Source: Hyphomicrobiales bacterium
Lineage (GTDB): Bacteria > Pseudomonadota > Alphaproteobacteria > Rhizobiales > Beijerinckiaceae
Reading direction: 5' to 3'
DNA length: 64,000 nucleotides
Assembly (NCBI GenBank): GCA_947455995.1
Contig: CANGQA010000003.1
Span: forward strand, 1 to 64,000
Both the position numbers and the translations under genes were made by a program. Of the stretch, positions 1 to 64,000 are shown one piece after another (the stretch's first letter is position 1; each line of letters opens with the position of its first letter). The notes beneath the pieces were generated by a model that saw only the letters and a list, made by a program, of their open reading frames with translations, did not search any database and had not been told where the DNA came from.

Positions 1-2
1 AG

Positions 3-161
3 GACAAAAAAGACATCATCCTCACCTATGCAGCCAACTGCATTTACAGCCAACAGGAAACAGGTTTTAACAACAAATCCTCCGGCGGCTCCAATCCTTC
101 CGCGCAGATTACAAAGGTCGCGGAAGCGATCGGGAAACTAGCATCAAAACCTTCCCCATAA
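3..161 (+). CDS. C-terminal fragment of an unknown protein, cut by the window edge
   Basis: An open frame enters from the left edge and gives 52 residues before a TAA at 159-161. The readable part begins DKKDIILTYAANCIY and ends KLASKPSP. It is polar, with a Ser/Gly/Asn-rich middle and a helical-looking end. I recognise no family. It lies just beyond the 3' end of the convergent hicB gene, with 7 bases between the two stops. It may be a chance frame; only a real gene continuing upstream would settle this. Confidence 0.4.
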   Translation, partial: DKKDIILTYAANCIYSQQETGFNNKSSGGSNPSAQITKVAEAIGKLASKPSP

Positions 162-168
162 GCAGCCC

Positions 169-573
169 TCACACCACCCCGCCCGCACCAATCTTGTCCC
201 GCGCCGCACTCGCCAGAAAGGCCGAACGGGTCAGGCCGCGGAGTTTGGCGGCTTGGTCGATGGCCGCCAGGAGGCCCGCATCGAACGTCAAGTTCGCCCG
301 CACGGTCCGGCCTGAGTCGAGCAGCAAGGGGATCAGAACTGTGGGTGGGTTGGCGCCCCACTCGCCCGTCGCCAGCACATCTGCGAAGGATGAGGGCGCG
401 GGGAGATCGTAGCCGCCCGATACCAAATGCTGGGCAATCTCGCGCAGAGCAACAGTCGCGCTGTCAATCGCTTCTTCGAGGGTTGATCCGGCCCCAACCG
501 CACCGGCAATATCGGGGATGGTTACGCCCCAAATTCCGCCATTCTGATCAATGATACCAAAATATCGCTGCAT
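169..573 (-). CDS. hicB: HicB-family antitoxin
   Basis: 134 residues. The N-terminal half (about 1-70) has the HicB fold pattern: an aromatic-rich start (YFGIIDQNGGIWGVTIPDI) followed by GSTLEEAIDSATVAL. The C-terminal 40 residues look like a ribbon-helix-helix DNA-binding segment (TFDAGLLAAIDQAAKLRG then LTRSAFLASAARDKI). HicB antitoxins neutralise the HicA mRNA interferase and repress their own operon. The gene follows hicA by 50 bases on the same strand, so the order is the usual toxin-first hicAB. Its operator is probably the palindrome at 873-896. Confidence 0.85.
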   Translation of the reverse strand: MQRYFGIIDQNGGIWGVTIPDIAGAVGAGSTLEEAIDSATVALREIAQHLVSGGYDLPAPSSFADVLATGEWGANPPTVLIPLLLDSGRTVRANLTFDAGLLAAIDQAAKLRGLTRSAFLASAARDKIGAGGVV

Positions 574-623
574 GGGTTACTCCGGATCACACGGTTTGCA
601 TAAGAGGTTTGGGGGCTGGCTGG

Positions 624-818
624 TCAATTCCAACCCGCCGCTTTGGCAATGGATCGGGCCGTCATCGGCGTCAATTCCTTGTGCCGGGGCACGGGTATCA
701 GAATTTTCGGATGGTCGGGATGGGTGAACAGGCTGTGCTTGCCGCCGTCCCGCATCATCCAACTCTCGGCTTTCCGTCTGGCAATGATTTTTCGCGTATT
801 GGTTTCTGCCTGTGTCAT
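624..818 (-). CDS. hicA: HicA-family mRNA interferase toxin
   Basis: 64 residues. It carries the HicA signature: GGKHSLFTHP with the presumed catalytic His at residue 28, then ILIPVPRHKEL and a C-terminal helix ARSIAKAAGW. HicA toxins are small dsRBD-like ribonucleases that cleave mRNA when not bound by HicB. It is the first gene of the pair, and the ATG is preceded by GGGATGAGC. It looks full length and intact, so the pair is probably functional. Confidence 0.85.
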   Translation of the reverse strand: MTQAETNTRKIIARRKAESWMMRDGGKHSLFTHPDHPKILIPVPRHKELTPMTARSIAKAAGWN

Positions 819-872
819 TGCTCATCCCGCAATGCGCATCATGACGCACCAACCTATTGTCTATATCAAGAT

Positions 873-896
873 AAAAGTGCATTATAATGCACTTTT
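873..896. promoter_or_regulatory. Perfect 24-bp palindrome, likely hicAB operator/promoter
   Basis: The left arm AAAAGTGCAT is followed by TATA and the exact complementary right arm ATGCACTTTT. The centre contains TATAAT on both strands, so a -10 box for hicA (start at 818) can sit inside the operator. A two-fold site 55 bases upstream of the toxin start fits binding by a dimeric HicB ribbon-helix-helix domain. The promoter role is inferred; the symmetry is seen directly. Confidence 0.6.
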
Positions 897-1030
897 TGAA
901 GCATAATGCCCATAAGACAACCGGGATTAGCCCCTCAAGGCCTCTGAAAACCGCTTTGCTCCCCCCTCCCCCTGTGCGAAGCCGCTGCAAAGCTCTATGT
1001 TACCGGTCTAACGATCAGCACGGGAATTGG

Positions 1031-1960
1031 ATGATGAGCAAAAGCGCAGGGTTGCATCATGTGACCGCCGTATCGGGCGTGCCCAAGGAGAATGTGGCGT
1101 TTTATACGCAGGTGCTCGGACTTCGCATGGTCAAGCAGACTGTCAATTATGACGATCCGGGCACATGGCATCTGTATTATGGCGATGGTCCGGCCAATCC
1201 GGGTTCGATTTTGACGTTCTTTCCGTGGACCCATGTCGGCCCGCGCCGCGCCGGCAGTGGCGAGACAGGGGAAACATGGTTTCAGGCTCCGCCGGCCAGC
1301 CTCGGCTTCTGGGTGGATCGGTTGACGCAGCACGGGGTGGCGTTCGTGCAGAGCGAGCGGTTCGGCATACCGGTTCTGGTCTTCCGCGATCCGCACCAGA
1401 TGGATCTGTCGATTGCCTTTACCGGCGACGAGGCGGCGTCCACCCCTGTCTGGACCTCGCCGGTTGCGCAGGATATGGCGATTTCCGGCTTTGCCGGTGT
1501 CACACTCCACGTGGCACGGCCCGATAAAACCGCACGCTGGCTGACCGAGGCCTTTGGCTGGGAGTTTGTCGGTGAACAGCAGGGCCGCAGCCGGTTTTCG
1601 GCGGGCGGGCATGGCTTGGGCCAATTTATCGATCTCGTCCCCTCCCCGCTGCCGATGGCGCAATTGGGCGCAGGCTCGGTGCATCACATCGCCTTTCGGG
1701 CCGACAGTGACGAGGCCCAGGCCGAGATGGCCGCACAATTGCGCGCGTTGGGCATCCAGACGACTGAGCAGAAGGACCGGAACTATTTCCGCTCGGTCTA
1801 CTGTCGCGAACCCTCTGGAATCATTGTCGAAATCGCTACTGACCAACCCGGTTTCGATGTCGACGAACCGCTTTCCGAGATCGGCAGAAGCCTCAAACTG
1901 CCGCCATGGCTGGAACCGCATCGCGCCGATATCGTCGCAGCGCTACCGCCTTTGGCGTGA
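1031..1960 (+). CDS. VOC-family ring-cleaving dioxygenase (MhqO-like)
   Basis: 309 residues from the ATG at 1031 (an ATG at 1034 is equally possible; no strong RBS). Two vicinal-oxygen-chelate modules are visible: an N-terminal one starting GLHHVTAVSG with the FYTQVLGLRMVKQTVNYDD pattern, and a C-terminal one with SVHHIAFRAD and a closing IIVEIATDQPGF. This resembles the putative ring-cleaving dioxygenases of the MhqA/MhqO/MhqE type, which are linked to quinone and hydroquinone detoxification. The frame is open 48 codons further upstream, but that part lacks family similarity. The glycosyltransferase follows after 4 bases, so the two may be co-transcribed. The substrate is unknown. Confidence 0.8.
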   Translation: MMSKSAGLHHVTAVSGVPKENVAFYTQVLGLRMVKQTVNYDDPGTWHLYYGDGPANPGSILTFFPWTHVGPRRAGSGETGETWFQAPPASLGFWVDRLTQHGVAFVQSERFGIPVLVFRDPHQMDLSIAFTGDEAASTPVWTSPVAQDMAISGFAGVTLHVARPDKTARWLTEAFGWEFVGEQQGRSRFSAGGHGLGQFIDLVPSPLPMAQLGAGSVHHIAFRADSDEAQAEMAAQLRALGIQTTEQKDRNYFRSVYCREPSGIIVEIATDQPGFDVDEPLSEIGRSLKLPPWLEPHRADIVAALPPLA

Positions 1961-1964
1961 TCGC

Positions 1965-2789
1965 ATGACCACGTCTGTCATCATTCCGGCCTATCGGGCA
2001 CAGGATTGCCTGTTGCGGGCGGTTTCCAGCCTGCGCGCCCAGACAGTCGCCGATTGGCAGGCGGTGATTGTCAGCGATGACGGAGTTGACTATCGCGCTG
2101 TGCTGGACGCCGCCGGCGCGGTCGATGACAGGATGGTGTTTGTCTCGACAGACCGGATCGGTTCAGGCTGCCATCACGCCCGCAATATCGGGCTCGGCGC
2201 CATCACGGGCGATAGTGTGAGCTGGCTTGATGCCGATGACGAATGGCTGCCGCAACGGCTCGAAACCCTGCTGCCGCTGGCCCGTCAGCATGGGGCTGCC
2301 GCCGATGTCTTGCTCTGTGTGGACGAGCAGACCGGACAGCCGCTGCCACAACCCGACCTTTCGGATCATGGAGTTCAACAGCTTGATCTGGCAGCCTTTA
2401 TGCAACTGGACCAGCCGCTTGTGCCGCTGTTTTTGCGCGAACATGTGCAGGAACGCATTGCAGGTGCGGAAATGGCCGAAGATGTGCTGGCCAATATCCG
2501 ACTGATCGACCGCATCGGCAGGCTTCCGCTGATCCCGCAGCGGCTTTACCGCTATTATATCCGCACCTCGTCACTGGCCCATGCCGCCCAAGCCGAAGAC
2601 CGTTTCGATAGCGCTTATGCCGAATACATGGCCCGCCTTGCCCATGGCGACGGTTTCGGCCTCAAGCCCGCATCCCGGATCACGGCCCTTGCAGGTTTCG
2701 GCCGCAAACGGGCGCTCAACCAAGCCTATGCCGAAGCGCGGCGCACCAACCCCGCACTGACATTCGAAGATTTTGCGAGGACTTCTTGA
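1965..2789 (+). CDS. Family 2 glycosyltransferase
   Basis: 274 residues from the ATG at 1965, 4 bases after the VOC gene. The GT-A nucleotide-binding start TTSVIIPAYRAQDCLLRAV and the metal-binding LDADDEW motif near residue 90 mark a GT2 enzyme transferring a sugar from a nucleotide-sugar donor. The C-terminal half is helical and not diagnostic. The protein has no membrane segment, so it would act on the cytoplasmic side. No polysaccharide cluster is nearby and the acceptor cannot be predicted. Confidence 0.8.
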   Translation: MTTSVIIPAYRAQDCLLRAVSSLRAQTVADWQAVIVSDDGVDYRAVLDAAGAVDDRMVFVSTDRIGSGCHHARNIGLGAITGDSVSWLDADDEWLPQRLETLLPLARQHGAAADVLLCVDEQTGQPLPQPDLSDHGVQQLDLAAFMQLDQPLVPLFLREHVQERIAGAEMAEDVLANIRLIDRIGRLPLIPQRLYRYYIRTSSLAHAAQAEDRFDSAYAEYMARLAHGDGFGLKPASRITALAGFGRKRALNQAYAEARRTNPALTFEDFARTS

Positions 2790-2916
2790 GGACTTCGCCC
2801 ATCAGAATGTGAGCCGCGCGGGATGAACGGGATTGGATAACACGCATTATGGCTGGCCCGGGCACGTCCAGCCCCGCCATTCGGGATATGACAGTCTTAA
2901 AGGCTATTCTCCCGCC

Positions 2917-4449
2917 TTACAGCGGGATATTATCGTGTTTTTTCCATGGCCGTTCGGCCTGCTTGTGGGCCAGCATAGCCAAAGCGCGGGCCAGACGGCG
3001 ACGGGTGGAATGGGGCATGATCACCTCGTCGATATAGCCGCGCTCGGCCGCCACGAAGGGCGAGAGGAAACGCTGCTCATATTCGGTGGTACGGGCGGCG
3101 ATTTTTTCAGGATCATTCAAATCCTGACGGAAGATGATTTCCACCGCGCCCTTGGCTCCCATGACAGCAATCTGTGCGGTCGGCCATGCGTAATTGATAT
3201 CGGCACCGATATGTTTGGAGGCCATCACGTCATAGGCACCGCCAAATGCCTTGCGGGTGATAACCGTCACCAAAGGCACGGTGGCCTCGGAATAGGCGTA
3301 AAGAAGCTTGGCCCCATGCTTGATCAGCCCGCCATATTCCTGCGCTGTGCCGGGGAGAAACCCGGGAACATCGACAAAGCTGATGATCGGAATTTCGAAA
3401 CTGTCGCAGAAGCGCACAAACCGGGCCGCCTTGCGCGAGGCATCCGAATCCAGCACGCCGGCAAGCACCATGGGCTGGTTGGCAACGATGCCCACCGTAC
3501 GGCCCTCGATGCGCCCGAAACCGGTAATGATATTGCGGGCATAAGCCTCCTGGATTTCAAAGAAATCCGCCTCGTCAACGGTCTTTAAAATCAGTTCTTT
3601 CATATCATAGGGCTTATTGGGATGATCGGGGATCAGGGTATCGAGCGAGGTATCAACACGTTCAGCCACATCGAAACTCTCCCAGACAGGCACACCATCG
3701 GTGTTGTTGGCGGGCAGAAAATCAATCAGGCGGCGCAGCTGTAACAAGGCTTCCAGATCGTTATCCCAAGCACCATCGGCCACCGATGAACGGCTGGTAT
3801 GGACCTTGGCCCCGCCCAGTTCCTCAGAGGTAACGGTTTCATTGGTCACGGTTTTGACCACATCCGGTCCGGTCACGAACATATAGCTGGTATCGCGCAC
3901 CATGAAAATGAAGTCGGTCATTGCGGGCGAATAGACGTCACCACCTGCACAAGGGCCCATGATCAGGGAAATCTGCGGAATCACGCCGGATGCGATGACA
4001 TTGCGCTTGAACACTTCGCCATAACCGCCAAGTGCTGCCACACCTTCCTGAATACGCGCCCCGCCGGCATCGAAGAGTCCGATGATCGGCGCACGCATTT
4101 TCAACGCCATATCCTGAATCTTGTTGATTTTGGCCGCATGTGTTTCCGAAAGCGAACCGCCGAATACGGTAAAATCCTTGGCAAACACAAATACGGTACG
4201 GCCATTCACCGTGCCCCATCCGGTGACGACGCCATCACCGGGCACCTTGTTGTCCTCCATGCCAAAGTCGACGCAGCGATGCTGCACGAACATGTCGAAT
4301 TCCTCGAAGGAGCCGCGATCAAGCAGCAGGTCGATGCGCTCACGGGCTGTCAGCTTGCCACGGGCATGCTGGGCATCAATACGTTTCTGACCACCACCGA
4401 GATGGGCTTCACGACGACGCAGATCAAGCTTTTCAAGGATATCTTTCAT
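2917..4449 (-). CDS. pccB: Propionyl-CoA carboxylase beta subunit (carboxyltransferase)
   Basis: 510 residues from the ATG at 4449; the frame extends 13 codons further upstream but the family starts at [15 protein letters not shown]. Both crotonase-like halves are present. The first has the acyl-CoA loop [19 protein letters not shown] and [13 protein letters not shown]. The second has [17 protein letters not shown] and [13 protein letters not shown]. Such subunits move CO2 from biotin to propionyl-CoA, giving methylmalonyl-CoA; related enzymes act on acetyl- or methylcrotonyl-CoA. No biotin carboxylase/BCCP gene (pccA) is in the window, which is common in alphaproteobacteria. Confidence 0.92.
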
Positions 4450-4589
4450 GGTCAGCCCTTCCGTAATCACATGCGACAGCCAGATCAATCACGCTCTGGC
4501 CATCCCTCAGACATCCTCACTAGCATGGCAAAGACCTTTTCGGCAGTAAGACATTAGGGGAGGTTAGCCCCCCTCAATTCTTGCGCGCC

Positions 4590-5435
4590 TCAATCCTTGC
4601 TGACTGGCAATAGCGACAGAACCAGTGCTGCAACCTCGGCCTCGCGCCATTTGGCGGCGCGGCGGGACAGAGCCTCCTCGTCATGGCCCCAAACCTCCAT
4701 CTGGAAATCCTCGTCCAGATGGGCCAGCGCCCAGACTTCAACCAGTTTCAACCGTTGATGAGCGACCGCAAGCGCCAAGATCACCGATCCGGTCAAGGTC
4801 GTCAGCGTATGAAGCGCAGCCAGCGTCAGCGGATGATCGAAACGCGCGACAACCTGCCGGATGGCCGCCAGCGAGGCATCGGGTTGTTCGACAAAAAACA
4901 GGCCTTTGGTCACATGCAAACGGGCCCCCAGATCGGTTTCGGCCCAATCAAGCAGCGGACCCCATTGGTTGTGTTGCAAAGCCACCAGACGATCAGGCAT
5001 TTCGGCCCGATAGCAGAGCAAATCCGATCCTGCATAGCGGGCCGCATCCGCCTGCACCTCCTGCATTTGCAAGGACACACCATCAAGCGCGGAATTGACC
5101 AGCCGGGTCAGCGGCATTTGCGCGGGGTCTATGACCTCGGCAATCGCCTGCCATTCTTGTGCGAGGTGTTCTGCCAGTGCTTGCGAAGGCAGCAGTAAGG
5201 TCTTACGGGCAGGCGTTTTGGTCAGGCGGTCATCAAGGGCAATCCCGAAACCATCGGGCTGTTGTTTGACCTCGACACGGGTCCAGAAGCGGCGGGGAAG
5301 GCTCGATTTCAGATCCTTGCGCGCCATCGCCACGGGATCAATCTCCTCGCCCGCATGCGGCAGCAGATCCTTTAACAGGGTCGGGATCGCGCCGAATGGC
5401 AGCGGGCGGTTGGGCTTGTCATGCTGGTCCGTCAT
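4590..5435 (-). CDS. ATP12-family F1-ATPase assembly chaperone
   Basis: 281 residues. The sequence KSSLPRRFWTRVEVKQ then the GIALDDRLTKTPARKTL stretch and the C-terminal HLDEDFQMEVWGHDEEA region match the ATP12 family. Members bind the F1 alpha subunit before it joins beta; the family occurs in mitochondria and alphaproteobacteria. It is the last gene of rluC - HAD - ATP12 on the minus strand, 12 bases after the HAD gene. That order recurs in alphaproteobacteria and supports the call. Confidence 0.88.
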   Translation of the reverse strand: MTDQHDKPNRPLPFGAIPTLLKDLLPHAGEEIDPVAMARKDLKSSLPRRFWTRVEVKQQPDGFGIALDDRLTKTPARKTLLLPSQALAEHLAQEWQAIAEVIDPAQMPLTRLVNSALDGVSLQMQEVQADAARYAGSDLLCYRAEMPDRLVALQHNQWGPLLDWAETDLGARLHVTKGLFFVEQPDASLAAIRQVVARFDHPLTLAALHTLTTLTGSVILALAVAHQRLKLVEVWALAHLDEDFQMEVWGHDEEALSRRAAKWREAEVAALVLSLLPVSKD

Positions 5436-5447
5436 CGCAATCGTGCC

Positions 5448-6095
5448 TTACACTTGTAAATCCAACAAGTCTTGCATGGCAGAGATAATGCGGCTGGCAC
5501 CTGCTTCGCGCAACGAGGCGACAGGGTGATAGCCCCAATCGACGCCAATGCCTGAAATCCCGGCCGAAACTGCCATGCTCATGTCATAAGAGGTGTCGCC
5601 GACAAAAAAACAGCGGGATTTGTCGACCCCAGTCTCGGCAATCGCGGCCTCCAGCATTGAAGGATGCGGTTTGGAAGGATGGGTATCGGCTGTCTGTATC
5701 GTCGAAAACAGGCCCGTCCAGCCGTGCTGCTCAATCACCCGGGTGATCCCGCGCACCGATTTGCCCGTCGCAACGCCCAAAGTCACACCAGGGCGCGCGG
5801 CAAGGCTTTCCAGTGTCTGTGTGACCGCAGGAAACAATGGCTCATGATGGGCCGGATCGCCCAAAACCTGATTGAACAGCTTTCGATACGTTGCATCCAG
5901 CTCGGCCACGGGTCCGTCTTTGCCGACCAGTGCTTCAAAGGTCGGGGTTAGCGACAGGCCCACCAGCGACAGGACTTTTTCACGGCTCGGCACGGGCAGG
6001 CCATGCGCCTCGAAGGTCGCGCATTGGGCTGCATAGATCAGGTTTTGGCTATCAACCAGCGTGCCGTCAACATCGAAAATAATCAGCATATTCAT
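5448..6095 (-). CDS. HAD-superfamily phosphatase (phosphoglycolate phosphatase-like)
   Basis: 215 residues. All HAD motifs are present: motif I FDVDGTLVDS with nucleophile Asp8 and acid/base Asp10, motif II GVATGKS, the Lys in SKPHPSM, and motif IV FVGDTSYDM. A helical cap lies between motifs I and II, as in subfamily IA. Its start overlaps the rluC stop by 4 bases (ATGA), so translation is coupled. The substrate is not fixed by sequence; a 2-phosphoglycolate or nucleotide monophosphatase role is possible. Confidence 0.85.
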   Translation of the reverse strand: MNMLIIFDVDGTLVDSQNLIYAAQCATFEAHGLPVPSREKVLSLVGLSLTPTFEALVGKDGPVAELDATYRKLFNQVLGDPAHHEPLFPAVTQTLESLAARPGVTLGVATGKSVRGITRVIEQHGWTGLFSTIQTADTHPSKPHPSMLEAAIAETGVDKSRCFFVGDTSYDMSMAVSAGISGIGVDWGYHPVASLREAGASRIISAMQDLLDLQV

Positions 6096-7360
6096 TCGTC
6101 CGGCGAGTCTTCGATCGGGTCGTAATGGCCGGTCTCAAAGCCCAAAAGGTTCCAGCTTTGCCGCATATGGGTGGGCAACGGGGCTGTCACATCGATCGGC
6201 TTGTGCGTACGCGGATGCGGAATAACGATACGCCTGGCCAGGAGATGCAGCCGTTTCTGGATACCGCCGGGCAATTCCCAATTTTCGATGTCGAAATATT
6301 TGGGATCACCAATAATCGGATGTCCGATATGGGCGGCATGGGCACGCAGCTGGTGGGTTCTGCCTGTGACGGGCTTCATCGAGAGCCATGACACTTTCTG
6401 TGCGGCGGTTTCGACCACGGCATAATAGGTCACGGCATGGGATGCGCCGTCATCACCGTGTTTGGCGACAACCATTTTGGCATCGCCATCGTCATCCTCG
6501 CCTTTAGCCAGATAGGTGGAAACGCGTCCCTGTTTGACCCGCGGCACTCCGGCGACCAAAGCCCAATAGATTTTACGCGTGTCGCGGGCGCGAAAGCTCT
6601 TGGCAAGCGCAGAAGCCGAAAACCGGTTTTTTGCGATCACCAGACAGCCCGATGTATCACGATCCAGCCGATGCACGAGACGAGGCTTTTGGCCGTGGCG
6701 GTCCATCAGAGCATCCAGCATGCCATCGACGTGGCGGGTCATACCTGAACCGCCCTGAACCGCCAACCCCATCGGCTTGTCGATCACCATCATATCCTCA
6801 TCCTCGTAGAGGGTGATGGATTTCAGGAAGGCGCGGGTTTCTTCGTCTTTTCCGGGGGGGCGTTCTTTGGGACGCTGTTCTTCCAAATGCAGAGGCGGAA
6901 TCCTGACCGCCTGCCCTGCTTCCAACCGATCCTTGGTTTCGACGCGCTTGGAATTGACGCGCAATTCGCCCTTCCGGACAATCCGCTGGATATGACTGAA
7001 TGACAGGCCAGGAAAACGCGCTTCCAGAAAGCGATCAACCCGCATGCCGTTTTCATCGGGAGTTACGGTAACCGTCTGTACGCTGGTGGTGTTGACTGGT
7101 GCAGCCACAGGCTCGGAGACAGCGCGGGCCTGTGGAGCAGGCATAGTCGGCAAGGCCTTGCGCGGGCGTACGGCCTTGTCCATCTCGCCTGCAGCCACCG
7201 GAGCGCGGCGGTTTTGTGAGGAAAAGGATCCTTTTGGACGTTGCGTCTCGCCATCACCCAAACGCACGGCAGCCTGGCGGCTGGCGCGGGCGGCAGCCGC
7301 TTTTTTCGGATCGGCGCGGAAATGCTTCCGCCCTGCTGATCCTGTCTTTTTGCCCTTCAT
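6092..7360 (-). CDS. rluC: 23S rRNA pseudouridine synthase, RluC type
   Basis: 422 residues. An S4 RNA-binding domain covers about 106-155 (MRVDRFLEARFPG, then IQRIVRKGELRVN). The catalytic domain holds VHRLDRDTSGCLVIAKN with catalytic Asp233, and later GRTHQLRAHAAHIGHPI. The family isomerises uridines in 23S rRNA. The first ~100 residues form a Lys/Arg/Ala-rich, low-complexity extension absent from the E. coli enzyme (~319 aa); similar tails occur in alphaproteobacterial homologues. It heads the rluC - HAD - ATP12 unit. Confidence 0.92.
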   Translation of the reverse strand: MKGKKTGSAGRKHFRADPKKAAAARASRQAAVRLGDGETQRPKGSFSSQNRRAPVAAGEMDKAVRPRKALPTMPAPQARAVSEPVAAPVNTTSVQTVTVTPDENGMRVDRFLEARFPGLSFSHIQRIVRKGELRVNSKRVETKDRLEAGQAVRIPPLHLEEQRPKERPPGKDEETRAFLKSITLYEDEDMMVIDKPMGLAVQGGSGMTRHVDGMLDALMDRHGQKPRLVHRLDRDTSGCLVIAKNRFSASALAKSFRARDTRKIYWALVAGVPRVKQGRVSTYLAKGEDDDGDAKMVVAKHGDDGASHAVTYYAVVETAAQKVSWLSMKPVTGRTHQLRAHAAHIGHPIIGDPKYFDIENWELPGGIQKRLHLLARRIVIPHPRTHKPIDVTAPLPTHMRQSWNLLGFETGHYDPIEDSPDE

Positions 7361-7404
7361 GCCGCCAAGCCTTTCTTTCTACTCATTTCCGGGTCTGCAG
7401 GAGA

Positions 7405-7788
7405 TCAAGCCCACAAACGGATGACGGCCAGGCCTGCAAAAAGACCCAGAACCGACAAAACAACTGACCCCAGCACATAAGCCAGTGCGTGCAGGGGTTC
7501 GCCGCGTTCCCACAACAAGGCCACATCCAGCGAAAAGGCTGAAAAGGTGGTGTATCCGCCTAAAATACCCGTTGTCATGAACAAACGCAGCGGTTGTGAC
7601 CATTGCTCATCTGCCTTGAACGCAAAAAAAGCAGCCGCCATGCCCATGATCACCGATCCGCTGATATTGATCAGCATCACGCCCCATGGAAAGTGACTGT
7701 CCATCACCCGGCTGACCGACAGATTGATGAGGTGACGGGCCACCGCCCCCAAACCACCGCCTACAAAAACAATCAGAACCGACTGCAT
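7405..7788 (-). CDS. crcB: Fluoride exporter CrcB/Fluc
   Basis: 127 residues from the ATG at 7788; the frame runs 15 codons further upstream without family similarity. Four membrane helices are readable. The Fluc motifs are present: GGGLGAVARHLINL near the start, MLINISGSVIMG with the pore Asn, and GILGGYTTFSAFSLD with the Phe-box region and central Na+-site segment. Fluc channels are dual-topology dimers that let fluoride leave the cell. No fluoride riboswitch is recognisable in the short upstream region. Confidence 0.92.
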   Translation of the reverse strand: MQSVLIVFVGGGLGAVARHLINLSVSRVMDSHFPWGVMLINISGSVIMGMAAAFFAFKADEQWSQPLRLFMTTGILGGYTTFSAFSLDVALLWERGEPLHALAYVLGSVVLSVLGLFAGLAVIRLWA

Positions 7789-7874
7789 GATGACCCCGTT
7801 ACCATAAACCTGACCATGCCATAGCACCCGCACCCTCTAGGGTCGAGTTTTTCTCGTCGAAGCAGGCAATTGGT

Positions 7875-9294
<1,420 letters not shown>

Positions 9295-9363
9295 CGTGCT
9301 CTCCGCGTAGTTGAATGCATTTGCACCCCCGTTGGCCTCAGACTTATCCATATTGAAGGCCAT

Positions 9364-9677
9364 TTATAAGACGTTCCATAGGCCATTCACACAGTTTTGG
9401 CGAGGGTGAAACAAAGATCAATAAATAGAACCACAACAATGACATCCCGAAAAAATGTAAAAAATCATTATTTTATAACTACTTAGTGCGTTTGTTAACA
9501 CTTTTGCGATCCCGGCGTTAACTTCGATTCGTTTCTGATTCCTTAACAGGTTTCTTTCTGCGTCAGAGCCAATTAAAGTGAGCGTTGGATTGATGGGTTC
9601 CAGAACCGGATTTAGGCGTTGCTCAAACGCTTGACCGTTTTGGATGCCTGATCGCCCAACCAATTATGAGGAAGACC
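9364..9677. promoter_or_regulatory. AT-rich promoter region of the GPR/RgsE-like gene with TTAAC and GANTC sites
   Basis: No gene fits here. Three TTAAC half-sites start at 9495, 9518 and 9543, about 23-25 bases apart. Two GATTC sites lie at 9526-9530 and 9537-9541, inside that group. TTAA-type half-sites resemble CtrA boxes, and GANTC is the CcrM methylation site of alphaproteobacteria. The exact TTAA-N7-TTAA CtrA box is not present, so cell-cycle control is only suggested. The downstream gene has a clear ribosome binding site, GAGGAAG, 5 bases before the ATG at 9678. Confidence 0.4.
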
Positions 9678-12600
9678 ATGCCGACTGCCAACAAACAATC
9701 GGATGCCGCCGAAGCTGCTCTTACAGCGATTGAAGAGGCATTGGCTGAATCCATTGGTTCAGGAATGACTTCGAGTTCAGGAATGACCTCGGGGACCGGA
9801 TCGGCAAAAGGTTCAGCGCCTGCAACGGGTGCTGGCTCTGGCATGGCTGCCGGACAGAATTCTTCCCAATCATCAACCGCATCACTCGGTCTCGACGAAA
9901 CATCCGTTGATCCTCTGGCTGCGATCAAGGCGATCAAAGCTGCCCAGCGCGGAAAACCGCGTCAGGAAACAGAATACGAAAAGCCTATGGCGGCTATTGC
10001 GGAATCTGATGTGGCCGTATTGACCCGCCCGGCCAATGATGACCGCCGCGAAATCGGCGAAGTCTTGCAAACTTTGCAAACCTCAGCCTCGAGCCGCGCG
10101 TTTTTCTGGGCCTCGCTCGGCACGGTCACCTGGCTTGGGGCCTCAGGGTATTGGGCCGGTGAAAAGCTCGGCTGGAGCCTCACCGAATTGCTGACAATCA
10201 TGCAGCGTCCCGAAGGCATCATGGCGGCCATCAGCATGGCTCTCCCTGTCGCTGCCCTTTACGGCATTGCCGATCTGTCGCGCCGCGCCCATGAAATGAA
10301 AAATGTCGCCCAATCCATGGCCAAGGTCACCATGCGACTGGTCGAGCCTGAAAGCATGGCCTCTGATGCCGTGTTCAATCTGTCACAGGCCATCCGCCGC
10401 GAAGTCGCGGCGATGGGCGACGGCATTGAGCGGGCGGTTGCGCGCGCTTCCGAGCTGGAAACTATTGTCCATACCGAAATTGCGACAATTGAAACCGCCT
10501 ATAACCAGAACGAAGTGCGGTTGCGCACATTGATCGATGATCTCTCCTCGCAGCGCGAGGCCATTGTCTATCAAGCCGATCGTCTGAAACAGAGTATTGC
10601 TGGTAGCCATGAGGGCCTCTCAGCCGAATTGAACACGGCAGCAGATCGTCTTTCGGCGACTGTCGGCGATGCCGGAGCCCGTGTTTCGATGTTGCTGGGC
10701 CAACGCGCCGAAGATATTGCTTCCACTCTGGCCGACCGCGGCGAGCAAATGGTTGAGCAGATCAGCCTGCGCAGCCACGAGCTGATTGAAACCTTTGTCC
10801 AGACCAATGAGAGCGTGAACCGGCGAATTGATCAGGCTGCTGTGGATGTGACCAAGTCACTCGACGGCAAGGCGCGCGAAATCACCGATGCCGTCCGCGA
10901 AACAGGCCAGACTTTGGTCGTCGAAATTGTCGAGCGGGGCAATGATGTCCGCAAAACCATGGAAAGCGCACAAAGTGCCTTGCGCACCAATCTCGATAGT
11001 GGTGCAGAAAAATTATCATCCTCGATTCTTACATCGGGACGCACGGTCACAGAAATGCTGGCCTCCCGCACGATGGCGCTGACCGATTCTCTGCGACAGG
11101 CTGGCGAGGATGTCACACACACCATCGCCACCCAGGGCGAAAACATCACGTCGCGCATAGAAACTGTCGGATCGGTCGCCAGCACACGTCTGTTGGAAAG
11201 CGGCGAGCGTCTGGCCAATGACATAGCTGCAAGCTCCAACAAGCTCGAAGAACTCATCTCGGTGCGCGGCCCCCGTGTGGCACGTGATCTGACTTCGGCT
11301 GCAGAGGGCTTCTCCAAGAGCCTTGAAATCCAGGTTGGCGAAGCCCGCAATTTGCTGGAAGACACCGCCCAGAACTTCTCCGCAACGGTGAAGCAAGAGG
11401 CCCGTCAGGCCTCCGATACGCTGGTTGAAAGCACCTCGACCATGCAGACCCACCTCAGCGATGCAGCCAAAGAGGCTGTACGCACGATCAGTCTTGAGGC
11501 GGCCCAGGTCAATGCCAGCATCGAGCGCAGCATCGAAATCGCGGCCCATACTCTGGAATCCCAAGGTTCGGCCTTCAATTCAGCGCTTGAAAAACAGAGC
11601 AATATCTTGCAATCGACGCTCGGAACCAACAGCAAATTGCTGGTCGATTCCATGGAGCAATTCAACACCCAGGTGATGGTGCGCGGTGACAACATCACCT
11701 CCAGCTTGGAGAAGTCGGCCAGCGGTTTTGCCAGCCGGATCGACGAGCAGTTCGGCGAACTCTCGAATGTCTTCGATGTGAAGGGCGAAATGCTCGAAAC
11801 CTTGATCACGCAAAAGACATTCGAAACAGGCGCCTTCATCGAAAAACGCATGACGGATTTCGAAGCCCGGAGCATCGAGGCCGCCAATACGGTCACGGAT
11901 CGCCTCGATACGATCTTTATCAAAATCGATGACGGACTGGCTTCGCGCACCCAGAAGATGAGCGAAACGGTGATATCAAACGCCGTGGAAGCCGCTCACA
12001 CGATTTCTGAGAGCGCGGAAACCGTCCGCGTTGCACTTGAAGACCGCGCCAATCGGTTCGAGCAGGTTGTTCTTGAAAAGGCCGGTTTAATGGTCGTCAA
12101 GATGGATGAAAGCGCACGCAGCCTGTCCGAACAGCTCACCACCCGCACAAATGACCTGACCGCGACCTTCGATCACGGTTTGATCCGGATGGAACGCGAT
12201 GTCGTGGGCCGCATGGGCTCGCTGGTTGCCACCATTGACGACCGCAGCCGTGGACTGGTCAACACCATCGATGAGCGTTCGCGTTCCTTGGTCGAAACCC
12301 TCAATATGCGTTCGGAAATGGTTGGCGCTGCGCTGGGCCACCAAATCGAAGAAATTGCAGCAATTTTCAATGGTCGGGGCACCGAATTGGTGCAGCAGAT
12401 CCGCACCAATGGCGAGGTCATCACACTGGCTGTTGCCCAATCCGGCGAAGCCGCCAACCGCCAGATGGCAGGTGTAGCCGAAGGTATTTTGCGCAGCCTC
12501 GAAGGTCAGGGCCAGGCCATCACAGATGCCGTGCGCGATCAGGGTGCCAACGTGACGGCTGCTTTGCAGCACGAAGGCCAAAGTGTGACCGATACCCTGC

Positions 12601-14768
12601 GCACGCAAGGCCAGTCAGTGACCGAGGCTTTGCGTGATCATGGCCAGAGCCTGACTGAAAACCTGCGGGTCCAGGGCCAGTCAGTGACCAAGGAACTGCG
12701 CGATCAGAGCCAAATGGCCACCCAGCAATTGCGCGATCAGGGCAGTGCAGTGCTCGATATTCTGCAAGAGCAGAGCGCATCGATGACCACCGAACTGCGC
12801 GAGCAGAGCGAAACCATGCTGGTCACCGCCACCACTGCAGCCGAACAGCTTCGCCATGTGGTCGAAGAAAGCTCCAGAATCGCTGTTGGCCGTTTGGTCA
12901 ATGTGGTTGACACCCTCAATACGACCAGTGAACCTCTGGTCAAGCGCGTGGCCGATCTGACCGAAACATTGGGTGAAGTGGTTGTGCGCGCAGATGGCAC
13001 CCTGTCGCAACTCGACAATGTGTTGCAGACCCGTGTTGGAAATATCGAACAGACCCTTGGCGTGATCTACCGCGACACCTCTCATGCTGCAGACCGGATG
13101 TCACAGCATGTCGACGTTCTGCGGCAGGCCACAGGCACTATTGCCGACCAGATGCGCAGCGTCAGCGAAACCACCAATACGCTCGCACGTCTGGAAAGCC
13201 AGATCAGCGCAGCGATCAGCACGCGTGAAACAACCCTCACCCAGACCATGCAGCATCTGGCTGTCCAGAGTGAAGAGTTCACGACCCTGTCAAAATCACA
13301 TGCCGAAACGGTATCCAACGCTCTTGAGGATACCGAACGCCGCGCCAAGGAAATCGGACTTTTGTTGTCAAGCTCGGCCATCAGTGCGTCCGATGTTATC
13401 GCCAAACAGGTTGATAGCCTGCGTGCAATGAGCCAGCGCGAGCGCGAACGTCTCGCTGCTGCGGTCCGTGAAGTCTATGAAACATCGCTGTCGGAGATGA
13501 CCGTCGCAACCAATTCGGCCACTGAACGGTTCCGCTCGACCGCCGAAGAGCTCGTCACTGTCTCGACCGAAGTGTCGCAAGGACTGGAAAAAACCCGCAC
13601 CGAATTGCAGCGTGCTTTGGTTGAATTGCCGCGTGACACCCGCGAAGCCACCGATACTGTGCGTGCACTGGTTTCTGGCCAGTTGAAGGCGCTCGACGAG
13701 TTGAAGTCACTCAAACAGCATACCGGCCCGGGCCTTGGTGTCAGCCAGCATCTTCAGACCCCGCGTCCTGCCCATCAGCAACCAATGCAGCCGCAACCTG
13801 AATTTGTTCAAAGCCAGCCTGCAGCTCCGGCCTATGAGCAGCCAATGCAGCCTCAGCCTGCACCTGTCCAAAGCCAGCCTGTGCCACCTGCCTATCAGCC
13901 GCAGGCAACATTGCCCGTTATGCCGCCGATCACCATGCCGGAGCCAGTATTTGCTGCTCCCGAGCAGCCCCGGTATCACGAACCCGTGCGTGCGCCCGAA
14001 CCGGTGAACTATCAGGAACCGGCATATAATCCTGCCCCGCAGCGGGCACCAGACCCTCTCTATGCTCCATCTCGCCCGATCTTGCGGGAAACACCTGTCG
14101 CCCCTCCTGTTGCACCTGCTCCCGTCTATTCGGCTCCGGCCTATTCGCCTCCTGTGAATCAGCCACCCGTTCATCAGCAACCTGCACAGCAAGCCCAGAT
14201 GCCATCGGCTGCCATTCCAACGGCGGCGATCCCCCCATCTTCGGCAGGTGTATCGGACAAGGGTATTGCCGGATTTGATCCGTCTTTCGCCCCACGTCGT
14301 GCCACCGGTCGTGTTGAAGCCCCTGCGGCTCCTGCCAGCACGACAGCGGCATCGGGTTGGTTGTCCGATATGCTGTCACGTGTCTCGCATGAAGAACAAG
14401 CGACCAAGCCGCAAGAGCCCCTGCCCGCCAGTGAATGGATCGCCGTTTTGAACCGCGATATCAATGCTTGCGCCAAGCAGGAAATGGTTCTGGGCTTCTG
14501 GGAGCGCGTGCTGAACGGTGACAGAACAGCCACCATGGCCGGCGTATTGACCGGCACCGGCCAGCAAAAACTTGACGAAGCCCGCCAGCGTTATCAGACC
14601 GAAAGCGATTTCCGCTTCGTGATCGACAGCTTCCTTGGTCGCTTTGACGAATTGATGCGGGATGTGACCCCCGGTGATCATGGCAGTTCGGTTATCCGCA
14701 CCATCATGAGCTCGAACGAGGGTAAGGCCTACACTCTGCTGTGTGCAGCGGTTGGCCGCATCCACTGA
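9678..14768 (+). CDS. Giant two-TM coiled-coil scaffold, GPR/RgsE-like polar growth protein
   Basis: 1,696 residues from the ATG at 9678, chosen for its GAGGAAG ribosome binding site. Residues 1-135 are a Ser/Gly/Ala-rich cytoplasmic tail. Hydrophobic segments at about 141-160 and 180-197 form a hairpin. About 200-1350 is almost unbroken helix of apolipoprotein-like repeats, including nine 11-residue units (944-1042). About 1351-1550 is Pro/Gln-rich. A compact C-terminal domain (about 1560-1696) contains SEWIAVLNRDINACAKQE and ends KAYTLLCAAVGRIH. This layout matches the Growth Pole Ring protein/RgsE family of Hyphomicrobiales, which forms a ring at the growing pole; the Agrobacterium protein is about 2,100 residues. 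The assignment rests on architecture and remembered C-terminal resemblance. It is monocistronic, with a terminator at 14795. Confidence 0.75.
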   Translation: MPTANKQSDAAEAALTAIEEALAESIGSGMTSSSGMTSGTGSAKGSAPATGAGSGMAAGQNSSQSSTASLGLDETSVDPLAAIKAIKAAQRGKPRQETEYEKPMAAIAESDVAVLTRPANDDRREIGEVLQTLQTSASSRAFFWASLGTVTWLGASGYWAGEKLGWSLTELLTIMQRPEGIMAAISMALPVAALYGIADLSRRAHEMKNVAQSMAKVTMRLVEPESMASDAVFNLSQAIRREVAAMGDGIERAVARASELETIVHTEIATIETAYNQNEVRLRTLIDDLSSQREAIVYQADRLKQSIAGSHEGLSAELNTAADRLSATVGDAGARVSMLLGQRAEDIASTLADRGEQMVEQISLRSHELIETFVQTNESVNRRIDQAAVDVTKSLDGKAREITDAVRETGQTLVVEIVERGNDVRKTMESAQSALRTNLDSGAEKLSSSILTSGRTVTEMLASRTMALTDSLRQAGEDVTHTIATQGENITSRIETVGSVASTRLLESGERLANDIAASSNKLEELISVRGPRVARDLTSAAEGFSKSLEIQVGEARNLLEDTAQNFSATVKQEARQASDTLVESTSTMQTHLSDAAKEAVRTISLEAAQVNASIERSIEIAAHTLESQGSAFNSALEKQSNILQSTLGTNSKLLVDSMEQFNTQVMVRGDNITSSLEKSASGFASRIDEQFGELSNVFDVKGEMLETLITQKTFETGAFIEKRMTDFEARSIEAANTVTDRLDTIFIKIDDGLASRTQKMSETVISNAVEAAHTISESAETVRVALEDRANRFEQVVLEKAGLMVVKMDESARSLSEQLTTRTNDLTATFDHGLIRMERDVVGRMGSLVATIDDRSRGLVNTIDERSRSLVETLNMRSEMVGAALGHQIEEIAAIFNGRGTELVQQIRTNGEVITLAVAQSGEAANRQMAGVAEGILRSLEGQGQAITDAVRDQGANVTAALQHEGQSVTDTLRTQGQSVTEALRDHGQSLTENLRVQGQSVTKELRDQSQMATQQLRDQGSAVLDILQEQSASMTTELREQSETMLVTATTAAEQLRHVVEESSRIAVGRLVNVVDTLNTTSEPLVKRVADLTETLGEVVVRADGTLSQLDNVLQTRVGNIEQTLGVIYRDTSHAADRMSQHVDVLRQATGTIADQMRSVSETTNTLARLESQISAAISTRETTLTQTMQHLAVQSEEFTTLSKSHAETVSNALEDTERRAKEIGLLLSSSAISASDVIAKQVDSLRAMSQRERERLAAAVREVYETSLSEMTVATNSATERFRSTAEELVTVSTEVSQGLEKTRTELQRALVELPRDTREATDTVRALVSGQLKALDELKSLKQHTGPGLGVSQHLQTPRPAHQQPMQPQPEFVQSQPAAPAYEQPMQPQPAPVQSQPVPPAYQPQATLPVMPPITMPEPVFAAPEQPRYHEPVRAPEPVNYQEPAYNPAPQRAPDPLYAPSRPILRETPVAPPVAPAPVYSAPAYSPPVNQPPVHQQPAQQAQMPSAAIPTAAIPPSSAGVSDKGIAGFDPSFAPRRATGRVEAPAAPASTTAASGWLSDMLSRVSHEEQATKPQEPLPASEWIAVLNRDINACAKQEMVLGFWERVLNGDRTATMAGVLTGTGQQKLDEARQRYQTESDFRFVIDSFLGRFDELMRDVTPGDHGSSVIRTIMSSNEGKAYTLLCAAVGRIH
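12507..12803 (+). repeat. Nine tandem 11-residue (33-bp) coding repeats
   Basis: Inside the GPR-like gene, nine consecutive 33-bp units encode variants of QGQSVTEALRD. The best copies are QGQSVTDTLRT-like units in the middle; outer units drift (QGANVTAALQH, QSASMTTELRE). The period is an exact 11 residues, the hendecad spacing of right-handed or straight coiled coils and apolipoprotein-like helices. Copy number may vary between strains because the DNA repeats are similar. Confidence 0.85.
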
Positions 14769-14794
14769 TGATGCCCGATCAGTCAGAATAACCT

Positions 14795-14816
14795 GGGGGC
14801 CGATGGCCCCCTTTTT
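14795..14816 (+). terminator. Rho-independent terminator after the GPR-like gene
   Basis: A 7-bp GC stem, GGGGGCC (14795-14801) and GGCCCCC (14805-14811), closes a GAT loop and is followed by TTTTT. It lies 26 bases after the stop codon. Confidence 0.9.
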
Positions 14817-14964
14817 GTTGGGTGATCGGTCCACCCTGCTCCCCAATTTTGGCGGGTCGGCTATTTGTTTGACGGTATTTGGCATTTTTTATTGCTCTTG
14901 GCCTTGCGCAATTGGTCATTCCTGACATTTGATGGAGCGAGATACTCAAATCAGGGAGTGTGAC

Positions 14965-15744
14965 GTGGATTTAGGAATTACTGGCCGTAAGGCCATTGTC
15001 TGTGCTTCGAGCCGTGGGCTTGGGCGGGGGTGTGCATTGGCGCTGGCAGAGGCCGGCGTGCATCTGACCATCAATGGTCGCAACCAAGAGGCTCTGGAAG
15101 CAACTGCAACAGAGATCAAGCGGATTTCCGGCCTTACTCCGCATGTTGTGCTGGCTGATGTCTCGACCAAAGCGGGGCAAGATGCGCTGCTCCATGCCTG
15201 CCCAGATCCTGATATTCTGGTCAATAACAATGGTGGCCCTCCCCCCAAAGGCTTCCGGGATGTTGACCGTCAGGCGATGATCGAAGGCGTTTTACAGAAT
15301 ATGGTGACGCCTATCGAACTGACCCAACGGGTGATTGATGGCATGATCGCGCGACAATTCGGTCGGATCATCAATATCACGTCCTCCTCGGTGTTGACCC
15401 CTTTGACAGGACTTGACCTTTCCTCGGGCGCGCGGGCTGGTCTGACCGGCTTTCTGGCTGGCGTGGCGCGTGAAGTTGCCTATGCCAATGTCACCATCAA
15501 CGCGATTTTGCCCGGCATTTTCGATACCGACAGGATCAAAACCATGGTGGCCAAGCAGGCTGAGCTGAAGAACATGTCACAAGACGCCATCCGGCAAGAG
15601 CGCATCAGTTCGATTCCCGCGGGACGTTTGGGGCAAGCTGACGAATTTGGGAAAGCTTGCGCCTTTTTAGCCAGCAACCATGCGGGCTATATTACGGGCC
15701 AGAACCTGTTGATCGACGGCGGGGCGTTCCGCGCCTCGTTCTGA
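14965..15744 (+). CDS. Atypical short-chain dehydrogenase/reductase lacking YxxxK
   Basis: 259 residues from a GTG at 14965, preceded by AGGGAG; an in-frame ATG at 14932 has no such site. The Rossmann motif is present (CASSRGLGRGCALALAEAG), as are NNNGGPPPK and the strand/helix order of 3-oxoacyl-ACP reductase-like SDRs. Where YSASK is expected after the SSS motif, the protein reads LSSGARAGL, so Tyr and Lys are replaced by Ser and Arg. A known BKR-like SDR subgroup lacks the standard tetrad in the same place. Its substrate is unknown and it may not be a normal NADP oxidoreductase. Confidence 0.8.
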   Translation: MDLGITGRKAIVCASSRGLGRGCALALAEAGVHLTINGRNQEALEATATEIKRISGLTPHVVLADVSTKAGQDALLHACPDPDILVNNNGGPPPKGFRDVDRQAMIEGVLQNMVTPIELTQRVIDGMIARQFGRIINITSSSVLTPLTGLDLSSGARAGLTGFLAGVAREVAYANVTINAILPGIFDTDRIKTMVAKQAELKNMSQDAIRQERISSIPAGRLGQADEFGKACAFLASNHAGYITGQNLLIDGGAFRASF

Positions 15745-15754
15745 TCTGTTGATC

Positions 15755-15781
15755 GGTGTGCAGAAAGGCATTCCGCACACC
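15755..15781. other. Short inverted repeat between SDR and exporter genes
   Basis: GGTGTGC (15755-15761) and GCACACC (15775-15781) are perfectly complementary around a 13-base loop. There is no T-tract, so it is not a standard terminator. It could be a processing or regulatory hairpin between two co-directional genes. Confidence 0.3.
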
Positions 15782-15804
15782 ACCCTCTTGGCCGGATCCG
15801 ACCT

Positions 15805-16728
15805 ATGTTTCGCGGTATTGCTCTCAAATTGGCTTCGACATTTGCCTTTATTGCTATGTCCACGCTGGTCAAACTGGTGGCGGGCGGTTATCCGCTGGGC
15901 GAGGTCATCTTCTGCCGTGCCTTTTTTGCAATGATCCCGCTGCTGATCTGGCTAGGCATAAGAGGCGAGCTGATCTCCTCCATTGTCAACACCAAGCCGG
16001 CCAACCATGTGCGCCGCTGCATCGCGGGGGCTACCGGCATGTTCTTCAGCTTTGGTGCTTTGACAAATCTGCCTTTACCCGATGCCACCGCCATCAGCTA
16101 TGTCACACCCATTCTGACCACCGCTTTTGCTGCAATTTTCCTGCATGAGAAAGTACGCGCCTATCGCTGGACCGCCGTAGTTGTCGGATTTTGTGGCATG
16201 CTTGTGATGCTGTCGCCGCATTTATCCAGTCTTTCCTTGCCTGATATCCATTCAGACCATTCGGCCTTGGGCGCGGCTTTGGGCCTAAGCGGGGCGATCT
16301 GTGCGGCCTTTGCAACCCTGGAAGTGCGGAAATTGTCTCAGGCCGAGCGAACCGGCTCGATCGTCTTCTATTTTACCCTCGCCACCTCGCTTGCCAGTGG
16401 TGCGACAGTCTTGCTGGGCTGGACCCTGCCAGACTGGCATGACGGATTGCTGCTTTTTGGATCCGGCATTATGGGTGGAGTGGGGCAAATTCTGCTGACT
16501 GCAAGCTATCGCCATGCCGATGTATCGGTGATTGCGCCGTTCGATTACTGCTCGCTCTTGTGGGCCTTGGTGATCGGCTATTTCATGTTCGGCGATCTCC
16601 CCAATCCCGTGGTGCTGAGCGGCGCGGCGATTGTGATTGTCGCGGGGGTGACGGTGATCATCCGGGAACGGCAATTGGGATTAAAAGTTCAGGCCGAGCG
16701 CGAATCCGGCCATCATCGTAACACCTGA
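15805..16728 (+). CDS. DMT-superfamily EamA transporter
   Basis: 307 residues with about ten hydrophobic segments in two EamA repeats. The first repeat begins LASTFAFIAMSTLVKLVAGG and includes the EVIFCRAFFAMIPLL segment. The second includes GLSGAICAAFATLEVRKLSQ and ends with IVIVAGVTVIIRER. Proteins of this group export amino acids, nucleosides or other small metabolites across the inner membrane. Substrate is not predictable. The gene is followed 15 bases later by thiD. Confidence 0.82.
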   Translation: MFRGIALKLASTFAFIAMSTLVKLVAGGYPLGEVIFCRAFFAMIPLLIWLGIRGELISSIVNTKPANHVRRCIAGATGMFFSFGALTNLPLPDATAISYVTPILTTAFAAIFLHEKVRAYRWTAVVVGFCGMLVMLSPHLSSLSLPDIHSDHSALGAALGLSGAICAAFATLEVRKLSQAERTGSIVFYFTLATSLASGATVLLGWTLPDWHDGLLLFGSGIMGGVGQILLTASYRHADVSVIAPFDYCSLLWALVIGYFMFGDLPNPVVLSGAAIVIVAGVTVIIRERQLGLKVQAERESGHHRNT

Positions 16729-16743
16729 ATTTTGGACAGATCC

Positions 16744-17547
16744 ATGACAGCCATTGCCCTCACGATTGCAGGCTCAGATTCTGGTGGCGGCGCCGGAATT
16801 CAGGCCGATTTGAAAACCTTCTCTGCCCTTGGTGTCTATGGTACCAGCGTCATTACCGCTTTGACGGCCCAGAATACCATGGGTGTCAGCGCGATCATGG
16901 ATGTCGAGCCTGACTTCATCAGCGCACAAATGGATGCGGTGTTTTCCGATATCGCGGTCAATGCGGTTAAAATCGGCATGTTGTCACGCATCCACAGCAT
17001 TGAAGCGGTGGCTGCGGGGCTGGACCGCCACCACGTCACCAAAGCCGTGTTCGATCCCGTGATGGTGGCGACCAGCGGTGACCGGCTGATCGATGATGCC
17101 GCCGTCAACCATCTCAAAACCTTGCTGTTTTCCCGTGCTGTGCTGATCACCCCCAATCTGCACGAGGCCGCGGTCATTTGCGGCGGTCCTGTCGCTCAAT
17201 CAGAGCAGGAGATGCGGGCGCAAGGCGAGGCCATTCTGGGCATGGGTGCGCAGGCCGTGCTGATGAAAGGTGGACATGGTGAAGGTCCCGACTGCACCGA
17301 TCTGCTGATCACCCCTGATGCCGTTCTGCCTTTTGTCGCGCCACGCATTGCAACAGCGAACACCCATGGCACCGGCTGTTCACTCTCCTCGGCCATTGCG
17401 GCTTATCTGGCGCATGGTCTGACGCTTGAGGATTCTGTTGCCAAAGCCAAATCCTATCTGACAGCCGCCATTCAAGCCGCTGATCAACTCCAGATCGGAC
17501 ATGGACACGGCCCTGTCCACCATTTCCACGCTGTCTGGGATCGCTGA
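16744..17547 (+). CDS. thiD: Hydroxymethylpyrimidine/phosphomethylpyrimidine kinase
   Basis: 267 residues from the ATG at 16744. The PfkB-like ThiD hallmarks are clear: LTIAGSDSGGGAGIQADLKTF at the start, QNTMGV, KIGMLS, DPVMVATSGDRL, LITPNLHEA, and the ATP-site NTHGTGCSLSSAIAA. The enzyme phosphorylates HMP twice to HMP-PP for thiamine synthesis. It stands alone here, between a DMT exporter and an MFS gene; no other thi gene or TPP riboswitch was seen. Confidence 0.93.
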   Translation: MTAIALTIAGSDSGGGAGIQADLKTFSALGVYGTSVITALTAQNTMGVSAIMDVEPDFISAQMDAVFSDIAVNAVKIGMLSRIHSIEAVAAGLDRHHVTKAVFDPVMVATSGDRLIDDAAVNHLKTLLFSRAVLITPNLHEAAVICGGPVAQSEQEMRAQGEAILGMGAQAVLMKGGHGEGPDCTDLLITPDAVLPFVAPRIATANTHGTGCSLSSAIAAYLAHGLTLEDSVAKAKSYLTAAIQAADQLQIGHGHGPVHHFHAVWDR

Positions 17548-17552
17548 TCCCG

Positions 17553-18752
17553 ATGGGTCGGGTTGTCATACGGTGTCTGGCGGTGCTGTCTGTCACCCAA
17601 ACCATCAATTGGGCCTTCCTGTTTTACGCCTTCGCACTGTGGGCACCGCGTATTCTGAAAGAAACCGGCTGGTCGGAAACCCTCGTCTTCGGAGGGTTTT
17701 CGGTGGCCCTGCTGGCCACGGGCCTGTGTTCGCCCTATGCGGGCAAAAGCGTGGATCGCTATGGCGGGCGCCCCGTTTTGACCATAGGCACGCTGGTGGG
17801 CGCGGCGGGATTGGTGGTGCTGGCCCAAGCGACCACACCGGCAACATATCTGCTGGCTTGGGGCGTGATCGGGGCTGGCATGGCAGGCGCGCTCTATGAT
17901 CCTGCCTTTGCCACGCTGGCTCAAGTGGCAGGGCCGCATACGCGCCGCGCGATTTCGACGCTGACACTGGCAGGCGGCTTTGCTTCGACCCTGTCATGGC
18001 CGCTGACAATGTGGCTTCTGACCAGCCATGACTGGCGACAGATTGCCCTGCTTTATGCGGTCATCCTTGTGATGGTCTGCGCCCCGCTGCATGCCTTTTT
18101 ACTCCCCAAAGCCAGCGAAAGACAAGCACCACCCGCCCCTGCATCAACCGATCGAACCGGCACGACTGCCGCCCCGATCCTCAACAGTCCCGAATGGCTG
18201 GTCATGATGCTGTTTGCTACGGTGATCATGCTGCACGGCTTTGTGACCTCGGCCTTCTCGGTGCATATGGTCCATGTGCTTGATACGCTCGGATTGGGCG
18301 AAAAAACTGCCGTTCTGGCGGGTTCACTGGTTGGTCCTGCACAAGTACTGGCGCGCTTGGTCGAAATGCTGCTGGGCAAGCGGATTCCCGCTTTGATTTT
18401 GGGCGTGTTCAGCGTGATGCTGTTGCCCGTCGCTTTCGGCCTGCTGATCGGCCTGCCGACCGGATTCATGAGTGCGCTGCTGTTCGGACTTTTTTATGGT
18501 GCATCAAACGGACTTGTCACCATAATACGCGGCATTATCCCTTTGGCCCTCTTCGGTCCCCATGGGTATGGCCGCCGCCTGGGGATGATTTCAGCCCCTA
18601 GCCTGGCCATCAAAGCGGGGTCCCCGATGGTTTTTGCTGCTGTTATGGCCCAATCAGGTGTTGATCAGGTTCTCGCGCTGTCGCTTGGCTCTGCTCTGAT
18701 CGCGGGGATTGCAATGACCATCCTGTTTATACGTGAAAGCCATATTCGATAA
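17553..18752 (+). CDS. Major facilitator superfamily transporter
   Basis: 399 residues, 12 predicted membrane helices. The loop 2-3 signature is readable as PYAGKSVDRYGGRPVLTIGTLV. An early segment, TINWAFLFYAFALWAPRI, begins helix 1. The gene starts 5 bases after thiD, so it is probably co-transcribed. Its substrate is unknown. Confidence 0.82.
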   Translation: MGRVVIRCLAVLSVTQTINWAFLFYAFALWAPRILKETGWSETLVFGGFSVALLATGLCSPYAGKSVDRYGGRPVLTIGTLVGAAGLVVLAQATTPATYLLAWGVIGAGMAGALYDPAFATLAQVAGPHTRRAISTLTLAGGFASTLSWPLTMWLLTSHDWRQIALLYAVILVMVCAPLHAFLLPKASERQAPPAPASTDRTGTTAAPILNSPEWLVMMLFATVIMLHGFVTSAFSVHMVHVLDTLGLGEKTAVLAGSLVGPAQVLARLVEMLLGKRIPALILGVFSVMLLPVAFGLLIGLPTGFMSALLFGLFYGASNGLVTIIRGIIPLALFGPHGYGRRLGMISAPSLAIKAGSPMVFAAVMAQSGVDQVLALSLGSALIAGIAMTILFIRESHIR

Positions 18753-18759
18753 TTCCGCA

Positions 18760-19074
18760 TCACACTTGCGGCGCCAGCGTCAATTCCAGACCATCGAGTT
18801 CTTCTGTCCATAAAACCTGGCAGGACAGGCGGGAATTGGTCTCGACCACCGGCAGTTCATCGAGTTGCAACAATTCATCCTCACGCGGCGGGTAGAGCTT
18901 GTCCATCCAATCGGCATGGATGAACACATGGCAAGTGCCGCATTCGGCCGCACCGCCGCATATCCCTTCAATGGGCAGGCCCCAATCCCGGATAATCTCC
19001 ATCACCCGCCAGCCTTCAACGGCTTCGAGACTGTGACGCTGCCCTTGGCGGTCGGTGACGTGAATAAAACCCAT
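18760..19074 (-). CDS. Second adrenodoxin-type [2Fe-2S] ferredoxin
   Basis: 104 residues. The pattern ICGGAAECGTCHVFI supplies three cluster Cys (C, C+6, C+9); the fourth is in SRLSCQVLW. It is clearly paralogous to the ferredoxin at 8974-9294 but has no reductase beside it. The divergent gene at 19294 is an XRE-cupin regulator. It could share the reductase encoded at 7875-8927. Confidence 0.9.
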   Translation of the reverse strand: MGFIHVTDRQGQRHSLEAVEGWRVMEIIRDWGLPIEGICGGAAECGTCHVFIHADWMDKLYPPREDELLQLDELPVVETNSRLSCQVLWTEELDGLELTLAPQV

Positions 19075-19293
19075 ATCTTTTAATGCCTCTTTGAATTACC
19101 ACTCTTGATATGTCGATGCGTAGCCGGACAGCAGACAGTCGGGTCATTCTCCTCAAAAAGGGGCAACCAGACCTTGCGTCACCTAACAAACTTGCATCCC
19201 TTGACGAATGGGCTTCAGATTAGCTTTGGTCAATATGAAATTTGTGCCAAAAGTGCAATGCAACATCAATGAAACAGACGGACTCGGACGCAG

Positions 19294-19911
19294 ATGGGTA
19301 TTGAAGGCAAAGAAAAGGTCAAAACACTGGAAACAGGCGCGCATGCACTGTCAGGCCAGTTGGGCAAAACCATCCAGCGTCTTCGAAAAGCCTATAATCT
19401 TTCGTTGTCCGAACTTGCCGAGCAATCCGGCGTTGCCAAGTCGATCATCAGCCAGATCGAGCGCAACGAGACCAATCCGACGCTGGCCACCATCTGGCGG
19501 CTGTCGCAAGCCCTCGATATTTCAATCGAACGCGTGCTGTCGATTTCCGATGACGAGCCGTTTATCGACAAAACCATCCGTGGCGACACGCCCACGCTGA
19601 CCTCAGACGACGGCAAGGTCAAGCTCAACATCATCGGCTGGATCAAAACTGTCGAATGGCTCCAATGGTATGACGTCGAGGCCCAGCCCGGCGGTGTGCT
19701 GGAATCCGATGCCCATCAGCGCGGGTCGATCGAGAGCCTATCGGTGATTTCCGGCGAAATGGAAGTGGAAGTCGCAGGGGTGATCCAGACGGCTAAAGCC
19801 GGCGAAACGTTGCGCTATCGCTGTGACCGCCCGCATATCGTCCGCAATATCTCCAAAAAGACCGCCCATGCCACCATGGTTTGCATCCTCAAAGCCGCAG
19901 TGATGGATTGA
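19294..19911 (+). CDS. XRE-family regulator with C-terminal cupin domain
   Basis: 205 residues. An HTH_3 domain occupies about 20-80 (LGKTIQRLRKAYNLSLSELAEQSGVAKSIISQIERNETNPTLATIWRL). A cupin barrel follows from about 125 (GGVLESDAHQRGSIESLSVISGEMEVEV, then GETLRYRCDRPHIVRN). This class includes SutR- and PuuR-like regulators that sense a small ligand in the cupin and control nearby catabolic or transport genes. Its targets are not evident; candidates are the divergent ferredoxin gene or its own promoter. Confidence 0.88.
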   Translation: MGIEGKEKVKTLETGAHALSGQLGKTIQRLRKAYNLSLSELAEQSGVAKSIISQIERNETNPTLATIWRLSQALDISIERVLSISDDEPFIDKTIRGDTPTLTSDDGKVKLNIIGWIKTVEWLQWYDVEAQPGGVLESDAHQRGSIESLSVISGEMEVEVAGVIQTAKAGETLRYRCDRPHIVRNISKKTAHATMVCILKAAVMD

Positions 19912-19929
19912 TCAGCGAATCAAAGGCGA

Positions 19930-20874
19930 TCAAGGAGCCTTTTTGGCAGGTTTGTTGCTGGCCAATGGTTGCAGGCTTTTAAGATAGATGGCAATCGCCA
20001 TACGATCGGCATCACCGAGATGAGCCATATTCTTGATCACAGCGGCCATCGAACCGCCTGCAGAGTCAAAATCGGGTGTAAAACCTGTTTTTAGAAATTC
20101 AGCAATATCGTCTGCCGTCCACTTGGCAAGGCCTGTCTCATGGCTGGTCAGATTGGGGATATACCCGGCCCCACCTTCGGGATCAGGCCCACCCGACATG
20201 CGAAGCGATTTGCGGATCCCGCCCATGACATCGCGTGGCGAATGGCATTCTGCACAATGGCCCGGACCATTGACCAGATAGGCACCACGGTTCCACTCCT
20301 CAGATTGGCTTGTTTGCGGTTGATAGGCGCCAGACGCTAAATTCAGCCATTTCCACAGTCCCAGACCGCGTCGGAACGAGAAGGGAAAATTCAGATCATG
20401 ATCGGCAATTCGACCCGGTAAGGCTGGCAGGGTTTTAAGAAAAGCCAGCAAATCAACCAGATCCTGATCATTCATCAAGGCATATGACGTAAAGGGAAAG
20501 GCCGGATAATAATGGCGGCCATCGGGTGATACGCCTTCGCGCATGGCCGTGATAAAAGCCTGATCGGTCCAGGCTCCGATCCCATCTTGCTTGTCGGATG
20601 ATAGATTGGGGACACGGAATGTGCCGAATGGGGTTGGCAAAGCCCGTCCTCCCCCAAGTCGCAAACGATCATCCTGATTGGGCGTCGCATGACAGGAGGC
20701 GCATCCTCCTGCCCAGAACAGAGTCTGGCCATTTTCAAGACGAGCAGGCCCTGTTGAAACCGCCGCAGGCCCTCGCAACAAGTGCCAGATCGCAGGTGAC
20801 GTCAACAACCAAAAGCCCGTTGCCCCGCACACCAAGGCAACCAAAAGGGCTGACAGAAACTGTCTTTTGCTCAT
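19930..20874 (-). CDS. Membrane-anchored di-heme cytochrome c
   Basis: 314 residues from the ATG at 20874; a GTG three codons upstream is the alternative start. An N-terminal signal/anchor helix (residues 5-27) is followed by two class I heme sites, CASCH at 58-62 and CAECH at 207-211. The layout matches the c-type subunits of membrane alcohol, aldehyde or gluconate dehydrogenases, which pass electrons to the quinone or terminal oxidase. It is the last gene of a minus-strand unit with a cytochrome c' type protein and a molybdenum hydroxylase subunit, so it probably takes electrons from that enzyme. Confidence 0.87.
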   Translation of the reverse strand: MSKRQFLSALLVALVCGATGFWLLTSPAIWHLLRGPAAVSTGPARLENGQTLFWAGGCASCHATPNQDDRLRLGGGRALPTPFGTFRVPNLSSDKQDGIGAWTDQAFITAMREGVSPDGRHYYPAFPFTSYALMNDQDLVDLLAFLKTLPALPGRIADHDLNFPFSFRRGLGLWKWLNLASGAYQPQTSQSEEWNRGAYLVNGPGHCAECHSPRDVMGGIRKSLRMSGGPDPEGGAGYIPNLTSHETGLAKWTADDIAEFLKTGFTPDFDSAGGSMAAVIKNMAHLGDADRMAIAIYLKSLQPLASNKPAKKAP

Positions 20875-20918
20875 CCCGATCACCCCGGTTTATGCCGGCT
20901 TCAAGTTCACCGAAATTG

Positions 20919-21383
20919 TTATTTCTTTTCGATGCGATAGGTCTCATGGCAACTGCCGCAATTTTGGCCAACTTTAGGGAAATTGGCTTTGAAGCTCGCT
21001 TCATCGGTGATACTTGCCAGGGCCTCTTTGGCGTCAGCTCCAAATTTGACCAGACGTGCATCGAAATCAGCTTTGGCTTCCCAGATTTTCGGCGAGGCCG
21101 TGGTTTCGCCGCCAGTCTCACTGCCCTTGGGATAGAGGGCGGACATCTTGCCGGAGGCTTCAACAAAGGTTTCCAGCGAGGCCTTGACCTTCGCCAGCTC
21201 GAACGGAGCCTGACCACGCATCATCTGCCCGGGATCGCGCATTGCGCCACCAACCGATTTCATCACCGCTTTACGGCTGGCAATGGGGTCATTTTGTGCA
21301 GAAACAACCGACGAATTCAACAACGCAATGGCCAGCACGCCGGCACCACACAACAAAGCGGTATTTTTCATGGAGATTTTCAT
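20919..21383 (-). CDS. Cytochrome c'/c556 family protein
   Basis: 154 residues from the ATG at 21383, preceded by AAAGGAAT. A signal peptide covers residues 1-29 (cleavage near VVSAQ). A four-helix-bundle body follows, with the heme site NCGSCHETYR at 141-150 close to the C-terminus, the hallmark of class II cytochromes. It would be a soluble periplasmic heme protein. It sits between the Mo-hydroxylase subunit and the di-heme cytochrome on the same strand, suggesting one electron-transfer chain. Confidence 0.9.
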   Translation of the reverse strand: MKISMKNTALLCGAGVLAIALLNSSVVSAQNDPIASRKAVMKSVGGAMRDPGQMMRGQAPFELAKVKASLETFVEASGKMSALYPKGSETGGETTASPKIWEAKADFDARLVKFGADAKEALASITDEASFKANFPKVGQNCGSCHETYRIEKK

Positions 21384-21464
21384 AATGTGAATTCCTTTAA
21401 ATAAGCTGATCATTATAATTTTAAACCGTGGCGGAATACCCGCCACGGTTCATGAAACAGGTCC

Positions 21465-23780
21465 TTACTCGGCAGCGATACGCGCAGCATGAATGGCTGC
21501 AAAAACCCGATCAGGGGTCGCAGGCATATCAATATGCCTGATACCATAAGCGCGATCCAGTGCGTCGACAACAGCATTCATGACCGCAGGGCATGAACCG
21601 ATTGATCCGGCCTCGCCTGCTCCCTTGATCCCCATCGGATTGGTGGTGGAAGGGACATTGCGCGTTTCAAAATCAAAATTCGGCATATCGCCGGCACGGG
21701 GCAAAGCGTAATCCATCAGGGAAGCCGTCACCAACTGGCCCTCGGCATCATAGACCGTACGCTCGAACAGCGCTTGACCGATCCCTTGGCCCACACCGCC
21801 ATGCACCTGACCCGCAAGGAGCAAGGGATTGACTGCCAGCCCGAAATCGTCACAGATCGTGTAACGCTCGATGCTGACATGGCCGGTATCGGGGTCGATG
21901 CTGACTTCCGCAACATGGGTGCCGTTCGGATAGGTCGCATCGGGCGGCACAAAATCGCCCTCGCCGGAGCGCATCGCCTCGCTGACACCTGGTTTATTGG
22001 CCAGATCGATGAAACTCACGGAACGATCGGTGCCTGCGACCCGCACGCGCCCGTCGACAATTTCAAGATCCGCCACAGAGGCTTCCAGCGCGCCGGAGGC
22101 AAGGCTCTTGAGCTTTTCCGCCAGATGTTCGGATGCACGCCAAACGGAAATGCCGCCAACCGGAATCGAGCGCGAACCGCCGGTGCCATGCCCGGTTTTG
22201 ATTTTGGCCGTATCACCTTGCACCACCCTGATCCGCTCCAGCGGCAAATCGAGGTGCTGCGAGGCAAATTGGGCATAGGCCGTGGCATGGCCCTGCCCGT
22301 TTGATTGCGTACCCGAATAGATGGTCACACCACCATCGGTTTCCAATGTGATTTTGACATCCTCACCATCACCCCATGCCGTGCATTCGATATAGGTGGC
22401 CAGACCGATTCCACGGATAAGCCCCTTTTTACGGCTGTCTTTCAGGCGGTTTTTGAAACCTGCCCAATCGGATGACTCCAGCGCCCGGGTCATATGTCCG
22501 TTGAAATCACCGGTATCGTAGGTCCGCTGGCCAATCGGGGTTTTGTAAGGCATCGCATGGGGCGAAATGAAATTGCGGCGGCGAATCTCCTCTTGCGCCA
22601 GTCCAGTGGACCGTGCTGCCGCATCCACCAGCCGCTCAAGCACATAGGCTGCTTCGGGGCGGCCTGCACCGCGATAGGCATCGACCGGGACGGTATTGGT
22701 ATAGACACCCCGAACCCGCACATGCAGCAATGGGGTGGCATAGACACCCGTCATCATTGTGCCGCCAAGATAAGGGATATATGGCCCATATTGAGACAAA
22801 TAGGCACCCAAATTGCCCAAAATATCAAAACGCATTGCCAAAAACCGGCCACGGCTGTCGAGGGCGACTTCGGCAACGGTGTAATTGTCGCGTCCCTGAC
22901 AATCACCCACGAAATGATCGCCACGTTCGGCGATCCATTTAACAGGGCGCTTCAGCCGTTTGGCAGCTTCCAGCACCAACGGATATTCGCGATAGACAAA
23001 GGTCTTGGTTCCAAAACCGCCACCGACATCGCCGGTAATCACGCGAATATCGGCTGGCGGCACCTTCATGACGATATTGGCCATGCTGTCGCGGATGCCG
23101 TGCACCCCTTGCGAGGATATGGTCAGGGTAAAGGACTTGGTCGCGGCATCATACTCGCCGATAGCCCCGCGAGTTTCTATGTAATTGGTCACCAACCGGT
23201 TGTTTTCGACATTGAGCGATACAGTGCGCGCCGCTTTGGCAAAAACGGCATCGACCTTGTCTTTGTCTCCCATCGAGGCATCAAAGGCCAGATTGTCGGG
23301 CTGTTGGTTCCATACCGCCGCCGAGCCTTTGGCCACTGCCGCACGCATATCCACCACCGCCTTCAAGGGATGATAGGTCACAGGCACGGCCTCGGCGGCA
23401 TCGCGGGCAATCTCGATCGTGTCGGCGACAATGAACGCCACCGCATCCCCGACATGTTTGACGGTATCAACCGCGAGAGCGGGCGCCTGTGCCACCAGAT
23501 TTTGGGTCTTGTCATCATTGGGCAATGGCGCAAGGCAGGGCACTGGACCAAGATGGGCGAGGTCAGCCCCCGTCAGCACCAAGCGAACGCCTTTGATTGC
23601 CAGAACGGACGCAAGATCTCCGATGGTAAAGCGGGCATGTGCATGGGGACTGCGCAAGACCAGTCCATGCAAATGACGCTCCGGATTGAAATCGGCCATA
23701 TAATGACCGCCGCCTGACAACAGGCGATGATCTTCTACGCGGCGCATTGATTGTCCGACACCAAATTTTTTAACAGCCAT
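21465..23780 (-). CDS. Xanthine-oxidase-family molybdenum hydroxylase large subunit (CoxL form II-like)
   Basis: 771 residues from the ATG at 23780 (RBS AGGGAGAG). The MoCo domains are complete: GDVGGGFGTKTF at 251-262, VDAYRGAGRPEA at 366-377 (form II, not the AYRCSFR loop of true CO dehydrogenase), and KGAGEAGSIGS with the catalytic Glu near 723. Such subunits hydroxylate aldehydes or N-heterocycles. They normally need a 2Fe-2S subunit and often an FAD subunit, but neither is present in this unit or elsewhere in the window. Two cytochrome c genes follow. No signal peptide is visible. A tungstate importer is encoded about 20 kb away. Confidence 0.9.
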   Translation of the reverse strand: MAVKKFGVGQSMRRVEDHRLLSGGGHYMADFNPERHLHGLVLRSPHAHARFTIGDLASVLAIKGVRLVLTGADLAHLGPVPCLAPLPNDDKTQNLVAQAPALAVDTVKHVGDAVAFIVADTIEIARDAAEAVPVTYHPLKAVVDMRAAVAKGSAAVWNQQPDNLAFDASMGDKDKVDAVFAKAARTVSLNVENNRLVTNYIETRGAIGEYDAATKSFTLTISSQGVHGIRDSMANIVMKVPPADIRVITGDVGGGFGTKTFVYREYPLVLEAAKRLKRPVKWIAERGDHFVGDCQGRDNYTVAEVALDSRGRFLAMRFDILGNLGAYLSQYGPYIPYLGGTMMTGVYATPLLHVRVRGVYTNTVPVDAYRGAGRPEAAYVLERLVDAAARSTGLAQEEIRRRNFISPHAMPYKTPIGQRTYDTGDFNGHMTRALESSDWAGFKNRLKDSRKKGLIRGIGLATYIECTAWGDGEDVKITLETDGGVTIYSGTQSNGQGHATAYAQFASQHLDLPLERIRVVQGDTAKIKTGHGTGGSRSIPVGGISVWRASEHLAEKLKSLASGALEASVADLEIVDGRVRVAGTDRSVSFIDLANKPGVSEAMRSGEGDFVPPDATYPNGTHVAEVSIDPDTGHVSIERYTICDDFGLAVNPLLLAGQVHGGVGQGIGQALFERTVYDAEGQLVTASLMDYALPRAGDMPNFDFETRNVPSTTNPMGIKGAGEAGSIGSCPAVMNAVVDALDRAYGIRHIDMPATPDRVFAAIHAARIAAE

Positions 23781-23828
23781 ACCCGTCTCTCCCTGAAGCA
23801 CCGATTGCTTTTTGTGTGTGTGATATGG

Positions 23829-24155
23829 TCAGGCTGGGCCCGTTTCCAAAGGCTCGCCATGTTCCACCCAATCCAGAATCCCACCGGCATAATGGGCATC
23901 GATGGCTACGCCTGCCGCGTGTGCCATGGCCGCCGCCGTGAGTGACCGCTTGCCCGAACGGCACGAGAGGACAACCCGCTTGCCCTCATGGATCGGCAAA
24001 TCGGCCGCCGAGAAAATCGAAAGCGGGTTCAACAGCGCCGAAGGAATATGCCCGGCCTCGAATTCATTGGCCTCGCGCACATCCACTACAATCATCGTGC
24101 CCGCAGCCAGTCCGGCCTTTATGGCGGCAATGTCCAGATTTTCGACCTTTGTCAT
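23829..24155 (-). CDS. Single-domain rhodanese
   Basis: 108 residues. It has VVDVREANEFEAGHIPSA and the active loop CRSGKRS, with the persulfide-forming Cys, then AGGILDWVEHG. Rhodanese sulfurtransferases pass sulfur to acceptors. It lies 48 bases upstream of the molybdenum hydroxylase gene on the same strand. A role in sulfurating the MoCo of that enzyme is an attractive guess, though single-domain rhodaneses are common and often unrelated. Confidence 0.88.
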   Translation of the reverse strand: MTKVENLDIAAIKAGLAAGTMIVVDVREANEFEAGHIPSALLNPLSIFSAADLPIHEGKRVVLSCRSGKRSLTAAAMAHAAGVAIDAHYAGGILDWVEHGEPLETGPA

Positions 24156-24454
24156 CTATCCTGTTCCTGTCACACAGACTCTCTCGCGTCTATTCTTGAC
24201 CGAGCTTGGGCCACTTGTCACATAGTCTTTTTCACATGATGCAATTGATCTGTGAACATGAGTGCCGGATCAATCCCTTCCAGATCAGGCATCAGACACA
24301 TTTGCAAAAGCTTTTGCCTAATTTTTACGCATTTACATCTGTAAATTGAAGCAATCCCGCTAAAAAATCTCTAGCCATCGAGCAGATCGCGTGGAACCTT
24401 AGGCATAGAAGTAATGGTGAATGTTTATCCTGCCTAAAGGACTCTCATAAGACC
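24156..24454. promoter_or_regulatory. Intergenic region with three dyads before the ATP-grasp/Anbu operon
   Basis: This 299-base gap has no gene. It contains TTCACA (24231-24236) and TGTGAA (24251-24256) as an inverted pair, the perfect palindrome GCAAAAGCTTTTGC (24304-24317), and ATTTACA-TC-TGTAAAT (24331-24346). They lie 110-225 bases upstream of the ATP-grasp start and are candidate operators. An RBS-like AAAGGA lies 13 bases from the ATG, rather far. Confidence 0.4.
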
Positions 24455-25897
24455 ATGGTGTTGAAATCGACCGAAGCGAGATCACCGGCAATCTTTGACG
24501 AGATGCTGACAACCGATCATGCCGCCCGACGGCCTTACGAGGCCGTTGCCGAATGGTTGGCAACCCAGACACGGGGGAGCATCAAGAAAAAGCAGGAGGA
24601 AGCCGACGCTATCTTCCGTCGGCTAGGCATTACCTTTGCCGTTTATGGCGAAGGCGGCTCGAACGAGCGGCTCATTCCGTTCGATCTGATCCCGCGGGTT
24701 CTTTCGGCCAAAGAGTGGCGCTCACTCGAACGCGGGATCGAGCAACGCGTCAGGGCCCTCAATGCGTTTTTGTATGACATTTATCACCGTCAGGACATTG
24801 TCCGCGCCGGACGCATCCCGGCCGAGATGATTAACCAGAACGAGGCATTCCTTCCCGAGATGATCGGTTTCGATCCACCCCGCAATGTCTACGCCCATAT
24901 CATCGGGACCGACATCGTGCGAACGGGTGAAAACGAGTTTTTTGTCCTGGAAGACAATCTTAGAACGCCGTCGGGCGTCTCCTATATGATGGAGAACCGC
25001 GAGGCGATGATGCATCTGTTCCCCGAATTGTTTTCTGCACATCGGGTTCGTCCGGTCGAGCATTACCCGGAATTGCTCCGCCAGACGCTTGAAAGTGTGG
25101 CACCGGCCAACTGCAAGTCCGATCCCACCATCGCCGTGCTGACGCCGGGCATCTATAATTCAGCCTATTTCGAACATTCCTTCCTTGCCGACCAGATGGG
25201 GGTGGAACTTGTGCAGGGCTCGGATCTGTTCATTCAGGATGGCGCACTTTACATGCGCACAACCAAAGGCAAGGACCGTGTCGATGTGATCTATCGGCGC
25301 GTCGATGATGCCTATCTTGATCCTTTGTCGTTCGACCCCCATTCAATGCTTGGTGTGCCCGGCCTGTTCGATCTCTATCGGGCTGGCGGGGTGACGATTG
25401 TCAACGCGCCGGGAACTGGCATTGCCGACGACAAGGCGATCTATGCCTATGTCCCCGATATCATCGAATTTTACACCGGCGAAAAGCCAATCCTCAAGAA
25501 TGTGCCGACCTATCGCTGCAGCCTCGACAGCGAGCGTTCCTATGTGCTTGATCATTTGAGTGAACTGGTGGTCAAGGAAGTGCACGGATCCGGCGGCTAC
25601 GGCATGCTGATCGGGCCTGCAGCGACCAAGCGCGAACTGGCCGAATTCCGCAAACGGATCGAAGCGCGGCCCGGCAATTACATCGCCCAACCGACGCTGG
25701 CGCTGTCGACCTGTCCGGCTGCGACCGCTGCAGGCTTTGCTCCCCGCCATGTCGATTTGCGGCCCTTTGTTCTCTTGGGTGACAAAATCCGCCTGACTCC
25801 GGGAGGATTGACCCGTGTGGCCTTGAAAAAGGGATCGCTTGTGGTCAATTCCTCTCAAGGTGGCGGCACCAAAGACACTTGGGTTCTGGAGGACTGA
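24455..25897 (+). CDS. Circularly permuted ATP-grasp type 2 protein (putative peptide ligase)
   Basis: 480 residues. It matches the CP_ATPgrasp_2 (DUF404/DUF407) family: SNERLIPFDLIPRVLSAKEW near 70, the GTDIVRTGENEFFVLEDNLRTPSGVSYM stretch, VLTPGIYNSAYFEHSFLADQMGVELVQG, and HGSGGYGMLIGP near 388. ATP-grasp enzymes form amide bonds through an acyl-phosphate. It is first in the order ATP-grasp - alpha-E - transglutaminase - Anbu, a neighbourhood proposed from comparative genomics to make and trim a peptide tag. The 2-base gap to the next gene supports translational coupling. Confidence 0.9.
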   Translation: MVLKSTEARSPAIFDEMLTTDHAARRPYEAVAEWLATQTRGSIKKKQEEADAIFRRLGITFAVYGEGGSNERLIPFDLIPRVLSAKEWRSLERGIEQRVRALNAFLYDIYHRQDIVRAGRIPAEMINQNEAFLPEMIGFDPPRNVYAHIIGTDIVRTGENEFFVLEDNLRTPSGVSYMMENREAMMHLFPELFSAHRVRPVEHYPELLRQTLESVAPANCKSDPTIAVLTPGIYNSAYFEHSFLADQMGVELVQGSDLFIQDGALYMRTTKGKDRVDVIYRRVDDAYLDPLSFDPHSMLGVPGLFDLYRAGGVTIVNAPGTGIADDKAIYAYVPDIIEFYTGEKPILKNVPTYRCSLDSERSYVLDHLSELVVKEVHGSGGYGMLIGPAATKRELAEFRKRIEARPGNYIAQPTLALSTCPAATAAGFAPRHVDLRPFVLLGDKIRLTPGGLTRVALKKGSLVVNSSQGGGTKDTWVLED

Positions 25898-25899
25898 CG

Positions 25900-26844
25900 A
25901 TGCTGGGACGCACCGCCTCAAATCTGTTCTGGCTGTCTCGCTATATCGAGCGTGCCGAGAACATCGCCCGCCTCACCGAAGTCGGTTACCGTATTTCCAT
26001 GACCCCTGATACTGGATCGGGCCACCGCGAGGATTGGAAATCAACCCTGATTGCGGCCGGTTGTCTCGATTCTTTTATGAAACGCCATCAGACAATCACC
26101 GCCGAGAAGGTCCAGAATTTCCTGCTGTTTGATCCCGAAAATCCTTCCTCGGTACGGTGCTGTCTTGAAACCGCACGCAACAATGGTCGTGCGGTGCGCA
26201 CAGGCCTGACGCGCGAAATGTGGGAAGCGTTGAATTCAACATGGATTGAATTTGCCGGCATCAAGCCCGGCACACTCGATTCCGGCAAATTGCCTGATTT
26301 CCTCGACTGGATCAGGCAGCGCTCCAACATGTTCCGTGGCGCGTTGCTCGGGACATTGCTGCGTGACGAGGGCTATTTCTTTGCCCAACTGGGCGCCTTT
26401 GTCGAGCGGGCCGATAATACGGCGCGCATTCTCGATGTGAAATATTATGTGCTGCTGCCCTCGCACGAGATGATCGGCGGGGGGCTTGATGTCTATCAAT
26501 GGGAGACAATTTTGCGGTCGGTCTCGGCCCATCGGTCCTACAGGCATGTCTACAAGGACAGCTACAAGCCTTGGAATGTCGCTGAATTCCTGATTTTACG
26601 GCCTGAAATGCCCCGCTCACTGCGCTTCAGCTATGACTGGATCGAACGATCGCTGAACGGTTTGAAGTCGATTAATCCGGCAGGGGAGCAAGCCCGCAGA
26701 CAGTGCGCCGTGGTGCTGGCCGATTTACAGAACAACTCGATGGATACCATCTTCCAGAATGGCCTGCATGAATTCCTCAGCCAGTTCATGCAGCGCAACA
26801 ACCAGATTTCGGCTTCCGTCGCCTCCGAATATTATTTTCAATGA
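25900..26844 (+). CDS. Alpha-E domain protein
   Basis: 314 residues from the ATG at 25900, two bases after the ATP-grasp stop. The start MLGRTASNLFWLSRYIERAENIARL is the signature of the alpha-E (DUF403) family, an all-helical domain almost always encoded next to the permuted ATP-grasp protein. The repeated (L/V)xRADN pattern (AFVERADNTARILDVKYY) recurs at about 175. It has no known catalytic site; a partner or substrate-binding role with the ligase is inferred. Its stop overlaps the transglutaminase start (ATGA). Confidence 0.9.
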   Translation: MLGRTASNLFWLSRYIERAENIARLTEVGYRISMTPDTGSGHREDWKSTLIAAGCLDSFMKRHQTITAEKVQNFLLFDPENPSSVRCCLETARNNGRAVRTGLTREMWEALNSTWIEFAGIKPGTLDSGKLPDFLDWIRQRSNMFRGALLGTLLRDEGYFFAQLGAFVERADNTARILDVKYYVLLPSHEMIGGGLDVYQWETILRSVSAHRSYRHVYKDSYKPWNVAEFLILRPEMPRSLRFSYDWIERSLNGLKSINPAGEQARRQCAVVLADLQNNSMDTIFQNGLHEFLSQFMQRNNQISASVASEYYFQ

Positions 26845-27659
26845 CACATCAATCCATGCTCATTTCGATCAGGCATACAACCCATTACCATTATGACGGC
26901 CCCGTCCAGCACGCGGTGCAAGCCCTGCGTCTGACACCCCCTTCTGGGCTCAGCCAACAGGTGCGTCAGTGGTCCATCCATATTCCCGGGTTTGAGGGCG
27001 CTTCCCGCTTTACCGATGCCTTCGGCAATGTCGTGCATCTGGTGACACCGCCCGGTCCTGTGACAAGTATGGACATTGTCGCCGAAGGCCAGATCGAAAC
27101 CATAGACACGGCAGGCGTGGCCGGTTTTACGCGTGAAGCGGCACTGCCTTCGCTCTATTTGCGCCAGACCCCCCTGACCATACCAGACGATGCAATCAGG
27201 CATCTCGCCGAACAATGCCAGAACCCGGACCGCCTGACCCGTTTGCATGATCTGATGGGCCGGATAAGGGATGCAATCCGCTATGAAACCGATGCAACCC
27301 ATGTCCATACCACTGCCGGTCAAGCGCTCAAGGAAGGGGCTGGGGTCTGTCAGGATCATGCGCATGTTATGATTGCCTGTGCGCGCCATCTTGGCATTCC
27401 GGCCCGCTATGTCACCGGTTATCTGCATTTGGAAGAAGACGACACTGCGGTAGCCCATCATGCCTGGGCGGAAGCCTTTACCGAGGATCTGGGTTGGATC
27501 GGTTTTGATCCTGCCAACCGGATTTGCCCGTCGGTCCATTATGTCCGGCTGGCGGTCGGGCTTGATGCGCGTGGCGCCGCCCCTTTGCGGGGGATCCGTT
27601 TAGGACCATGGGTGGAAAACCTCTCGGTAGAGGTTGTCGTGAGGCAATCACAACAGTAA
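26841..27659 (+). CDS. Transglutaminase-like cysteine peptidase
   Basis: 272 residues. An N-terminal beta region (ISIRHTTHYHYDGPVQHAVQALRL) precedes the transglutaminase core. The catalytic triad is readable: Cys170 in GAGVCQDHAH, His207 in AHHAWAE, and Asp223 in IGFDPANR. The fold can cleave or transfer amide bonds. It overlaps the alpha-E gene by 4 bases. Its co-occurrence with the ATP-grasp and alpha-E genes is a conserved association and suggests removal or transfer of a peptide tag. Confidence 0.9.
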   Translation: MTHQSMLISIRHTTHYHYDGPVQHAVQALRLTPPSGLSQQVRQWSIHIPGFEGASRFTDAFGNVVHLVTPPGPVTSMDIVAEGQIETIDTAGVAGFTREAALPSLYLRQTPLTIPDDAIRHLAEQCQNPDRLTRLHDLMGRIRDAIRYETDATHVHTTAGQALKEGAGVCQDHAHVMIACARHLGIPARYVTGYLHLEEDDTAVAHHAWAEAFTEDLGWIGFDPANRICPSVHYVRLAVGLDARGAAPLRGIRLGPWVENLSVEVVVRQSQQ

Positions 27660-27709
27660 GCAAGAATGCAGCGAGAGAATCCTAACCCTCAGCCAATTGT
27701 GAGGCTTCA

Positions 27710-28456
27710 ATGACCTATTGTGTCGGCTTGCGTCTTGATGGCGGAATCGTATTTGCGTCCGATACCCGCACCAATGCCGGTTTTGACAATATTGCCATTT
27801 TTAGAAAAATGCATGTTTGGGAACGCTCGGGAGACCGTGTTTTGGTCCTGTTGTCCGCCGGCAATCTGGCGGTAACGCAATCGGTCATCTCCTTGCTCAA
27901 CGAACAGATTGATGCCGAGCGGGACGATGGCGGTCCTTCGCTGCTCAATGTTGAGACGATGTACCAGGCCGCCCGTGTGGTTGGAGATTCTGTGCGCGAG
28001 ATCCGGCGGGTCGATGGTCCCTCGCTGGAAGCGGCCAGCAGCGCCTTCAGTGCCTCGTTCATTCTCGGCGGTCAAATACACGGTGAACCGCCGCGGATGT
28101 TCCAGATCTATTCGGAAGGCAACTTCATCGAGGCCACCAAGGACACCCCGTTTTTCCAGATCGGAGAACATAAATATGGCAAGCCGATCCTGGATCGGGT
28201 CGCGCGGCCCGATATGGCGATCGGTGAAGCCGCCAAGTTGATCCTGCTGTCTTTCGACTCGACCCTGCGCTCGAACCTGTCTGTCGGCATGCCGATTGAT
28301 CTGATGATCTACCAGCGTGATTCCCTGGTGATCGGAGAGCAAAGACGGATCGGGCCGGATGATCCCTATTTCAAAATGCTCTCCAAAGCATGGTCAGAGG
28401 GCTTGCGCTCCACCTTCGCCCATATCGACAGCTATGAAGGGGCGCTTGACGCCTGA
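27710..28456 (+). CDS. Anbu-type proteasome-like peptidase (ancestral beta subunit)
   Basis: 248 residues. After removal of Met1, Thr becomes the N-terminal nucleophile (TYCVGLRLDGGIVFASDTRTNAG). Asp17 and Lys32 in mature numbering match the Ntn-hydrolase catalytic set. The length exceeds HslV (~175), as expected for Anbu. No HslU-type ATPase is nearby, so it does not belong to an HslUV system. A 5-bp hairpin CCTCA/TGAGG at 27687-27704 covers the Shine-Dalgarno GAGG and might tune translation. The 50-base gap after the transglutaminase gene allows co-transcription with the tagging genes. Confidence 0.9.
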   Translation: MTYCVGLRLDGGIVFASDTRTNAGFDNIAIFRKMHVWERSGDRVLVLLSAGNLAVTQSVISLLNEQIDAERDDGGPSLLNVETMYQAARVVGDSVREIRRVDGPSLEAASSAFSASFILGGQIHGEPPRMFQIYSEGNFIEATKDTPFFQIGEHKYGKPILDRVARPDMAIGEAAKLILLSFDSTLRSNLSVGMPIDLMIYQRDSLVIGEQRRIGPDDPYFKMLSKAWSEGLRSTFAHIDSYEGALDA

Positions 28457-28564
28457 TATGCGGCAATCCATTTCGTTTACAAAGCATTAAGATTGATTGC
28501 CCGACTCTGGTGATTGTGCCAGTGATAATGGCCAATCACTGTCACACATCAGGGTCGTTAATCG

Positions 28565-30073
28565 TTGATTTCAAAGCCACAAACGCTGCAAACGGGTTGC
28601 GTGGTCGCAATGAGCCTATGGCTCTCGGCCTGTATCCCTGCGCATGCGCCGGTTGATCTTGCGATTTCCGAGCCGCAACAGTTTGAAGCCCTGAATAGCA
28701 GAGCCACCCAGCGCCTGACCAAGGAGTGGCCGCAACTGTTCGGTTCGAAGGAGCTGGAAGGGTTGATCGTGCTGGCCTTGCGCGACAATCCCGATATCGG
28801 TGCAGCACTGGCCCGTATCGACCAGTCACAAGCCCTGACCCAACAGGCGGAGTCCTTGTTGCTGCCTGGCATTAATGGCTCTTTTGATGCCGGCCAGAGC
28901 ATGGTACCGGGCACCTTGAAGCGGCGTGAACCGCCTTTCAATGCCACGCGCTCCAAACAATTCAGCACAGGCGCCAATGCCAGCTATCTGCTCGATATCT
29001 GGGGCCGCTACCGCTCGCTTTACAATGCACAACAAGCCGTTGCCCAAGCCAGTATTTATGATCATCAATCTGTGATGCTGGCGACATCAAGTGCCGTGAC
29101 CAACAGCTATTTCATCATTCTGTCGGCCCATGACCGGATCGCCCTCGGCCACGAAAATATTGCCACGGCCCAACGAATACTTGATGCGATCCGCGGACGG
29201 TTATCGGTCGGCACCGCCTCTGCCCTCGATGTGGCCCAACAAGAGAGCGTTCTGGCCGCACAAAAGGCACTGATCCCGCAATTACAGCAACAGGCCTTAC
29301 AGACGCGCAATCAGCTGGCAGTCCTGTTAGGGCGCCCCCCTCAAGGTTTTGTGCTCTCGGCCAAAAGCCTGAACAGCTTGAAAGTACCATCGGTGAAGGC
29401 GGGTTTACCGTCCGATCTGCTGCGTCAGCGTCCCGATATTGCGCGCGCCGAAGCACTGATGCAGGCAGCCGATGCGAATGTCGAGGCTGGCCGTGCGGCC
29501 TTTTTGCCCAGTTTCAGCCTTACGGCCTCAGGCGGGCTGGAGAGTATGACGCTGAAAACCCTCCTCAACCCGCATGCCGCAGCCAATTCACTGCTGGCAG
29601 GTGTGACCCAGCCTTTATTCGATGGCGGCAATCTGAGAGCCCAATATCAGGGCGAGACCGCCCGCGAGGCCGAAACCGTTGCCAATAGTCGCAAAACGGT
29701 TTTGACCGCCTTGAGCGATGTCGAAAATGCACTGGTCGCGGTCGAACAATCCCGCCGTCAGGAGGTGTTACAGCAGGAGGTTGTGACCGCCTCCCGCCGC
29801 GCAACGATGATCAGCGAGGAAAGGCTGAAGGCGGGCACCATTGATATTGTCACCCTTCTGGCTGTGCAACAAAGCCTGTTTCAGGCACAGGAAAACCTGC
29901 TGTCGAGCCGTCTGCAACGCCTGCAAGCCAGTCTTGGCCTGATCGAAGCCCTCGGCGGTGGCTTTCAAAACCCCAAAGACGAGACATCGCCAACACCCGC
30001 CTTGATGACGCCACTAAAATCCCGTGATTCACTTCCATCATCCTCTACACCCTCTCCGGTTGAAACACCTTGA
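28565..30073 (+). CDS. NodT/CusC-type outer membrane efflux lipoprotein
   Basis: 502 residues from a TTG at 28565. This start yields a lipoprotein signal with the lipobox LSAC, lipidated Cys at residue 23; starting at the internal ATG would leave it too short. The TolC-like repeats are visible (ARIDQSQALTQQAESLLLPGINGSFDAG, SYLLDIWGRYRSLYNAQQAVAQA, SDLLRQRPDIARAEALMQAADANVEAGRAAFLPSFSL). It forms the outer membrane duct of a tripartite pump and starts the efflux operon, 18 bases before the adaptor gene. Confidence 0.9.
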   Translation: MISKPQTLQTGCVVAMSLWLSACIPAHAPVDLAISEPQQFEALNSRATQRLTKEWPQLFGSKELEGLIVLALRDNPDIGAALARIDQSQALTQQAESLLLPGINGSFDAGQSMVPGTLKRREPPFNATRSKQFSTGANASYLLDIWGRYRSLYNAQQAVAQASIYDHQSVMLATSSAVTNSYFIILSAHDRIALGHENIATAQRILDAIRGRLSVGTASALDVAQQESVLAAQKALIPQLQQQALQTRNQLAVLLGRPPQGFVLSAKSLNSLKVPSVKAGLPSDLLRQRPDIARAEALMQAADANVEAGRAAFLPSFSLTASGGLESMTLKTLLNPHAAANSLLAGVTQPLFDGGNLRAQYQGETAREAETVANSRKTVLTALSDVENALVAVEQSRRQEVLQQEVVTASRRATMISEERLKAGTIDIVTLLAVQQSLFQAQENLLSSRLQRLQASLGLIEALGGGFQNPKDETSPTPALMTPLKSRDSLPSSSTPSPVETP

Positions 30074-30091
30074 GATAGACATGAGCAAGCC

Positions 30092-31324
30092 ATGAAATTG
30101 CGTACCCTTCTCATTGTGCTAGGTCTGGTTGCCTTGATTGCGGGGGGCATTGCTTATAAAATATGGTTCAGTCAATCGCCTGCACCGTCCGCCGCGGGAG
30201 GGGGCAGCGCACGGGGGATGCGCGGCAGTGGCGATGGCCCCTTGCCAGTGCTTGCCAAACGGGCTGAACAGACCGATGTTGCGGTTGAACTTGACGGAAT
30301 CGGGACCGTACAGGCACTCAATACCGTCACCATCCGCCCCCAGGTCGATGGCCGGTTGATCTCCCTGCATTTCAAGGACGGGGAAACCGTCAAAGCCGGA
30401 GATATTCTGGCCAAAATCGACCCTAAAACCTACCAGGCCTCTCTCGATCAGGCTCTGGCAAAAAAGGCGCAGGACGAAGCACAGCTGGCCAATGCCCGCC
30501 GCGATCTTGAACGCTATACCAATCTCGCGCGCACCGAATATGCCACCCAGCAGCAGGCTGATACGCAACGCTCGGTTGTCGCCCAGTTGGTTGCGCAGGT
30601 CGCTGCCGATCAGGCAGCCATCGATAATGCCACGGCAATCCTCGATTACACCACGATACGCGCCCCCATTGATGGCCGCACGGGATTGCGGCTGGTCGAT
30701 CAGGGCAATCTGCTGCGTGCCTCGGATCAAAACGGCATTGTCACCATCACCCAGGTGCAACCCATTGCAGTCATTTTCAACCTGCCCCAACAGCAGTTAC
30801 GCGCCGTCAATCAAGCCATGGCGCGCGGTGTCGTGCCGATCGAGGCCCGCGAAGCAGACAATCTGACCGTGATTGACCGGGGGATGGTCGAGGTGATTGA
30901 CAATCAGGTTGATCAAACCACCGGCACTGTGCGGATCAAAGCACGGTTTCCCAATGCACAACTGGCCTTGTGGCCCGGACAATTCTTGAATGTCAGGCTG
31001 CGGGTCGATACGCTGAAAGAGGCCATCACCGTGCCCACCGCCTCGATCCAACGTGGCCCCCTTGGACCCTTTGTCTATGTGGTGGATGCGCAATCTCTTG
31101 CAACCCAACGCAGCGTCACTCTGGCCCGCCAGACCGAAACGGTCACAGCCATTGCCACAGGGGTAACGGTGGGCGAGCAGGTCGTTACCAGCGGCTTCAA
31201 CCGCCTGACCGATAAAACATTGGTGCGGATCGACGAGCCTAATCCCGCTGGCAGCGAAGCACCCGCCCCGCGCCCGCAAGGCGAACGGCGCAGGGGCAGC
31301 GGTAGTGGAGCCAGCCAACCGTGA
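30092..31324 (+). CDS. RND periplasmic adaptor (MdtA-like membrane fusion protein)
   Basis: 410 residues. An N-terminal anchor covers residues 5-25. The barrel-sandwich hybrid (GIGTVQALNTVTIRPQVDGRLISLHFKDGETVKAGDILAKID), a helical hairpin (LDQALAKKAQDEAQLANARRDLERYTNL) and the beta-barrel (DQTTGTVRIKARFPNAQLALWPGQFLNVRL) are in normal order. It links the two inner membrane pumps to the outer membrane channel. The C-terminal tail is Pro/Arg/Ser rich. The stop overlaps the next start by 4 bases. Confidence 0.92.
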   Translation: MKLRTLLIVLGLVALIAGGIAYKIWFSQSPAPSAAGGGSARGMRGSGDGPLPVLAKRAEQTDVAVELDGIGTVQALNTVTIRPQVDGRLISLHFKDGETVKAGDILAKIDPKTYQASLDQALAKKAQDEAQLANARRDLERYTNLARTEYATQQQADTQRSVVAQLVAQVAADQAAIDNATAILDYTTIRAPIDGRTGLRLVDQGNLLRASDQNGIVTITQVQPIAVIFNLPQQQLRAVNQAMARGVVPIEAREADNLTVIDRGMVEVIDNQVDQTTGTVRIKARFPNAQLALWPGQFLNVRLRVDTLKEAITVPTASIQRGPLGPFVYVVDAQSLATQRSVTLARQTETVTAIATGVTVGEQVVTSGFNRLTDKTLVRIDEPNPAGSEAPAPRPQGERRRGSGSGASQP

Positions 31325-34300
31325 GCGTCTCCTCCCCTTTTATCCGGCGGCCTGTTGCCACCTCCCTGCTCGGGGTCGCAGTCCTGCTGTGCGGATGGTT
31401 AGGGTTCCGCTCGCTGCCAATAGCCGCTTTGCCACAGGTCGAATTTCCGACAATCCAGATCACAACCCAATATCCCGGCGCCAATCCCGACACGATGGCC
31501 TCCCTGATCACCGCGCCGCTGGAACGTCAATTCGGGCAAATTCCGTCACTGGCAGAGATGAGCTCGCAAAGTGCGTTCGGCCTGAGCCAGATTACCCTGC
31601 AATTCGATCTGGGCCGTGATATTGATGCTGCTGCACAAGATGTGCAATCGGCCATCAATGCCGCTGGCTCTACCTTGCCACGCTCGCTGCCTTATCCGCC
31701 AGTCTATGCCAAGGTCAATCCTGCCGACACACCGGTGATGACACTGGCTCTTTCCTCCAAAACCGTGCCCATGCGGGTATTGAGCGATCTGGCTGACACC
31801 CTGCTCGGCCCCCGTCTGAGTGAAATTTCCGGGGTTGGGCGGGTCACCATCGAAGGGGGTATTCGCCCTGCAGTCCGGATTCAGGTCGATCTGGCGCGAC
31901 TGGCCTCCTACAAGATCAGCCTTGAGGATGTCAGGGCGGTTGTCATTGCCGCCAATGCAGCGGCGCCAAAAGGCGCTCTGGACGGAACATTCCAATCCTA
32001 CACGCTGGCTGCCAATGACCAGATTAGCGCGGCTTCAAGCTATCGAGATGTGGTGGTCGCCACACGCAATGGCGCCAATGTTCTGTTGCGCGATATTGCC
32101 GAAGTGATCGATGGTCTCGAAAATACCCGGGTCAGCGGAGCCTTGAACAGCGAAACCGCTATTATTATCGACATCAGACGCCAACCCGGTGCCAATATCG
32201 TGGCCACCGCCGATCTGATCACCGCCGGCCTGCCACGGCTGCGACGTGCTTTGCCTGCCGGCACACAATTAAGCGTTGTGCATGATCGCACCGATACGAT
32301 CCGCGCCTCGATCAGTGATGTCGAATTCACGCTTGTTCTCAGCACGGTGCTGGTGGTGCTGGTGGTGCTGATGTTTTTGCATTCCCTGCGCGCCACCTTG
32401 ATTGCCGGAATAAGCCTGCCTCTGTCGATCATCGCAACATTCGGGATGATGTGGTTTCTCGACTTTAGCCTGGACAACCTCTCGCTGATGGCTTTGACAA
32501 TCGGCACCGGATTTATTGTCGATGATGCGATTGTCATGATCGAGAACATTGCACGCCACATCGAGGACGGTGACAATCCGCTCGAAGCCGCCCTCAAAGG
32601 CGCACGAGAGATCGGGTTTACGGTGATCTCGCTGACCGTCTCGCTGATTGCCGTTTTCATTCCGTTGCTGTTCATGACAGGGCTGGTAGGGCGGATGTTC
32701 AGGGAGTTTGCCCTGACACTCTCACTGGCCGTCGTGATTTCAGCCCTGATTTCGTTGACCCTGACCCCGATGCTGTGCGCTGTCATTCTGCGCCAAAAAC
32801 CGAGCCGCCGGGAGCAGGATTTACAGGTGTTTTTCGATCGTCCGATGCAGTTGATGGCCGGATTTTACGAGAAAACCCTTGTTCGTGCGCTGGCACACCC
32901 TACCCTCATGCTGGGTTTGACTGCTGCCACGATGGCGCTGACCGCACTCCTCTACACATTCAGCCCGAAAGGCTTCCTCCCCAACGAAGATACTGGTCTG
33001 ATTTCGGTCGTGATGGAGGCCGCACCCGACGTCTCTTTCAGCCAGATGCAGACATTGCAGGCCCAAGTGACCGAGAAAATCCAACGCGAACCATCGGTCG
33101 CCAATGTCATCGCTGTTCTGGGTATTGGCGCACAGAATTTGACTCTCAATAGTGGTAAAATCACTGTCAGTCTGGTGCCGCATGGTGAACGGCGTGAGAC
33201 CGCCAGCCAGTTGGGAGCAAAAATCCGGCTTATCGAAGACGAAATCCCCGGAATCAGACTCTTTGTCCGCGAGGTCCAGGATATCCAGATCGCCACCCGT
33301 GCTTCGCGGTCCCAATATCAATATACATTGACAGGCGCCGATCCGGATGAACTGAACCAATGGGGCAAAAAGCTGGCGACCGCGCTTGCGGGCGACCCGC
33401 GGCTGAACAACATCGCCTCAGAAGCTCAAAATGGTGGCTTGCAGGCCTTTATCAACATTGACCGCGAAAAGGCCGGACGTCTGGGTATTTCGATGCAATT
33501 GATCAATGATACGCTCAATGATGCGTTCAGCCAGCGGCAAATTTCAACCATCTATGCCCAATCCAACCAATATCGGGTGATTTTGGAGGCAGCTCCTGCC
33601 TTCCTCAATGATCCGAATGTGCTCAACACTCTTTATATCGGCACGGCTGCAGGCTCGCAGGTGCCCCTGTCATCTATTGCCAGCCTGACACGGAATACGG
33701 CACCGCTGATCATTTCCCATCAAGACCAGTTTCCAGCCTATTCCCTCAGCTTTGATCTGGCCCGGAATACTTCCCTTGATGCCGCTTTGCGTGCTGTCAG
33801 CGAAGCCGAACACACCATTGGGCTCCCACCCTTGCTCTCAGGCCATTTCAGCGCCGATGCCGCCGAATTCCAGCGCGCCTTGGCAGGTCAGGTCTGGCTG
33901 ATACTGGCGGCCGTGGTGGTGATCTATCTGGTCCTGGGGATGCTTTATGAAAGCTATATCCATCCGATTACCATCCTATCGACCCTGCCATCGGCCGGTG
34001 TCGGGGCCTTGCTGGCCCTGTTGCTGTCCGGGCATGATGTGTCGGTTGTCGCCCTGATAGGCATTATTCTGCTGATGGGCATTGTCAAAAAAAATGCGAT
34101 CATGATGATCGATTTTGCCATAGTCGCCATGAATGAGCATGGCATGCAGGCCGAACAGGCGATCATCCAAGCCTGCCATTTACGCTTCAGGCCGATCATG
34201 ATGACCACACTGGCCGCGTTGTTCGGAGCCTTGCCGCTGGCCTTTGCCACCGGAGCAGGAGCGGAATTGCGGGTTCCGCTTGGCATTTCCATTGTCGGCG

Positions 34301-34431
34301 GGCTTTTACTCAGCCAATTATTGACGCTTTATACAACACCGGTGATCTTTCTGGCACTTGATCGGTTCGATCCGCGCCACAAACTGCATACAAATACCGA
34401 AACCCTGAGTGATGCAGGGACACAAGCCTGA
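31321..34431 (+). CDS. RND multidrug efflux permease, first of a pair (MdtB-like)
   Basis: 1,036 residues with 12 TM segments and two large periplasmic loops. It starts SPFIRRPVATSLLGVAVLLCG. The proton-relay region GTGFIVDDAIVMIENIARHIEDG in TM4 carries the paired Asp residues. TM10-12 region: LGMLYESYIHPITILSTLPSAGVGALLALLL, then GIVKKNAIMMIDFAI. The next gene encodes a second RND permease, as in the MdtB2C heterotrimer, so the two probably assemble together. The stop overlaps the following ATG by one base. Confidence 0.92.
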   Translation: MSVSSPFIRRPVATSLLGVAVLLCGWLGFRSLPIAALPQVEFPTIQITTQYPGANPDTMASLITAPLERQFGQIPSLAEMSSQSAFGLSQITLQFDLGRDIDAAAQDVQSAINAAGSTLPRSLPYPPVYAKVNPADTPVMTLALSSKTVPMRVLSDLADTLLGPRLSEISGVGRVTIEGGIRPAVRIQVDLARLASYKISLEDVRAVVIAANAAAPKGALDGTFQSYTLAANDQISAASSYRDVVVATRNGANVLLRDIAEVIDGLENTRVSGALNSETAIIIDIRRQPGANIVATADLITAGLPRLRRALPAGTQLSVVHDRTDTIRASISDVEFTLVLSTVLVVLVVLMFLHSLRATLIAGISLPLSIIATFGMMWFLDFSLDNLSLMALTIGTGFIVDDAIVMIENIARHIEDGDNPLEAALKGAREIGFTVISLTVSLIAVFIPLLFMTGLVGRMFREFALTLSLAVVISALISLTLTPMLCAVILRQKPSRREQDLQVFFDRPMQLMAGFYEKTLVRALAHPTLMLGLTAATMALTALLYTFSPKGFLPNEDTGLISVVMEAAPDVSFSQMQTLQAQVTEKIQREPSVANVIAVLGIGAQNLTLNSGKITVSLVPHGERRETASQLGAKIRLIEDEIPGIRLFVREVQDIQIATRASRSQYQYTLTGADPDELNQWGKKLATALAGDPRLNNIASEAQNGGLQAFINIDREKAGRLGISMQLINDTLNDAFSQRQISTIYAQSNQYRVILEAAPAFLNDPNVLNTLYIGTAAGSQVPLSSIASLTRNTAPLIISHQDQFPAYSLSFDLARNTSLDAALRAVSEAEHTIGLPPLLSGHFSADAAEFQRALAGQVWLILAAVVVIYLVLGMLYESYIHPITILSTLPSAGVGALLALLLSGHDVSVVALIGIILLMGIVKKNAIMMIDFAIVAMNEHGMQAEQAIIQACHLRFRPIMMTTLAALFGALPLAFATGAGAELRVPLGISIVGGLLLSQLLTLYTTPVIFLALDRFDPRHKLHTNTETLSDAGTQA

Positions 34432-37400
34432 TGGCCAGCCTTTCGGAGCCCTTTATCAAGCGCCCGATTGCCACAACCCTGATGGCGGCGGGGCTGATGT
34501 TTGTCGGGCTTCTGGCCTATCTCGATTTACCGGTATCCAGCCTTCCTGCGGTTGATTTTCCGACCATCCGCGTCTCTGCCAGCCGTCCGGGAGCCGATCC
34601 GGCCACCATGGCAGCCACAGTGGCAGCACCGCTCGAACGTCGATTGGGCGAAATCGCCGGAGTGACAGAAATCACCTCGACCAGTTCGCTCGGCAATAGC
34701 GCAATTACCATCCAGTTCGATGTGAACCGCAAGATCGACAACGCGGCCCGCGATGTGCAAGCCGCCCTCAACGCAGCTGCCACCGATTTGCCGTCCGATC
34801 TGCCAAGCCTCCCGGTCTTCCGCAAAACAAATCCGGCAGCCGCTCCCGTGCTGGTTCTGGCAATCCGTTCCGATTCCATCCCGACCAGTGATCTTTATGA
34901 TATTTCGGATAGCGTGATTGCCCAGCGTATTGCACAGGTGGCCGGAGTAGCAGAAGTCACGGTCAATGGCGCCGAGCAACCCGCCATTCGTGTCAAGGTT
35001 GATCCCGCCCGCCTTGCCGCGATGGGCCTAGGCATTGACGAGGTCCGCATAGCCTTGGTCGGTGCCAATGCTCTTGGGCCGGTGGGGTCGTTTGACGGTC
35101 TGAATCAGACAGAAATGCTGGCTACTAATGCCCAATTGGCAACCATCGAGGATTTCAAACGCGTCGTCGTGGCTGTGCGCAATTCGATTGCGATTACCTT
35201 GGGCGATGTCGCTGATGTGCGTTCCGGCGTGCGCAATACCCGTGCTGCAGGCTGGTTTAACGGCAAACCGGCGGTCTTGCTGATCATCACAAAACAACCC
35301 CAAGCCAATGTGATTGAAACGGTCGACAAGGTGAAGGCCCTGATTCCGGAATTGCGCCGTTGGATTCCGGCCAGCGTCGAGATGGCGATTGTGTCTGACC
35401 GCACCAGTACAATCCGCGCCTCGATCAGCGATCTGATGGTAACGCTGTGTGCGGCTATTGTGCTGGTGATGCTGGTCGTCTGGCTGTTTTTGCGGCGTGG
35501 TGCGCAAATACTGGCGGTCGGCCTCACAGTCCCCTTATCACTGGCCGGGAGTTTTGCCGCCATGTGGGTGGCAGGCTTTACGCTCGACAACCTGTCTTTG
35601 CTGGCGATTACCATCTCGGTGGGATTTGTGGTGGATGATGCCATAGTGGTGGTCGAAAACATCCATGCGCAACTGGAGCGCGGCGCAACACGCCTGCAAG
35701 CAGCACTTGAAGGGGCACGCCAGATCGGCTTTACCGTGTTCTCGATCAGCCTGTCGCTGATTGCAGCCTTCATTCCGATGCTGTTTCTGGATGGTGCAAT
35801 CGGTCATATGTTCCGCGAATTTGCCCTGACTTTGGCTTTTGCGATTGCTGTTTCAACCTTTGTCTCGCTGACCATCGCACCCATGATCTGCTCCCGATTG
35901 ATGAAGCGGGACAGTGATTATACCCCAAGCCGCCTCGATCAGACATTTGAGCAGGGACTGGAATGGCTGTCTCAAAGCTATCAAGTCTCGTTAAAACCCG
36001 TATTGCGGCATCCATGGATCACTTTGCTGACCTTCGTGCTGGTGATCGGTGCCAGTGTTGCGCTGTTTCGCGCTCTGCCCAAAGGGGGATTTCCGCAAGA
36101 CGATACCGGACTGATTTTCGGCTTCACCGAGGCTTCGGCAGATGTGTCCTTCGGCGCAATGATCGGCTTGCAGCAAAGAGTGGCCGATATCGTGCTGGCC
36201 GATCCGGCGGTTGCGAGCGCCTCATCGTTTATTGGTGCCTCTGGCGGTATTGCCTCGGTCAATCAGGGCCGCATCCTGATCAGCCTCAAACCGTTTGCCG
36301 AACGGGGAATTTCGTCCAATGCAGTGGTGGTCCGTCTGCGCAAAAGCCTGGCGGCGGTGACTGGAATTTGGCTTTTCATGGTCCCTGTACAGGATTTGCG
36401 GGCAGGCGGACGCGTCGGCAAATCCCCCTTCCAATTCACGTTGTGGGGACAGGATCTCGAGGCCTTGCAGACATGGGCCCCCCGCGCGGTCGATGCCCTC
36501 AAAGCCGCGCCCGAACTGGTCGATGTATCCACCGACAAGATCAATGGCGGCCTGCAACTCAATCTGGTGATCGACCGCGCCCGTGCAGCACAATTGGGTG
36601 TTAAAATTCAGGCTATTGATGCGGTTTTGGGTGATGCTTTCGGTCAAAAGCAAGTGGCGACCCTCTATTCACAGCGCAACCAATACCGGGTGGTCATGGA
36701 GTCGGACCGCCAGCGCGACCCCAATGATCTGAACGCCCTCTATGTGACTGGAGCAGGAGGCCTGCAAGTGCCGTTGTCGACACTGGCACGGTTCGAACGC
36801 GGTATTTCGCCTTTACTGGTCAACCATCAAGGCCAGTTTCCGGCCATCACTATCACCTATGATGTCGCTCCCAATGTGACACAGGATGCAGCCTTCAAGG
36901 CGGTGCGGCGGGTGATCGAGGGCTTGCATCTGCCCGATACCCTCAATTCCGATTTTGCCGGTGATGCCAAGGCATTTTCTGCGGCAGCAAGCACGCAGGG
37001 CCTGCTGATTCTGGCTGCTTTTGTAGCGGTTTACCTGATTTTGGGGATTTTATACGAGAGCCTCGTCCACCCTTTGACGATCATCTCCACCCTTCCCTCT
37101 GCCGGATTGGGGGCCTTGCTATCGCTCTGGCTGTTCGGCATGGAGCTCACTCTTATTGCGATGATCGGCATTATACTGCTGATCGGTATCGTGAAGAAAA
37201 ACGGCATCATGCTGGTCGATTTTGCTATTGCCGCCCAGCGTGAACAACAGCTTTCAGCCTATGAGGCTATTTACAAGGCGTGCGGAGCGCGCTTCCGTCC
37301 GATCCTGATGACCACACTGGCCGCTCTGCTGGGTGCCTTGCCTCTGGTTCTGGCGATGGGACCGGGGGCAGAACTGCGCCGCCCGCTGGGCGTCACCATC

Positions 37401-37508
37401 ATCGGCGGACTGGTGCTGTCACAATTGCTGACACTGTATACGACACCGGTCATCTATTTGCTGATGGATCGATTTAGCCGGAAAAAGGCCGAGATTTCAG
37501 ACCAGTAA
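34431..37508 (+). CDS. RND multidrug efflux permease, second of a pair (MdtC-like)
   Basis: 1,025 residues. It resembles the preceding gene throughout: EPFIKRPIATTLMAAGLMFVG at the N-terminus, SVGFVVDDAIVVVENIHAQLERG in TM4, and LGILYESLVHPLTIISTLPSAGLGALLSL plus GIVKKNGIMLVDFAI near the end. Paired HAE1 permeases encoded as adjacent genes are characteristic of MdtABC-type pumps for bile salts, novobiocin and related compounds. It is last in the four-gene operon and converges on the DUF192 gene. Confidence 0.92.
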   Translation: MASLSEPFIKRPIATTLMAAGLMFVGLLAYLDLPVSSLPAVDFPTIRVSASRPGADPATMAATVAAPLERRLGEIAGVTEITSTSSLGNSAITIQFDVNRKIDNAARDVQAALNAAATDLPSDLPSLPVFRKTNPAAAPVLVLAIRSDSIPTSDLYDISDSVIAQRIAQVAGVAEVTVNGAEQPAIRVKVDPARLAAMGLGIDEVRIALVGANALGPVGSFDGLNQTEMLATNAQLATIEDFKRVVVAVRNSIAITLGDVADVRSGVRNTRAAGWFNGKPAVLLIITKQPQANVIETVDKVKALIPELRRWIPASVEMAIVSDRTSTIRASISDLMVTLCAAIVLVMLVVWLFLRRGAQILAVGLTVPLSLAGSFAAMWVAGFTLDNLSLLAITISVGFVVDDAIVVVENIHAQLERGATRLQAALEGARQIGFTVFSISLSLIAAFIPMLFLDGAIGHMFREFALTLAFAIAVSTFVSLTIAPMICSRLMKRDSDYTPSRLDQTFEQGLEWLSQSYQVSLKPVLRHPWITLLTFVLVIGASVALFRALPKGGFPQDDTGLIFGFTEASADVSFGAMIGLQQRVADIVLADPAVASASSFIGASGGIASVNQGRILISLKPFAERGISSNAVVVRLRKSLAAVTGIWLFMVPVQDLRAGGRVGKSPFQFTLWGQDLEALQTWAPRAVDALKAAPELVDVSTDKINGGLQLNLVIDRARAAQLGVKIQAIDAVLGDAFGQKQVATLYSQRNQYRVVMESDRQRDPNDLNALYVTGAGGLQVPLSTLARFERGISPLLVNHQGQFPAITITYDVAPNVTQDAAFKAVRRVIEGLHLPDTLNSDFAGDAKAFSAAASTQGLLILAAFVAVYLILGILYESLVHPLTIISTLPSAGLGALLSLWLFGMELTLIAMIGIILLIGIVKKNGIMLVDFAIAAQREQQLSAYEAIYKACGARFRPILMTTLAALLGALPLVLAMGPGAELRRPLGVTIIGGLVLSQLLTLYTTPVIYLLMDRFSRKKAEISDQ

Positions 37509-37514
37509 CGTCTC

Positions 37515-38063
37515 TTATTTGCCGGAAAACAGCGGGTGTACGACTGTATCACCAGGCTTTATTCCCAAACGCTGGGCAGTGCCGCCATTGAGCTCCAGCA
37601 CGCTCCATATCGCTACGCCTGTGCCAATGGTGCGGGTGGAATGGGGTTCCGTATTCAAAGCCATCGACAAGATTGTGCCATCTTTTTTGATAAACAGCAT
37701 ATCGAGTGGAATAAATGTATCCTTCATCCACATTGCGACCGGTGCCTCGACACCAAATTCAAACAGCATCCCGCGATCGGCTGGCAGATAGCGGCGAAAC
37801 ATCAATCCACGCGCCCGTTCCTCTGTGGTGCGCATCACCTCGACCATGAAAACATTGTCTTTGGTCTCACCATTTTGGGTCGAGACAATGGCCAGCTTTT
37901 CAAGCGAGGGAGAAGCCGCCTGTGCGCGGACTTCCCCATCACCAGACCAGGCCCCTGTCAAAAAAAATCCGGCCAGAAGCAACAAGGACCACACAGAAAG
38001 GCCTTGCGGAGACACTGGCCTCTTGCGTTCCGCTGTTGTCAGGAAATTCATGGACATGGCCAT
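37515..38063 (-). CDS. DUF192-family exported protein
   Basis: 182 residues from the ATG at 38063 (AAAAGG upstream). A hydrophobic export segment lies around residues 25-50. The DUF192 domain follows: FMVEVMRTTEERARGLMFRRYLPADRGMLFEF, MWMKDTFIPLDMLFI, and VLELNGGTAQRLGIKPGDTV. The family is widespread and its biochemical role is unsettled. Nothing nearby explains its job here; it is convergent with the efflux operon. Confidence 0.85.
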   Translation of the reverse strand: MAMSMNFLTTAERKRPVSPQGLSVWSLLLLAGFFLTGAWSGDGEVRAQAASPSLEKLAIVSTQNGETKDNVFMVEVMRTTEERARGLMFRRYLPADRGMLFEFGVEAPVAMWMKDTFIPLDMLFIKKDGTILSMALNTEPHSTRTIGTGVAIWSVLELNGGTAQRLGIKPGDTVVHPLFSGK

Positions 38064-38334
38064 CAAGCCTTTTCTGGTGACTGATATGGAAAGTGCAGCA
38101 TGATCCAACCGGCACAAGCCGATCAAACAGACCAACGAAAATGGCTGCTCCAACTTGGGTGGTCAAGCATAATACCAAGCCTCTCCACCAATGGACAAGC
38201 ATCAATCGGCTGACAGAGAACAAGATACCGTTCTCGGGCCGACCGACAGCAAACAGCTATGGCGCAAAACAGGATTGCGCATTAAAAATTTCAATGCCCC
38301 GATAGGGGCAGAGACAATTGTCTATATCAATATT

Positions 38335-38949
38335 TTAATGGGATGCTGGCGGCTGCAAACCATCGACAGGCCGCACCTCTGCCACCATCAGGCCTTTCGA
38401 GCCATAGCCATAGCGCACCAGAACCTCTTGGCCAGGCTTCAATTCGGCAAATCCGAAACGGCGCAATATTTCCATATGCACGAAAATATCCGGATAGCCT
38501 TCTCCAGCATGCACGAAGCCAAAGCCACGCAAGCGGTTGAACCATTTCACAACCATGCGTTCCAGCCCGCTGATCGGCACCACAGTGGCATGCGTCCGGG
38601 GCATCGGCATTTGTGAGGGGTGCAAGGCGGTAGACGTGTCTAATGCAATCACCCGCACCACCTGCCAACCACGTTTGGATTTCACCGCTTCGCAGGTAAT
38701 TTTAGCCCCTTCAAAAGTGGTTTCGAACCCATCCTTGCGCAAACAACTGATATGCACGAGAACGTCCTCACCACCTTGATCAGGAACAATAAAGCCGAAG
38801 CCTTTGGTCACATCGAACCATTTGATGGTTCCAACAACTTCAACCGTTACAGGCATCCCGCCCATGTCGGCAAAGCCAGCATATTGCTTGAAATTCTCAG
38901 CCGTTGCTGACTGCGCGACGTATAAGATATCCCTAACTTCATCATTCAT
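38335..38949 (-). CDS. Protein with two cold-shock domains
   Basis: 204 residues. The first CSD (about 36-102) has TIKWFDVTKGFGFIVPDQGG and DVLVHISCL. The second (about 131-197) has MVVKWFNRLRGFGFVHAGEGY and DIFVHMEILRRFGF. Both keep RNP1 (GFGF) and RNP2 (VHI/VHM) aromatics used to bind single-stranded nucleic acid. Double-CSD proteins of ~190-200 aa are typical of alphaproteobacteria. The ~30 residue N-terminal part is extra; an inner ATG (MPVTVEVVGT) could also start. A long AT-rich upstream region may hold a regulated 5' leader. Confidence 0.9.
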   Translation of the reverse strand: MNDEVRDILYVAQSATAENFKQYAGFADMGGMPVTVEVVGTIKWFDVTKGFGFIVPDQGGEDVLVHISCLRKDGFETTFEGAKITCEAVKSKRGWQVVRVIALDTSTALHPSQMPMPRTHATVVPISGLERMVVKWFNRLRGFGFVHAGEGYPDIFVHMEILRRFGFAELKPGQEVLVRYGYGSKGLMVAEVRPVDGLQPPASH

Positions 38950-39610
38950 TGACCAATACCTACCACCTAATAAAACGCGTTAAATTAAAACCGACCGTTC
39001 AAACGCCTGGCGGCCAGACATAGCCGCGCATTACAAACTGAATTCACAAAGTACTCCGGTATCCCGAGCCCATAACCCGCCGACCAGCCCTCCCGGTTCC
39101 CGCAGAATTGGTGGCAACCGAGCAACAGAAACCAACCGGCCTACGCAAAAACATTTCCTACAGGCAACACCAACACCGCTTTGCCTGAAACAATATATGA
39201 ATCAAGACATTTTGCAATGAATAATAGAAATTTTACAATTTGGAAACAATATAACTTCTTTAAAAATTATATTTTTACAATTTAAATGCAAATTTTTACA
39301 ACCTATAATTATTTTGTAAAAAAAATAATATCAAAAGTTGTAAAATGAAAAATTTAAAATCATCAATTTATTTTTGATAAAAGACAACAATGCAATTTTT
39401 GGTTGTATTATTACAAATAGTTACTTATGCGAGTATTCTTTGTCGTGTTCAGCCAGAAAACACCCCCTGTCTGAAAGCCTTCCCGCCGCCCGATGCACCA
39501 TTTGATTCTGGGGATCGATTTTTGCCAGCAAGGACAATTGATAATTGACCTCTGCGCCAAACAAGGCAAATACAGGGGATCGACTGCCCGTAAAACTGGA
39601 ACGTTCTCCC
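38950..39610. promoter_or_regulatory. Long non-coding region: csp leader/promoter side and AT-rich TTTTACAA island
   Basis: No convincing gene lies in this 661-base gap between the divergent cold-shock gene and purU. The first ~230 bases have ordinary base composition and would be the 5' leader of the minus-strand cold-shock gene. From about 39190 to 39425 the sequence is strongly AT-rich, unlike all neighbouring DNA. It contains five copies of TTTTACAA or its complement (listed separately). The ~180 bases before purU return to normal composition. Confidence 0.5.
39231..39345. repeat. Five phased TTTTACAA/TTGTAAAA boxes
   Basis: TTTTACAA occurs at 39231-39238, 39273-39280 and 39294-39301. 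Its complement TTGTAAAA occurs at 39314-39321 and 39338-39345. Successive starts are 42, 21, 20 and 24 bases apart, close to whole helical turns. The first three and last two point in opposite directions, giving the array an overall dyad layout. Such an arrangement suggests cooperative binding by a protein on one face of the DNA. Its identity is unknown. Confidence 0.55.
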
Positions 39611-40486
39611 ATGACCCAGAGATTTATCCTGACCCTGTCCTGCCCCAATCGCCCCGGCATTGTCGCGGCTGTCTCAGGCCTGATTTTTGATGTCGGTTTC
39701 AATATTTTTGATGCCCACCAGTTCGATGATACCGAAACGGGCCGATTTTTCATGCGGGTCGGTTTCAATACAGTGGATCAGGATTCTGCCGGCAATGAGG
39801 CAGCCCTGCAGCGGTTTGAAAGCCAATTTGCCATCATCCGCCAGCAATTTGCGATGGATGCCACAGTGCAACCCGATGACCGTCCCCGCCGCGTGATGAT
39901 TTTAGCCTCGCAATCCGATCACTGCCTGTCGGATCTGCTCTATCGCCTGCGCATTGGCGAATTGCCAGTGACCATCAGCGCCATTGTATCCAACCACCCG
40001 CGCGAGACCTATGCGCATCTGGATTTCGGTGATATCCCTTTTCATTATCTGCCCGTGACCGCTGCCACCAAAGACGTGCAGGAGCAAGCTCTGCTCGATC
40101 TGGTCGACAGCACAAAAACCGATCTGGTGGTGCTGGCGCGTTATATGCAAATTCTCAGCGACAATCTTGCCACCGCCCTGTCGGGCCGCTGCATCAATAT
40201 CCACCATTCCTTCTTGCCCGGCTTCAAAGGCGCTCGCCCCTATCATCAGGCGCATCGGCGTGGGGTCAAGCTGATCGGGGCCACGGCCCATTATGTGACA
40301 GCAGATCTTGATGAAGGTCCGATTATCGAACAGGATGTCGAGCGTATCAGCCACAGCGATACGCCAGACGACCTGATACGCAAGGGCCGCGACATTGAAC
40401 GGCGCGTGCTGGCCCGCGCGGTCTTGTGGCATGTCCAGGGTCGCGTTTTACTCAATGGCAGCAAAACAGTTGTTTTTCCTGCCTAG
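39611..40486 (+). CDS. purU: Formyltetrahydrofolate deformylase
   Basis: 291 residues from the ATG at 39611. An N-terminal ACT domain (about 1-85, [23 protein letters not shown]) is followed by the formyltransferase-like catalytic domain. The active-site residues are readable in [21 protein letters not shown] (Asn and His) and [19 protein letters not shown] (Asp). PurU hydrolyses 10-formyl-THF to formate and THF, balancing one-carbon pools. Length and layout are normal. Confidence 0.93.
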
Positions 40487-40521
40487 CAGCCATCATCCGG
40501 TGGGGCGCGCTGGATTTCTGA

Positions 40522-41358
40522 TTACGCCCCATGCTGGCCTGAATTGGCGAAAAACAACTGCTTGCCGCCGATCTTGTATTGGCTGATGGCTGACTGCCCT
40601 TCATCACTGACCAGCCAATCAACAAAGATCTGACCGTCTTTGGCTTTGATATGCGGATGCTTGGCAGGATTGACCAGCATCACGCCATATTGGTTGAAAA
40701 GACGGGCATCACCCTCGACACTGATCTGCAATGTGCCTTTATTCTTGAACGAGAGCCAGGTGGCCCGGTCGGACAGCACATAGGCCTCCATTGCCATCGC
40801 GGTGTTGAGAGCAGCACCCATGCCCTGCCCTATTTCACGATACCAGTTCTGAGTATTTCCCTGCACCTTGGCGGGATCGATCCCGACAGCCTTCCACAAG
40901 GCCAGTTCGGCAGCATGGGTTCCGGAGCGATCGCCGCGTGACACAAAAGGTGTGCCCTGATGGGCAATGGTTTGCAAAGCCGAAGCAATATCTTTCATCC
41001 CGTTAATCCCTGCAGGATCGTTGGCCGGACCGATCAGCACGAAATCATTATACATCACCGCATAGCGTTTCAGACCAAAGCCTTCTTCAACAAATTTTTG
41101 CTCTTGGGCTTTGGCATGGACAAACACCACATCTGCATCACCGCGGCGGGCGGTATCGAGTGCCTGCCCCGTGCCCTGCGCGACCACACGCACCTGAATG
41201 CCGGTTTTTTGGGTAAACAGCGGCAATAGATGGTCAAAAAGACCGGAATCCTGCGTCGAGGTGGTAGAAGCCACCGTAATAAACCGCTCCTGAGCCTGCA
41301 CAGGAGCGCCTGTGAGCAGACCAATCAAAGCAATCAGGACACCACACCAGTTCAACAT
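40522..41358 (-). CDS. tupA: Tungstate ABC transporter substrate-binding protein
   Basis: 278 residues from the ATG at 41358. A Sec signal peptide covers residues 1-22. The mature start ERFITVASTTSTQDSGLFDHLLPLF carries the TTSTQDSG motif of TupA proteins. VVAQGTGQALDTARRGDADVVFVHA and VSRGDRSGTHAAELALW complete the oxyanion-binding pattern. It is the last gene in tupB - tupC - tupA. Tungstate or molybdate uptake would serve enzymes such as the molybdenum hydroxylase at 21465. Confidence 0.9.
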   Translation of the reverse strand: MLNWCGVLIALIGLLTGAPVQAQERFITVASTTSTQDSGLFDHLLPLFTQKTGIQVRVVAQGTGQALDTARRGDADVVFVHAKAQEQKFVEEGFGLKRYAVMYNDFVLIGPANDPAGINGMKDIASALQTIAHQGTPFVSRGDRSGTHAAELALWKAVGIDPAKVQGNTQNWYREIGQGMGAALNTAMAMEAYVLSDRATWLSFKNKGTLQISVEGDARLFNQYGVMLVNPAKHPHIKAKDGQIFVDWLVSDEGQSAISQYKIGGKQLFFANSGQHGA

Positions 41359-41380
41359 GCGCTTTCCCCTCCAAAAGTGA

Positions 41381-42106
41381 TCACCAAACCAGATCCCCTG
41401 CGATAAAAGCACGGGCCTGCGCGGTTTGCGGATCGTTGAAAAACTGTTGCGCCTCGCTGGCTTCAACCAAGGAGCCTGAAGCCAGAAACAGCACATCGTC
41501 GGCCAAACGGCGGGCCTGACCCAAATCATGGGTGCTCATCATAAGCGTAACACCCTCGGCATGTAAATCCGTGAGCATCGCCTCGATCAAACGGGTAGCG
41601 GAGGGATCGAGTGCTGCGGTCGGTTCGTCGAGGAATAACAGATCGGGCCGCAAAGCCCATGCGCGTGCAATGGCCAGCCTTTGCTGCTCACCGCCCGACA
41701 GCAACCGCGCTGGACGCTCGGCCAGACCCATCAAGCCGAACCGGTTCAAGGCTTCCACGGCGCGGCCATGGAGTTGCGCCGGAGGCACAGCAATCGCAGC
41801 CAAGGCATGGGTCACGTTGTCGAGCACTGAACGGCGCAACATCACCGGGGTCTGAAAGACCATCGCATGCGCACGCCGCCCAGCCGGATGCAGGTCATTG
41901 CGGTGCACCTGCCCGGCGTTGGGTTGCAAAAGACCATGACAAAGCCGCAACAACAATGATTTGCCAGCCCCGTTAGGTCCCAACACAACCAAACGCCGCC
42001 CGGACGTGACCTGAAAACTCATAGGATAGATCAATTGGACCCCGCCAATGCTAAAACTCATGTCAGACACCGACAAAGCAACAGCGCGGACTTGATTATC
42101 CGGCAT
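41381..42106 (-). CDS. tupC: Tungstate ABC transporter ATP-binding protein
   Basis: 241 residues. Walker A is LGPNGAGKSLLL, the signature LLSGGEQQRLAIARAWAL, Walker B LLFLDEPTAALDP, and the switch His is in STHDLGQA. It overlaps tupB by 11 bases and is followed by tupA after 22 bases. The assignment to tungstate rests on the TupA partner. Confidence 0.88.
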   Translation of the reverse strand: MPDNQVRAVALSVSDMSFSIGGVQLIYPMSFQVTSGRRLVVLGPNGAGKSLLLRLCHGLLQPNAGQVHRNDLHPAGRRAHAMVFQTPVMLRRSVLDNVTHALAAIAVPPAQLHGRAVEALNRFGLMGLAERPARLLSGGEQQRLAIARAWALRPDLLFLDEPTAALDPSATRLIEAMLTDLHAEGVTLMMSTHDLGQARRLADDVLFLASGSLVEASEAQQFFNDPQTAQARAFIAGDLVW

Positions 42107-42800
42107 GGCGAACCCCTATCCTGCTCATACCGAAGGCCAGCGCATTCACGACCAAGGTAATACCGACCAGAATAATCCCCAGACCCAATGCAAGAGCCAG
42201 ATCCCCTTTACTGGTTTCCAATGCAATGGCCGTCGTCATCATGCGGGTGACGCCTGCGATATTACCGCCAACGATCAGGACCGCCCCTACTTCGGCCGTC
42301 GCACGGCCAAAGCCCGCCAACAAGGCTGTGGCAAGTGAAAAGCGGGCATCCCAGAGCAATGTTAGGATCGCCTGTTTCGGTCCCATCCCGATGGATTGGA
42401 GATATTCGCGATAGCTGGCCCACAGATCTTCGATGGTCTGGCGGGTCAAGGCAATGACAATTGGCAGGACCAGCGAGGCCTGCGCAATGATCATTGCAGA
42501 AGGGGTGAACAACAGACCGAAACCGCCCAGCGGGCCTGAGCGCGACAACAGCAGAAAAAACGTCAGCCCCACAACAACGGGCGGCAGTCCCATCAGTGCA
42601 TTGATGGCCACAATGACCGCTAAACGGCCGCGAAAACGTGAAACCGCCAGCAAAGCACCCAATGGCAAGCCGATCAGGGCAGCCAGACACACGGCTGTCA
42701 GAGTCACCCGCAAGGACAACTGCACAATGTTTACGAAAACAGGATCAAAATGCATGATCAGCGTCAACGCTGCCATAAGGGGGGAAGCATCATCCATCAT
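42096..42800 (-). CDS. tupB: Tungstate ABC transporter permease
   Basis: 234 residues with about five or six membrane helices. The coupling loop EYLQSIGMGPKQAILTLLWDARFSLATALLAGFGRATAEVGAVLIVGGNIAG contains the EAA-type motif of this permease family. It is the first gene of the tup operon. An in-frame second ATG follows immediately; either could be the start. Confidence 0.88.
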   Translation of the reverse strand: MMDDASPLMAALTLIMHFDPVFVNIVQLSLRVTLTAVCLAALIGLPLGALLAVSRFRGRLAVIVAINALMGLPPVVVGLTFFLLLSRSGPLGGFGLLFTPSAMIIAQASLVLPIVIALTRQTIEDLWASYREYLQSIGMGPKQAILTLLWDARFSLATALLAGFGRATAEVGAVLIVGGNIAGVTRMMTTAIALETSKGDLALALGLGIILVGITLVVNALAFGMSRIGVRHAG

Positions 42801-42846
42801 TGATCTGTCTTATGGTTTACAGGCAAGACAAACACTCTAAACACCC

Positions 42847-43461
42847 TCACCAAAGACTGGCTTTGGCGCGTTCCGGCCATTGACGGTCATAATCGGCACT
42901 GTCCGTCTGACCATCGCTCAAAGCTGACAGAATCTGGCCCGCGCTTGGCAGATGATCGGCTGCTGAATGATGATCGGGATTCCAGAGATCGGACCGGATA
43001 ATGGCGCGGGAGCATTGGAAATAAACCCTTTCAACCGTGACCACAATCACGCTACGCGGTGGCTTGCCTTCAACTGCAAACGACTGGCACAAATCCGGAT
43101 CGGCTGTCACAACAGCCCGACCATTGACCCGCAGGGTGGTGCCAGAACCAGGAATAAGAAATAAAAGCGCGACACGCGGATCCACCACGATATTACGCAA
43201 GGAATCGATCCGGTTGTTGCCTCGCCGATCGGGCATCATCATGGTCCGTTCGTCGACAATCCGCAGCAATTCTCCCGGCCTGTCACCGCGTGGCGAGCAA
43301 TCAAGCCCATCCGGTCCTACCGTTGCCAGACCCACAAACGGCGAGGCCTCGATCAACTTGCGGTAGACCGGGGCAAGGTGATCGGTTTCTTTGACCAGGG
43401 ACGCAGGAGATGGCGAGCCATAATGGGTTTCAAGCTCGGAAATGGTCTCGATTGGCTTCAT
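42847..43461 (-). CDS. PPOX-class FMN flavoprotein (MSMEG_1061-like)
   Basis: 204 residues from the ATG at 43461, preceded by AAAGGG; a GTG nine codons upstream lacks a site. The split-barrel flavin fold shows as FVGLATVGPDGLDCSPRGDRPG, MMMPDRRGNNRIDSLRNIVVDPRVALLFLIPG and TLRVNGRAVVT. Relatives bind FMN or F420 and reduce or oxidise small molecules. The substrate is unknown. It lies 46 bases upstream of tupB on the same strand and could be co-transcribed, although the link looks incidental. Confidence 0.82.
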   Translation of the reverse strand: MKPIETISELETHYGSPSPASLVKETDHLAPVYRKLIEASPFVGLATVGPDGLDCSPRGDRPGELLRIVDERTMMMPDRRGNNRIDSLRNIVVDPRVALLFLIPGSGTTLRVNGRAVVTADPDLCQSFAVEGKPPRSVIVVTVERVYFQCSRAIIRSDLWNPDHHSAADHLPSAGQILSALSDGQTDSADYDRQWPERAKASLW

Positions 43462-43492
43462 AGATGGCCCTTTATGTGACGAGGACACACGA

Positions 43493-44014
43493 TTACGCTT
43501 TAAAAGCAGAACGTAACTTACCCAACAAGGCTCTCAGCATAGCCATAGCCACCGCCAATAAAAAGGGCGAAACGATGAAAAGAATCAACGTATTCTGATT
43601 CATGAAAAGCCTGATTGATCGGGTGTTATTCTCAATCTTATCCAGCACCATCTGCCGGGTCCAATCCTTGGTCCAGACAATCTGCCACACCAGTTGTGGC
43701 GGGATCGCCTCACCCGATGGTTCGACGATGATTTCGGTGATGTGTCCGGTCTCAAGTCCTGTTTCCAGCACGGATAGAACGGGAGAAACCCGGTCGATGC
43801 ATTGCTGTTTTTTGGCTTCCTGCCACACAGAAATCAGCTTCTTGCGTTCTGCGGGGTTCAGGTACACCAGCAATGTATTATCAACATTCAACCGCACCAG
43901 TTTGAAACAGCTGGGCTGGTCGTAAATGCGCGATTGATAATAATAGCCCCCCCAAGCCCACAGGGCGATGGTGAGGATAAACCAGACGTGCAACCAGCCA
44001 ATTTTACGCAGCAT
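43493..44014 (-). CDS. Uncharacterised membrane protein with two TM segments
   Basis: 173 residues from the ATG at 44014. A hydrophobic segment near residues 8-25 (LHVWFILTIALWAWGGYYY) and one near 140-165 (LILFIVSPFLLAVAMAMLRALLGKL) bracket a periplasmic domain of about 110 residues with two Cys (PSCFKL, QQCIDRV). I recognise no family. The paired Cys could form a disulfide. It lies 31 bases upstream of the PPOX gene on the same strand. Confidence 0.6.
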   Translation of the reverse strand: MLRKIGWLHVWFILTIALWAWGGYYYQSRIYDQPSCFKLVRLNVDNTLLVYLNPAERKKLISVWQEAKKQQCIDRVSPVLSVLETGLETGHITEIIVEPSGEAIPPQLVWQIVWTKDWTRQMVLDKIENNTRSIRLFMNQNTLILFIVSPFLLAVAMAMLRALLGKLRSAFKA

Positions 44015-44154
44015 CACACACTGGACCCTTTTTCCGGTTCATCCCGTAAAAAAACGGTCTGTTGAAACCAAGACCTAACACAATTTATGATAGTATTCTA
44101 GGAACGAACCTTCCTGACAGAAATGAAGATGACAATTGGTTTGAGCGAGGCACC

Positions 44155-44604
44155 ATGCTGAAACACTATGCGCGCTTTGTGATCATCGCACTGTTTGGGT
44201 TGGCCTGTATGGGGCAGTCACGAGCGGAAACCGATTACCAGAATTTTCTGAAAGCCGCGTATTGCGTGGCAGTCATCGACATCACCACCAAAAATGCCGA
44301 GCAGGAATTACCCGTACTCAATCTTTACGATTTTTCACCACGTGGACAGGAAGCGCTCAAACTCAAGCGCAAGAGATATCTCAGCTATCTGAGCAACAAT
44401 TCCACACCTGAAGACAGGCAGCAGGCGCGATCGCGGGCCACAGCCGCTGAAAACGGGCAAATGGACCATCAAACCTGCCGGGATTATATGACCGGCTTTT
44501 GCAATGTGCTAAACCGCGATGCCGACCGCTTCCAGAGATGCGTGATGAAAAGGCAGGAATGTGTTCGTACACTCGAATGTTTTGAAATGCGGGCGCCCTT
44601 TTGA
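44155..44604 (+). CDS. Unknown exported Cys-rich protein
   Basis: 149 residues from the ATG at 44155 (GAGCGAGG upstream). A Sec signal peptide spans about 1-24 (MLKHYARFVIIALFGLACMGQSRAE). The mature part is helical and charged, with six Cys: one near the start (AAYCVAV), two in QTCRDYMTGFCNVL, and three near the end (FQRCVMKRQECVRTLECFEM). An even number of Cys in an exported protein suggests disulfides. No family is recognised. Its stop overlaps the next ATG (TGATG), so the two small genes are coupled. Confidence 0.65.
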   Translation: MLKHYARFVIIALFGLACMGQSRAETDYQNFLKAAYCVAVIDITTKNAEQELPVLNLYDFSPRGQEALKLKRKRYLSYLSNNSTPEDRQQARSRATAAENGQMDHQTCRDYMTGFCNVLNRDADRFQRCVMKRQECVRTLECFEMRAPF

Positions 44605-44882
44605 TGCGGATCACCGTTATTATAGCATTGCTGACAGTGCCTTTTAGCACTGTCGATACGATGGCCCAAACTGTCGAGCAACGCGCCCTCATTGGCCGGT
44701 TGCAGCAGGGAAATACACCATGCAACCCTGCGGCAATGGATCGCGCCTCTCAAGAGAACTGCAGCCGGCGCGCCGTTGCACGCGAGGTTGGCAAACAGCA
44801 GGGCTATTGCTGGACCGAACCAAGATCAGCCAGCAATAATGGACCGATCATGCGCTGTGATCCGACCAAACGGCAACCATGA
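44604..44882 (+). CDS. Small unknown exported protein
   Basis: 92 residues. A signal peptide covers about 1-22 (ITVIIALLTVPFSTVDTMAQ). The mature ~70 residues hold four Cys (TPCNPAA, ENCSRRA, GYCWTE, MRCDPT), probably two disulfides. It is translationally coupled to the preceding exported Cys-rich protein, so the pair may act together in the periplasm. No family recognised. Confidence 0.6.
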   Translation: MRITVIIALLTVPFSTVDTMAQTVEQRALIGRLQQGNTPCNPAAMDRASQENCSRRAVAREVGKQQGYCWTEPRSASNNGPIMRCDPTKRQP

Positions 44883-44888
44883 ACAGGC

Positions 44889-45263
44889 TTATTCGGCTTT
44901 AATGTCATAGGTCAGGGTAGAACAGCCTTCGCCAGCAGCGAGCTTGGTGCAAACTTTGAATACAATGGTTTCTTGTCCTGCCCACCCTTTTGCACGCTCA
45001 TATTTGAATTTTTTCTTCGGAACGAACGTTAAACTGCCATTGAGTGGTTTGGTCACAATTTCCCAGCGGTCGATCGTCAGATTCTCGAGATGATCGTATG
45101 AAAAATCACAAAATCTGTTCTGTTTTTCCATCAAAACCTTGATGGTCCGCGCATCATTTTTTGCGGGATTGAATTCAACGGTCTCTTTAACCACACATTC
45201 TGCCAATACCGCCTGAGAGAGGCCCATCAAGGCCACAGCGGCCAGCACATAACGACGAAACAT
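44889..45263 (-). CDS. Unknown exported protein
   Basis: 124 residues from the ATG at 45263, preceded by AAAGGAT. A signal peptide spans about 1-21 (MFRRYVLAAVALMGLSQAVLA). The mature domain is predicted mostly beta (TIKVLMEKQNRFCDFSYDH, LNGSLTFVPKKKFKYE, ETIVFKVCTKLAAGEGCSTLTYDI), like a small Ig-like or beta-sandwich module, with four Cys. The function is unknown. It converges on the small exported gene at 44604, with 6 bases between stops. Confidence 0.6.
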   Translation of the reverse strand: MFRRYVLAAVALMGLSQAVLAECVVKETVEFNPAKNDARTIKVLMEKQNRFCDFSYDHLENLTIDRWEIVTKPLNGSLTFVPKKKFKYERAKGWAGQETIVFKVCTKLAAGEGCSTLTYDIKAE

Positions 45264-45368
45264 CACAAAAATCCTTTTTACAACGCGATTATAGCCCTCT
45301 GATACCATGCAAGCCACTCAAACCCAATCCTCATTTCGAGGGGGAGCGGCAGAACCCTGCAATAAATC

Positions 45369-46610
45369 TCAACGCTTGTTGACTTGGGCCTGGGTAAATC
45401 CGGCTTTGCCTGCATAGGATTTTACAATGGCTTCGCGCCGCGTGTAGGACAAGACCCGTTCGACATCATCAAAGCCGTTGGGTGCCAGCGCCTCTACGGC
45501 ATCGATCACCCGTTCAGGACCACCAAGACGGTTGAGCGTGCTGATTTCAGCGGTTTTGGGAAGGCGATCGGCCTCGTAAACGGCCAATCCATGCCGTGGA
45601 TGCTCGGCCTGCGCCAGTGCATCAGCCAGCGATCGGGCATCGAGGATGGCCTGACTGGCTCCATTGGAACCGACAGGATACATCGGATGGGCCGCATCGC
45701 CGAGCAGGGTCACCCGCCCGTGGGTCCATCGCGGCAGAGGATCACGATCGCACATCGGATATTCCCAAAAAGCCGATGTTTGTTTGATCATCGAAATCAC
45801 ATCGACGCCAGGGACGCTAAAGCGGCGGGCGAAAGGCAAAACATCCTCGAAGCGGCCATTGCGCGACCAGGTTTCGCGCTGCGGCGGCTTGGAAGGATCG
45901 CCAATACGGACATTCACCACCCAATTTGTCAGTCGCGTATCGGGCGTTTTGCCCTCCGCAATTGGATAGAGGACCAATTTCGCCTGCATACCGCCCGCAA
46001 TGATCATGCTGTCGCCATCAAGAAAACGGGGCCAGTCAATCGCACCGCGCCACATCTTGATGCCGTTCCAGGATGGAGAGCCCTGATCGGGGAAAAAGTG
46101 CTCGCGCACCAGCGAATGGATACCGTCAGCGCCGATCAGTACATCGCCGCGCAAGGATTCTCCCTGCTCACCCCATCGGGAATCTGCAAAATGGGCTGTT
46201 ACCCCCCCTTCATCCTCGATAAAGCCGAGCAGACGGCGGCCTGTTCGCACCGCATCTGTGCCGAGCCGCTCCACCACGGCATCATAAAGCAGCTTTTGTA
46301 ACCGGCCACGATGGATCGAAAATTGCGGAACTTTGAAACCCGCGTGGATACCGCGCGGTTCGCGCCACACCGTCTGCCCGAAGCGGTTCATGTAAACCAG
46401 TTCATGCGTACGGATGGCCACGGAATCAAGCACAGGCAGGAGACCCAGCTCCGCCAATTCGGCAATGGCATGCGGCAAGGTGTTGATACCGACGCCAACC
46501 TCGCGCACTTCCGAAGCCTGCTCGAAAACAGTCGCCCTGATACCGCGCTTATGGAGCATCAAAGCAGCTGTCAAACCGCCAATTCCGCCACCAATGATAA
46601 TTGCCTTCAT
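45369..46610 (-). CDS. FAD-dependent aromatic-ring monooxygenase-like oxidoreductase
   Basis: 413 residues. The FAD-binding start is IIIGGGIGGLTAALMLHKRGIRATVFEQA, the mid motif GDVLIGADGIHSLVREHF (the DG motif), and the second FAD motif GDAAHPMYPVGSNGASQAILDARSLADAL. This is the group A flavoprotein hydroxylase fold (salicylate hydroxylase, PhzS and relatives), using NAD(P)H and O2. It is last in an operon with an ABC importer (46665-50525), which suggests that the imported compound, not necessarily iron, is its substrate. The exact substrate is open. Confidence 0.85.
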   Translation of the reverse strand: MKAIIIGGGIGGLTAALMLHKRGIRATVFEQASEVREVGVGINTLPHAIAELAELGLLPVLDSVAIRTHELVYMNRFGQTVWREPRGIHAGFKVPQFSIHRGRLQKLLYDAVVERLGTDAVRTGRRLLGFIEDEGGVTAHFADSRWGEQGESLRGDVLIGADGIHSLVREHFFPDQGSPSWNGIKMWRGAIDWPRFLDGDSMIIAGGMQAKLVLYPIAEGKTPDTRLTNWVVNVRIGDPSKPPQRETWSRNGRFEDVLPFARRFSVPGVDVISMIKQTSAFWEYPMCDRDPLPRWTHGRVTLLGDAAHPMYPVGSNGASQAILDARSLADALAQAEHPRHGLAVYEADRLPKTAEISTLNRLGGPERVIDAVEALAPNGFDDVERVLSYTRREAIVKSYAGKAGFTQAQVNKR

Positions 46611-46664
46611 GCCTACGCCATTCCCGCTTCATGCCTCGCCCTCCAAAAAACCGCGGGGGGAGGG

Positions 46665-47729
46665 TCAGAAAATCCAAACCCGATCAGAGGGCAAGTGTAA
46701 CCAATGCGCACCGGAGCTCAAGGGGCCATCATGATGGGCACGGATAGTCATGCCAGGACCACGGAACAGATGTTCCCATGTATGACCCAAAAACATCGAA
46801 GTCACCAAATCGAGTTTGACATGGTTCTGACCGCCATTGGAGCCATCGATCACATGAACGCCTTCAAGCCGGATCACCGCAGAGCCTGCCTGCCCGACCC
46901 TGTCATGCGCACAACGCGCCTGACCATCCAGCAGATGATCACCGATGCGGATCGAGGCGCGGCCATCTCCCATGCCGACAATCTGGCCTTCAATATGATT
47001 GTTGGACCCCATGAATTCGGCCACAAACAGTGTTTCGGGCGCGTTATACATCTCTTGCGGCGTGCCTGCTTGCTCGACAACTCCGCCATTAAGCAGAAGG
47101 ATACGGTTCGCAATGGCCAGTGCTTCGGCCTGATCATGGGTGACCATCAATGCCGCAAGATTTTCGCGCTCGATCAGCTCTTTCAGGAACGCCCGCGCTT
47201 CCTCGCGCAATTTGGCATCGAGATTGGACAAAGGCTCATCCAGCAACACCACCGTCGGGCCATAGACCAATGCACGGGCAATCGCCACACGCTGTTGCTG
47301 GCCGCCCGACAATTCATGCGGGAAACGGTGGCCGAGCTTGCCCAAACCAAGGCTGTCGAGTGATTTTTGGACCGTATCACGCTGCACATCCGCCGCAACA
47401 CCCCTGAGTTTGAGGCTATAGGCGACATTTTCACTCACAGTCCGGTGCGGCCAAAGCGCATAGGATTGGAACACAAAGCCAAGGCCGCGCGCCTCGGTCG
47501 GCTGATTGATGCCTGCCGCCCCGTCAAACACCTTGGTACCACCCACGGTGATCGTACCCGCATAGGGCTGCTCGAGGCCAGCCACAGCCCGCAGCAAGGT
47601 GGTTTTTCCCGATCCTGAAGGACCAAGCAAAGCCGCCACTTCACCGCGACGCAGGGTGAGTGAAACCCCTTTGAGAATCTCGTTACCACCCAAACGGATG
47701 CGCAGATCATCGACGGCAAGATCAGCCAT
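46665..47729 (-). CDS. ABC transporter ATP-binding protein (FbpC/PotA-like)
   Basis: 354 residues. Walker A LLGPSGSGKTTLL, Q-loop FVFQSYALWPHRTV, signature HELSGGQQQRVAIARAL, Walker B VVLLDEPLSNLDAKL, and switch His in MVTHDQAEA. A C-terminal TOBE-like region follows (NNHIEGQIVGMGDGRASIRI). The start overlaps the permease stop by 8 bases. Together with the neighbours it forms a binding-protein-dependent importer of the iron(III)/putrescine/2-aminoethylphosphonate branch. Confidence 0.9.
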   Translation of the reverse strand: MADLAVDDLRIRLGGNEILKGVSLTLRRGEVAALLGPSGSGKTTLLRAVAGLEQPYAGTITVGGTKVFDGAAGINQPTEARGLGFVFQSYALWPHRTVSENVAYSLKLRGVAADVQRDTVQKSLDSLGLGKLGHRFPHELSGGQQQRVAIARALVYGPTVVLLDEPLSNLDAKLREEARAFLKELIERENLAALMVTHDQAEALAIANRILLLNGGVVEQAGTPQEMYNAPETLFVAEFMGSNNHIEGQIVGMGDGRASIRIGDHLLDGQARCAHDRVGQAGSAVIRLEGVHVIDGSNGGQNHVKLDLVTSMFLGHTWEHLFRGPGMTIRAHHDGPLSSGAHWLHLPSDRVWIF

Positions 47730-49404
47730 GTAATTTCACTCCCAAGCGAAGGGCCACCAGCAAACCCAATGAAATCAAAGCCACATTGATGCACGACAGG
47801 CAGGTGACAATATCGACTGCCCCACCGCCCCACCGCGACACCACCAGCGAGCCGATGACTTCGGTTCCAGGACCCAAAAGATAAACAGCGGTTGAATATT
47901 CACGCACAAAAATCAGCAGGATCAGCAACCAAGCCGCAAGCATACCGTGCTTGATCAGCGGAATAGTCACGTCTCGCATCGCCCTTCCTATCCCCGCGCC
48001 GGTCACCCGCGCCGCCTCCTCAAGCTCTGGTGCAACCTGCAGCAGAGCGCTTTGAACCAGCCGCAAGCCATAGGCTAGCCAGACCAGCGTATAGGCCACC
48101 CATACGGCAAACAACGTGGTCCGTAACGGAGCCAGAGGCTTTGTGAACAAAAACACCCAGAAGATAGCCAAGCCAGCCACAATGCCGGGCATGGCACGCG
48201 GCAGCATCACGATATAATCGGCAAACCGCACCCATGCCGAGGTCCACCGATGCTGAGCCAAAGCGATCATCGTATAGCACCCGATCGACAAAGCACCGCC
48301 AATCGTCGCAATCGCCAATGTATTGATAATGGCACTGACAACTTCGGAATCGTCGAACAATTCGACATAATTATCAAGGGTCAGCACATCGAGAAGATTG
48401 ATCCCCAACCCCCAGCTCGATACGAAAGAGCGCAGCACCAGCCCCATCATCGGCAGCATCACCGTTCCGAAAAACCATGCCGCAATCAGCAGAAAAGCGG
48501 GCCAGCGCCAAGCCCGCAAAGCAACCAGATTGGTGCGAACAGCCTTGCCGCGCACTGCGATAAATCGTTGTGCGGTCCGTAACAAGAGACGTTGCACGAA
48601 CACCAAAGGCAGTGCCACGGCAATAATCACCATCACCACCACCGCCATCAATTGATAGGATGGCACACCCAGCTTGTTTGTGAGCTTGTAGAGATAGGTC
48701 GAAAGAACCAGCAGGCCTTGCGGGTCTCCAAGGATCAGTGGCAGGCCGAACACTTCAAACCCCAGAAAGAAAATCAGGACACCCGAGAATAGAAGAGCGG
48801 GCGTAATCATCGGCAAGGACACATCCATCGCCACCCGGGCGGGTTTGGCACCCGTTACCCGTGCCGCCTCCTCCAGATCACCGGGCAAAGATCGCAAGGC
48901 CGATGAAGCATAAAGATAGACATGCGGGGCATGGGTCAGGCCCGCAATCACGACGAGGGACGAGAAAGAGTAGATATCCCAAACCGGATTGCCCAGATAT
49001 TGCTTCCACCAAACGGTGATGAACCCGACAGGACCAATCGTCACCACATAGCCGAAAGCCAGCACGAGCGGGGATAGAAAAATCGGCACCAGCAACAAAG
49101 GTTCAAGAATATTGCGCCCTGGCATATCGGTGCGGGTCATCAAGAAGGCCAGCAAAGCCCCTAACGGAACAGCTATTGCCGTCATCCCCACTGCCAGCAT
49201 GGCTGTTGTTCCCAGAGCCCGCCAGAAATCGGGTTCTTTGAACACAAACTCATAAGCCCAAAACGACAGCTGCGCCTTGGGATCGAAAAACGGAGCTGTC
49301 AGAAAGCTCTGATAGGTAATCAGCAGAATTGGGGCCAAGACAAACAGGGCCGTGACCGCAATCACGATTCTGCGGATGGAGGTGCCAGCAACTGCACTGC
49401 TCAT
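47722..49404 (-). CDS. Fused double-permease ABC importer subunit (FbpB-like)
   Basis: 560 residues from the ATG at 49404, which overlaps the binding-protein stop (ATGA). Two permease halves of about six helices are fused. The first EAA loop is LRSLPGDLEEAARVTGAKPARVAMDVSLPMITPALL and the second LLQVAPELEEAARVTGAGIGRAMRDVTIPLI. Fused permeases of this kind are usual for iron(III) (FbpB/SfuB) and thiamine (ThiP) importers. Confidence 0.9.
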   Translation of the reverse strand: MSSAVAGTSIRRIVIAVTALFVLAPILLITYQSFLTAPFFDPKAQLSFWAYEFVFKEPDFWRALGTTAMLAVGMTAIAVPLGALLAFLMTRTDMPGRNILEPLLLVPIFLSPLVLAFGYVVTIGPVGFITVWWKQYLGNPVWDIYSFSSLVVIAGLTHAPHVYLYASSALRSLPGDLEEAARVTGAKPARVAMDVSLPMITPALLFSGVLIFFLGFEVFGLPLILGDPQGLLVLSTYLYKLTNKLGVPSYQLMAVVVMVIIAVALPLVFVQRLLLRTAQRFIAVRGKAVRTNLVALRAWRWPAFLLIAAWFFGTVMLPMMGLVLRSFVSSWGLGINLLDVLTLDNYVELFDDSEVVSAIINTLAIATIGGALSIGCYTMIALAQHRWTSAWVRFADYIVMLPRAMPGIVAGLAIFWVFLFTKPLAPLRTTLFAVWVAYTLVWLAYGLRLVQSALLQVAPELEEAARVTGAGIGRAMRDVTIPLIKHGMLAAWLLILLIFVREYSTAVYLLGPGTEVIGSLVVSRWGGGAVDIVTCLSCINVALISLGLLVALRLGVKLHG

Positions 49405-50525
49405 TTTTTGATTGCCGCTTGCCATTGATTGAGAAATTCAAGACGCTTGGTTTGTTCGAGTGTTTCGAGCAATTCGCGACTGACCGGAATGGGACGTGCC
49501 CTATCGCCCAACTGGTCATCCACAGCCTTGGCCGTATCCTTGCCTTCGACATCCCCGCGAATAGAAAACAATTCTCCCTTGGCAATGATGGCCTGACCGC
49601 GCTTGGAGAGGAGATAGTCCAGGAACAGCTTACCCGCTGCGGTATGTTTGGCCTTGGTGGGGATAAAAGCCACGCGGGTGGCGATCAAGGTATAATCCTT
49701 GGGCCAGACCATCACGAGGTTAGGGTTTTTCTTGATCGACAACAGGCCGTAGGACGCGAAAATATTATAGGCAATCGAATGCTCGCCTGATCCGACCTTT
49801 TCGATCATCGCACCTGCACTGGTATAGACCTTGATATCTGCTCCGCCCATCGCCTTGAACAGATCCCAACTTGCCGGATCGGCTTTCAGATCACGGTTCA
49901 TCATCAAGAAACCGACACCGGACCGCTCGGGATCATAGGCGGTAATTTTGCCCTTATAGGCTGCAGCTTTGGTGCTGAGCAGCTTTGTCAGATCTTTGTG
50001 GGATTGTGGCACATCCTCGGCAGGAACTTGGGATTTATTGTAAATAATCGCCATCGGCTCATAGGTCGTGCCATAAGCCATGTTTTCCATGACGGCCCAT
50101 TTCGGCAAAGCTGGAATTTCGGGCGAGGCATAGGCCAATGCCAACCCATCAGCAGCCAGTTTGACCTGCAAATCGGGGGCCGAGGACCATGAAATATCGG
50201 CTGTGCCGGTGCCGGCAGCGGATTCCGCGATCAGACGGTTGTAGAGCTCGGTGGAATTGAGGTCGTTGTATTCGATCTTAATTCCGTAAAGAGCCTCAAA
50301 ATCCTTGATCAATGGGGCAGCGACTTTCGCATCGGTCGTCGCATACACGGTGACGCTGCCTTCTTTTTTGGCGGCATCAACGAGCGTCTGATAATCTGCG
50401 GGATAACCGGCAGGCAGACTTTGCGCTGGTAGGCTTTTGACCTGAGCGCCCAATGCCATAAGACCGGCAATTGTCACCAAAGCCGCCCGCTGAAAACCGC
50501 CAGAGATTGAAAACGCGGAAACCAT
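49401..50525 (-). CDS. ABC importer periplasmic binding protein (iron(III)/AfuA-like fold)
   Basis: 374 residues. A signal peptide covers about 1-35. The body shows VDAAKKEGSVTVYATTDAKVAAPLIKDFEALYGIKIEYNDLNSTELYNRLIAE, typical of the FbpA/AfuA family. I do not see the consecutive Tyr pair expected for direct Fe3+ binding in FbpA, so a different anion or chelate is possible. It is the first gene of the importer - monooxygenase operon, with a GGGGGGG stretch upstream of the ATG. Confidence 0.88.
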   Translation of the reverse strand: MVSAFSISGGFQRAALVTIAGLMALGAQVKSLPAQSLPAGYPADYQTLVDAAKKEGSVTVYATTDAKVAAPLIKDFEALYGIKIEYNDLNSTELYNRLIAESAAGTGTADISWSSAPDLQVKLAADGLALAYASPEIPALPKWAVMENMAYGTTYEPMAIIYNKSQVPAEDVPQSHKDLTKLLSTKAAAYKGKITAYDPERSGVGFLMMNRDLKADPASWDLFKAMGGADIKVYTSAGAMIEKVGSGEHSIAYNIFASYGLLSIKKNPNLVMVWPKDYTLIATRVAFIPTKAKHTAAGKLFLDYLLSKRGQAIIAKGELFSIRGDVEGKDTAKAVDDQLGDRARPIPVSRELLETLEQTKRLEFLNQWQAAIKK

Positions 50526-50671
50526 GGAAATCCCCCCCGTAAATGTTATGCTATTAACTTTAGTGATGCCCTATTTTTGAAAATGGAGCAATCTGCATTA
50601 GCGCTTTTTTTCAGAGGATTTCAGAATGGCTTTACAAGGATGACCCGCCGCATTGAATCGGGATTTGAACG

Positions 50672-51070
50672 ATGATCACGATCATCTATGATGGCGATTG
50701 TCCGCTTTGTGATGACTATATACGCCGTTTGCGTTTGGTCGAAGCTGCTGGCGCGATTGAGCTGGTCAATGCCCGATCCGACCATCCCTGTTTGCTCGAA
50801 GCCTGGCAAAACGGGCATGATCTCGATCAGGGAATGGTAGTGATGATCGGCAACACTGTTTTTTATGGTGCTGAAGCGGTGGCGGTACTGGCCCGTCTGT
50901 CAACCACAAACACGCTGTTCAACAGCCTTAACCATGCAATTCTGTCTCGGCCGGGCGTGAGTAAACGACTCTATCCGATGTTCAAGGCCGCCCGCCGTCT
51001 TGCTTTGGTGCTCACAGGCAAAACGAGATTGGTCAATCCGCTCAATTCAACTGGCCTGCCACATAAATGA
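50672..51070 (+). CDS. DCC-family thiol-disulfide protein (DUF393)
   Basis: 132 residues. The family motif DxxCxxC is at the start: IIYDGDCPLCDDYIRRL. A thioredoxin-like strand/helix pattern follows. DCC proteins are predicted thiol oxidoreductases and are often encoded beside or fused to HTTM membrane proteins, as found here on the opposite strand. The last 29 bases overlap the 3' end of that gene tail to tail. Confidence 0.85.
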   Translation: MITIIYDGDCPLCDDYIRRLRLVEAAGAIELVNARSDHPCLLEAWQNGHDLDQGMVVMIGNTVFYGAEAVAVLARLSTTNTLFNSLNHAILSRPGVSKRLYPMFKAARRLALVLTGKTRLVNPLNSTGLPHK

Positions 51071-51842
51071 TGGCGGGAAAACCCGCTAGCCACGCAAACA
51101 CAAAGCGGTTGAGCCCGAAATACCAAAAGACCAGGCAATGGAACACGCCCGCTATTGCGCAATAGACCACCGCAAATTCCACATCAAGAAAAGCCAAAGG
51201 CACCAGGCATTCCCATAGAATAAAGGCCCAAGAGCAGACCATCGCGACAGGTCGCAACCAAAAAAGGCTCAGCCGCGACAGCGGGCCGTAAATGCCCCCG
51301 TCCAGAAACAATGCCAGTGCCTCGCCCGAGCGCCATTCGGGATTGAGCAGTTTGATGCCACCGGAGATGAAATAGGACGAAGCGGCATGAATGGCGATAT
51401 AGATCAATCCGGCCCGCCAGCCCAACGCTAGATCGCCTGAAGCCCCCACCACCATGGCAATCAGCAGGCCTGACAGCACAACAATCGTCATAAAATCGCT
51501 GCCGCCATTAAAAGCACCGCGCCAGCGGATCAATATGACCAAAGTCCCCGCAAACAAAAAGCCGACCAGCGGCAAGGATGCACCATCCAACACCAGTACA
51601 AGGGCAGCCAGCACTCTGAGGACCAGATGGATCAGCCAGACATCCTCGCGCGCCAGAAATGCAAACAGGCTTTGCACAGGACCGGAGGCATGGGCCAGAT
51701 CATCGCGGCCGATCGAATAGGCCCAGACCCCGCGCGGACCCAAGGCTTCTCTGATATTCAGGAATTCAATGCTCTGGATCAGCAGACTGATCCCGCACAA
51801 GATTTCGACACTGCGCGCGGCCAAGGCGAGGGAAATCTCCAT
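51042..51842 (-). CDS. Polytopic membrane protein, HTTM-like
   Basis: 266 residues with about seven hydrophobic segments. The sequence includes LGPRGVWAYSIGRDDL, VLRVLAALVLVLDGASLP, AASSYFISGGIKLLNPEWRSGEALALFLDGG and a closing GVFHCLVFWYFGLNRFVFAWLAGFPAIIY. The topology and the SSYFxSGxxKLxxPEWRxGEA pattern match HTTM domains, distant relatives of vitamin K-dependent gamma-carboxylase. The partner DCC protein overlaps its 3' end. A gene for an unknown protein lies directly upstream. Confidence 0.75.
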   Translation of the reverse strand: MEISLALAARSVEILCGISLLIQSIEFLNIREALGPRGVWAYSIGRDDLAHASGPVQSLFAFLAREDVWLIHLVLRVLAALVLVLDGASLPLVGFLFAGTLVILIRWRGAFNGGSDFMTIVVLSGLLIAMVVGASGDLALGWRAGLIYIAIHAASSYFISGGIKLLNPEWRSGEALALFLDGGIYGPLSRLSLFWLRPVAMVCSWAFILWECLVPLAFLDVEFAVVYCAIAGVFHCLVFWYFGLNRFVFAWLAGFPAIIYVAGQLN

Positions 51843-52373
51843 TCAGATCGCCTCTCTGGCATAGGGCATGACAGGCGACAGTAAAACCGTGTTGTCCTCG
51901 GCCTCTGCGGCATGACCTGCAGGGTCAAATCCAGGCCGCTCCAGACAAATCCTGAATTGATAGGCTGACAAACCGGCGTATCCGGCCAGCTTTTCGCACA
52001 CCAGACGCTCGACCATCCGATAGGTGACAAGGCGCAGCGCTGCGGCATCATCCGCGCAATCAGCCAGATCATTGGCCAAATGGTCCACCAGATTTTGCTC
52101 GCTCAAAGCCAGATTGACCTCGGCATTGTAGAAAAGATGGCTCCATTTGCGCTTGGCGCGGGGCATGAATTTATGCCAGTCGGACCATGCGTCCATTGAC
52201 TGATGGCGGTAATACAGCCGCGGCGCACGCCCCAGCGCATGGAAAAACCGCCAATTCGGGAAAAAACTACGCAACAGAAAAAGCCATGGACTGGCAACCG
52301 GACGGCTATGCAGTACCAGAGCAGCCAGTAAAAATCCGAAATAGCCTATCATCAGCGCAAAATTGACCGACAC
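51843..52373 (-). CDS. Unknown protein encoded with the HTTM-like protein
   Basis: 176 residues. An N-terminal membrane segment (about 4-22, FALMIGYFGFLLAALVLH) is followed by a soluble region: SFFPNWRFFHALGRAPRLYYRHQSMDAWSDWHKFMPRAKRKWSHLFYNAEVNLALSEQNLVDHLANDL. The stop is immediately followed by the ATG of the HTTM gene, so the two are coupled. The neighbourhood suggests a three-part membrane thiol system (this protein, HTTM, DCC). No recognised family name. Confidence 0.65.
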   Translation of the reverse strand: MSVNFALMIGYFGFLLAALVLHSRPVASPWLFLLRSFFPNWRFFHALGRAPRLYYRHQSMDAWSDWHKFMPRAKRKWSHLFYNAEVNLALSEQNLVDHLANDLADCADDAAALRLVTYRMVERLVCEKLAGYAGLSAYQFRICLERPGFDPAGHAAEAEDNTVLLSPVMPYAREAI

Positions 52374-52554
52374 GCTGACACGCCTCCTATACCCTACACC
52401 AACAACCCTGTGTGTTTTACGGGATCAAAAAGCCGCAAGCCAGCAAAATCAATGTTACCCGAAGCAAGAGATCGCAGGGTTGAAACCTGTGCAGTTCTCA
52501 ACGGCGACGAATGGGGCTAGTCTGAGGACGATAAAAGACAGGGAGAGATCATCA

Positions 52555-53274
52555 ATGGCTCATCATCCAATCAAACAGGCGCTTGTTACGGGCGGCACGC
52601 GCGGGATCGGCGAAGGCATTGCGCGGGCTTTGGCGCAAGCGGGCTATCAGGTCACCGCCTGCGGGCTGACACAGGACGAGCTGGATCGCTTTAGCCCACA
52701 AGACTCGGTGACGACAGCCTTGCTCGATGTGACCAATGCGGCCTCGGTCGATGCTGTACTAAAAGATTTCACTTCGCTTGATGTGCTGGTCAATTGTGCC
52801 GGAATTATCCAGCGAGCGGGTAAGGAGTTCGAGATTGACGGCTTTCGCACCACAATCGAGGTTAACCTCAACGGCACCATGCGCATGTGTCTGGCTGCCC
52901 AGCCTTTGCTTGCCAAGGCCAAGGGGTCGATCATCAACACGGCCTCAATGCTGAGCTTTTTCGGTTCTGCCTATGCGCCCGGCTATGCGGCCTCCAAAGG
53001 GGCGGTGGCGCAGTTGACCAAGAGCCTTGCCGCGGCATGGGCGACGGACGGGATCAGGGTCAACGCCATTGCTCCGGGCTGGATCGCCACTGATCTGACC
53101 CAGCCTTTGCAAGATGATGCCGCGCGCACTGCGGCTATCATGGCCCGCACGCCTTTGAACCGCTGGGGAACTCCCGATGATTTGGGCGGCGTTGTCACCT
53201 TTCTCGCCTCGGACGCCGCACGCTTCATCACGGGAACGGTCCTGCCCGTTGATGGCGGCTATCTCACCGTTTAA
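52555..53274 (+). CDS. Short-chain dehydrogenase/reductase (classical)
   Basis: 239 residues from the ATG at 52555 (GGGAGAG upstream). The NAD(P) motif is TGGTRGIGEGIARAL, NCAGI follows, and the catalytic Ser (NTASMLS) and YAASK are all present. PGWIATDL and a final GTVLPVDGGYLTV complete a 3-oxoacyl reductase-like SDR. It is 14 bases upstream of a cupin dioxygenase-like gene, so it may act on the same small aromatic or ketone substrate. Confidence 0.9.
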   Translation: MAHHPIKQALVTGGTRGIGEGIARALAQAGYQVTACGLTQDELDRFSPQDSVTTALLDVTNAASVDAVLKDFTSLDVLVNCAGIIQRAGKEFEIDGFRTTIEVNLNGTMRMCLAAQPLLAKAKGSIINTASMLSFFGSAYAPGYAASKGAVAQLTKSLAAAWATDGIRVNAIAPGWIATDLTQPLQDDAARTAAIMARTPLNRWGTPDDLGGVVTFLASDAARFITGTVLPVDGGYLTV

Positions 53275-53288
53275 CAGGAGTTTCGACC

Positions 53289-53804
53289 ATGTCCCAAAAC
53301 GATAAATGGACCCCCTATCGCCTGCCAATGCCCAAAGAATCTCCGCCCGAATTGGTCATCCCCGATGCCATTCCGCAAGACGAGCGGGTCTGGGTGCCCG
53401 TTGATGACAATGTGTGGTTTCGCCCGCTTTGCATGTCGGCTTCGCGCGGCTACTGGATGAACCTGCTCAAAGTGCGTCGGGCCGGTGTGCTGTCGCGCCA
53501 CCGCCATCCGCAACCCGTTCATGGTTATGTCATCAAGGGATCATGGCGCTACCTTGAGCATGACTGGGTAGCCACAGAAGGCGGTTATGTCTATGAGGCT
53601 CCCGGCGAGACCCATACTCTGGTGGTTGATCCGCATGTCGAGGAAATGATCACGATGTTCCAGGTCAATGGCGCGATGATCTATGTCGATCCTGACGGAA
53701 ATTGCACGGGTTATGACGATGTGTTCACCCGCATCGACAAGTGCCGCAAACATTATATCAAAATCGGTTTGGGCGAGGGCTTTATCGACCAGTTCATCCG
53801 CTAG
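53289..53804 (+). CDS. Cupin, 2,4'-dihydroxyacetophenone dioxygenase-like
   Basis: 171 residues. Cupin motif 1 is LSRHRHPQPVHGYVIKGSWRYLEHDW, with two metal-ligand His; motif 2 is GGYVYEAPGETHTLVV with the third His. The family includes 2,4'-dihydroxyacetophenone dioxygenase, a C-C bond cleaving Fe enzyme. The true substrate is unknown. Its SDR neighbour could supply or consume the ketone. Confidence 0.82.
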   Translation: MSQNDKWTPYRLPMPKESPPELVIPDAIPQDERVWVPVDDNVWFRPLCMSASRGYWMNLLKVRRAGVLSRHRHPQPVHGYVIKGSWRYLEHDWVATEGGYVYEAPGETHTLVVDPHVEEMITMFQVNGAMIYVDPDGNCTGYDDVFTRIDKCRKHYIKIGLGEGFIDQFIR

Positions 53805-53815
53805 GATTTGACCAG

Positions 53816-55243
53816 ATGCCGCTGTCACCGTCCTATCGGCCTGCCCTCCACCACCAGACCCTTGGGGATGATTTTTTCGATCGCGTGACGGCAGCCCCAT
53901 TTCCGCAAACCATCTTGCGGTTCCGCAATGACAGGCATGCAGCCCGCATCGGGTTGGATCAGCTCAACGAAGCGGAATGGATCAGCCATTTCGGCCGTTT
54001 CATACCCCTGCCCGATACGCTGCAAACACCGCTGGCCTTGCGCTATCACGGCCATCAATTCGGACATTATAACCCCGATCTTGGCGATGGACGCGGGTTT
54101 TTATTTGCCCAACTCTACGAAACTGGCACCAACCGCCTGCTTGATCTGGGCACCAAAGGATCGGGACAGACGCCATGGTCGCGGCAGGGTGATGGACGCC
54201 TCACGCTGAAAGGCGGCATGCGCGAGGTTCTGGCGAGCGAAATGCTGGAAGCGCTCGGGGTCAACACGTCAAAAACCTTCAGCCTGATCGAAACAGGCGA
54301 AAGCCTCGTTCGGAGCGACGAACCCTCGCCTACCCGCAGCAGTGTGATGGTGCGATTGAGCCACAGCCATATCCGTATCGGGACCTTCCAGCGGCTCGCC
54401 ACGCATGGAGACGAAGCCGGATTGCGCCTATTGGTTGATTATGTGATCAAGCATTACTGGCCCGAGGCCGCCCATCATGGTGATCCCCTCATCGGCCTCT
54501 TCAATCAGGTGATCACGGCGGTTGCCCGTATGGGCGCGAAATGGTTTGCTGCAGGTTTTGTGCACGGGGTCCTGAACACTGACAACATCACGCTGACGGG
54601 CGAGAGTTTCGATTATGGCCCTTGGCGTTTTTTACCCCATTACGACCCACGTTTTACCGCCGCTTATTTCGACCAAACAGGCCTTTATTCGTTCGGACGC
54701 CAGCCCGAAGCCCTGTTGTGGAATCTGGCACGGCTGGCAGAAACTTTCTTGCCTTTGACAGAGATGGATGGCTTGCGAGCGGCATTACAGACATTTTTAC
54801 CGCAGTTCAAACAGGCTCTGACCTCGCAAACACTCCGGATGCTCGGTTTGGCACCTGAAGTGACGCCGCAAACCCATGCAGTGATCACGCAACTCTATTC
54901 AACCTTGCGCGATACCCGGGCGCCTTTTGCCCAGAGCTTTTTTGATCTGTATGCCGCAGGTGAACCCGAAAAACTGAACCAAAGCCCGATAGCCGGTCTC
55001 TATGCCCAACCGGTCTGGCAGGAGATGATTGCCGCTTTGCGGATCTTGCCGGTCTCCTCGCTTGCCAAGGGGCAGGCCAACCACCCCTATCGTGCACGGC
55101 GCGAACCCGTCACCATGCTGATCGAGACCGTCGAAGCCCTCTGGCAGGATATCGATAGGCGCGATGACTGGTCAGCTTTCACGCAATATGTGCAAGATAT
55201 CCGGATGATGGGGAGCTTTTATGCTCCCCATTGGCAGGATTGA
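53816..55243 (+). CDS. selO: SelO/YdiU pseudokinase-fold AMPylase, without cysteine
   Basis: 475 residues from the ATG at 53816, close to the E. coli length. Hallmarks: LDLGTKGSGQTPWSRQGDGRLTLKGGMREVLASEML, FVHGVLNTDNITLTGESFDYGPWRFL, and DPRFTAAYFDQTGLYSFGRQPEALLWNL. SelO transfers AMP to Ser/Thr/Tyr of client proteins in response to oxidative stress. No Cys occurs anywhere in this copy, so the Cys pair that switches E. coli SelO is missing, and the C-terminus ends FYAPHWQD. The start lies 11 bases after the cupin stop, suggesting one operon. Confidence 0.9.
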   Translation: MPLSPSYRPALHHQTLGDDFFDRVTAAPFPQTILRFRNDRHAARIGLDQLNEAEWISHFGRFIPLPDTLQTPLALRYHGHQFGHYNPDLGDGRGFLFAQLYETGTNRLLDLGTKGSGQTPWSRQGDGRLTLKGGMREVLASEMLEALGVNTSKTFSLIETGESLVRSDEPSPTRSSVMVRLSHSHIRIGTFQRLATHGDEAGLRLLVDYVIKHYWPEAAHHGDPLIGLFNQVITAVARMGAKWFAAGFVHGVLNTDNITLTGESFDYGPWRFLPHYDPRFTAAYFDQTGLYSFGRQPEALLWNLARLAETFLPLTEMDGLRAALQTFLPQFKQALTSQTLRMLGLAPEVTPQTHAVITQLYSTLRDTRAPFAQSFFDLYAAGEPEKLNQSPIAGLYAQPVWQEMIAALRILPVSSLAKGQANHPYRARREPVTMLIETVEALWQDIDRRDDWSAFTQYVQDIRMMGSFYAPHWQD

Positions 55244-55249
55244 CCAGGT

Positions 55250-56551
55250 TCAAAGCGTATAGCCGCGCTCGCCATGCTGGGTCAGATCCAACCCTTCGTC
55301 GATATCATCATGGCTGGCGCGCAGGCCAAGAGTGGCTTTAAGTGCCAGCATCAGCCCCGCAGAGGCGATAGCGGACCAGATCATGACACTGGCCACGCCG
55401 ATCACCTGTGTCTGGAACTGGCTCCACATGCTGCCATCGGCACCGTAGCCCACCCCGCCGAGCGTTGGATGCGCCAAAAAGGCCACCATCAAAGTCCCTA
55501 AAATCCCGCCGACCCCATGCACAGCAAACACATCCAGCGAGTCATCAACAAACCAGCGGTGCTTGACGACATCAACCGCCACAAAACAGACCAGCGCACC
55601 GCTGACGCCCAAAATGACCCCACCCATTGGTCCGATAAACCCTGAGGCCGGTGTCACTGTCGCCAAACCGGCCACCACGCCTGTCACTGTGCCGACCATG
55701 CTGGGGCGGCCGAAGCGGATCCATTCCAGCGCCATCCAAACCAGACCCGCCACCGATGCCGACATATGGGTGACCAGGATCGCCATGCCTGCCGCGCCAT
55801 CCGCAGTCAAGGCAGACCCACCGTTAAAACCGTACCATCCCATCCACAACATTCCTGCACCAATCATCGTCATACCGGGATTGTGCGGCGGACGCAGTTC
55901 TTTCGGGAAACCATCACGAGGGCCCAGCAGATAAGCCACAACCAAAGCCGATGTCCCGGCTGTGGCATGAACCACCAGGCCGCCAGCAAAATCCATCACA
56001 GCGCGTTGCATCAACCAGCCTCCACCCCAGACCCAATGGGTCACGGGCGCATAGACCAAGATCAGCCACAGCCCGCTGAATGCCACCACAGAGCCAAACC
56101 GCATCCTCTCGGGAAAAGCACCGATAATCAAAGCAGGAGTGATCACGGCAAAGGTCATCTGGAACACGAAAAAAACGCTCTCGGGCAGGGTTCCATTGAG
56201 ATCATCACGCCCCACTCCGCGCAAAAAGGCTTTGGAGAGATCTCCGATCAACGCTCCGCCTTCGGCAAAAGAGAGGCTGTAGGCACAAGCCAGCCACAAG
56301 ACCGAGGACAGGCAGGCAATCACAACGCACTGCATCATGACCGATAAGACGTTTTTGGCCCTGACCAGCCCGCCATAAAACATGGCCAGCCCCGGCAGGG
56401 TCATAAACAGCACCAAGGCAGAGGCAGTCAGTATCCATGCCGTATTGGCACCATCTAATTTGGTGGTTTCACCCGCAGCACTCGGCATGACACCAAGCAA
56501 GACAACAGCAACAGAGCAGCACAGCACGGTCAAAATTCGGTCAACGAACAT
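55250..56551 (-). CDS. amt: Ammonium transporter (Amt family)
   Basis: 433 residues from the ATG at 56551 (GAGGGGGATAG upstream); a longer start adds 16 residues without similarity. A signal peptide (about 1-26) precedes TM1. Amt motifs: LFMTLPGLAMFYGGLVRAKNVLS, YAPVTHWVWGGGW, VVHATAGTSALVVAYLLG with the first pore His, and VFAVHGVGGILGTL with the second. The usual glnK gene is not adjacent; the next gene upstream is an exported protein. A nitrogen-regulated promoter could not be found by eye. Confidence 0.92.
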   Translation of the reverse strand: MFVDRILTVLCCSVAVVLLGVMPSAAGETTKLDGANTAWILTASALVLFMTLPGLAMFYGGLVRAKNVLSVMMQCVVIACLSSVLWLACAYSLSFAEGGALIGDLSKAFLRGVGRDDLNGTLPESVFFVFQMTFAVITPALIIGAFPERMRFGSVVAFSGLWLILVYAPVTHWVWGGGWLMQRAVMDFAGGLVVHATAGTSALVVAYLLGPRDGFPKELRPPHNPGMTMIGAGMLWMGWYGFNGGSALTADGAAGMAILVTHMSASVAGLVWMALEWIRFGRPSMVGTVTGVVAGLATVTPASGFIGPMGGVILGVSGALVCFVAVDVVKHRWFVDDSLDVFAVHGVGGILGTLMVAFLAHPTLGGVGYGADGSMWSQFQTQVIGVASVMIWSAIASAGLMLALKATLGLRASHDDIDEGLDLTQHGERGYTL

Positions 56552-56901
56552 GGTCACTATCCCCCTCGGCATGTTCTGTGTGATGGCCGCTTGTCTCATT
56601 GTACAAGAAAACGGCAGTTGCTGCTCTATAAAGAAACAAATGCATTTTTTCTAGAAAACCCGAGGGATTTTCTGCTGTTTTTATAGTCAAATTCAATTTT
56701 TTTGCCCAAAAATTACGCATTTTTTTAAAATGAGCAGCCTGTTCCTTCGTACGGTTTCGCCACATTTGCTCTTATTGTTTAGTGATCACGTTAAAGCGTT
56801 TCTGGGACAAACGCTGCAGATGACGCGGACATCGGGTTGGATCGGCACTGCTCTGAAATTCTTGTTCAAGGCTCTTCAGAAGTGACTCGGAGAATTTGGT
56901 G
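56552..56901. promoter_or_regulatory. AT-rich divergent intergenic region
   Basis: Divergent promoter space for amt (minus) and the exported gene at 56902 (plus). It contains an imperfect inverted repeat at 56653-56673: AGAAAACCC, two bases, then GGG, one extra A, and TTTTCT. The sequence around 56640-56730 is AT-rich. No sigma-54 box was recognised. No gene is supported here. Confidence 0.35.
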
Positions 56902-57378
56902 ATGCGTATTTTCGAACCCATTCTGTTGGCTTCATTAGCACTGGCTGCCCCAGCGGGCTTTGTCGGTGCGGCTTATGTGGGACCTGATTTTATCAGTGCC
57001 GATTTCAACGGCTTCGACCTTTCCGGTATCAAATTCGCCCCGGACAGCGCCTACAGAACAGACAACGCCTCATCGGGCAAAAAGCCCAAACCGAAAAAAT
57101 CGGTTTTGCCCCCCGATGGTCCAGGCCTGCGCGGTGCGACCATGCCGCATTGCAGCCCGGGTTTTTATACGGCAGGCTATGAATGCAAGATTTCCCCGCC
57201 CGACTTTTATGTCCCTGTTGGAGCGATCTATCCAATCCGTTGCCCGCCAGAAACCTATACACCAGCGGGAGCGCAATCGAAGGGGCAATGTCTGAATAGG
57301 AAGAGCAATGACGGATTTTGGGCCCAGAGCAAAACAGGGATCAAAAACGCCCTCACCACGACCAGGATATCGCTATGA
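56902..57378 (+). CDS. Unknown exported protein
   Basis: 158 residues from the ATG at 56902. Residues 1-25 form a signal peptide (MRIFEPILLASLALAAPAGFVGA). A Lys/Pro-rich linker (GKKPKPKKSVLPP) leads into a Cys-containing domain: MPHCSPGFYTAGYECKISPPDFY, then IRCPPETYTPAGAQSKGQCLN. The spaced Cys-Pro-x-Tyr-Thr pattern resembles short EGF- or ephrin-like repeats with disulfides. No named family. Nothing around it hints at its role. Confidence 0.6.
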   Translation: MRIFEPILLASLALAAPAGFVGAAYVGPDFISADFNGFDLSGIKFAPDSAYRTDNASSGKKPKPKKSVLPPDGPGLRGATMPHCSPGFYTAGYECKISPPDFYVPVGAIYPIRCPPETYTPAGAQSKGQCLNRKSNDGFWAQSKTGIKNALTTTRISL

Positions 57379-57950
57379 AAGACGATATCCACAAGATTTT
57401 TGACCGGCCCGAAAATAAACTGCCGGATCAACCCCCTGTTATTAAACAGATAATTTTTTTAAACGACATCCCGCGCCTTTGGCACGGGAAATGCAGATAC
57501 CTTCCCGAAATCAATAAGGTATCTGACCATGGCTGCAACCCGTCCACTTCCCCACAGGCAACTGACCCTGAAATCAGACCAACTGGTTCCAAAAACAGGT
57601 GCTCAGATTATTGATCTGTCGGCTTATTTTGCACTGGTTGGCAGCCAGCACAAACCAGGGATAGAGCATCAAAAATTAGCGGAGCGTGCTCCCAACTACC
57701 CACACAAACTGCAAGGCAAGGCAGTCCGGTTTTTTCAGGGCCAGGAAGAGTTGCACCTGACCAACAAGCAGTAATTGCTTTCTTTATTTGACCTTCGAGC
57801 CAACAATTGTCGCCACCACTCCGGGCGGATTGGACAAGCGGGCCGAATTGCCGCAAACAGTCTCTTGTTGCAGAACCGTGCCGCACTATCTCGGCTCGAT
57901 GCACATTCGCGCTTTCCTGCAGATCCATGATGGACGATCAAAGGCCAGTT
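57379..57950. other. Mostly non-coding region before the NCS1 permease gene
   Basis: About 570 bases with no strong gene. A weak open frame at 57529-57774 is listed separately. No TPP riboswitch elements (CTGAGA and the conserved arm) were found, arguing against a thiamine-precursor permease. The permease has its own RBS, AAAGG, 6 bases before the ATG at 57951. Confidence 0.4.
57529..57774 (+). CDS. Possible small unknown protein
   Basis: 81 residues (MAATRPLPHRQLTLKSDQLV at the start) with an AAGG element 11 bases before the ATG. Hydrophilic and basic, with no signal or recognised domain. The lack of similarity to anything I know and the overlap with another weak frame make it doubtful. Confidence 0.3.
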   Translation: MAATRPLPHRQLTLKSDQLVPKTGAQIIDLSAYFALVGSQHKPGIEHQKLAERAPNYPHKLQGKAVRFFQGQEELHLTNKQ

Positions 57951-59222
57951 ATGACAGATCACCCCGCCTCCCCGATCAATGAAGCCCTTGCTCCAGTGAG
58001 CACTTCAGCCCGTGCCCTGGACGGCATGTCGCACGTCTCTTTATGGTTCAGCCTTGGTGTCGGCCTGCTTGTCATCCAGATGGGAGCCTATCTGGTCCCT
58101 GTCATGGGTCCGAAAGATGCCATGATGGCCATTGTGCTTGGCTCGATCATCGGATCAGGCTTGCTGGCATGGACTGCCAAACTCGGAACCGATACCGGCT
58201 TGTCGAGTGCTGGACTGATCCACCATGTCTATGGCAGCGGTTTTGCCCGCTTGCCGATTGTGCTCAACATTGTGCAGCTGGTCGGCTGGACCACGTTCGA
58301 GCTGGTCGTGATGCGCGATGGCACCACGGCAATCGGCGCACGCATGTTCGACCTTCACCCGGAAAGCCCGCTGGCGCTTGTTGTCACCACGCTGCTTTGG
58401 GGGAGTGTCTTGAGCCTGTTGATGCTCGGGTCGATGCTGTCGCTGGTCCGCAATGTCGTCAACCGTTTCGGCCTGCCACTGGTCATCGCTTCACTTGTCT
58501 GGTTGAGCTGGCAGTTTATCGGCAAGCTGATGGCGCAAGATGCACAGGCCTTCTGGAACCGCCCAAGCACCGGTGAAATGGGGCTGCTAACCGCTCTGGA
58601 TCTGGTGATTGCCATGCCGGTTTCATGGTTGCCGCTGGTGGCCGATTATGCCCGCTTCGGGCGCTCCGGTGGCTCGACAATGCGCGGGACATGGATTGGC
58701 TATGCCATTGCCAATATCTGGTGCTACGGTTTGGGCATTGTCGTGGCCAGTCTGTCGGAGCCGGATGCCAATCTGGTCAATACCCTGCTTCTGGCGCAAG
58801 GCGGCTTGCTGGCACTGGGCCTGATCCTGCTTGATGAATTGGACAATGCCTATGGCGATGTCTATTCGGGGTCGGTCTCCTCGCATGCGCTGTTTCCAAC
58901 CGTATCGATCCGTCAGTGGGGCTTGGCTATTGCCATCCTGTGCACGGGACTGGCGATGTTGCTGCCGATGCATGCGCTGGAGCCGTTCCTGCTGTTGCTC
59001 AGTTCGATTTTCGTGCCGCTTTACGGGGTCATTTTGGGGCGGATGGCCTTCAGCCCTGGCCAACAAGCCCGGGAAAAGTCCTTCGATGTCGCCGCTGCCG
59101 TCATCTGGCTGTCAGGCATTGCCTGTTTCCACGGGGCCGCCCAGTGGGCCCCGCAATTCGGTTCGGCACTGCCAAGCCTGATCCTGACCTTCGGCGCCGC
59201 GTATGTGACGCGTCCCAGATAA
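57951..59222 (+). CDS. NCS1-family permease (cytosine/purine permease type)
   Basis: 423 residues from the ATG at 57951 (AAAGG before it). About 12 hydrophobic segments. It starts GMSHVSLWFSLGVGLLVIQMGAYLVP, and the family region LDLVIAMPVSWLPLVADYARFGRSG near 240 is clear. NCS1 transporters move nucleobases, hydantoins, pyridoxine or thiamine precursors with H+ or Na+. It converges on the gallate-type catabolic genes, so uptake of an aromatic or heterocyclic substrate for that pathway is possible but not shown. Confidence 0.82.
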   Translation: MTDHPASPINEALAPVSTSARALDGMSHVSLWFSLGVGLLVIQMGAYLVPVMGPKDAMMAIVLGSIIGSGLLAWTAKLGTDTGLSSAGLIHHVYGSGFARLPIVLNIVQLVGWTTFELVVMRDGTTAIGARMFDLHPESPLALVVTTLLWGSVLSLLMLGSMLSLVRNVVNRFGLPLVIASLVWLSWQFIGKLMAQDAQAFWNRPSTGEMGLLTALDLVIAMPVSWLPLVADYARFGRSGGSTMRGTWIGYAIANIWCYGLGIVVASLSEPDANLVNTLLLAQGGLLALGLILLDELDNAYGDVYSGSVSSHALFPTVSIRQWGLAIAILCTGLAMLLPMHALEPFLLLLSSIFVPLYGVILGRMAFSPGQQAREKSFDVAAAVIWLSGIACFHGAAQWAPQFGSALPSLILTFGAAYVTRPR

Positions 59223-59230
59223 CCGACCGG

Positions 59231-59261
59231 AAAGCCTGCTCCAGCAAAAGAGCGGGCTTTT
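59231..59261. terminator. Hairpin terminator between the permease and galC
   Basis: AAAGCCTGCTC (59231-59241) pairs with GAGCGGGCTTT (59250-59260) with one T-G wobble, around an 8-base loop. A short T/A-rich stretch follows. It can stop transcripts of the permease gene on the plus strand and, having A-rich arms, may act in both directions. Confidence 0.75.
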
Positions 59262-59281
59262 ATCATGATCACGCCTGAGGG

Positions 59282-59974
59282 TTACAGATCGTCGAGATGG
59301 TCGACATAGACCAGACCGGCTTTGGCGAGCGGTTCCCGCATCTTGTACATATCAAGGCCCAACACGCCAGAGGCGAGCTGGCGGCGCTTGTCTTCCTCGT
59401 TGGCCTTGCGTTGAGCCGCCTTGTCGGCGGTCGCTTTGGCCTGGGCCAGCGGTACCACCACCACTCCGTCATCATCGGCCACGATCACATCTCCGGCACG
59501 GATAGCGGCTCCGGCACAGACAATCGGCACGTTGACCGCACCCAAAGTGGCTTTTACGGTTCCCTTGGCCGAGATCGCCTTGGACCAGACTGGAAAGCCC
59601 ATCTGCTTGAGCGTACGGACATCACGGCATCCGGCATCAATGATCAAGCCTTTCACGCCCCGGGACTGCAAGGATGTGGCAAGCAGGTCACCGAACATGC
59701 CATCGCTGTTGTCGGTCGTGACCGCCACCACCAGCACATCACCGGGCTGGCATTGCTCGACCGCGACATGCAGCATCCAGTTATCACCGGGCTGTGCCAG
59801 CACCGTCACGGCACTGCCGGCAATCGCCGCCCCCGCCCAGACAGGCCGCATATAGGGCTGCATCAATCCGATACGGCCCATGCTCTCATGCACGCTCGAC
59901 ACGCCATATTCAGCCAAAGCGGCAGCAATGGCAGGATCAACGCGATGGTGATTGCGGACAACTACGGTTTTCAT
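59282..59974 (-). CDS. galC: 4-carboxy-4-hydroxy-2-oxoadipate aldolase (GalC/LigK, RraA-like)
   Basis: 230 residues from the ATG at 59974, which overlaps the galB stop (ATGA). The RraA-fold motifs are clear: [56 protein letters not shown], and [17 protein letters not shown]. The enzyme cleaves 4-carboxy-4-hydroxy-2-oxoadipate into pyruvate and oxaloacetate, the last step of the gallate and protocatechuate-4,5 pathways. It also decarboxylates oxaloacetate. Its role is supported by adjacent galB- and galD-like genes. Confidence 0.88.
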
Positions 59975-60699
59975 ACCAACTCCTCCAGCACCATCGGAAA
60001 CAGGCGTTGATAGGCCTCGCCATAGGTCATGGCCCGGCCTGAATTTCGGCCGCCCTGCATGCCGCGATTGAGGGCAACGCGGGTGTAATAATCCCAAAGA
60101 TGCTTTTGCGCCGAAAGCACCTCGAACGCCTTGCGCTTGATGTCCCAGACATCGTCGATATTGAGGATCAGATTGGGTTTGTAGTTGCACTGCTCGGGCT
60201 GGTGCGGCTCGAACAAGAACACCGGCGGGGCGGCATAGGCGCGCGTGGGATCAGGCTTGTGTCCTGCCGCTTGCGCGATAATCCGCGCTTCCTGGGCAAA
60301 GCGCGTCGCTTCGGGATGATCGAGATTGTAGGGATCTTCCAGCGAATGGGTCAGCACGAAAGACGGGTTCAACTCGTGCATCACATCAATGGCCCGGTCC
60401 ATCATGGCGGGCGTGGTGTGCAATGGATAATCTCCCGCATCGAAAAATTCGATCTCGGCTCCCAAAATACGGGCAGCCGTTTCTGCCTCGGCCTGACGCT
60501 GGGCCTTGACCTCTTCCAGTGTCACCCCTGCCTGTTTCCAGGCCCATTGGCTCTCGCCGCGTTCGCCAAACGACAGGCAAAGGATCTTCATCCGGTAGCC
60601 TTTGGCGTGATGCAGGGCAATGGCTCCACCGGCCCGCCACACAAAATCTCCGGGATGGGCGGTAATCACCAAGCCACTTTTGCCCTTGCTCATTGTCAT
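59971..60699 (-). CDS. galB: 4-oxalomesaconate hydratase, PIG-L/LmbE type (GalB-like)
   Basis: 242 residues from the ATG at 60699 (AAAGGAG upstream); an ATG two codons further in is also possible. Zinc-site pattern [16 protein letters not shown] replaces the AHPDDE of PIG-L deacetylases, as in Pseudomonas putida Gal[15 protein letters not shown] supplies the HxxH-like motif. GalB hydrates 4-oxalomesaconate to 4-carboxy-4-hydroxy-2-oxoadipate. It lies between galD (22 bases away) and galC (overlapping), so the three lower-pathway steps are in one unit. Confidence 0.85.
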
Positions 60700-60721
60700 G
60701 TTCTCCTTTGCAGTCGCTGTG

Positions 60722-61816
60722 TCATACATCCCAACGCGGAAAAACCGTGCCGTCAAACAATTTACGGGCGGTGCGCAACAAGCCCGCCTGCACTACCTTC
60801 ACGCCCGCACCCTCGCCTTCCAGCGTGAGCCTGACTGAAAATTCTCCCGTAGGGTGCTCAACCGAAATCACCTTGATCCCCCCCTCCGGCAAGAGAGCGA
60901 GCGCATGGGCGGGCGAGCCAGGCAACACACAAGCCGTTGCCACCGTGACGGCCGCAAACACGCCGATCGAGGCATGGCATTCATGCGGAATGAACGAGCG
61001 GGTCGCAATATTGCCACCTGCTTGTGGAGCCGCCACCAAAATCACTTTGGGGACCACCTTTTCCCTCACATCGCCCAAATGCATCAAGGGACCGGCTGCA
61101 AGCCTGATCTCTTCAAGACGCGCTTTTAAAACACTGTCCTGATCCAACTGGTCACGCGGCTCATAGCCGGTACGCCCGACCGATGAGGCCGCCAGCACAA
61201 TCACCGGCATACCGTTGTCGATCAGCGTGACATCAACCCCCGCCACCCGATCGACGCTGCGGCCAGTCGGCAACAAGGCCCCGCACACCGAACCTTCGGC
61301 ATCGAGAAAATCAATAGAAATCGGGGAGGAAAAACCCGGCACGCCGTCAATCCTTGCTGTTCCGGCCTCATTCACCACACCGTCATGGGTCTCGATCACC
61401 AGATCGGCAACTGTTCCGGTATTCAAGGTGCGCACCCGCACCCGTGTCTGCGGATCGGTGGCCTGCACCAGGCCACGCTCGATGGCAAAGGGGCCGACAC
61501 CGGCCAGAATATTGCCGCAATTGGGCGTGGTATCGACCATTGGACGATCAACCGAGACTTGGCAGAACAGATAGTCGATATCAATTCCAGGTTCGCTCGA
61601 GCGCGAGATCACCGCCACTTTACTGGTCAGCGGATGCCCGCCGCCGACACCATCAATCTGGCGTGGATCGGGCGAACCCATCACCGACAACAGCACGGCA
61701 TCCCGCCTGGCAGGGTCTTGGGGCAGATCATCGGCCAGAAAATAGGCGCCCTTGGATGTGCCGCCCCGCATCAACATGCAGGCAATACCCGACCGATCAC
61801 CTCTTGAGCTGGTCAT
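60722..61816 (-). CDS. galD: 4-oxalomesaconate tautomerase (GalD, PrpF family)
   Basis: 364 residues from the ATG at 61816 (AGGGAGAG upstream). PrpF-type isomerase signature: MLMRGGTSKGAYFLADDLP, QIDGVGGGHPLTSKVAVIS, TPNCGNILAGVGPFAIE with a catalytic Cys, and IPHECHASIGVFAAVTVATAC with a second. GalD converts the keto to the enol form of 4-oxalomesaconate for GalB. Other PrpF members isomerise aconitates, so the exact substrate is inferred from the galB-galC neighbours. It is first of the three-gene unit, and divergent from a dioxygenase gene. Confidence 0.88.
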   Translation of the reverse strand: MTSSRGDRSGIACMLMRGGTSKGAYFLADDLPQDPARRDAVLLSVMGSPDPRQIDGVGGGHPLTSKVAVISRSSEPGIDIDYLFCQVSVDRPMVDTTPNCGNILAGVGPFAIERGLVQATDPQTRVRVRTLNTGTVADLVIETHDGVVNEAGTARIDGVPGFSSPISIDFLDAEGSVCGALLPTGRSVDRVAGVDVTLIDNGMPVIVLAASSVGRTGYEPRDQLDQDSVLKARLEEIRLAAGPLMHLGDVREKVVPKVILVAAPQAGGNIATRSFIPHECHASIGVFAAVTVATACVLPGSPAHALALLPEGGIKVISVEHPTGEFSVRLTLEGEGAGVKVVQAGLLRTARKLFDGTVFPRWDV

Positions 61817-61981
61817 CTGCTTCTCTCTCCCTGCTGTGCCGTTTGCCGGTCTGTGAGCATCAAGCAATATAAACTGATCCAAGACTGATCAAGGCACAAA
61901 GTACAAATCATGATTTTGCACCGTGACAGCTTGATTCATTGTCCCAAAGCAGGCTCAATAAATCAAACAACGGAGAATACA

Positions 61982-62941
61982 ATGAACGACCCGACCGAAC
62001 CCTGTCATGATATTGCCCATCTCGGCCATGTCGAAATGTTTACCCCCAAACTGGCCGAAAGTGTCCATTTCTTCGTCAATGTGCTGGGCTTGACCGAAAG
62101 CGGACGCGAGGGGGACAGTGTCTATCTGCGCGGCTGGGATGATTACGAATTTCACACGCTGAAACTGACCGCCTCCCATACATCGGGCATGGGCCACGTG
62201 GCGTGGCGGACCATGAGCCAGCAAGCTCTCGAACGGCGCGTGAAAGTATTGCAAGCCAAAGGCTGGGGTGTCGGCTGGACCGATGGCGATCTCGGCCACG
62301 GCCCTTCCTACCGGGCACGCACACCGGATGGCCACCCCATCGAACTCTATTACGATACCACATGGTATGAGGCGCCCGAAGCGCTCAAACCCGCTTTGAA
62401 AAATCAGGCTATGAAATACCCAGCGCGGGGCTGCAATGCCCGCCGGATCGACCATCTGAACCTGTTGGTGCTGGATGTAGCGGAAACACGGGTTTTCTTT
62501 GAACAGGGCATGGGCATGCGGCTGACCGAACAGATCGTGCTGGATGACGGTACCGAGGCCGGAGCATGGATGACCGCCACCAACAAGACCTATGATATTG
62601 CCTTCACCAAGGACAATACCGGCGTGGCCGGGCGCTTCCACCACCTGACCTATGCGCTTGATTGCCGTGAGGATATTTTACGCGCTGCCGATGTGTTTCT
62701 GGAAAACGGTGTGTTTATCGAAACAGGGCCTCATAAACATGCCGTGCAGCAAACCTTCTTCCTTTATGTGTGGGAGCCGGGGGGCAATCGGGTGGAACTG
62801 GCCAATGCTGGAGCCAGACTGATGCTGGCTCCCGACTGGAAGCCGATCCGCTGGACACAGACCGAACGCGCCAAGGGACAGGCGTGGGGCTTGAAAACGG
62901 TCGAGAGCTTCCACACCCACGGCACGCCGCCAGTGGAATAA
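61982..62941 (+). CDS. Type I extradiol dioxygenase (catechol 2,3-dioxygenase-like) with altered acid-base residue
   Basis: 319 residues from the ATG at 61982 (GGAG upstream). Two VOC modules: LGHVEMFTPKLAESVHFFVNVLGL and RIDHLNLLVLDVAETRVFF. Fe(II) ligands are predicted at His158, His221 (GRFHHLTYAL) and Glu272 (GGNRVELAN). His253 and Tyr262 also match conserved active-site positions. The usual second-sphere acid-base His before D(I/V)AF is Tyr204 here (NKTYDIAF). The gene is divergent from galD, so it is the probable ring-opening enzyme for the pathway, in place of the type II gallate or protocatechuate dioxygenase normally expected. Substrate uncertain. Confidence 0.85.
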   Translation: MNDPTEPCHDIAHLGHVEMFTPKLAESVHFFVNVLGLTESGREGDSVYLRGWDDYEFHTLKLTASHTSGMGHVAWRTMSQQALERRVKVLQAKGWGVGWTDGDLGHGPSYRARTPDGHPIELYYDTTWYEAPEALKPALKNQAMKYPARGCNARRIDHLNLLVLDVAETRVFFEQGMGMRLTEQIVLDDGTEAGAWMTATNKTYDIAFTKDNTGVAGRFHHLTYALDCREDILRAADVFLENGVFIETGPHKHAVQQTFFLYVWEPGGNRVELANAGARLMLAPDWKPIRWTQTERAKGQAWGLKTVESFHTHGTPPVE

Positions 62942-62949
62942 GCGGCACT

Positions 62950-64000
62950 TTAGTAATCTTTACCGGCATTGCGGAACAGACGGCCGATTTTCTCGATCTC
63001 GCTGTCTGTCATCATCGGGGATGTGGTGACGGTCAACGTGCGTGCGGCCAGCGCTTCGGCCTGCGGCATCGGATCGGGCGCGATGATACCCTTGAGCGCA
63101 GGATAGGCCGTCAGTGGTCCCGCAAAGAGCCGCGAAATACCCAATCCTTCATCGATCGATTGGGCCAGCACCTTATCGGCCTGTTTTCGGCTCGCCATGC
63201 TGACAAACAGGAACCGGAAAGCCGGGCTGACACCTGCAGGTGGCAAATGCACTTCAGAACGCGGCACCGATTGCAGGACGGCTAACAGCCGCTGGACCCG
63301 TCCCGCAACCGCCTGTTGATGCCCCGCCAAACGGTTTGCGGCGTTCAAGGCCACCCCTTGCCGCCACACACCCAAACGGTGCAGCGGGACAGCCGAAAGA
63401 TCGTCTTCCCCATAAAGCGCATAGCGCGGCAGACTGGTGCCCTTACGATGGCTCGATGCACCAAAGACCAGCCTGTAATGTTCAGGATCATAGAAGGCAT
63501 GATAAGCTAAGAGACCGAGGCATTGACGCCATTCCTGCCGCCATGACGGAGGCTGCATCTGCATGGCCAATCTCTTCAAGCCCTGACGGATGATCGGGTT
63601 GTTGCTGACAAGACAGCCACCTTGAAACAACGTCAATCCTGTGCCTCTGGCAAAACTGAACAGGCCCAGATCACCCGCAAGACCGACCGACAGGCCCTTG
63701 ACTCGCGCGCCAAAAGCTTGGGCAGCATCCTCAATCAGCACCACATGCGGGGCAATCCCTTCCATCAACACTTTCAAAGGGCTCATCGGGGTAACATGCC
63801 CGCCGAAATGGGTCGGGACAACCGCCAGAGTATCGTCACTGACCAACCGCGCCAGCATGCCAAGATCGAAATCGAACCGGGATTGGTCGGTATCGCACAA
63901 GCGGACCTGCAATCCGGCCCGATGCGCCGCAAGAGCCACTTTTGGAGACGTAAAAGCCGGAAGAATAACCTCGCGCGCCAAGGCGCCTTTTTTGAGATAT
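62950..64000 (-). CDS. DegT/DnrJ/EryC1/StrS aminotransferase-fold protein, partial, PLP lysine absent
   Basis: The frame runs off the right edge; 349 residues are readable, and the N-terminus lies beyond 64000. Family motifs: REVILPAFTSPKVALAAHRAGL, VLIEDAAQAFGA with the PLP ring-stacking Asp region, and FSFARGTGLTLFQGGCLVS. The Lys that forms the PLP Schiff base, expected in the RGKG/TKN position of that last motif, is Thr here. The protein may therefore not be a normal aminotransferase. A related family member, ColD, carries His there and acts as a dehydratase. Neighbouring sugar genes are outside the window. It is convergent with the dioxygenase gene. Confidence 0.75.
   Translation of the reverse strand, partial: YLKKGALAREVILPAFTSPKVALAAHRAGLQVRLCDTDQSRFDFDLGMLARLVSDDTLAVVPTHFGGHVTPMSPLKVLMEGIAPHVVLIEDAAQAFGARVKGLSVGLAGDLGLFSFARGTGLTLFQGGCLVSNNPIIRQGLKRLAMQMQPPSWRQEWRQCLGLLAYHAFYDPEHYRLVFGASSHRKGTSLPRYALYGEDDLSAVPLHRLGVWRQGVALNAANRLAGHQQAVAGRVQRLLAVLQSVPRSEVHLPPAGVSPAFRFLFVSMASRKQADKVLAQSIDEGLGISRLFAGPLTAYPALKGIIAPDPMPQAEALAARTLTVTTSPMMTDSEIEKIGRLFRNAGKDY

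Follow-up and report, generated by a model that had tools for sequence, protein, structure and literature searches.

The described ring-opening enzymes for gallate (GalA/DesB) and 3-O-methylgallate (DesZ/MgaAB) are type II dioxygenases of the LigB fold that act together with GalD, GalB and GalC. AromaDeg (PMC4250580) assigns the enzymes for gallate and methylgallate to the LigB superfamily, and the type I substrates given there include neither compound. Likewise, no type I gallate or 3-O-methylgallate dioxygenase appears in the titles or abstract beginnings of the open-access matches listed in our literature search. Here, we analysed a stretch of 64,000 nucleotides from a Hyphomicrobiales bacterium (the window), in which a gene for a protein with VOC domains and no LigB domain, in contrast to GalA, DesB, DesZ and MgaAB, is divergent from galD, galB and galC. 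Judging from sequence comparisons, we suggest that this VOC protein is probably the ring-opening dioxygenase for gallate and/or 3-O-methylgallate and, thus, a non-orthologous replacement of GalA/DesB/DesZ.

The window holds galB, galC and galD, i.e. the Pseudomonas putida-type gallate pathway module, and by family models this module is shared with the gal clusters of P. putida KT2440 and Pseudomonas NGC7. Unlike these clusters, the locus lacks galA, has no LysR gene among the scanned neighbours and carries an NCS1/CytX-like transporter gene next to galC. The proposal of the first-pass annotation that galD, galB and galC form a single minus-strand unit is borne out by the family models and PDB matches (Table 1): GalC scores 377 bits with NF006731 (cut-off 179) and 362 bits with TIGR02798 (cut-off 304.5), the match of GalB to PDB 5cgz ('4-oxalmesaconate hydratase') spans nearly the whole protein, galB and galC share 4 bp, and the ATG at 61816 is the most likely start of galD. 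The VOC gene start at 61982 on the plus strand stands as first annotated and is supported by a preceding GGAG and by homologues, whereas galC, previously ended at 59231 on the minus strand, has a reading frame that ends at 59282. A promoter and terminator scan of positions 59100-63100 gave nothing clearly above shuffled sequence.

Table 1. Coordinates of the gal genes, the VOC gene and its active-site codons in the window.
Feature	Position	Strand	Basis
VOC-fold (type I) extradiol-dioxygenase-like protein, 319 aa	61982..62941	+	TIGR03211; AlphaFold model
Iron ligand His158 codon (XylE His153)	62453..62455	+	alignment
Tyr204 codon, at place of catalytic His199 (XylE) / His200 (HPCD)	62591..62593	+	alignments
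Iron ligand His221 codon (XylE His214)	62642..62644	+	alignment
Iron ligand Glu272 codon (XylE Glu265)	62795..62797	+	alignment
Divergent intergenic region, galD to VOC gene	61817..61981	.	165 bp, read directly
galD, 4-oxalomesaconate tautomerase	60722..61816	-	NF033377 525 bits, cut-off 440; PDB 6p3j 447 bits
galB, PIG-L-type 4-oxalomesaconate hydratase	59971..60693, start approximate	-	PDB 5cgz 281 bits
galC, 4-carboxy-4-hydroxy-2-oxoadipate aldolase	59282..59974	-	NF006731, TIGR02798 above cut-off; PDB 3noj

The earlier reading of the divergent gene as encoding a type I VOC enzyme also holds. The protein scores 338.1 bits against TIGR03211 (catechol_2_3; cut-off 320.2) and 205 bits against the HpaD model, below the cut-off of 321; PF00903 matches it in two stretches, as paired VOC domains, and neither PF02900 nor PF07746 matches it at 0.001. 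Its AlphaFold model (mean pLDDT 84.8, with residues 300-319 under 50) finds 3lm4 (Z 38.6), XylE (1mpy, Z 36.4) and HPCD (1f1x, Z 31.8) as fold matches. The iron ligands His158, His221 and Glu272 are conserved in all 100 clade rows aligned, as are the positions of XylE His246 and Tyr255 and the residues Asn160 and Trp196, the counterparts of HPCD Asn157 and Trp192 by way of the HPCD-like row L012 (the short L096 was skipped and L116, which consists of two VOC pieces, left out). Because the protein, like XylE and HPCD, has kept the iron triad and the HPCD/C23O fold together with HPCD-type pocket residues, we infer that it is a dioxygenase.

The protein differs from XylE and HPCD in having Tyr204 at the position of the catalytic His and, in our own pairing, Thr248 at that of HPCD Arg243. 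Of 128 clade copies aligned, 127 have Tyr at the former position, a count that includes near-identical copies and genes fetched twice and, thus, copies that are not independent; all ten of the more distant relatives fetched (<50% identity) have His. The accompanying tree is a FastTree tree with long branches flagged, from which L002-L010 and pieces of <250 residues were excluded. This His is reported to be a proton source in HPCD (PMC11264262) and indispensable in BphC (PMC6880040). Given the replacement of this second-sphere His, which counts against ring opening, we describe the VOC protein as related by descent to type I extradiol dioxygenases rather than as a classical member; presumably, Tyr204 acts as the proton donor in its stead or makes this role unnecessary. 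The best PDB match, 9wgj (399 bits), also has Tyr at position 204; it is deposited under the chain name 'Catechol 1,2-dioxygenase', is not among the 50 fold matches listed for the AlphaFold model, and we found no paper on it.

The same gene pair was searched for in other genomes, as the first-pass annotation had proposed, and the outcome is strongly positive. Among 199 genomes of the order, GalB is present in 27 of the 30 VOC-clade genomes, against an expectation of 6.8 (Fisher 3e-18, without correction for phylogeny); the two genes lie within 10 kb of each other in 19 of these 27 and within 1 kb in nine. With VOC similarity as the sole criterion, 80 loci were retrieved (best 80 of 458); 50 of them carry a gene for GalB, LigJ, GalC or GalD, as do 34 of the 51 whose flanks both reach at least 7 kb (tblastn with an 80-bit floor, so that distant copies can be missed). 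The pairing is also seen in Acidobacteriota, and plasmids of Thermus, Agrobacterium, Pantoea and Thioclava carry it as well; annotated pathway genes accompany the VOC gene at nine of 11 opened Tyr-type plasmid loci. At least six gene orders exist: divergent as in the window, VOC-galB-galC-galD, galB-VOC-galC-galD, galB-galC-x-VOC, galD-galB-galC-DUF1932-VOC and VOC-hydrolase-LigJ-GalC; in some VOC clusters LigJ takes the place of GalB (label checked on a copy from a LigAB cluster; PDB 6dwv, 572 bits). The VOC-gal pairing is no local accident, and this linkage in multiple gene arrangements leads us to propose the gallate series as the substrate class of the VOC enzyme. What counts against this proposal is that 17 of the 51 well-flanked loci (from the best 80) and the plasmid loci L165 and L169 have none of the four oxalomesaconate genes tested nearby and that three of the 30 VOC genomes lack GalB.

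The pairing also bears on whether the VOC protein could be an ordinary catechol 2,3-dioxygenase placed beside galBCD by chance, as its score above the TIGR03211 cut-off and the annotation of several plasmid copies as 'catechol 2,3-dioxygenase' might suggest. The linkage is far above chance, however, and the neighbours of the VOC gene are those of the oxalomesaconate pathway and not of a catechol meta-cleavage pathway. It is instead the His-type relatives that sit in catechol-type meta-cleavage clusters (L163, L168 and L149 of the four surroundings read, L170 being ambiguous; L011-L015 and L018 are outside this set), and G114, a genome with both types, has each of them in a separate pathway (Tyr-type L104, His-type L149). 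We therefore regard a chance neighbour of this kind as highly improbable.

In most of the paired genomes, no other ring opener was seen. The LigA model PF07746 matches 24 of the 199 genomes, including nine of the 30 VOC genomes, which counts against our reading; in 20 of the 27 VOC+GalB genomes, including the window's own, it has no match (the same-genus genomes G001-G004 were left out), which is one of the reasons why we propose the VOC enzyme as the ring opener. At seven loci (L101, L102, L103, L118, L036, L077 and L157), on the other hand, a LigB gene shares the cluster with the VOC gene, i.e. a ring opener is already there. Together with the loss of the proton-donor His across nearly the whole clade, these clusters speak for a different function, in which the VOC protein would be an isomerase, tautomerase or other lyase on a ring-opened intermediate and LigAB, where present, would open the ring. 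Isomerases do occur in the VOC superfamily. For Pseudomonas NGC7, PMC12314914 proposes that the ring-opened product needs a further conversion before GalD can act, with 4-carboxy-2-hydroxymuconate as the MgaD substrate; this compound could be the substrate here. Such a function is nevertheless unlikely, given the iron ligands and pocket residues kept in every aligned row and the genomes in which no other ring opener would be at hand.

The wider neighbourhoods help to narrow down the substrate of the proposed dioxygenase. A gene for LigM (vanillate/3-O-methylgallate O-demethylase) or DesA is found at 16 of the 80 VOC loci (best 80 of 458), e.g. LigM at L060 with 768.6 bits (cut-off 580) and a DesA-like protein (syringate O-demethylase) at L056 with 797.8 bits, just under the cut-off of 800. 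A LigI-like (PDC-hydrolase-like) gene is found at 12 of the 80 (best 80 of 458). A tannase gene (PF07519, 438 bits) follows galB-VOC-galC-galD on the Agrobacterium plasmid pAt, and a 51% relative of tannase occurs at L054. The O-demethylase, LigI-like and tannase neighbours point to a gallate-series substrate, although the label LigI is a weak one (PDC hydrolase as the best PDB match with 224 bits; best NCBIfam model 4-sulfomuconolactone hydrolase with 301 bits, below the cut-off of 500). These contexts, the His-to-Tyr change and the joint LigAB and VOC clusters are new beyond the first-pass annotation.

Some of the same neighbours would also suit a type I protocatechuate 4,5-dioxygenase whose product is oxidised by an aldehyde dehydrogenase or a DUF1932 dehydrogenase: LigM, by its NCBIfam name, also turns vanillate into protocatechuate, in Thermus oshimai PobA lies beside the cluster and an aldehyde dehydrogenase is encoded in the vicinity of the VOC gene, and a DUF1932 dehydrogenase gene is near the VOC gene at 30 of the 80 loci (best 80 of 458). 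LigC (best PDB match of the query, PmdC 9azo), however, is present in 15 of 19 genomes with a LigA match >90 bits (five matches <40 bits, in G041, G084, G143, G182 and G215, set aside), as opposed to three of the 30 VOC genomes and none of the 80 VOC loci (best 80 of 458), which disfavours a protocatechuate route. DUF1932 as a general stand-in for LigC was rejected, as it co-occurs with true LigC at L124, L125 and L136. In the window's own genome, moreover, there is neither a DUF1932 dehydrogenase at 1e-20 nor LigC at 1e-30, and the LigI type is represented by a lone 41% relative on contig C26. We consider the protocatechuate alternative improbable.

The window's own genome assembly is 94% complete. 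Its sole PF02900 match is DODA-like (DOPA-dioxygenase-like) and PF07746 has no match, in a search without a control signal either; with these two models, no galA or LigAB was found. A LigB-type gallate or protocatechuate enzyme, first noted as missing from the window, was thus not found in this genome either, and the reading survives the search for such an enzyme elsewhere. Between the two alternatives of the first-pass annotation, a type I ring-opening route into the 4-oxalomesaconate pathway or a true dioxygenase located elsewhere, the former is now better supported by the linkage and by the search of this genome, in which no LigB-type ring opener was found. LigM was not found in this genome, which counts against our reading. 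Three further proteins were considered and set aside: the LigI-like protein lies in a transporter-type cluster and is unsupported as a pathway member; a VanA-like protein lies among transporter genes with no visible oxalomesaconate gene and has no NCBIfam match at 1e-25, and its partner scores under the cut-offs of the matched models; and an intradiol protein does not reach the cut-offs for catechol or chlorocatechol 1,2-dioxygenase. The latter two have no positional tie to galBCD.

In the mechanism that we favour, the non-heme iron VOC enzyme would open the ring of gallate and, in many relatives, probably that of 3-O-methylgallate too; cleavage would yield 4-carboxy-2-hydroxymuconate/4-oxalomesaconate or, from 3-O-methylgallate, the methyl ester, and the tautomerase GalD, the hydratase GalB and the aldolase GalC would in turn give pyruvate and oxaloacetate. 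With three adjacent hydroxyls in gallate, extradiol and intradiol cleavage would, by our derivation, act on equivalent bonds and lead to an identical product, so that a residue steering towards extradiol cleavage would be dispensable. The HPCD variant H200F cleaves intradiol, and the clade would be the natural counterpart of the HPCD His200 variants. More speculatively, the clade may be a widespread unrecognised gallate/3-O-methylgallate ring opener derived from catechol 2,3-dioxygenase-like ancestors, with the change from His to Tyr as the defining step once the steering residue was no longer needed.

The breakdown of tannins and of hardwood lignin passes through gallate, syringate and 3-O-methylgallate as central intermediates. 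If our reading is true, such rings may still be opened in many genomes that have no LigAB-type enzyme, as with 20 of the 27 VOC+GalB genomes tested, and 'catechol 2,3-dioxygenase' would be the wrong label for this clade in alphaproteobacteria, Acidobacteriota, enterobacteria and Thermus. The clade would also provide a natural test of the role of the second-sphere histidine and of the choice between extradiol and intradiol cleavage in extradiol dioxygenases.

The matches to family models and PDB structures (see the table) confirm that galD, galB and galC form a real minus-strand unit, as proposed in the first-pass annotation, with galB and galC overlapping by 4 bp. They also uphold the assignment of the divergent gene (the VOC gene) to the type I VOC enzymes: its product exceeds the catechol 2,3-dioxygenase cut-off and reaches only 205 bits on the HpaD model (cut-off 321). 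The VOC gene lies 165 bp from galD on the opposite strand, and GGAG precedes its ATG. Among the loci compared, L021, L022 and L052, the nearest relatives, are the only ones in which the NCS1/CytX-like gene adjoins galC; its product is conceivably a gallate transporter. The PurU-like gene probably serves ordinary one-carbon metabolism.

Genes of the window and the matches that identify them
Feature	Coordinates	Strand	Evidence
galD	60722-61816	minus	NF033377, 525 bits (cut-off 440); matches PDB 6p3j
galB	59971-about 60693	minus	solved oxalomesaconate hydratase 5cgz, 281 bits, near-full length
galC	59282-59974	minus	above NF006731 and TIGR02798 cut-offs; matches PDB 3noj
VOC gene (319 aa)	61982-62941	plus (opposite galD)	TIGR03211 (catechol 2,3-dioxygenase), 338 bits (cut-off 320)
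NCS1/CytX-like transporter gene	57807-59222		convergent with galC
PurU-like gene	about 39600		58% identical to a PurU-like protein from a VOC cluster

The VOC-gal pairing is real and widespread, and no description of it was found in the open-access literature among the matches listed. In 199 genomes of the order (completeness of at least 90% requested), the VOC clade, i.e. the close relatives of the VOC protein (E <= 1e-60), is present in 30 and GalB (E <= 1e-40) in 45; 27 genomes have both versus 6.8 expected (Fisher 3e-18, no phylogenetic correction), so the pair does recur in other genomes, as the first reading had proposed to check, and three VOC genomes lack GalB. In these 27 genomes the distance between the two genes is at most 10 kb in 19 and at most 1 kb in nine; they lie on different contigs in three and at least 23 kb apart in five. 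Among loci chosen by VOC similarity alone, GalB, LigJ, GalC or GalD is encoded near the VOC gene in 50 of 80 (best 80 of 458) and in 34 of the 51 of these whose two flanks each span 7 kb or more; the other 17 have none of the four, L053, L070, L072 and L075 having LigM instead. A VOC match occurs in 77 plasmid records, and 11 of the 14 regions examined carry a copy of the Tyr type described below, with annotated pathway genes in nine (L157-L162, L164, L166, L167) and none in L165 and L169.

The widely differing gene orders speak against the pairing being mere inheritance of one arrangement. The order is (i) divergent in the window's genus, (ii) VOC-galB-galC-galD in Acidobacteriota and Chelativorans, (iii) galB-VOC-galC-galD in G064, G111, G130, Agrobacterium plasmids and Thioclava, (iv) galB-galC-x-VOC in Bradyrhizobium, (v) galD-galB-galC-DUF1932-VOC in G090, G122 and G023, and (vi) VOC-hydrolase-LigJ-GalC in L047; Thermus oshimai groups VOC, GalB-like and GalC-like genes with a dehydrogenase gene. 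The VOC gene is retained with the unrelated hydratase LigJ in 5/80 loci (best 80 of 458; the reference copy matches PDB 6dwv, 572 bits). Between galC and the VOC gene, L038 (7039-7947) and Bradyrhizobium loci encode a conserved protein (about 300 aa) with no Pfam match at 1e-5; a relative on a Roseomonas plasmid is annotated as an ABC transporter substrate-binding protein. The cluster on the T. oshimai plasmid includes a DUF6282 protein (L158:9597-10517; PF19799, 223 bits).

A competing LigB-family gallate or protocatechuate ring opener, which, if co-regulated with galBCD, would have counted against the proposal of the first reading, was not found with PF02900 and PF07746 in the window's genome (3.13 Mb, 158 contigs, 94% complete). 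Its single PF02900 protein matches 4,5-DOPA dioxygenase at 155 bits (cut-off 233) and no further NCBIfam model at 1e-25. PF07746 (LigA) has no match there, in a search in which no control gave a match either, and matches 24 of the 199 genomes of the order. One intradiol-type protein exceeds the PF00775 cut-off and falls under those of both models matched, catechol and chlorocatechol 1,2-dioxygenase.

PDB alignments equate the iron ligands His158, His221 and Glu272 of the VOC protein with XylE His153, His214 and Glu265. A Tyr occupies position 204, whose counterparts are His199 in XylE, His201 in 3lm4 and His200 in HPCD (the latter paired via the HPCD-like alignment row L012). All 100 clade rows share the three ligands and the residues equivalent to HPCD Asn157, Trp192, His248 and Tyr257; at position 204, 99 of them have Tyr and L068 has Cys. 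Of the fetched copies, which are not independent, 128 share 60-100% identity, and 127 of these have Tyr there and one has Cys; all 10 at 25-49% have His. A branch with 100% local support separates the VOC clade from the other sequences of the tree. Tyr is also present in 9wgj, the best PDB match, which was deposited as 'Catechol 1,2-dioxygenase'. Of four His-type relatives whose surroundings were examined, three (L163, L168, L149) lie in catechol-type meta pathways and L170 was not assignable; L149 adjoins 2-hydroxymuconic semialdehyde dehydrogenase and HpaH, both over cut-offs. Genome G114 has a Tyr-type (L104) and a His-type copy (L149), which belong to separate pathways. Published work reports HPCD His200 as proton source (PMC11264262), BphC His194 as indispensable (PMC6880040) and a catalytic His similarly positioned in DesB and BphC (PMC3962378).

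As to the substrate, LigC, the protocatechuate 4,5-route dehydrogenase (best PDB match PmdC 9azo, 461 bits), is present in 16/199 genomes, 15 of which have a LigA match above 90 bits. Given that LigC occurs in only 3/30 VOC genomes and 0/80 VOC loci (best 80 of 458), a semialdehyde processed by LigC is an unlikely product of the VOC protein. Against this, the PobA gene adjoining the Thermus cluster would suit protocatechuate, the substrate in a rival reading. Because no LigM, DUF1932 dehydrogenase or LigC was found in the window's genome, gallate opened directly to oxalomesaconate is the simplest substrate there. Tannase releases gallate, and a tannase gene (PF07519, 438 bits) follows galB-VOC-galC-galD on Agrobacterium pAt; L054 encodes a tannase relative (51%). 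Elsewhere, VOC loci encode the vanillate/3-O-methylgallate O-demethylase LigM (768.6 bits, cut-off 580), a DesA-like protein slightly below cut-off (797.8 versus 800), one-carbon enzymes (MetF-, PurU- or MetE-like; 14/80, best 80 of 458) and, without LigC, a LigI-like PDC hydrolase (12/80, best 80 of 458), labelled from a PDB match of 224 bits, the best NCBIfam model being 4-sulfomuconolactone hydrolase, under cut-off. 3-O-methylgallate is reported to be able to yield PDC without LigC (PMC12314914). A cobalamin-independent methionine-synthase-like protein (PRK06520) is encoded in VOC clusters (L119:7779-8879, L120, L088, L099, L159), immediately before the VOC gene in the first four, and possibly accepts methyl groups from O-demethylation. 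The DUF1932 (PF09130) dehydrogenase occurs in 36/45 GalB genomes and in VOC and LigAB clusters alike, including those with LigC (e.g. L124:6375-7790, L125:11823-12845, L056:11540-12457).

Other data point the other way. LigA, LigB and an alpha/beta hydrolase share a cluster with the VOC gene in L101, L102, L103 and L118; the Roseomonas VOC gene overlaps a hydrolase gene located after a LigB-type gene. Given that these sets (e.g. L102:3314-4189) resemble MgaAB-MgaC of Pseudomonas NGC7, the VOC protein would there either serve as an additional ring-opening enzyme, for gallate alongside 3-O-methylgallate, or have another role; VanAB is encoded near the set in L102 and VanA in L103. A tautomerase-like role is one rival reading. 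LigA matches occur in 9/30 VOC genomes (seven above 90 bits). Eight GalB genomes (G028, G029, G109, G116, G132, G141, G145, G170) have neither the VOC clade nor a LigA match, and further ring openers may therefore exist.

For gallate as substrate of the VOC protein, we suggest that two adjacent hydroxyls would chelate the iron and that superoxide attack would be followed by cleavage of a ring bond adjoining C4. Since C3, C4 and C5 all carry hydroxyls, C4-C5 cleavage (extradiol to the 3,4-pair) and C3-C4 cleavage (intradiol to it) would give one product, 4-carboxy-2-hydroxymuconate, so that a second-sphere His would not be needed for steering; Tyr204 may donate a proton or merely shape the pocket. 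HPCD H200F is capable of intradiol cleavage. With moderate confidence, we suggest that the VOC protein represents a form of type I dioxygenase that is new, judging by the open-access literature matches listed, and that would take over the work of GalA/DesZ.
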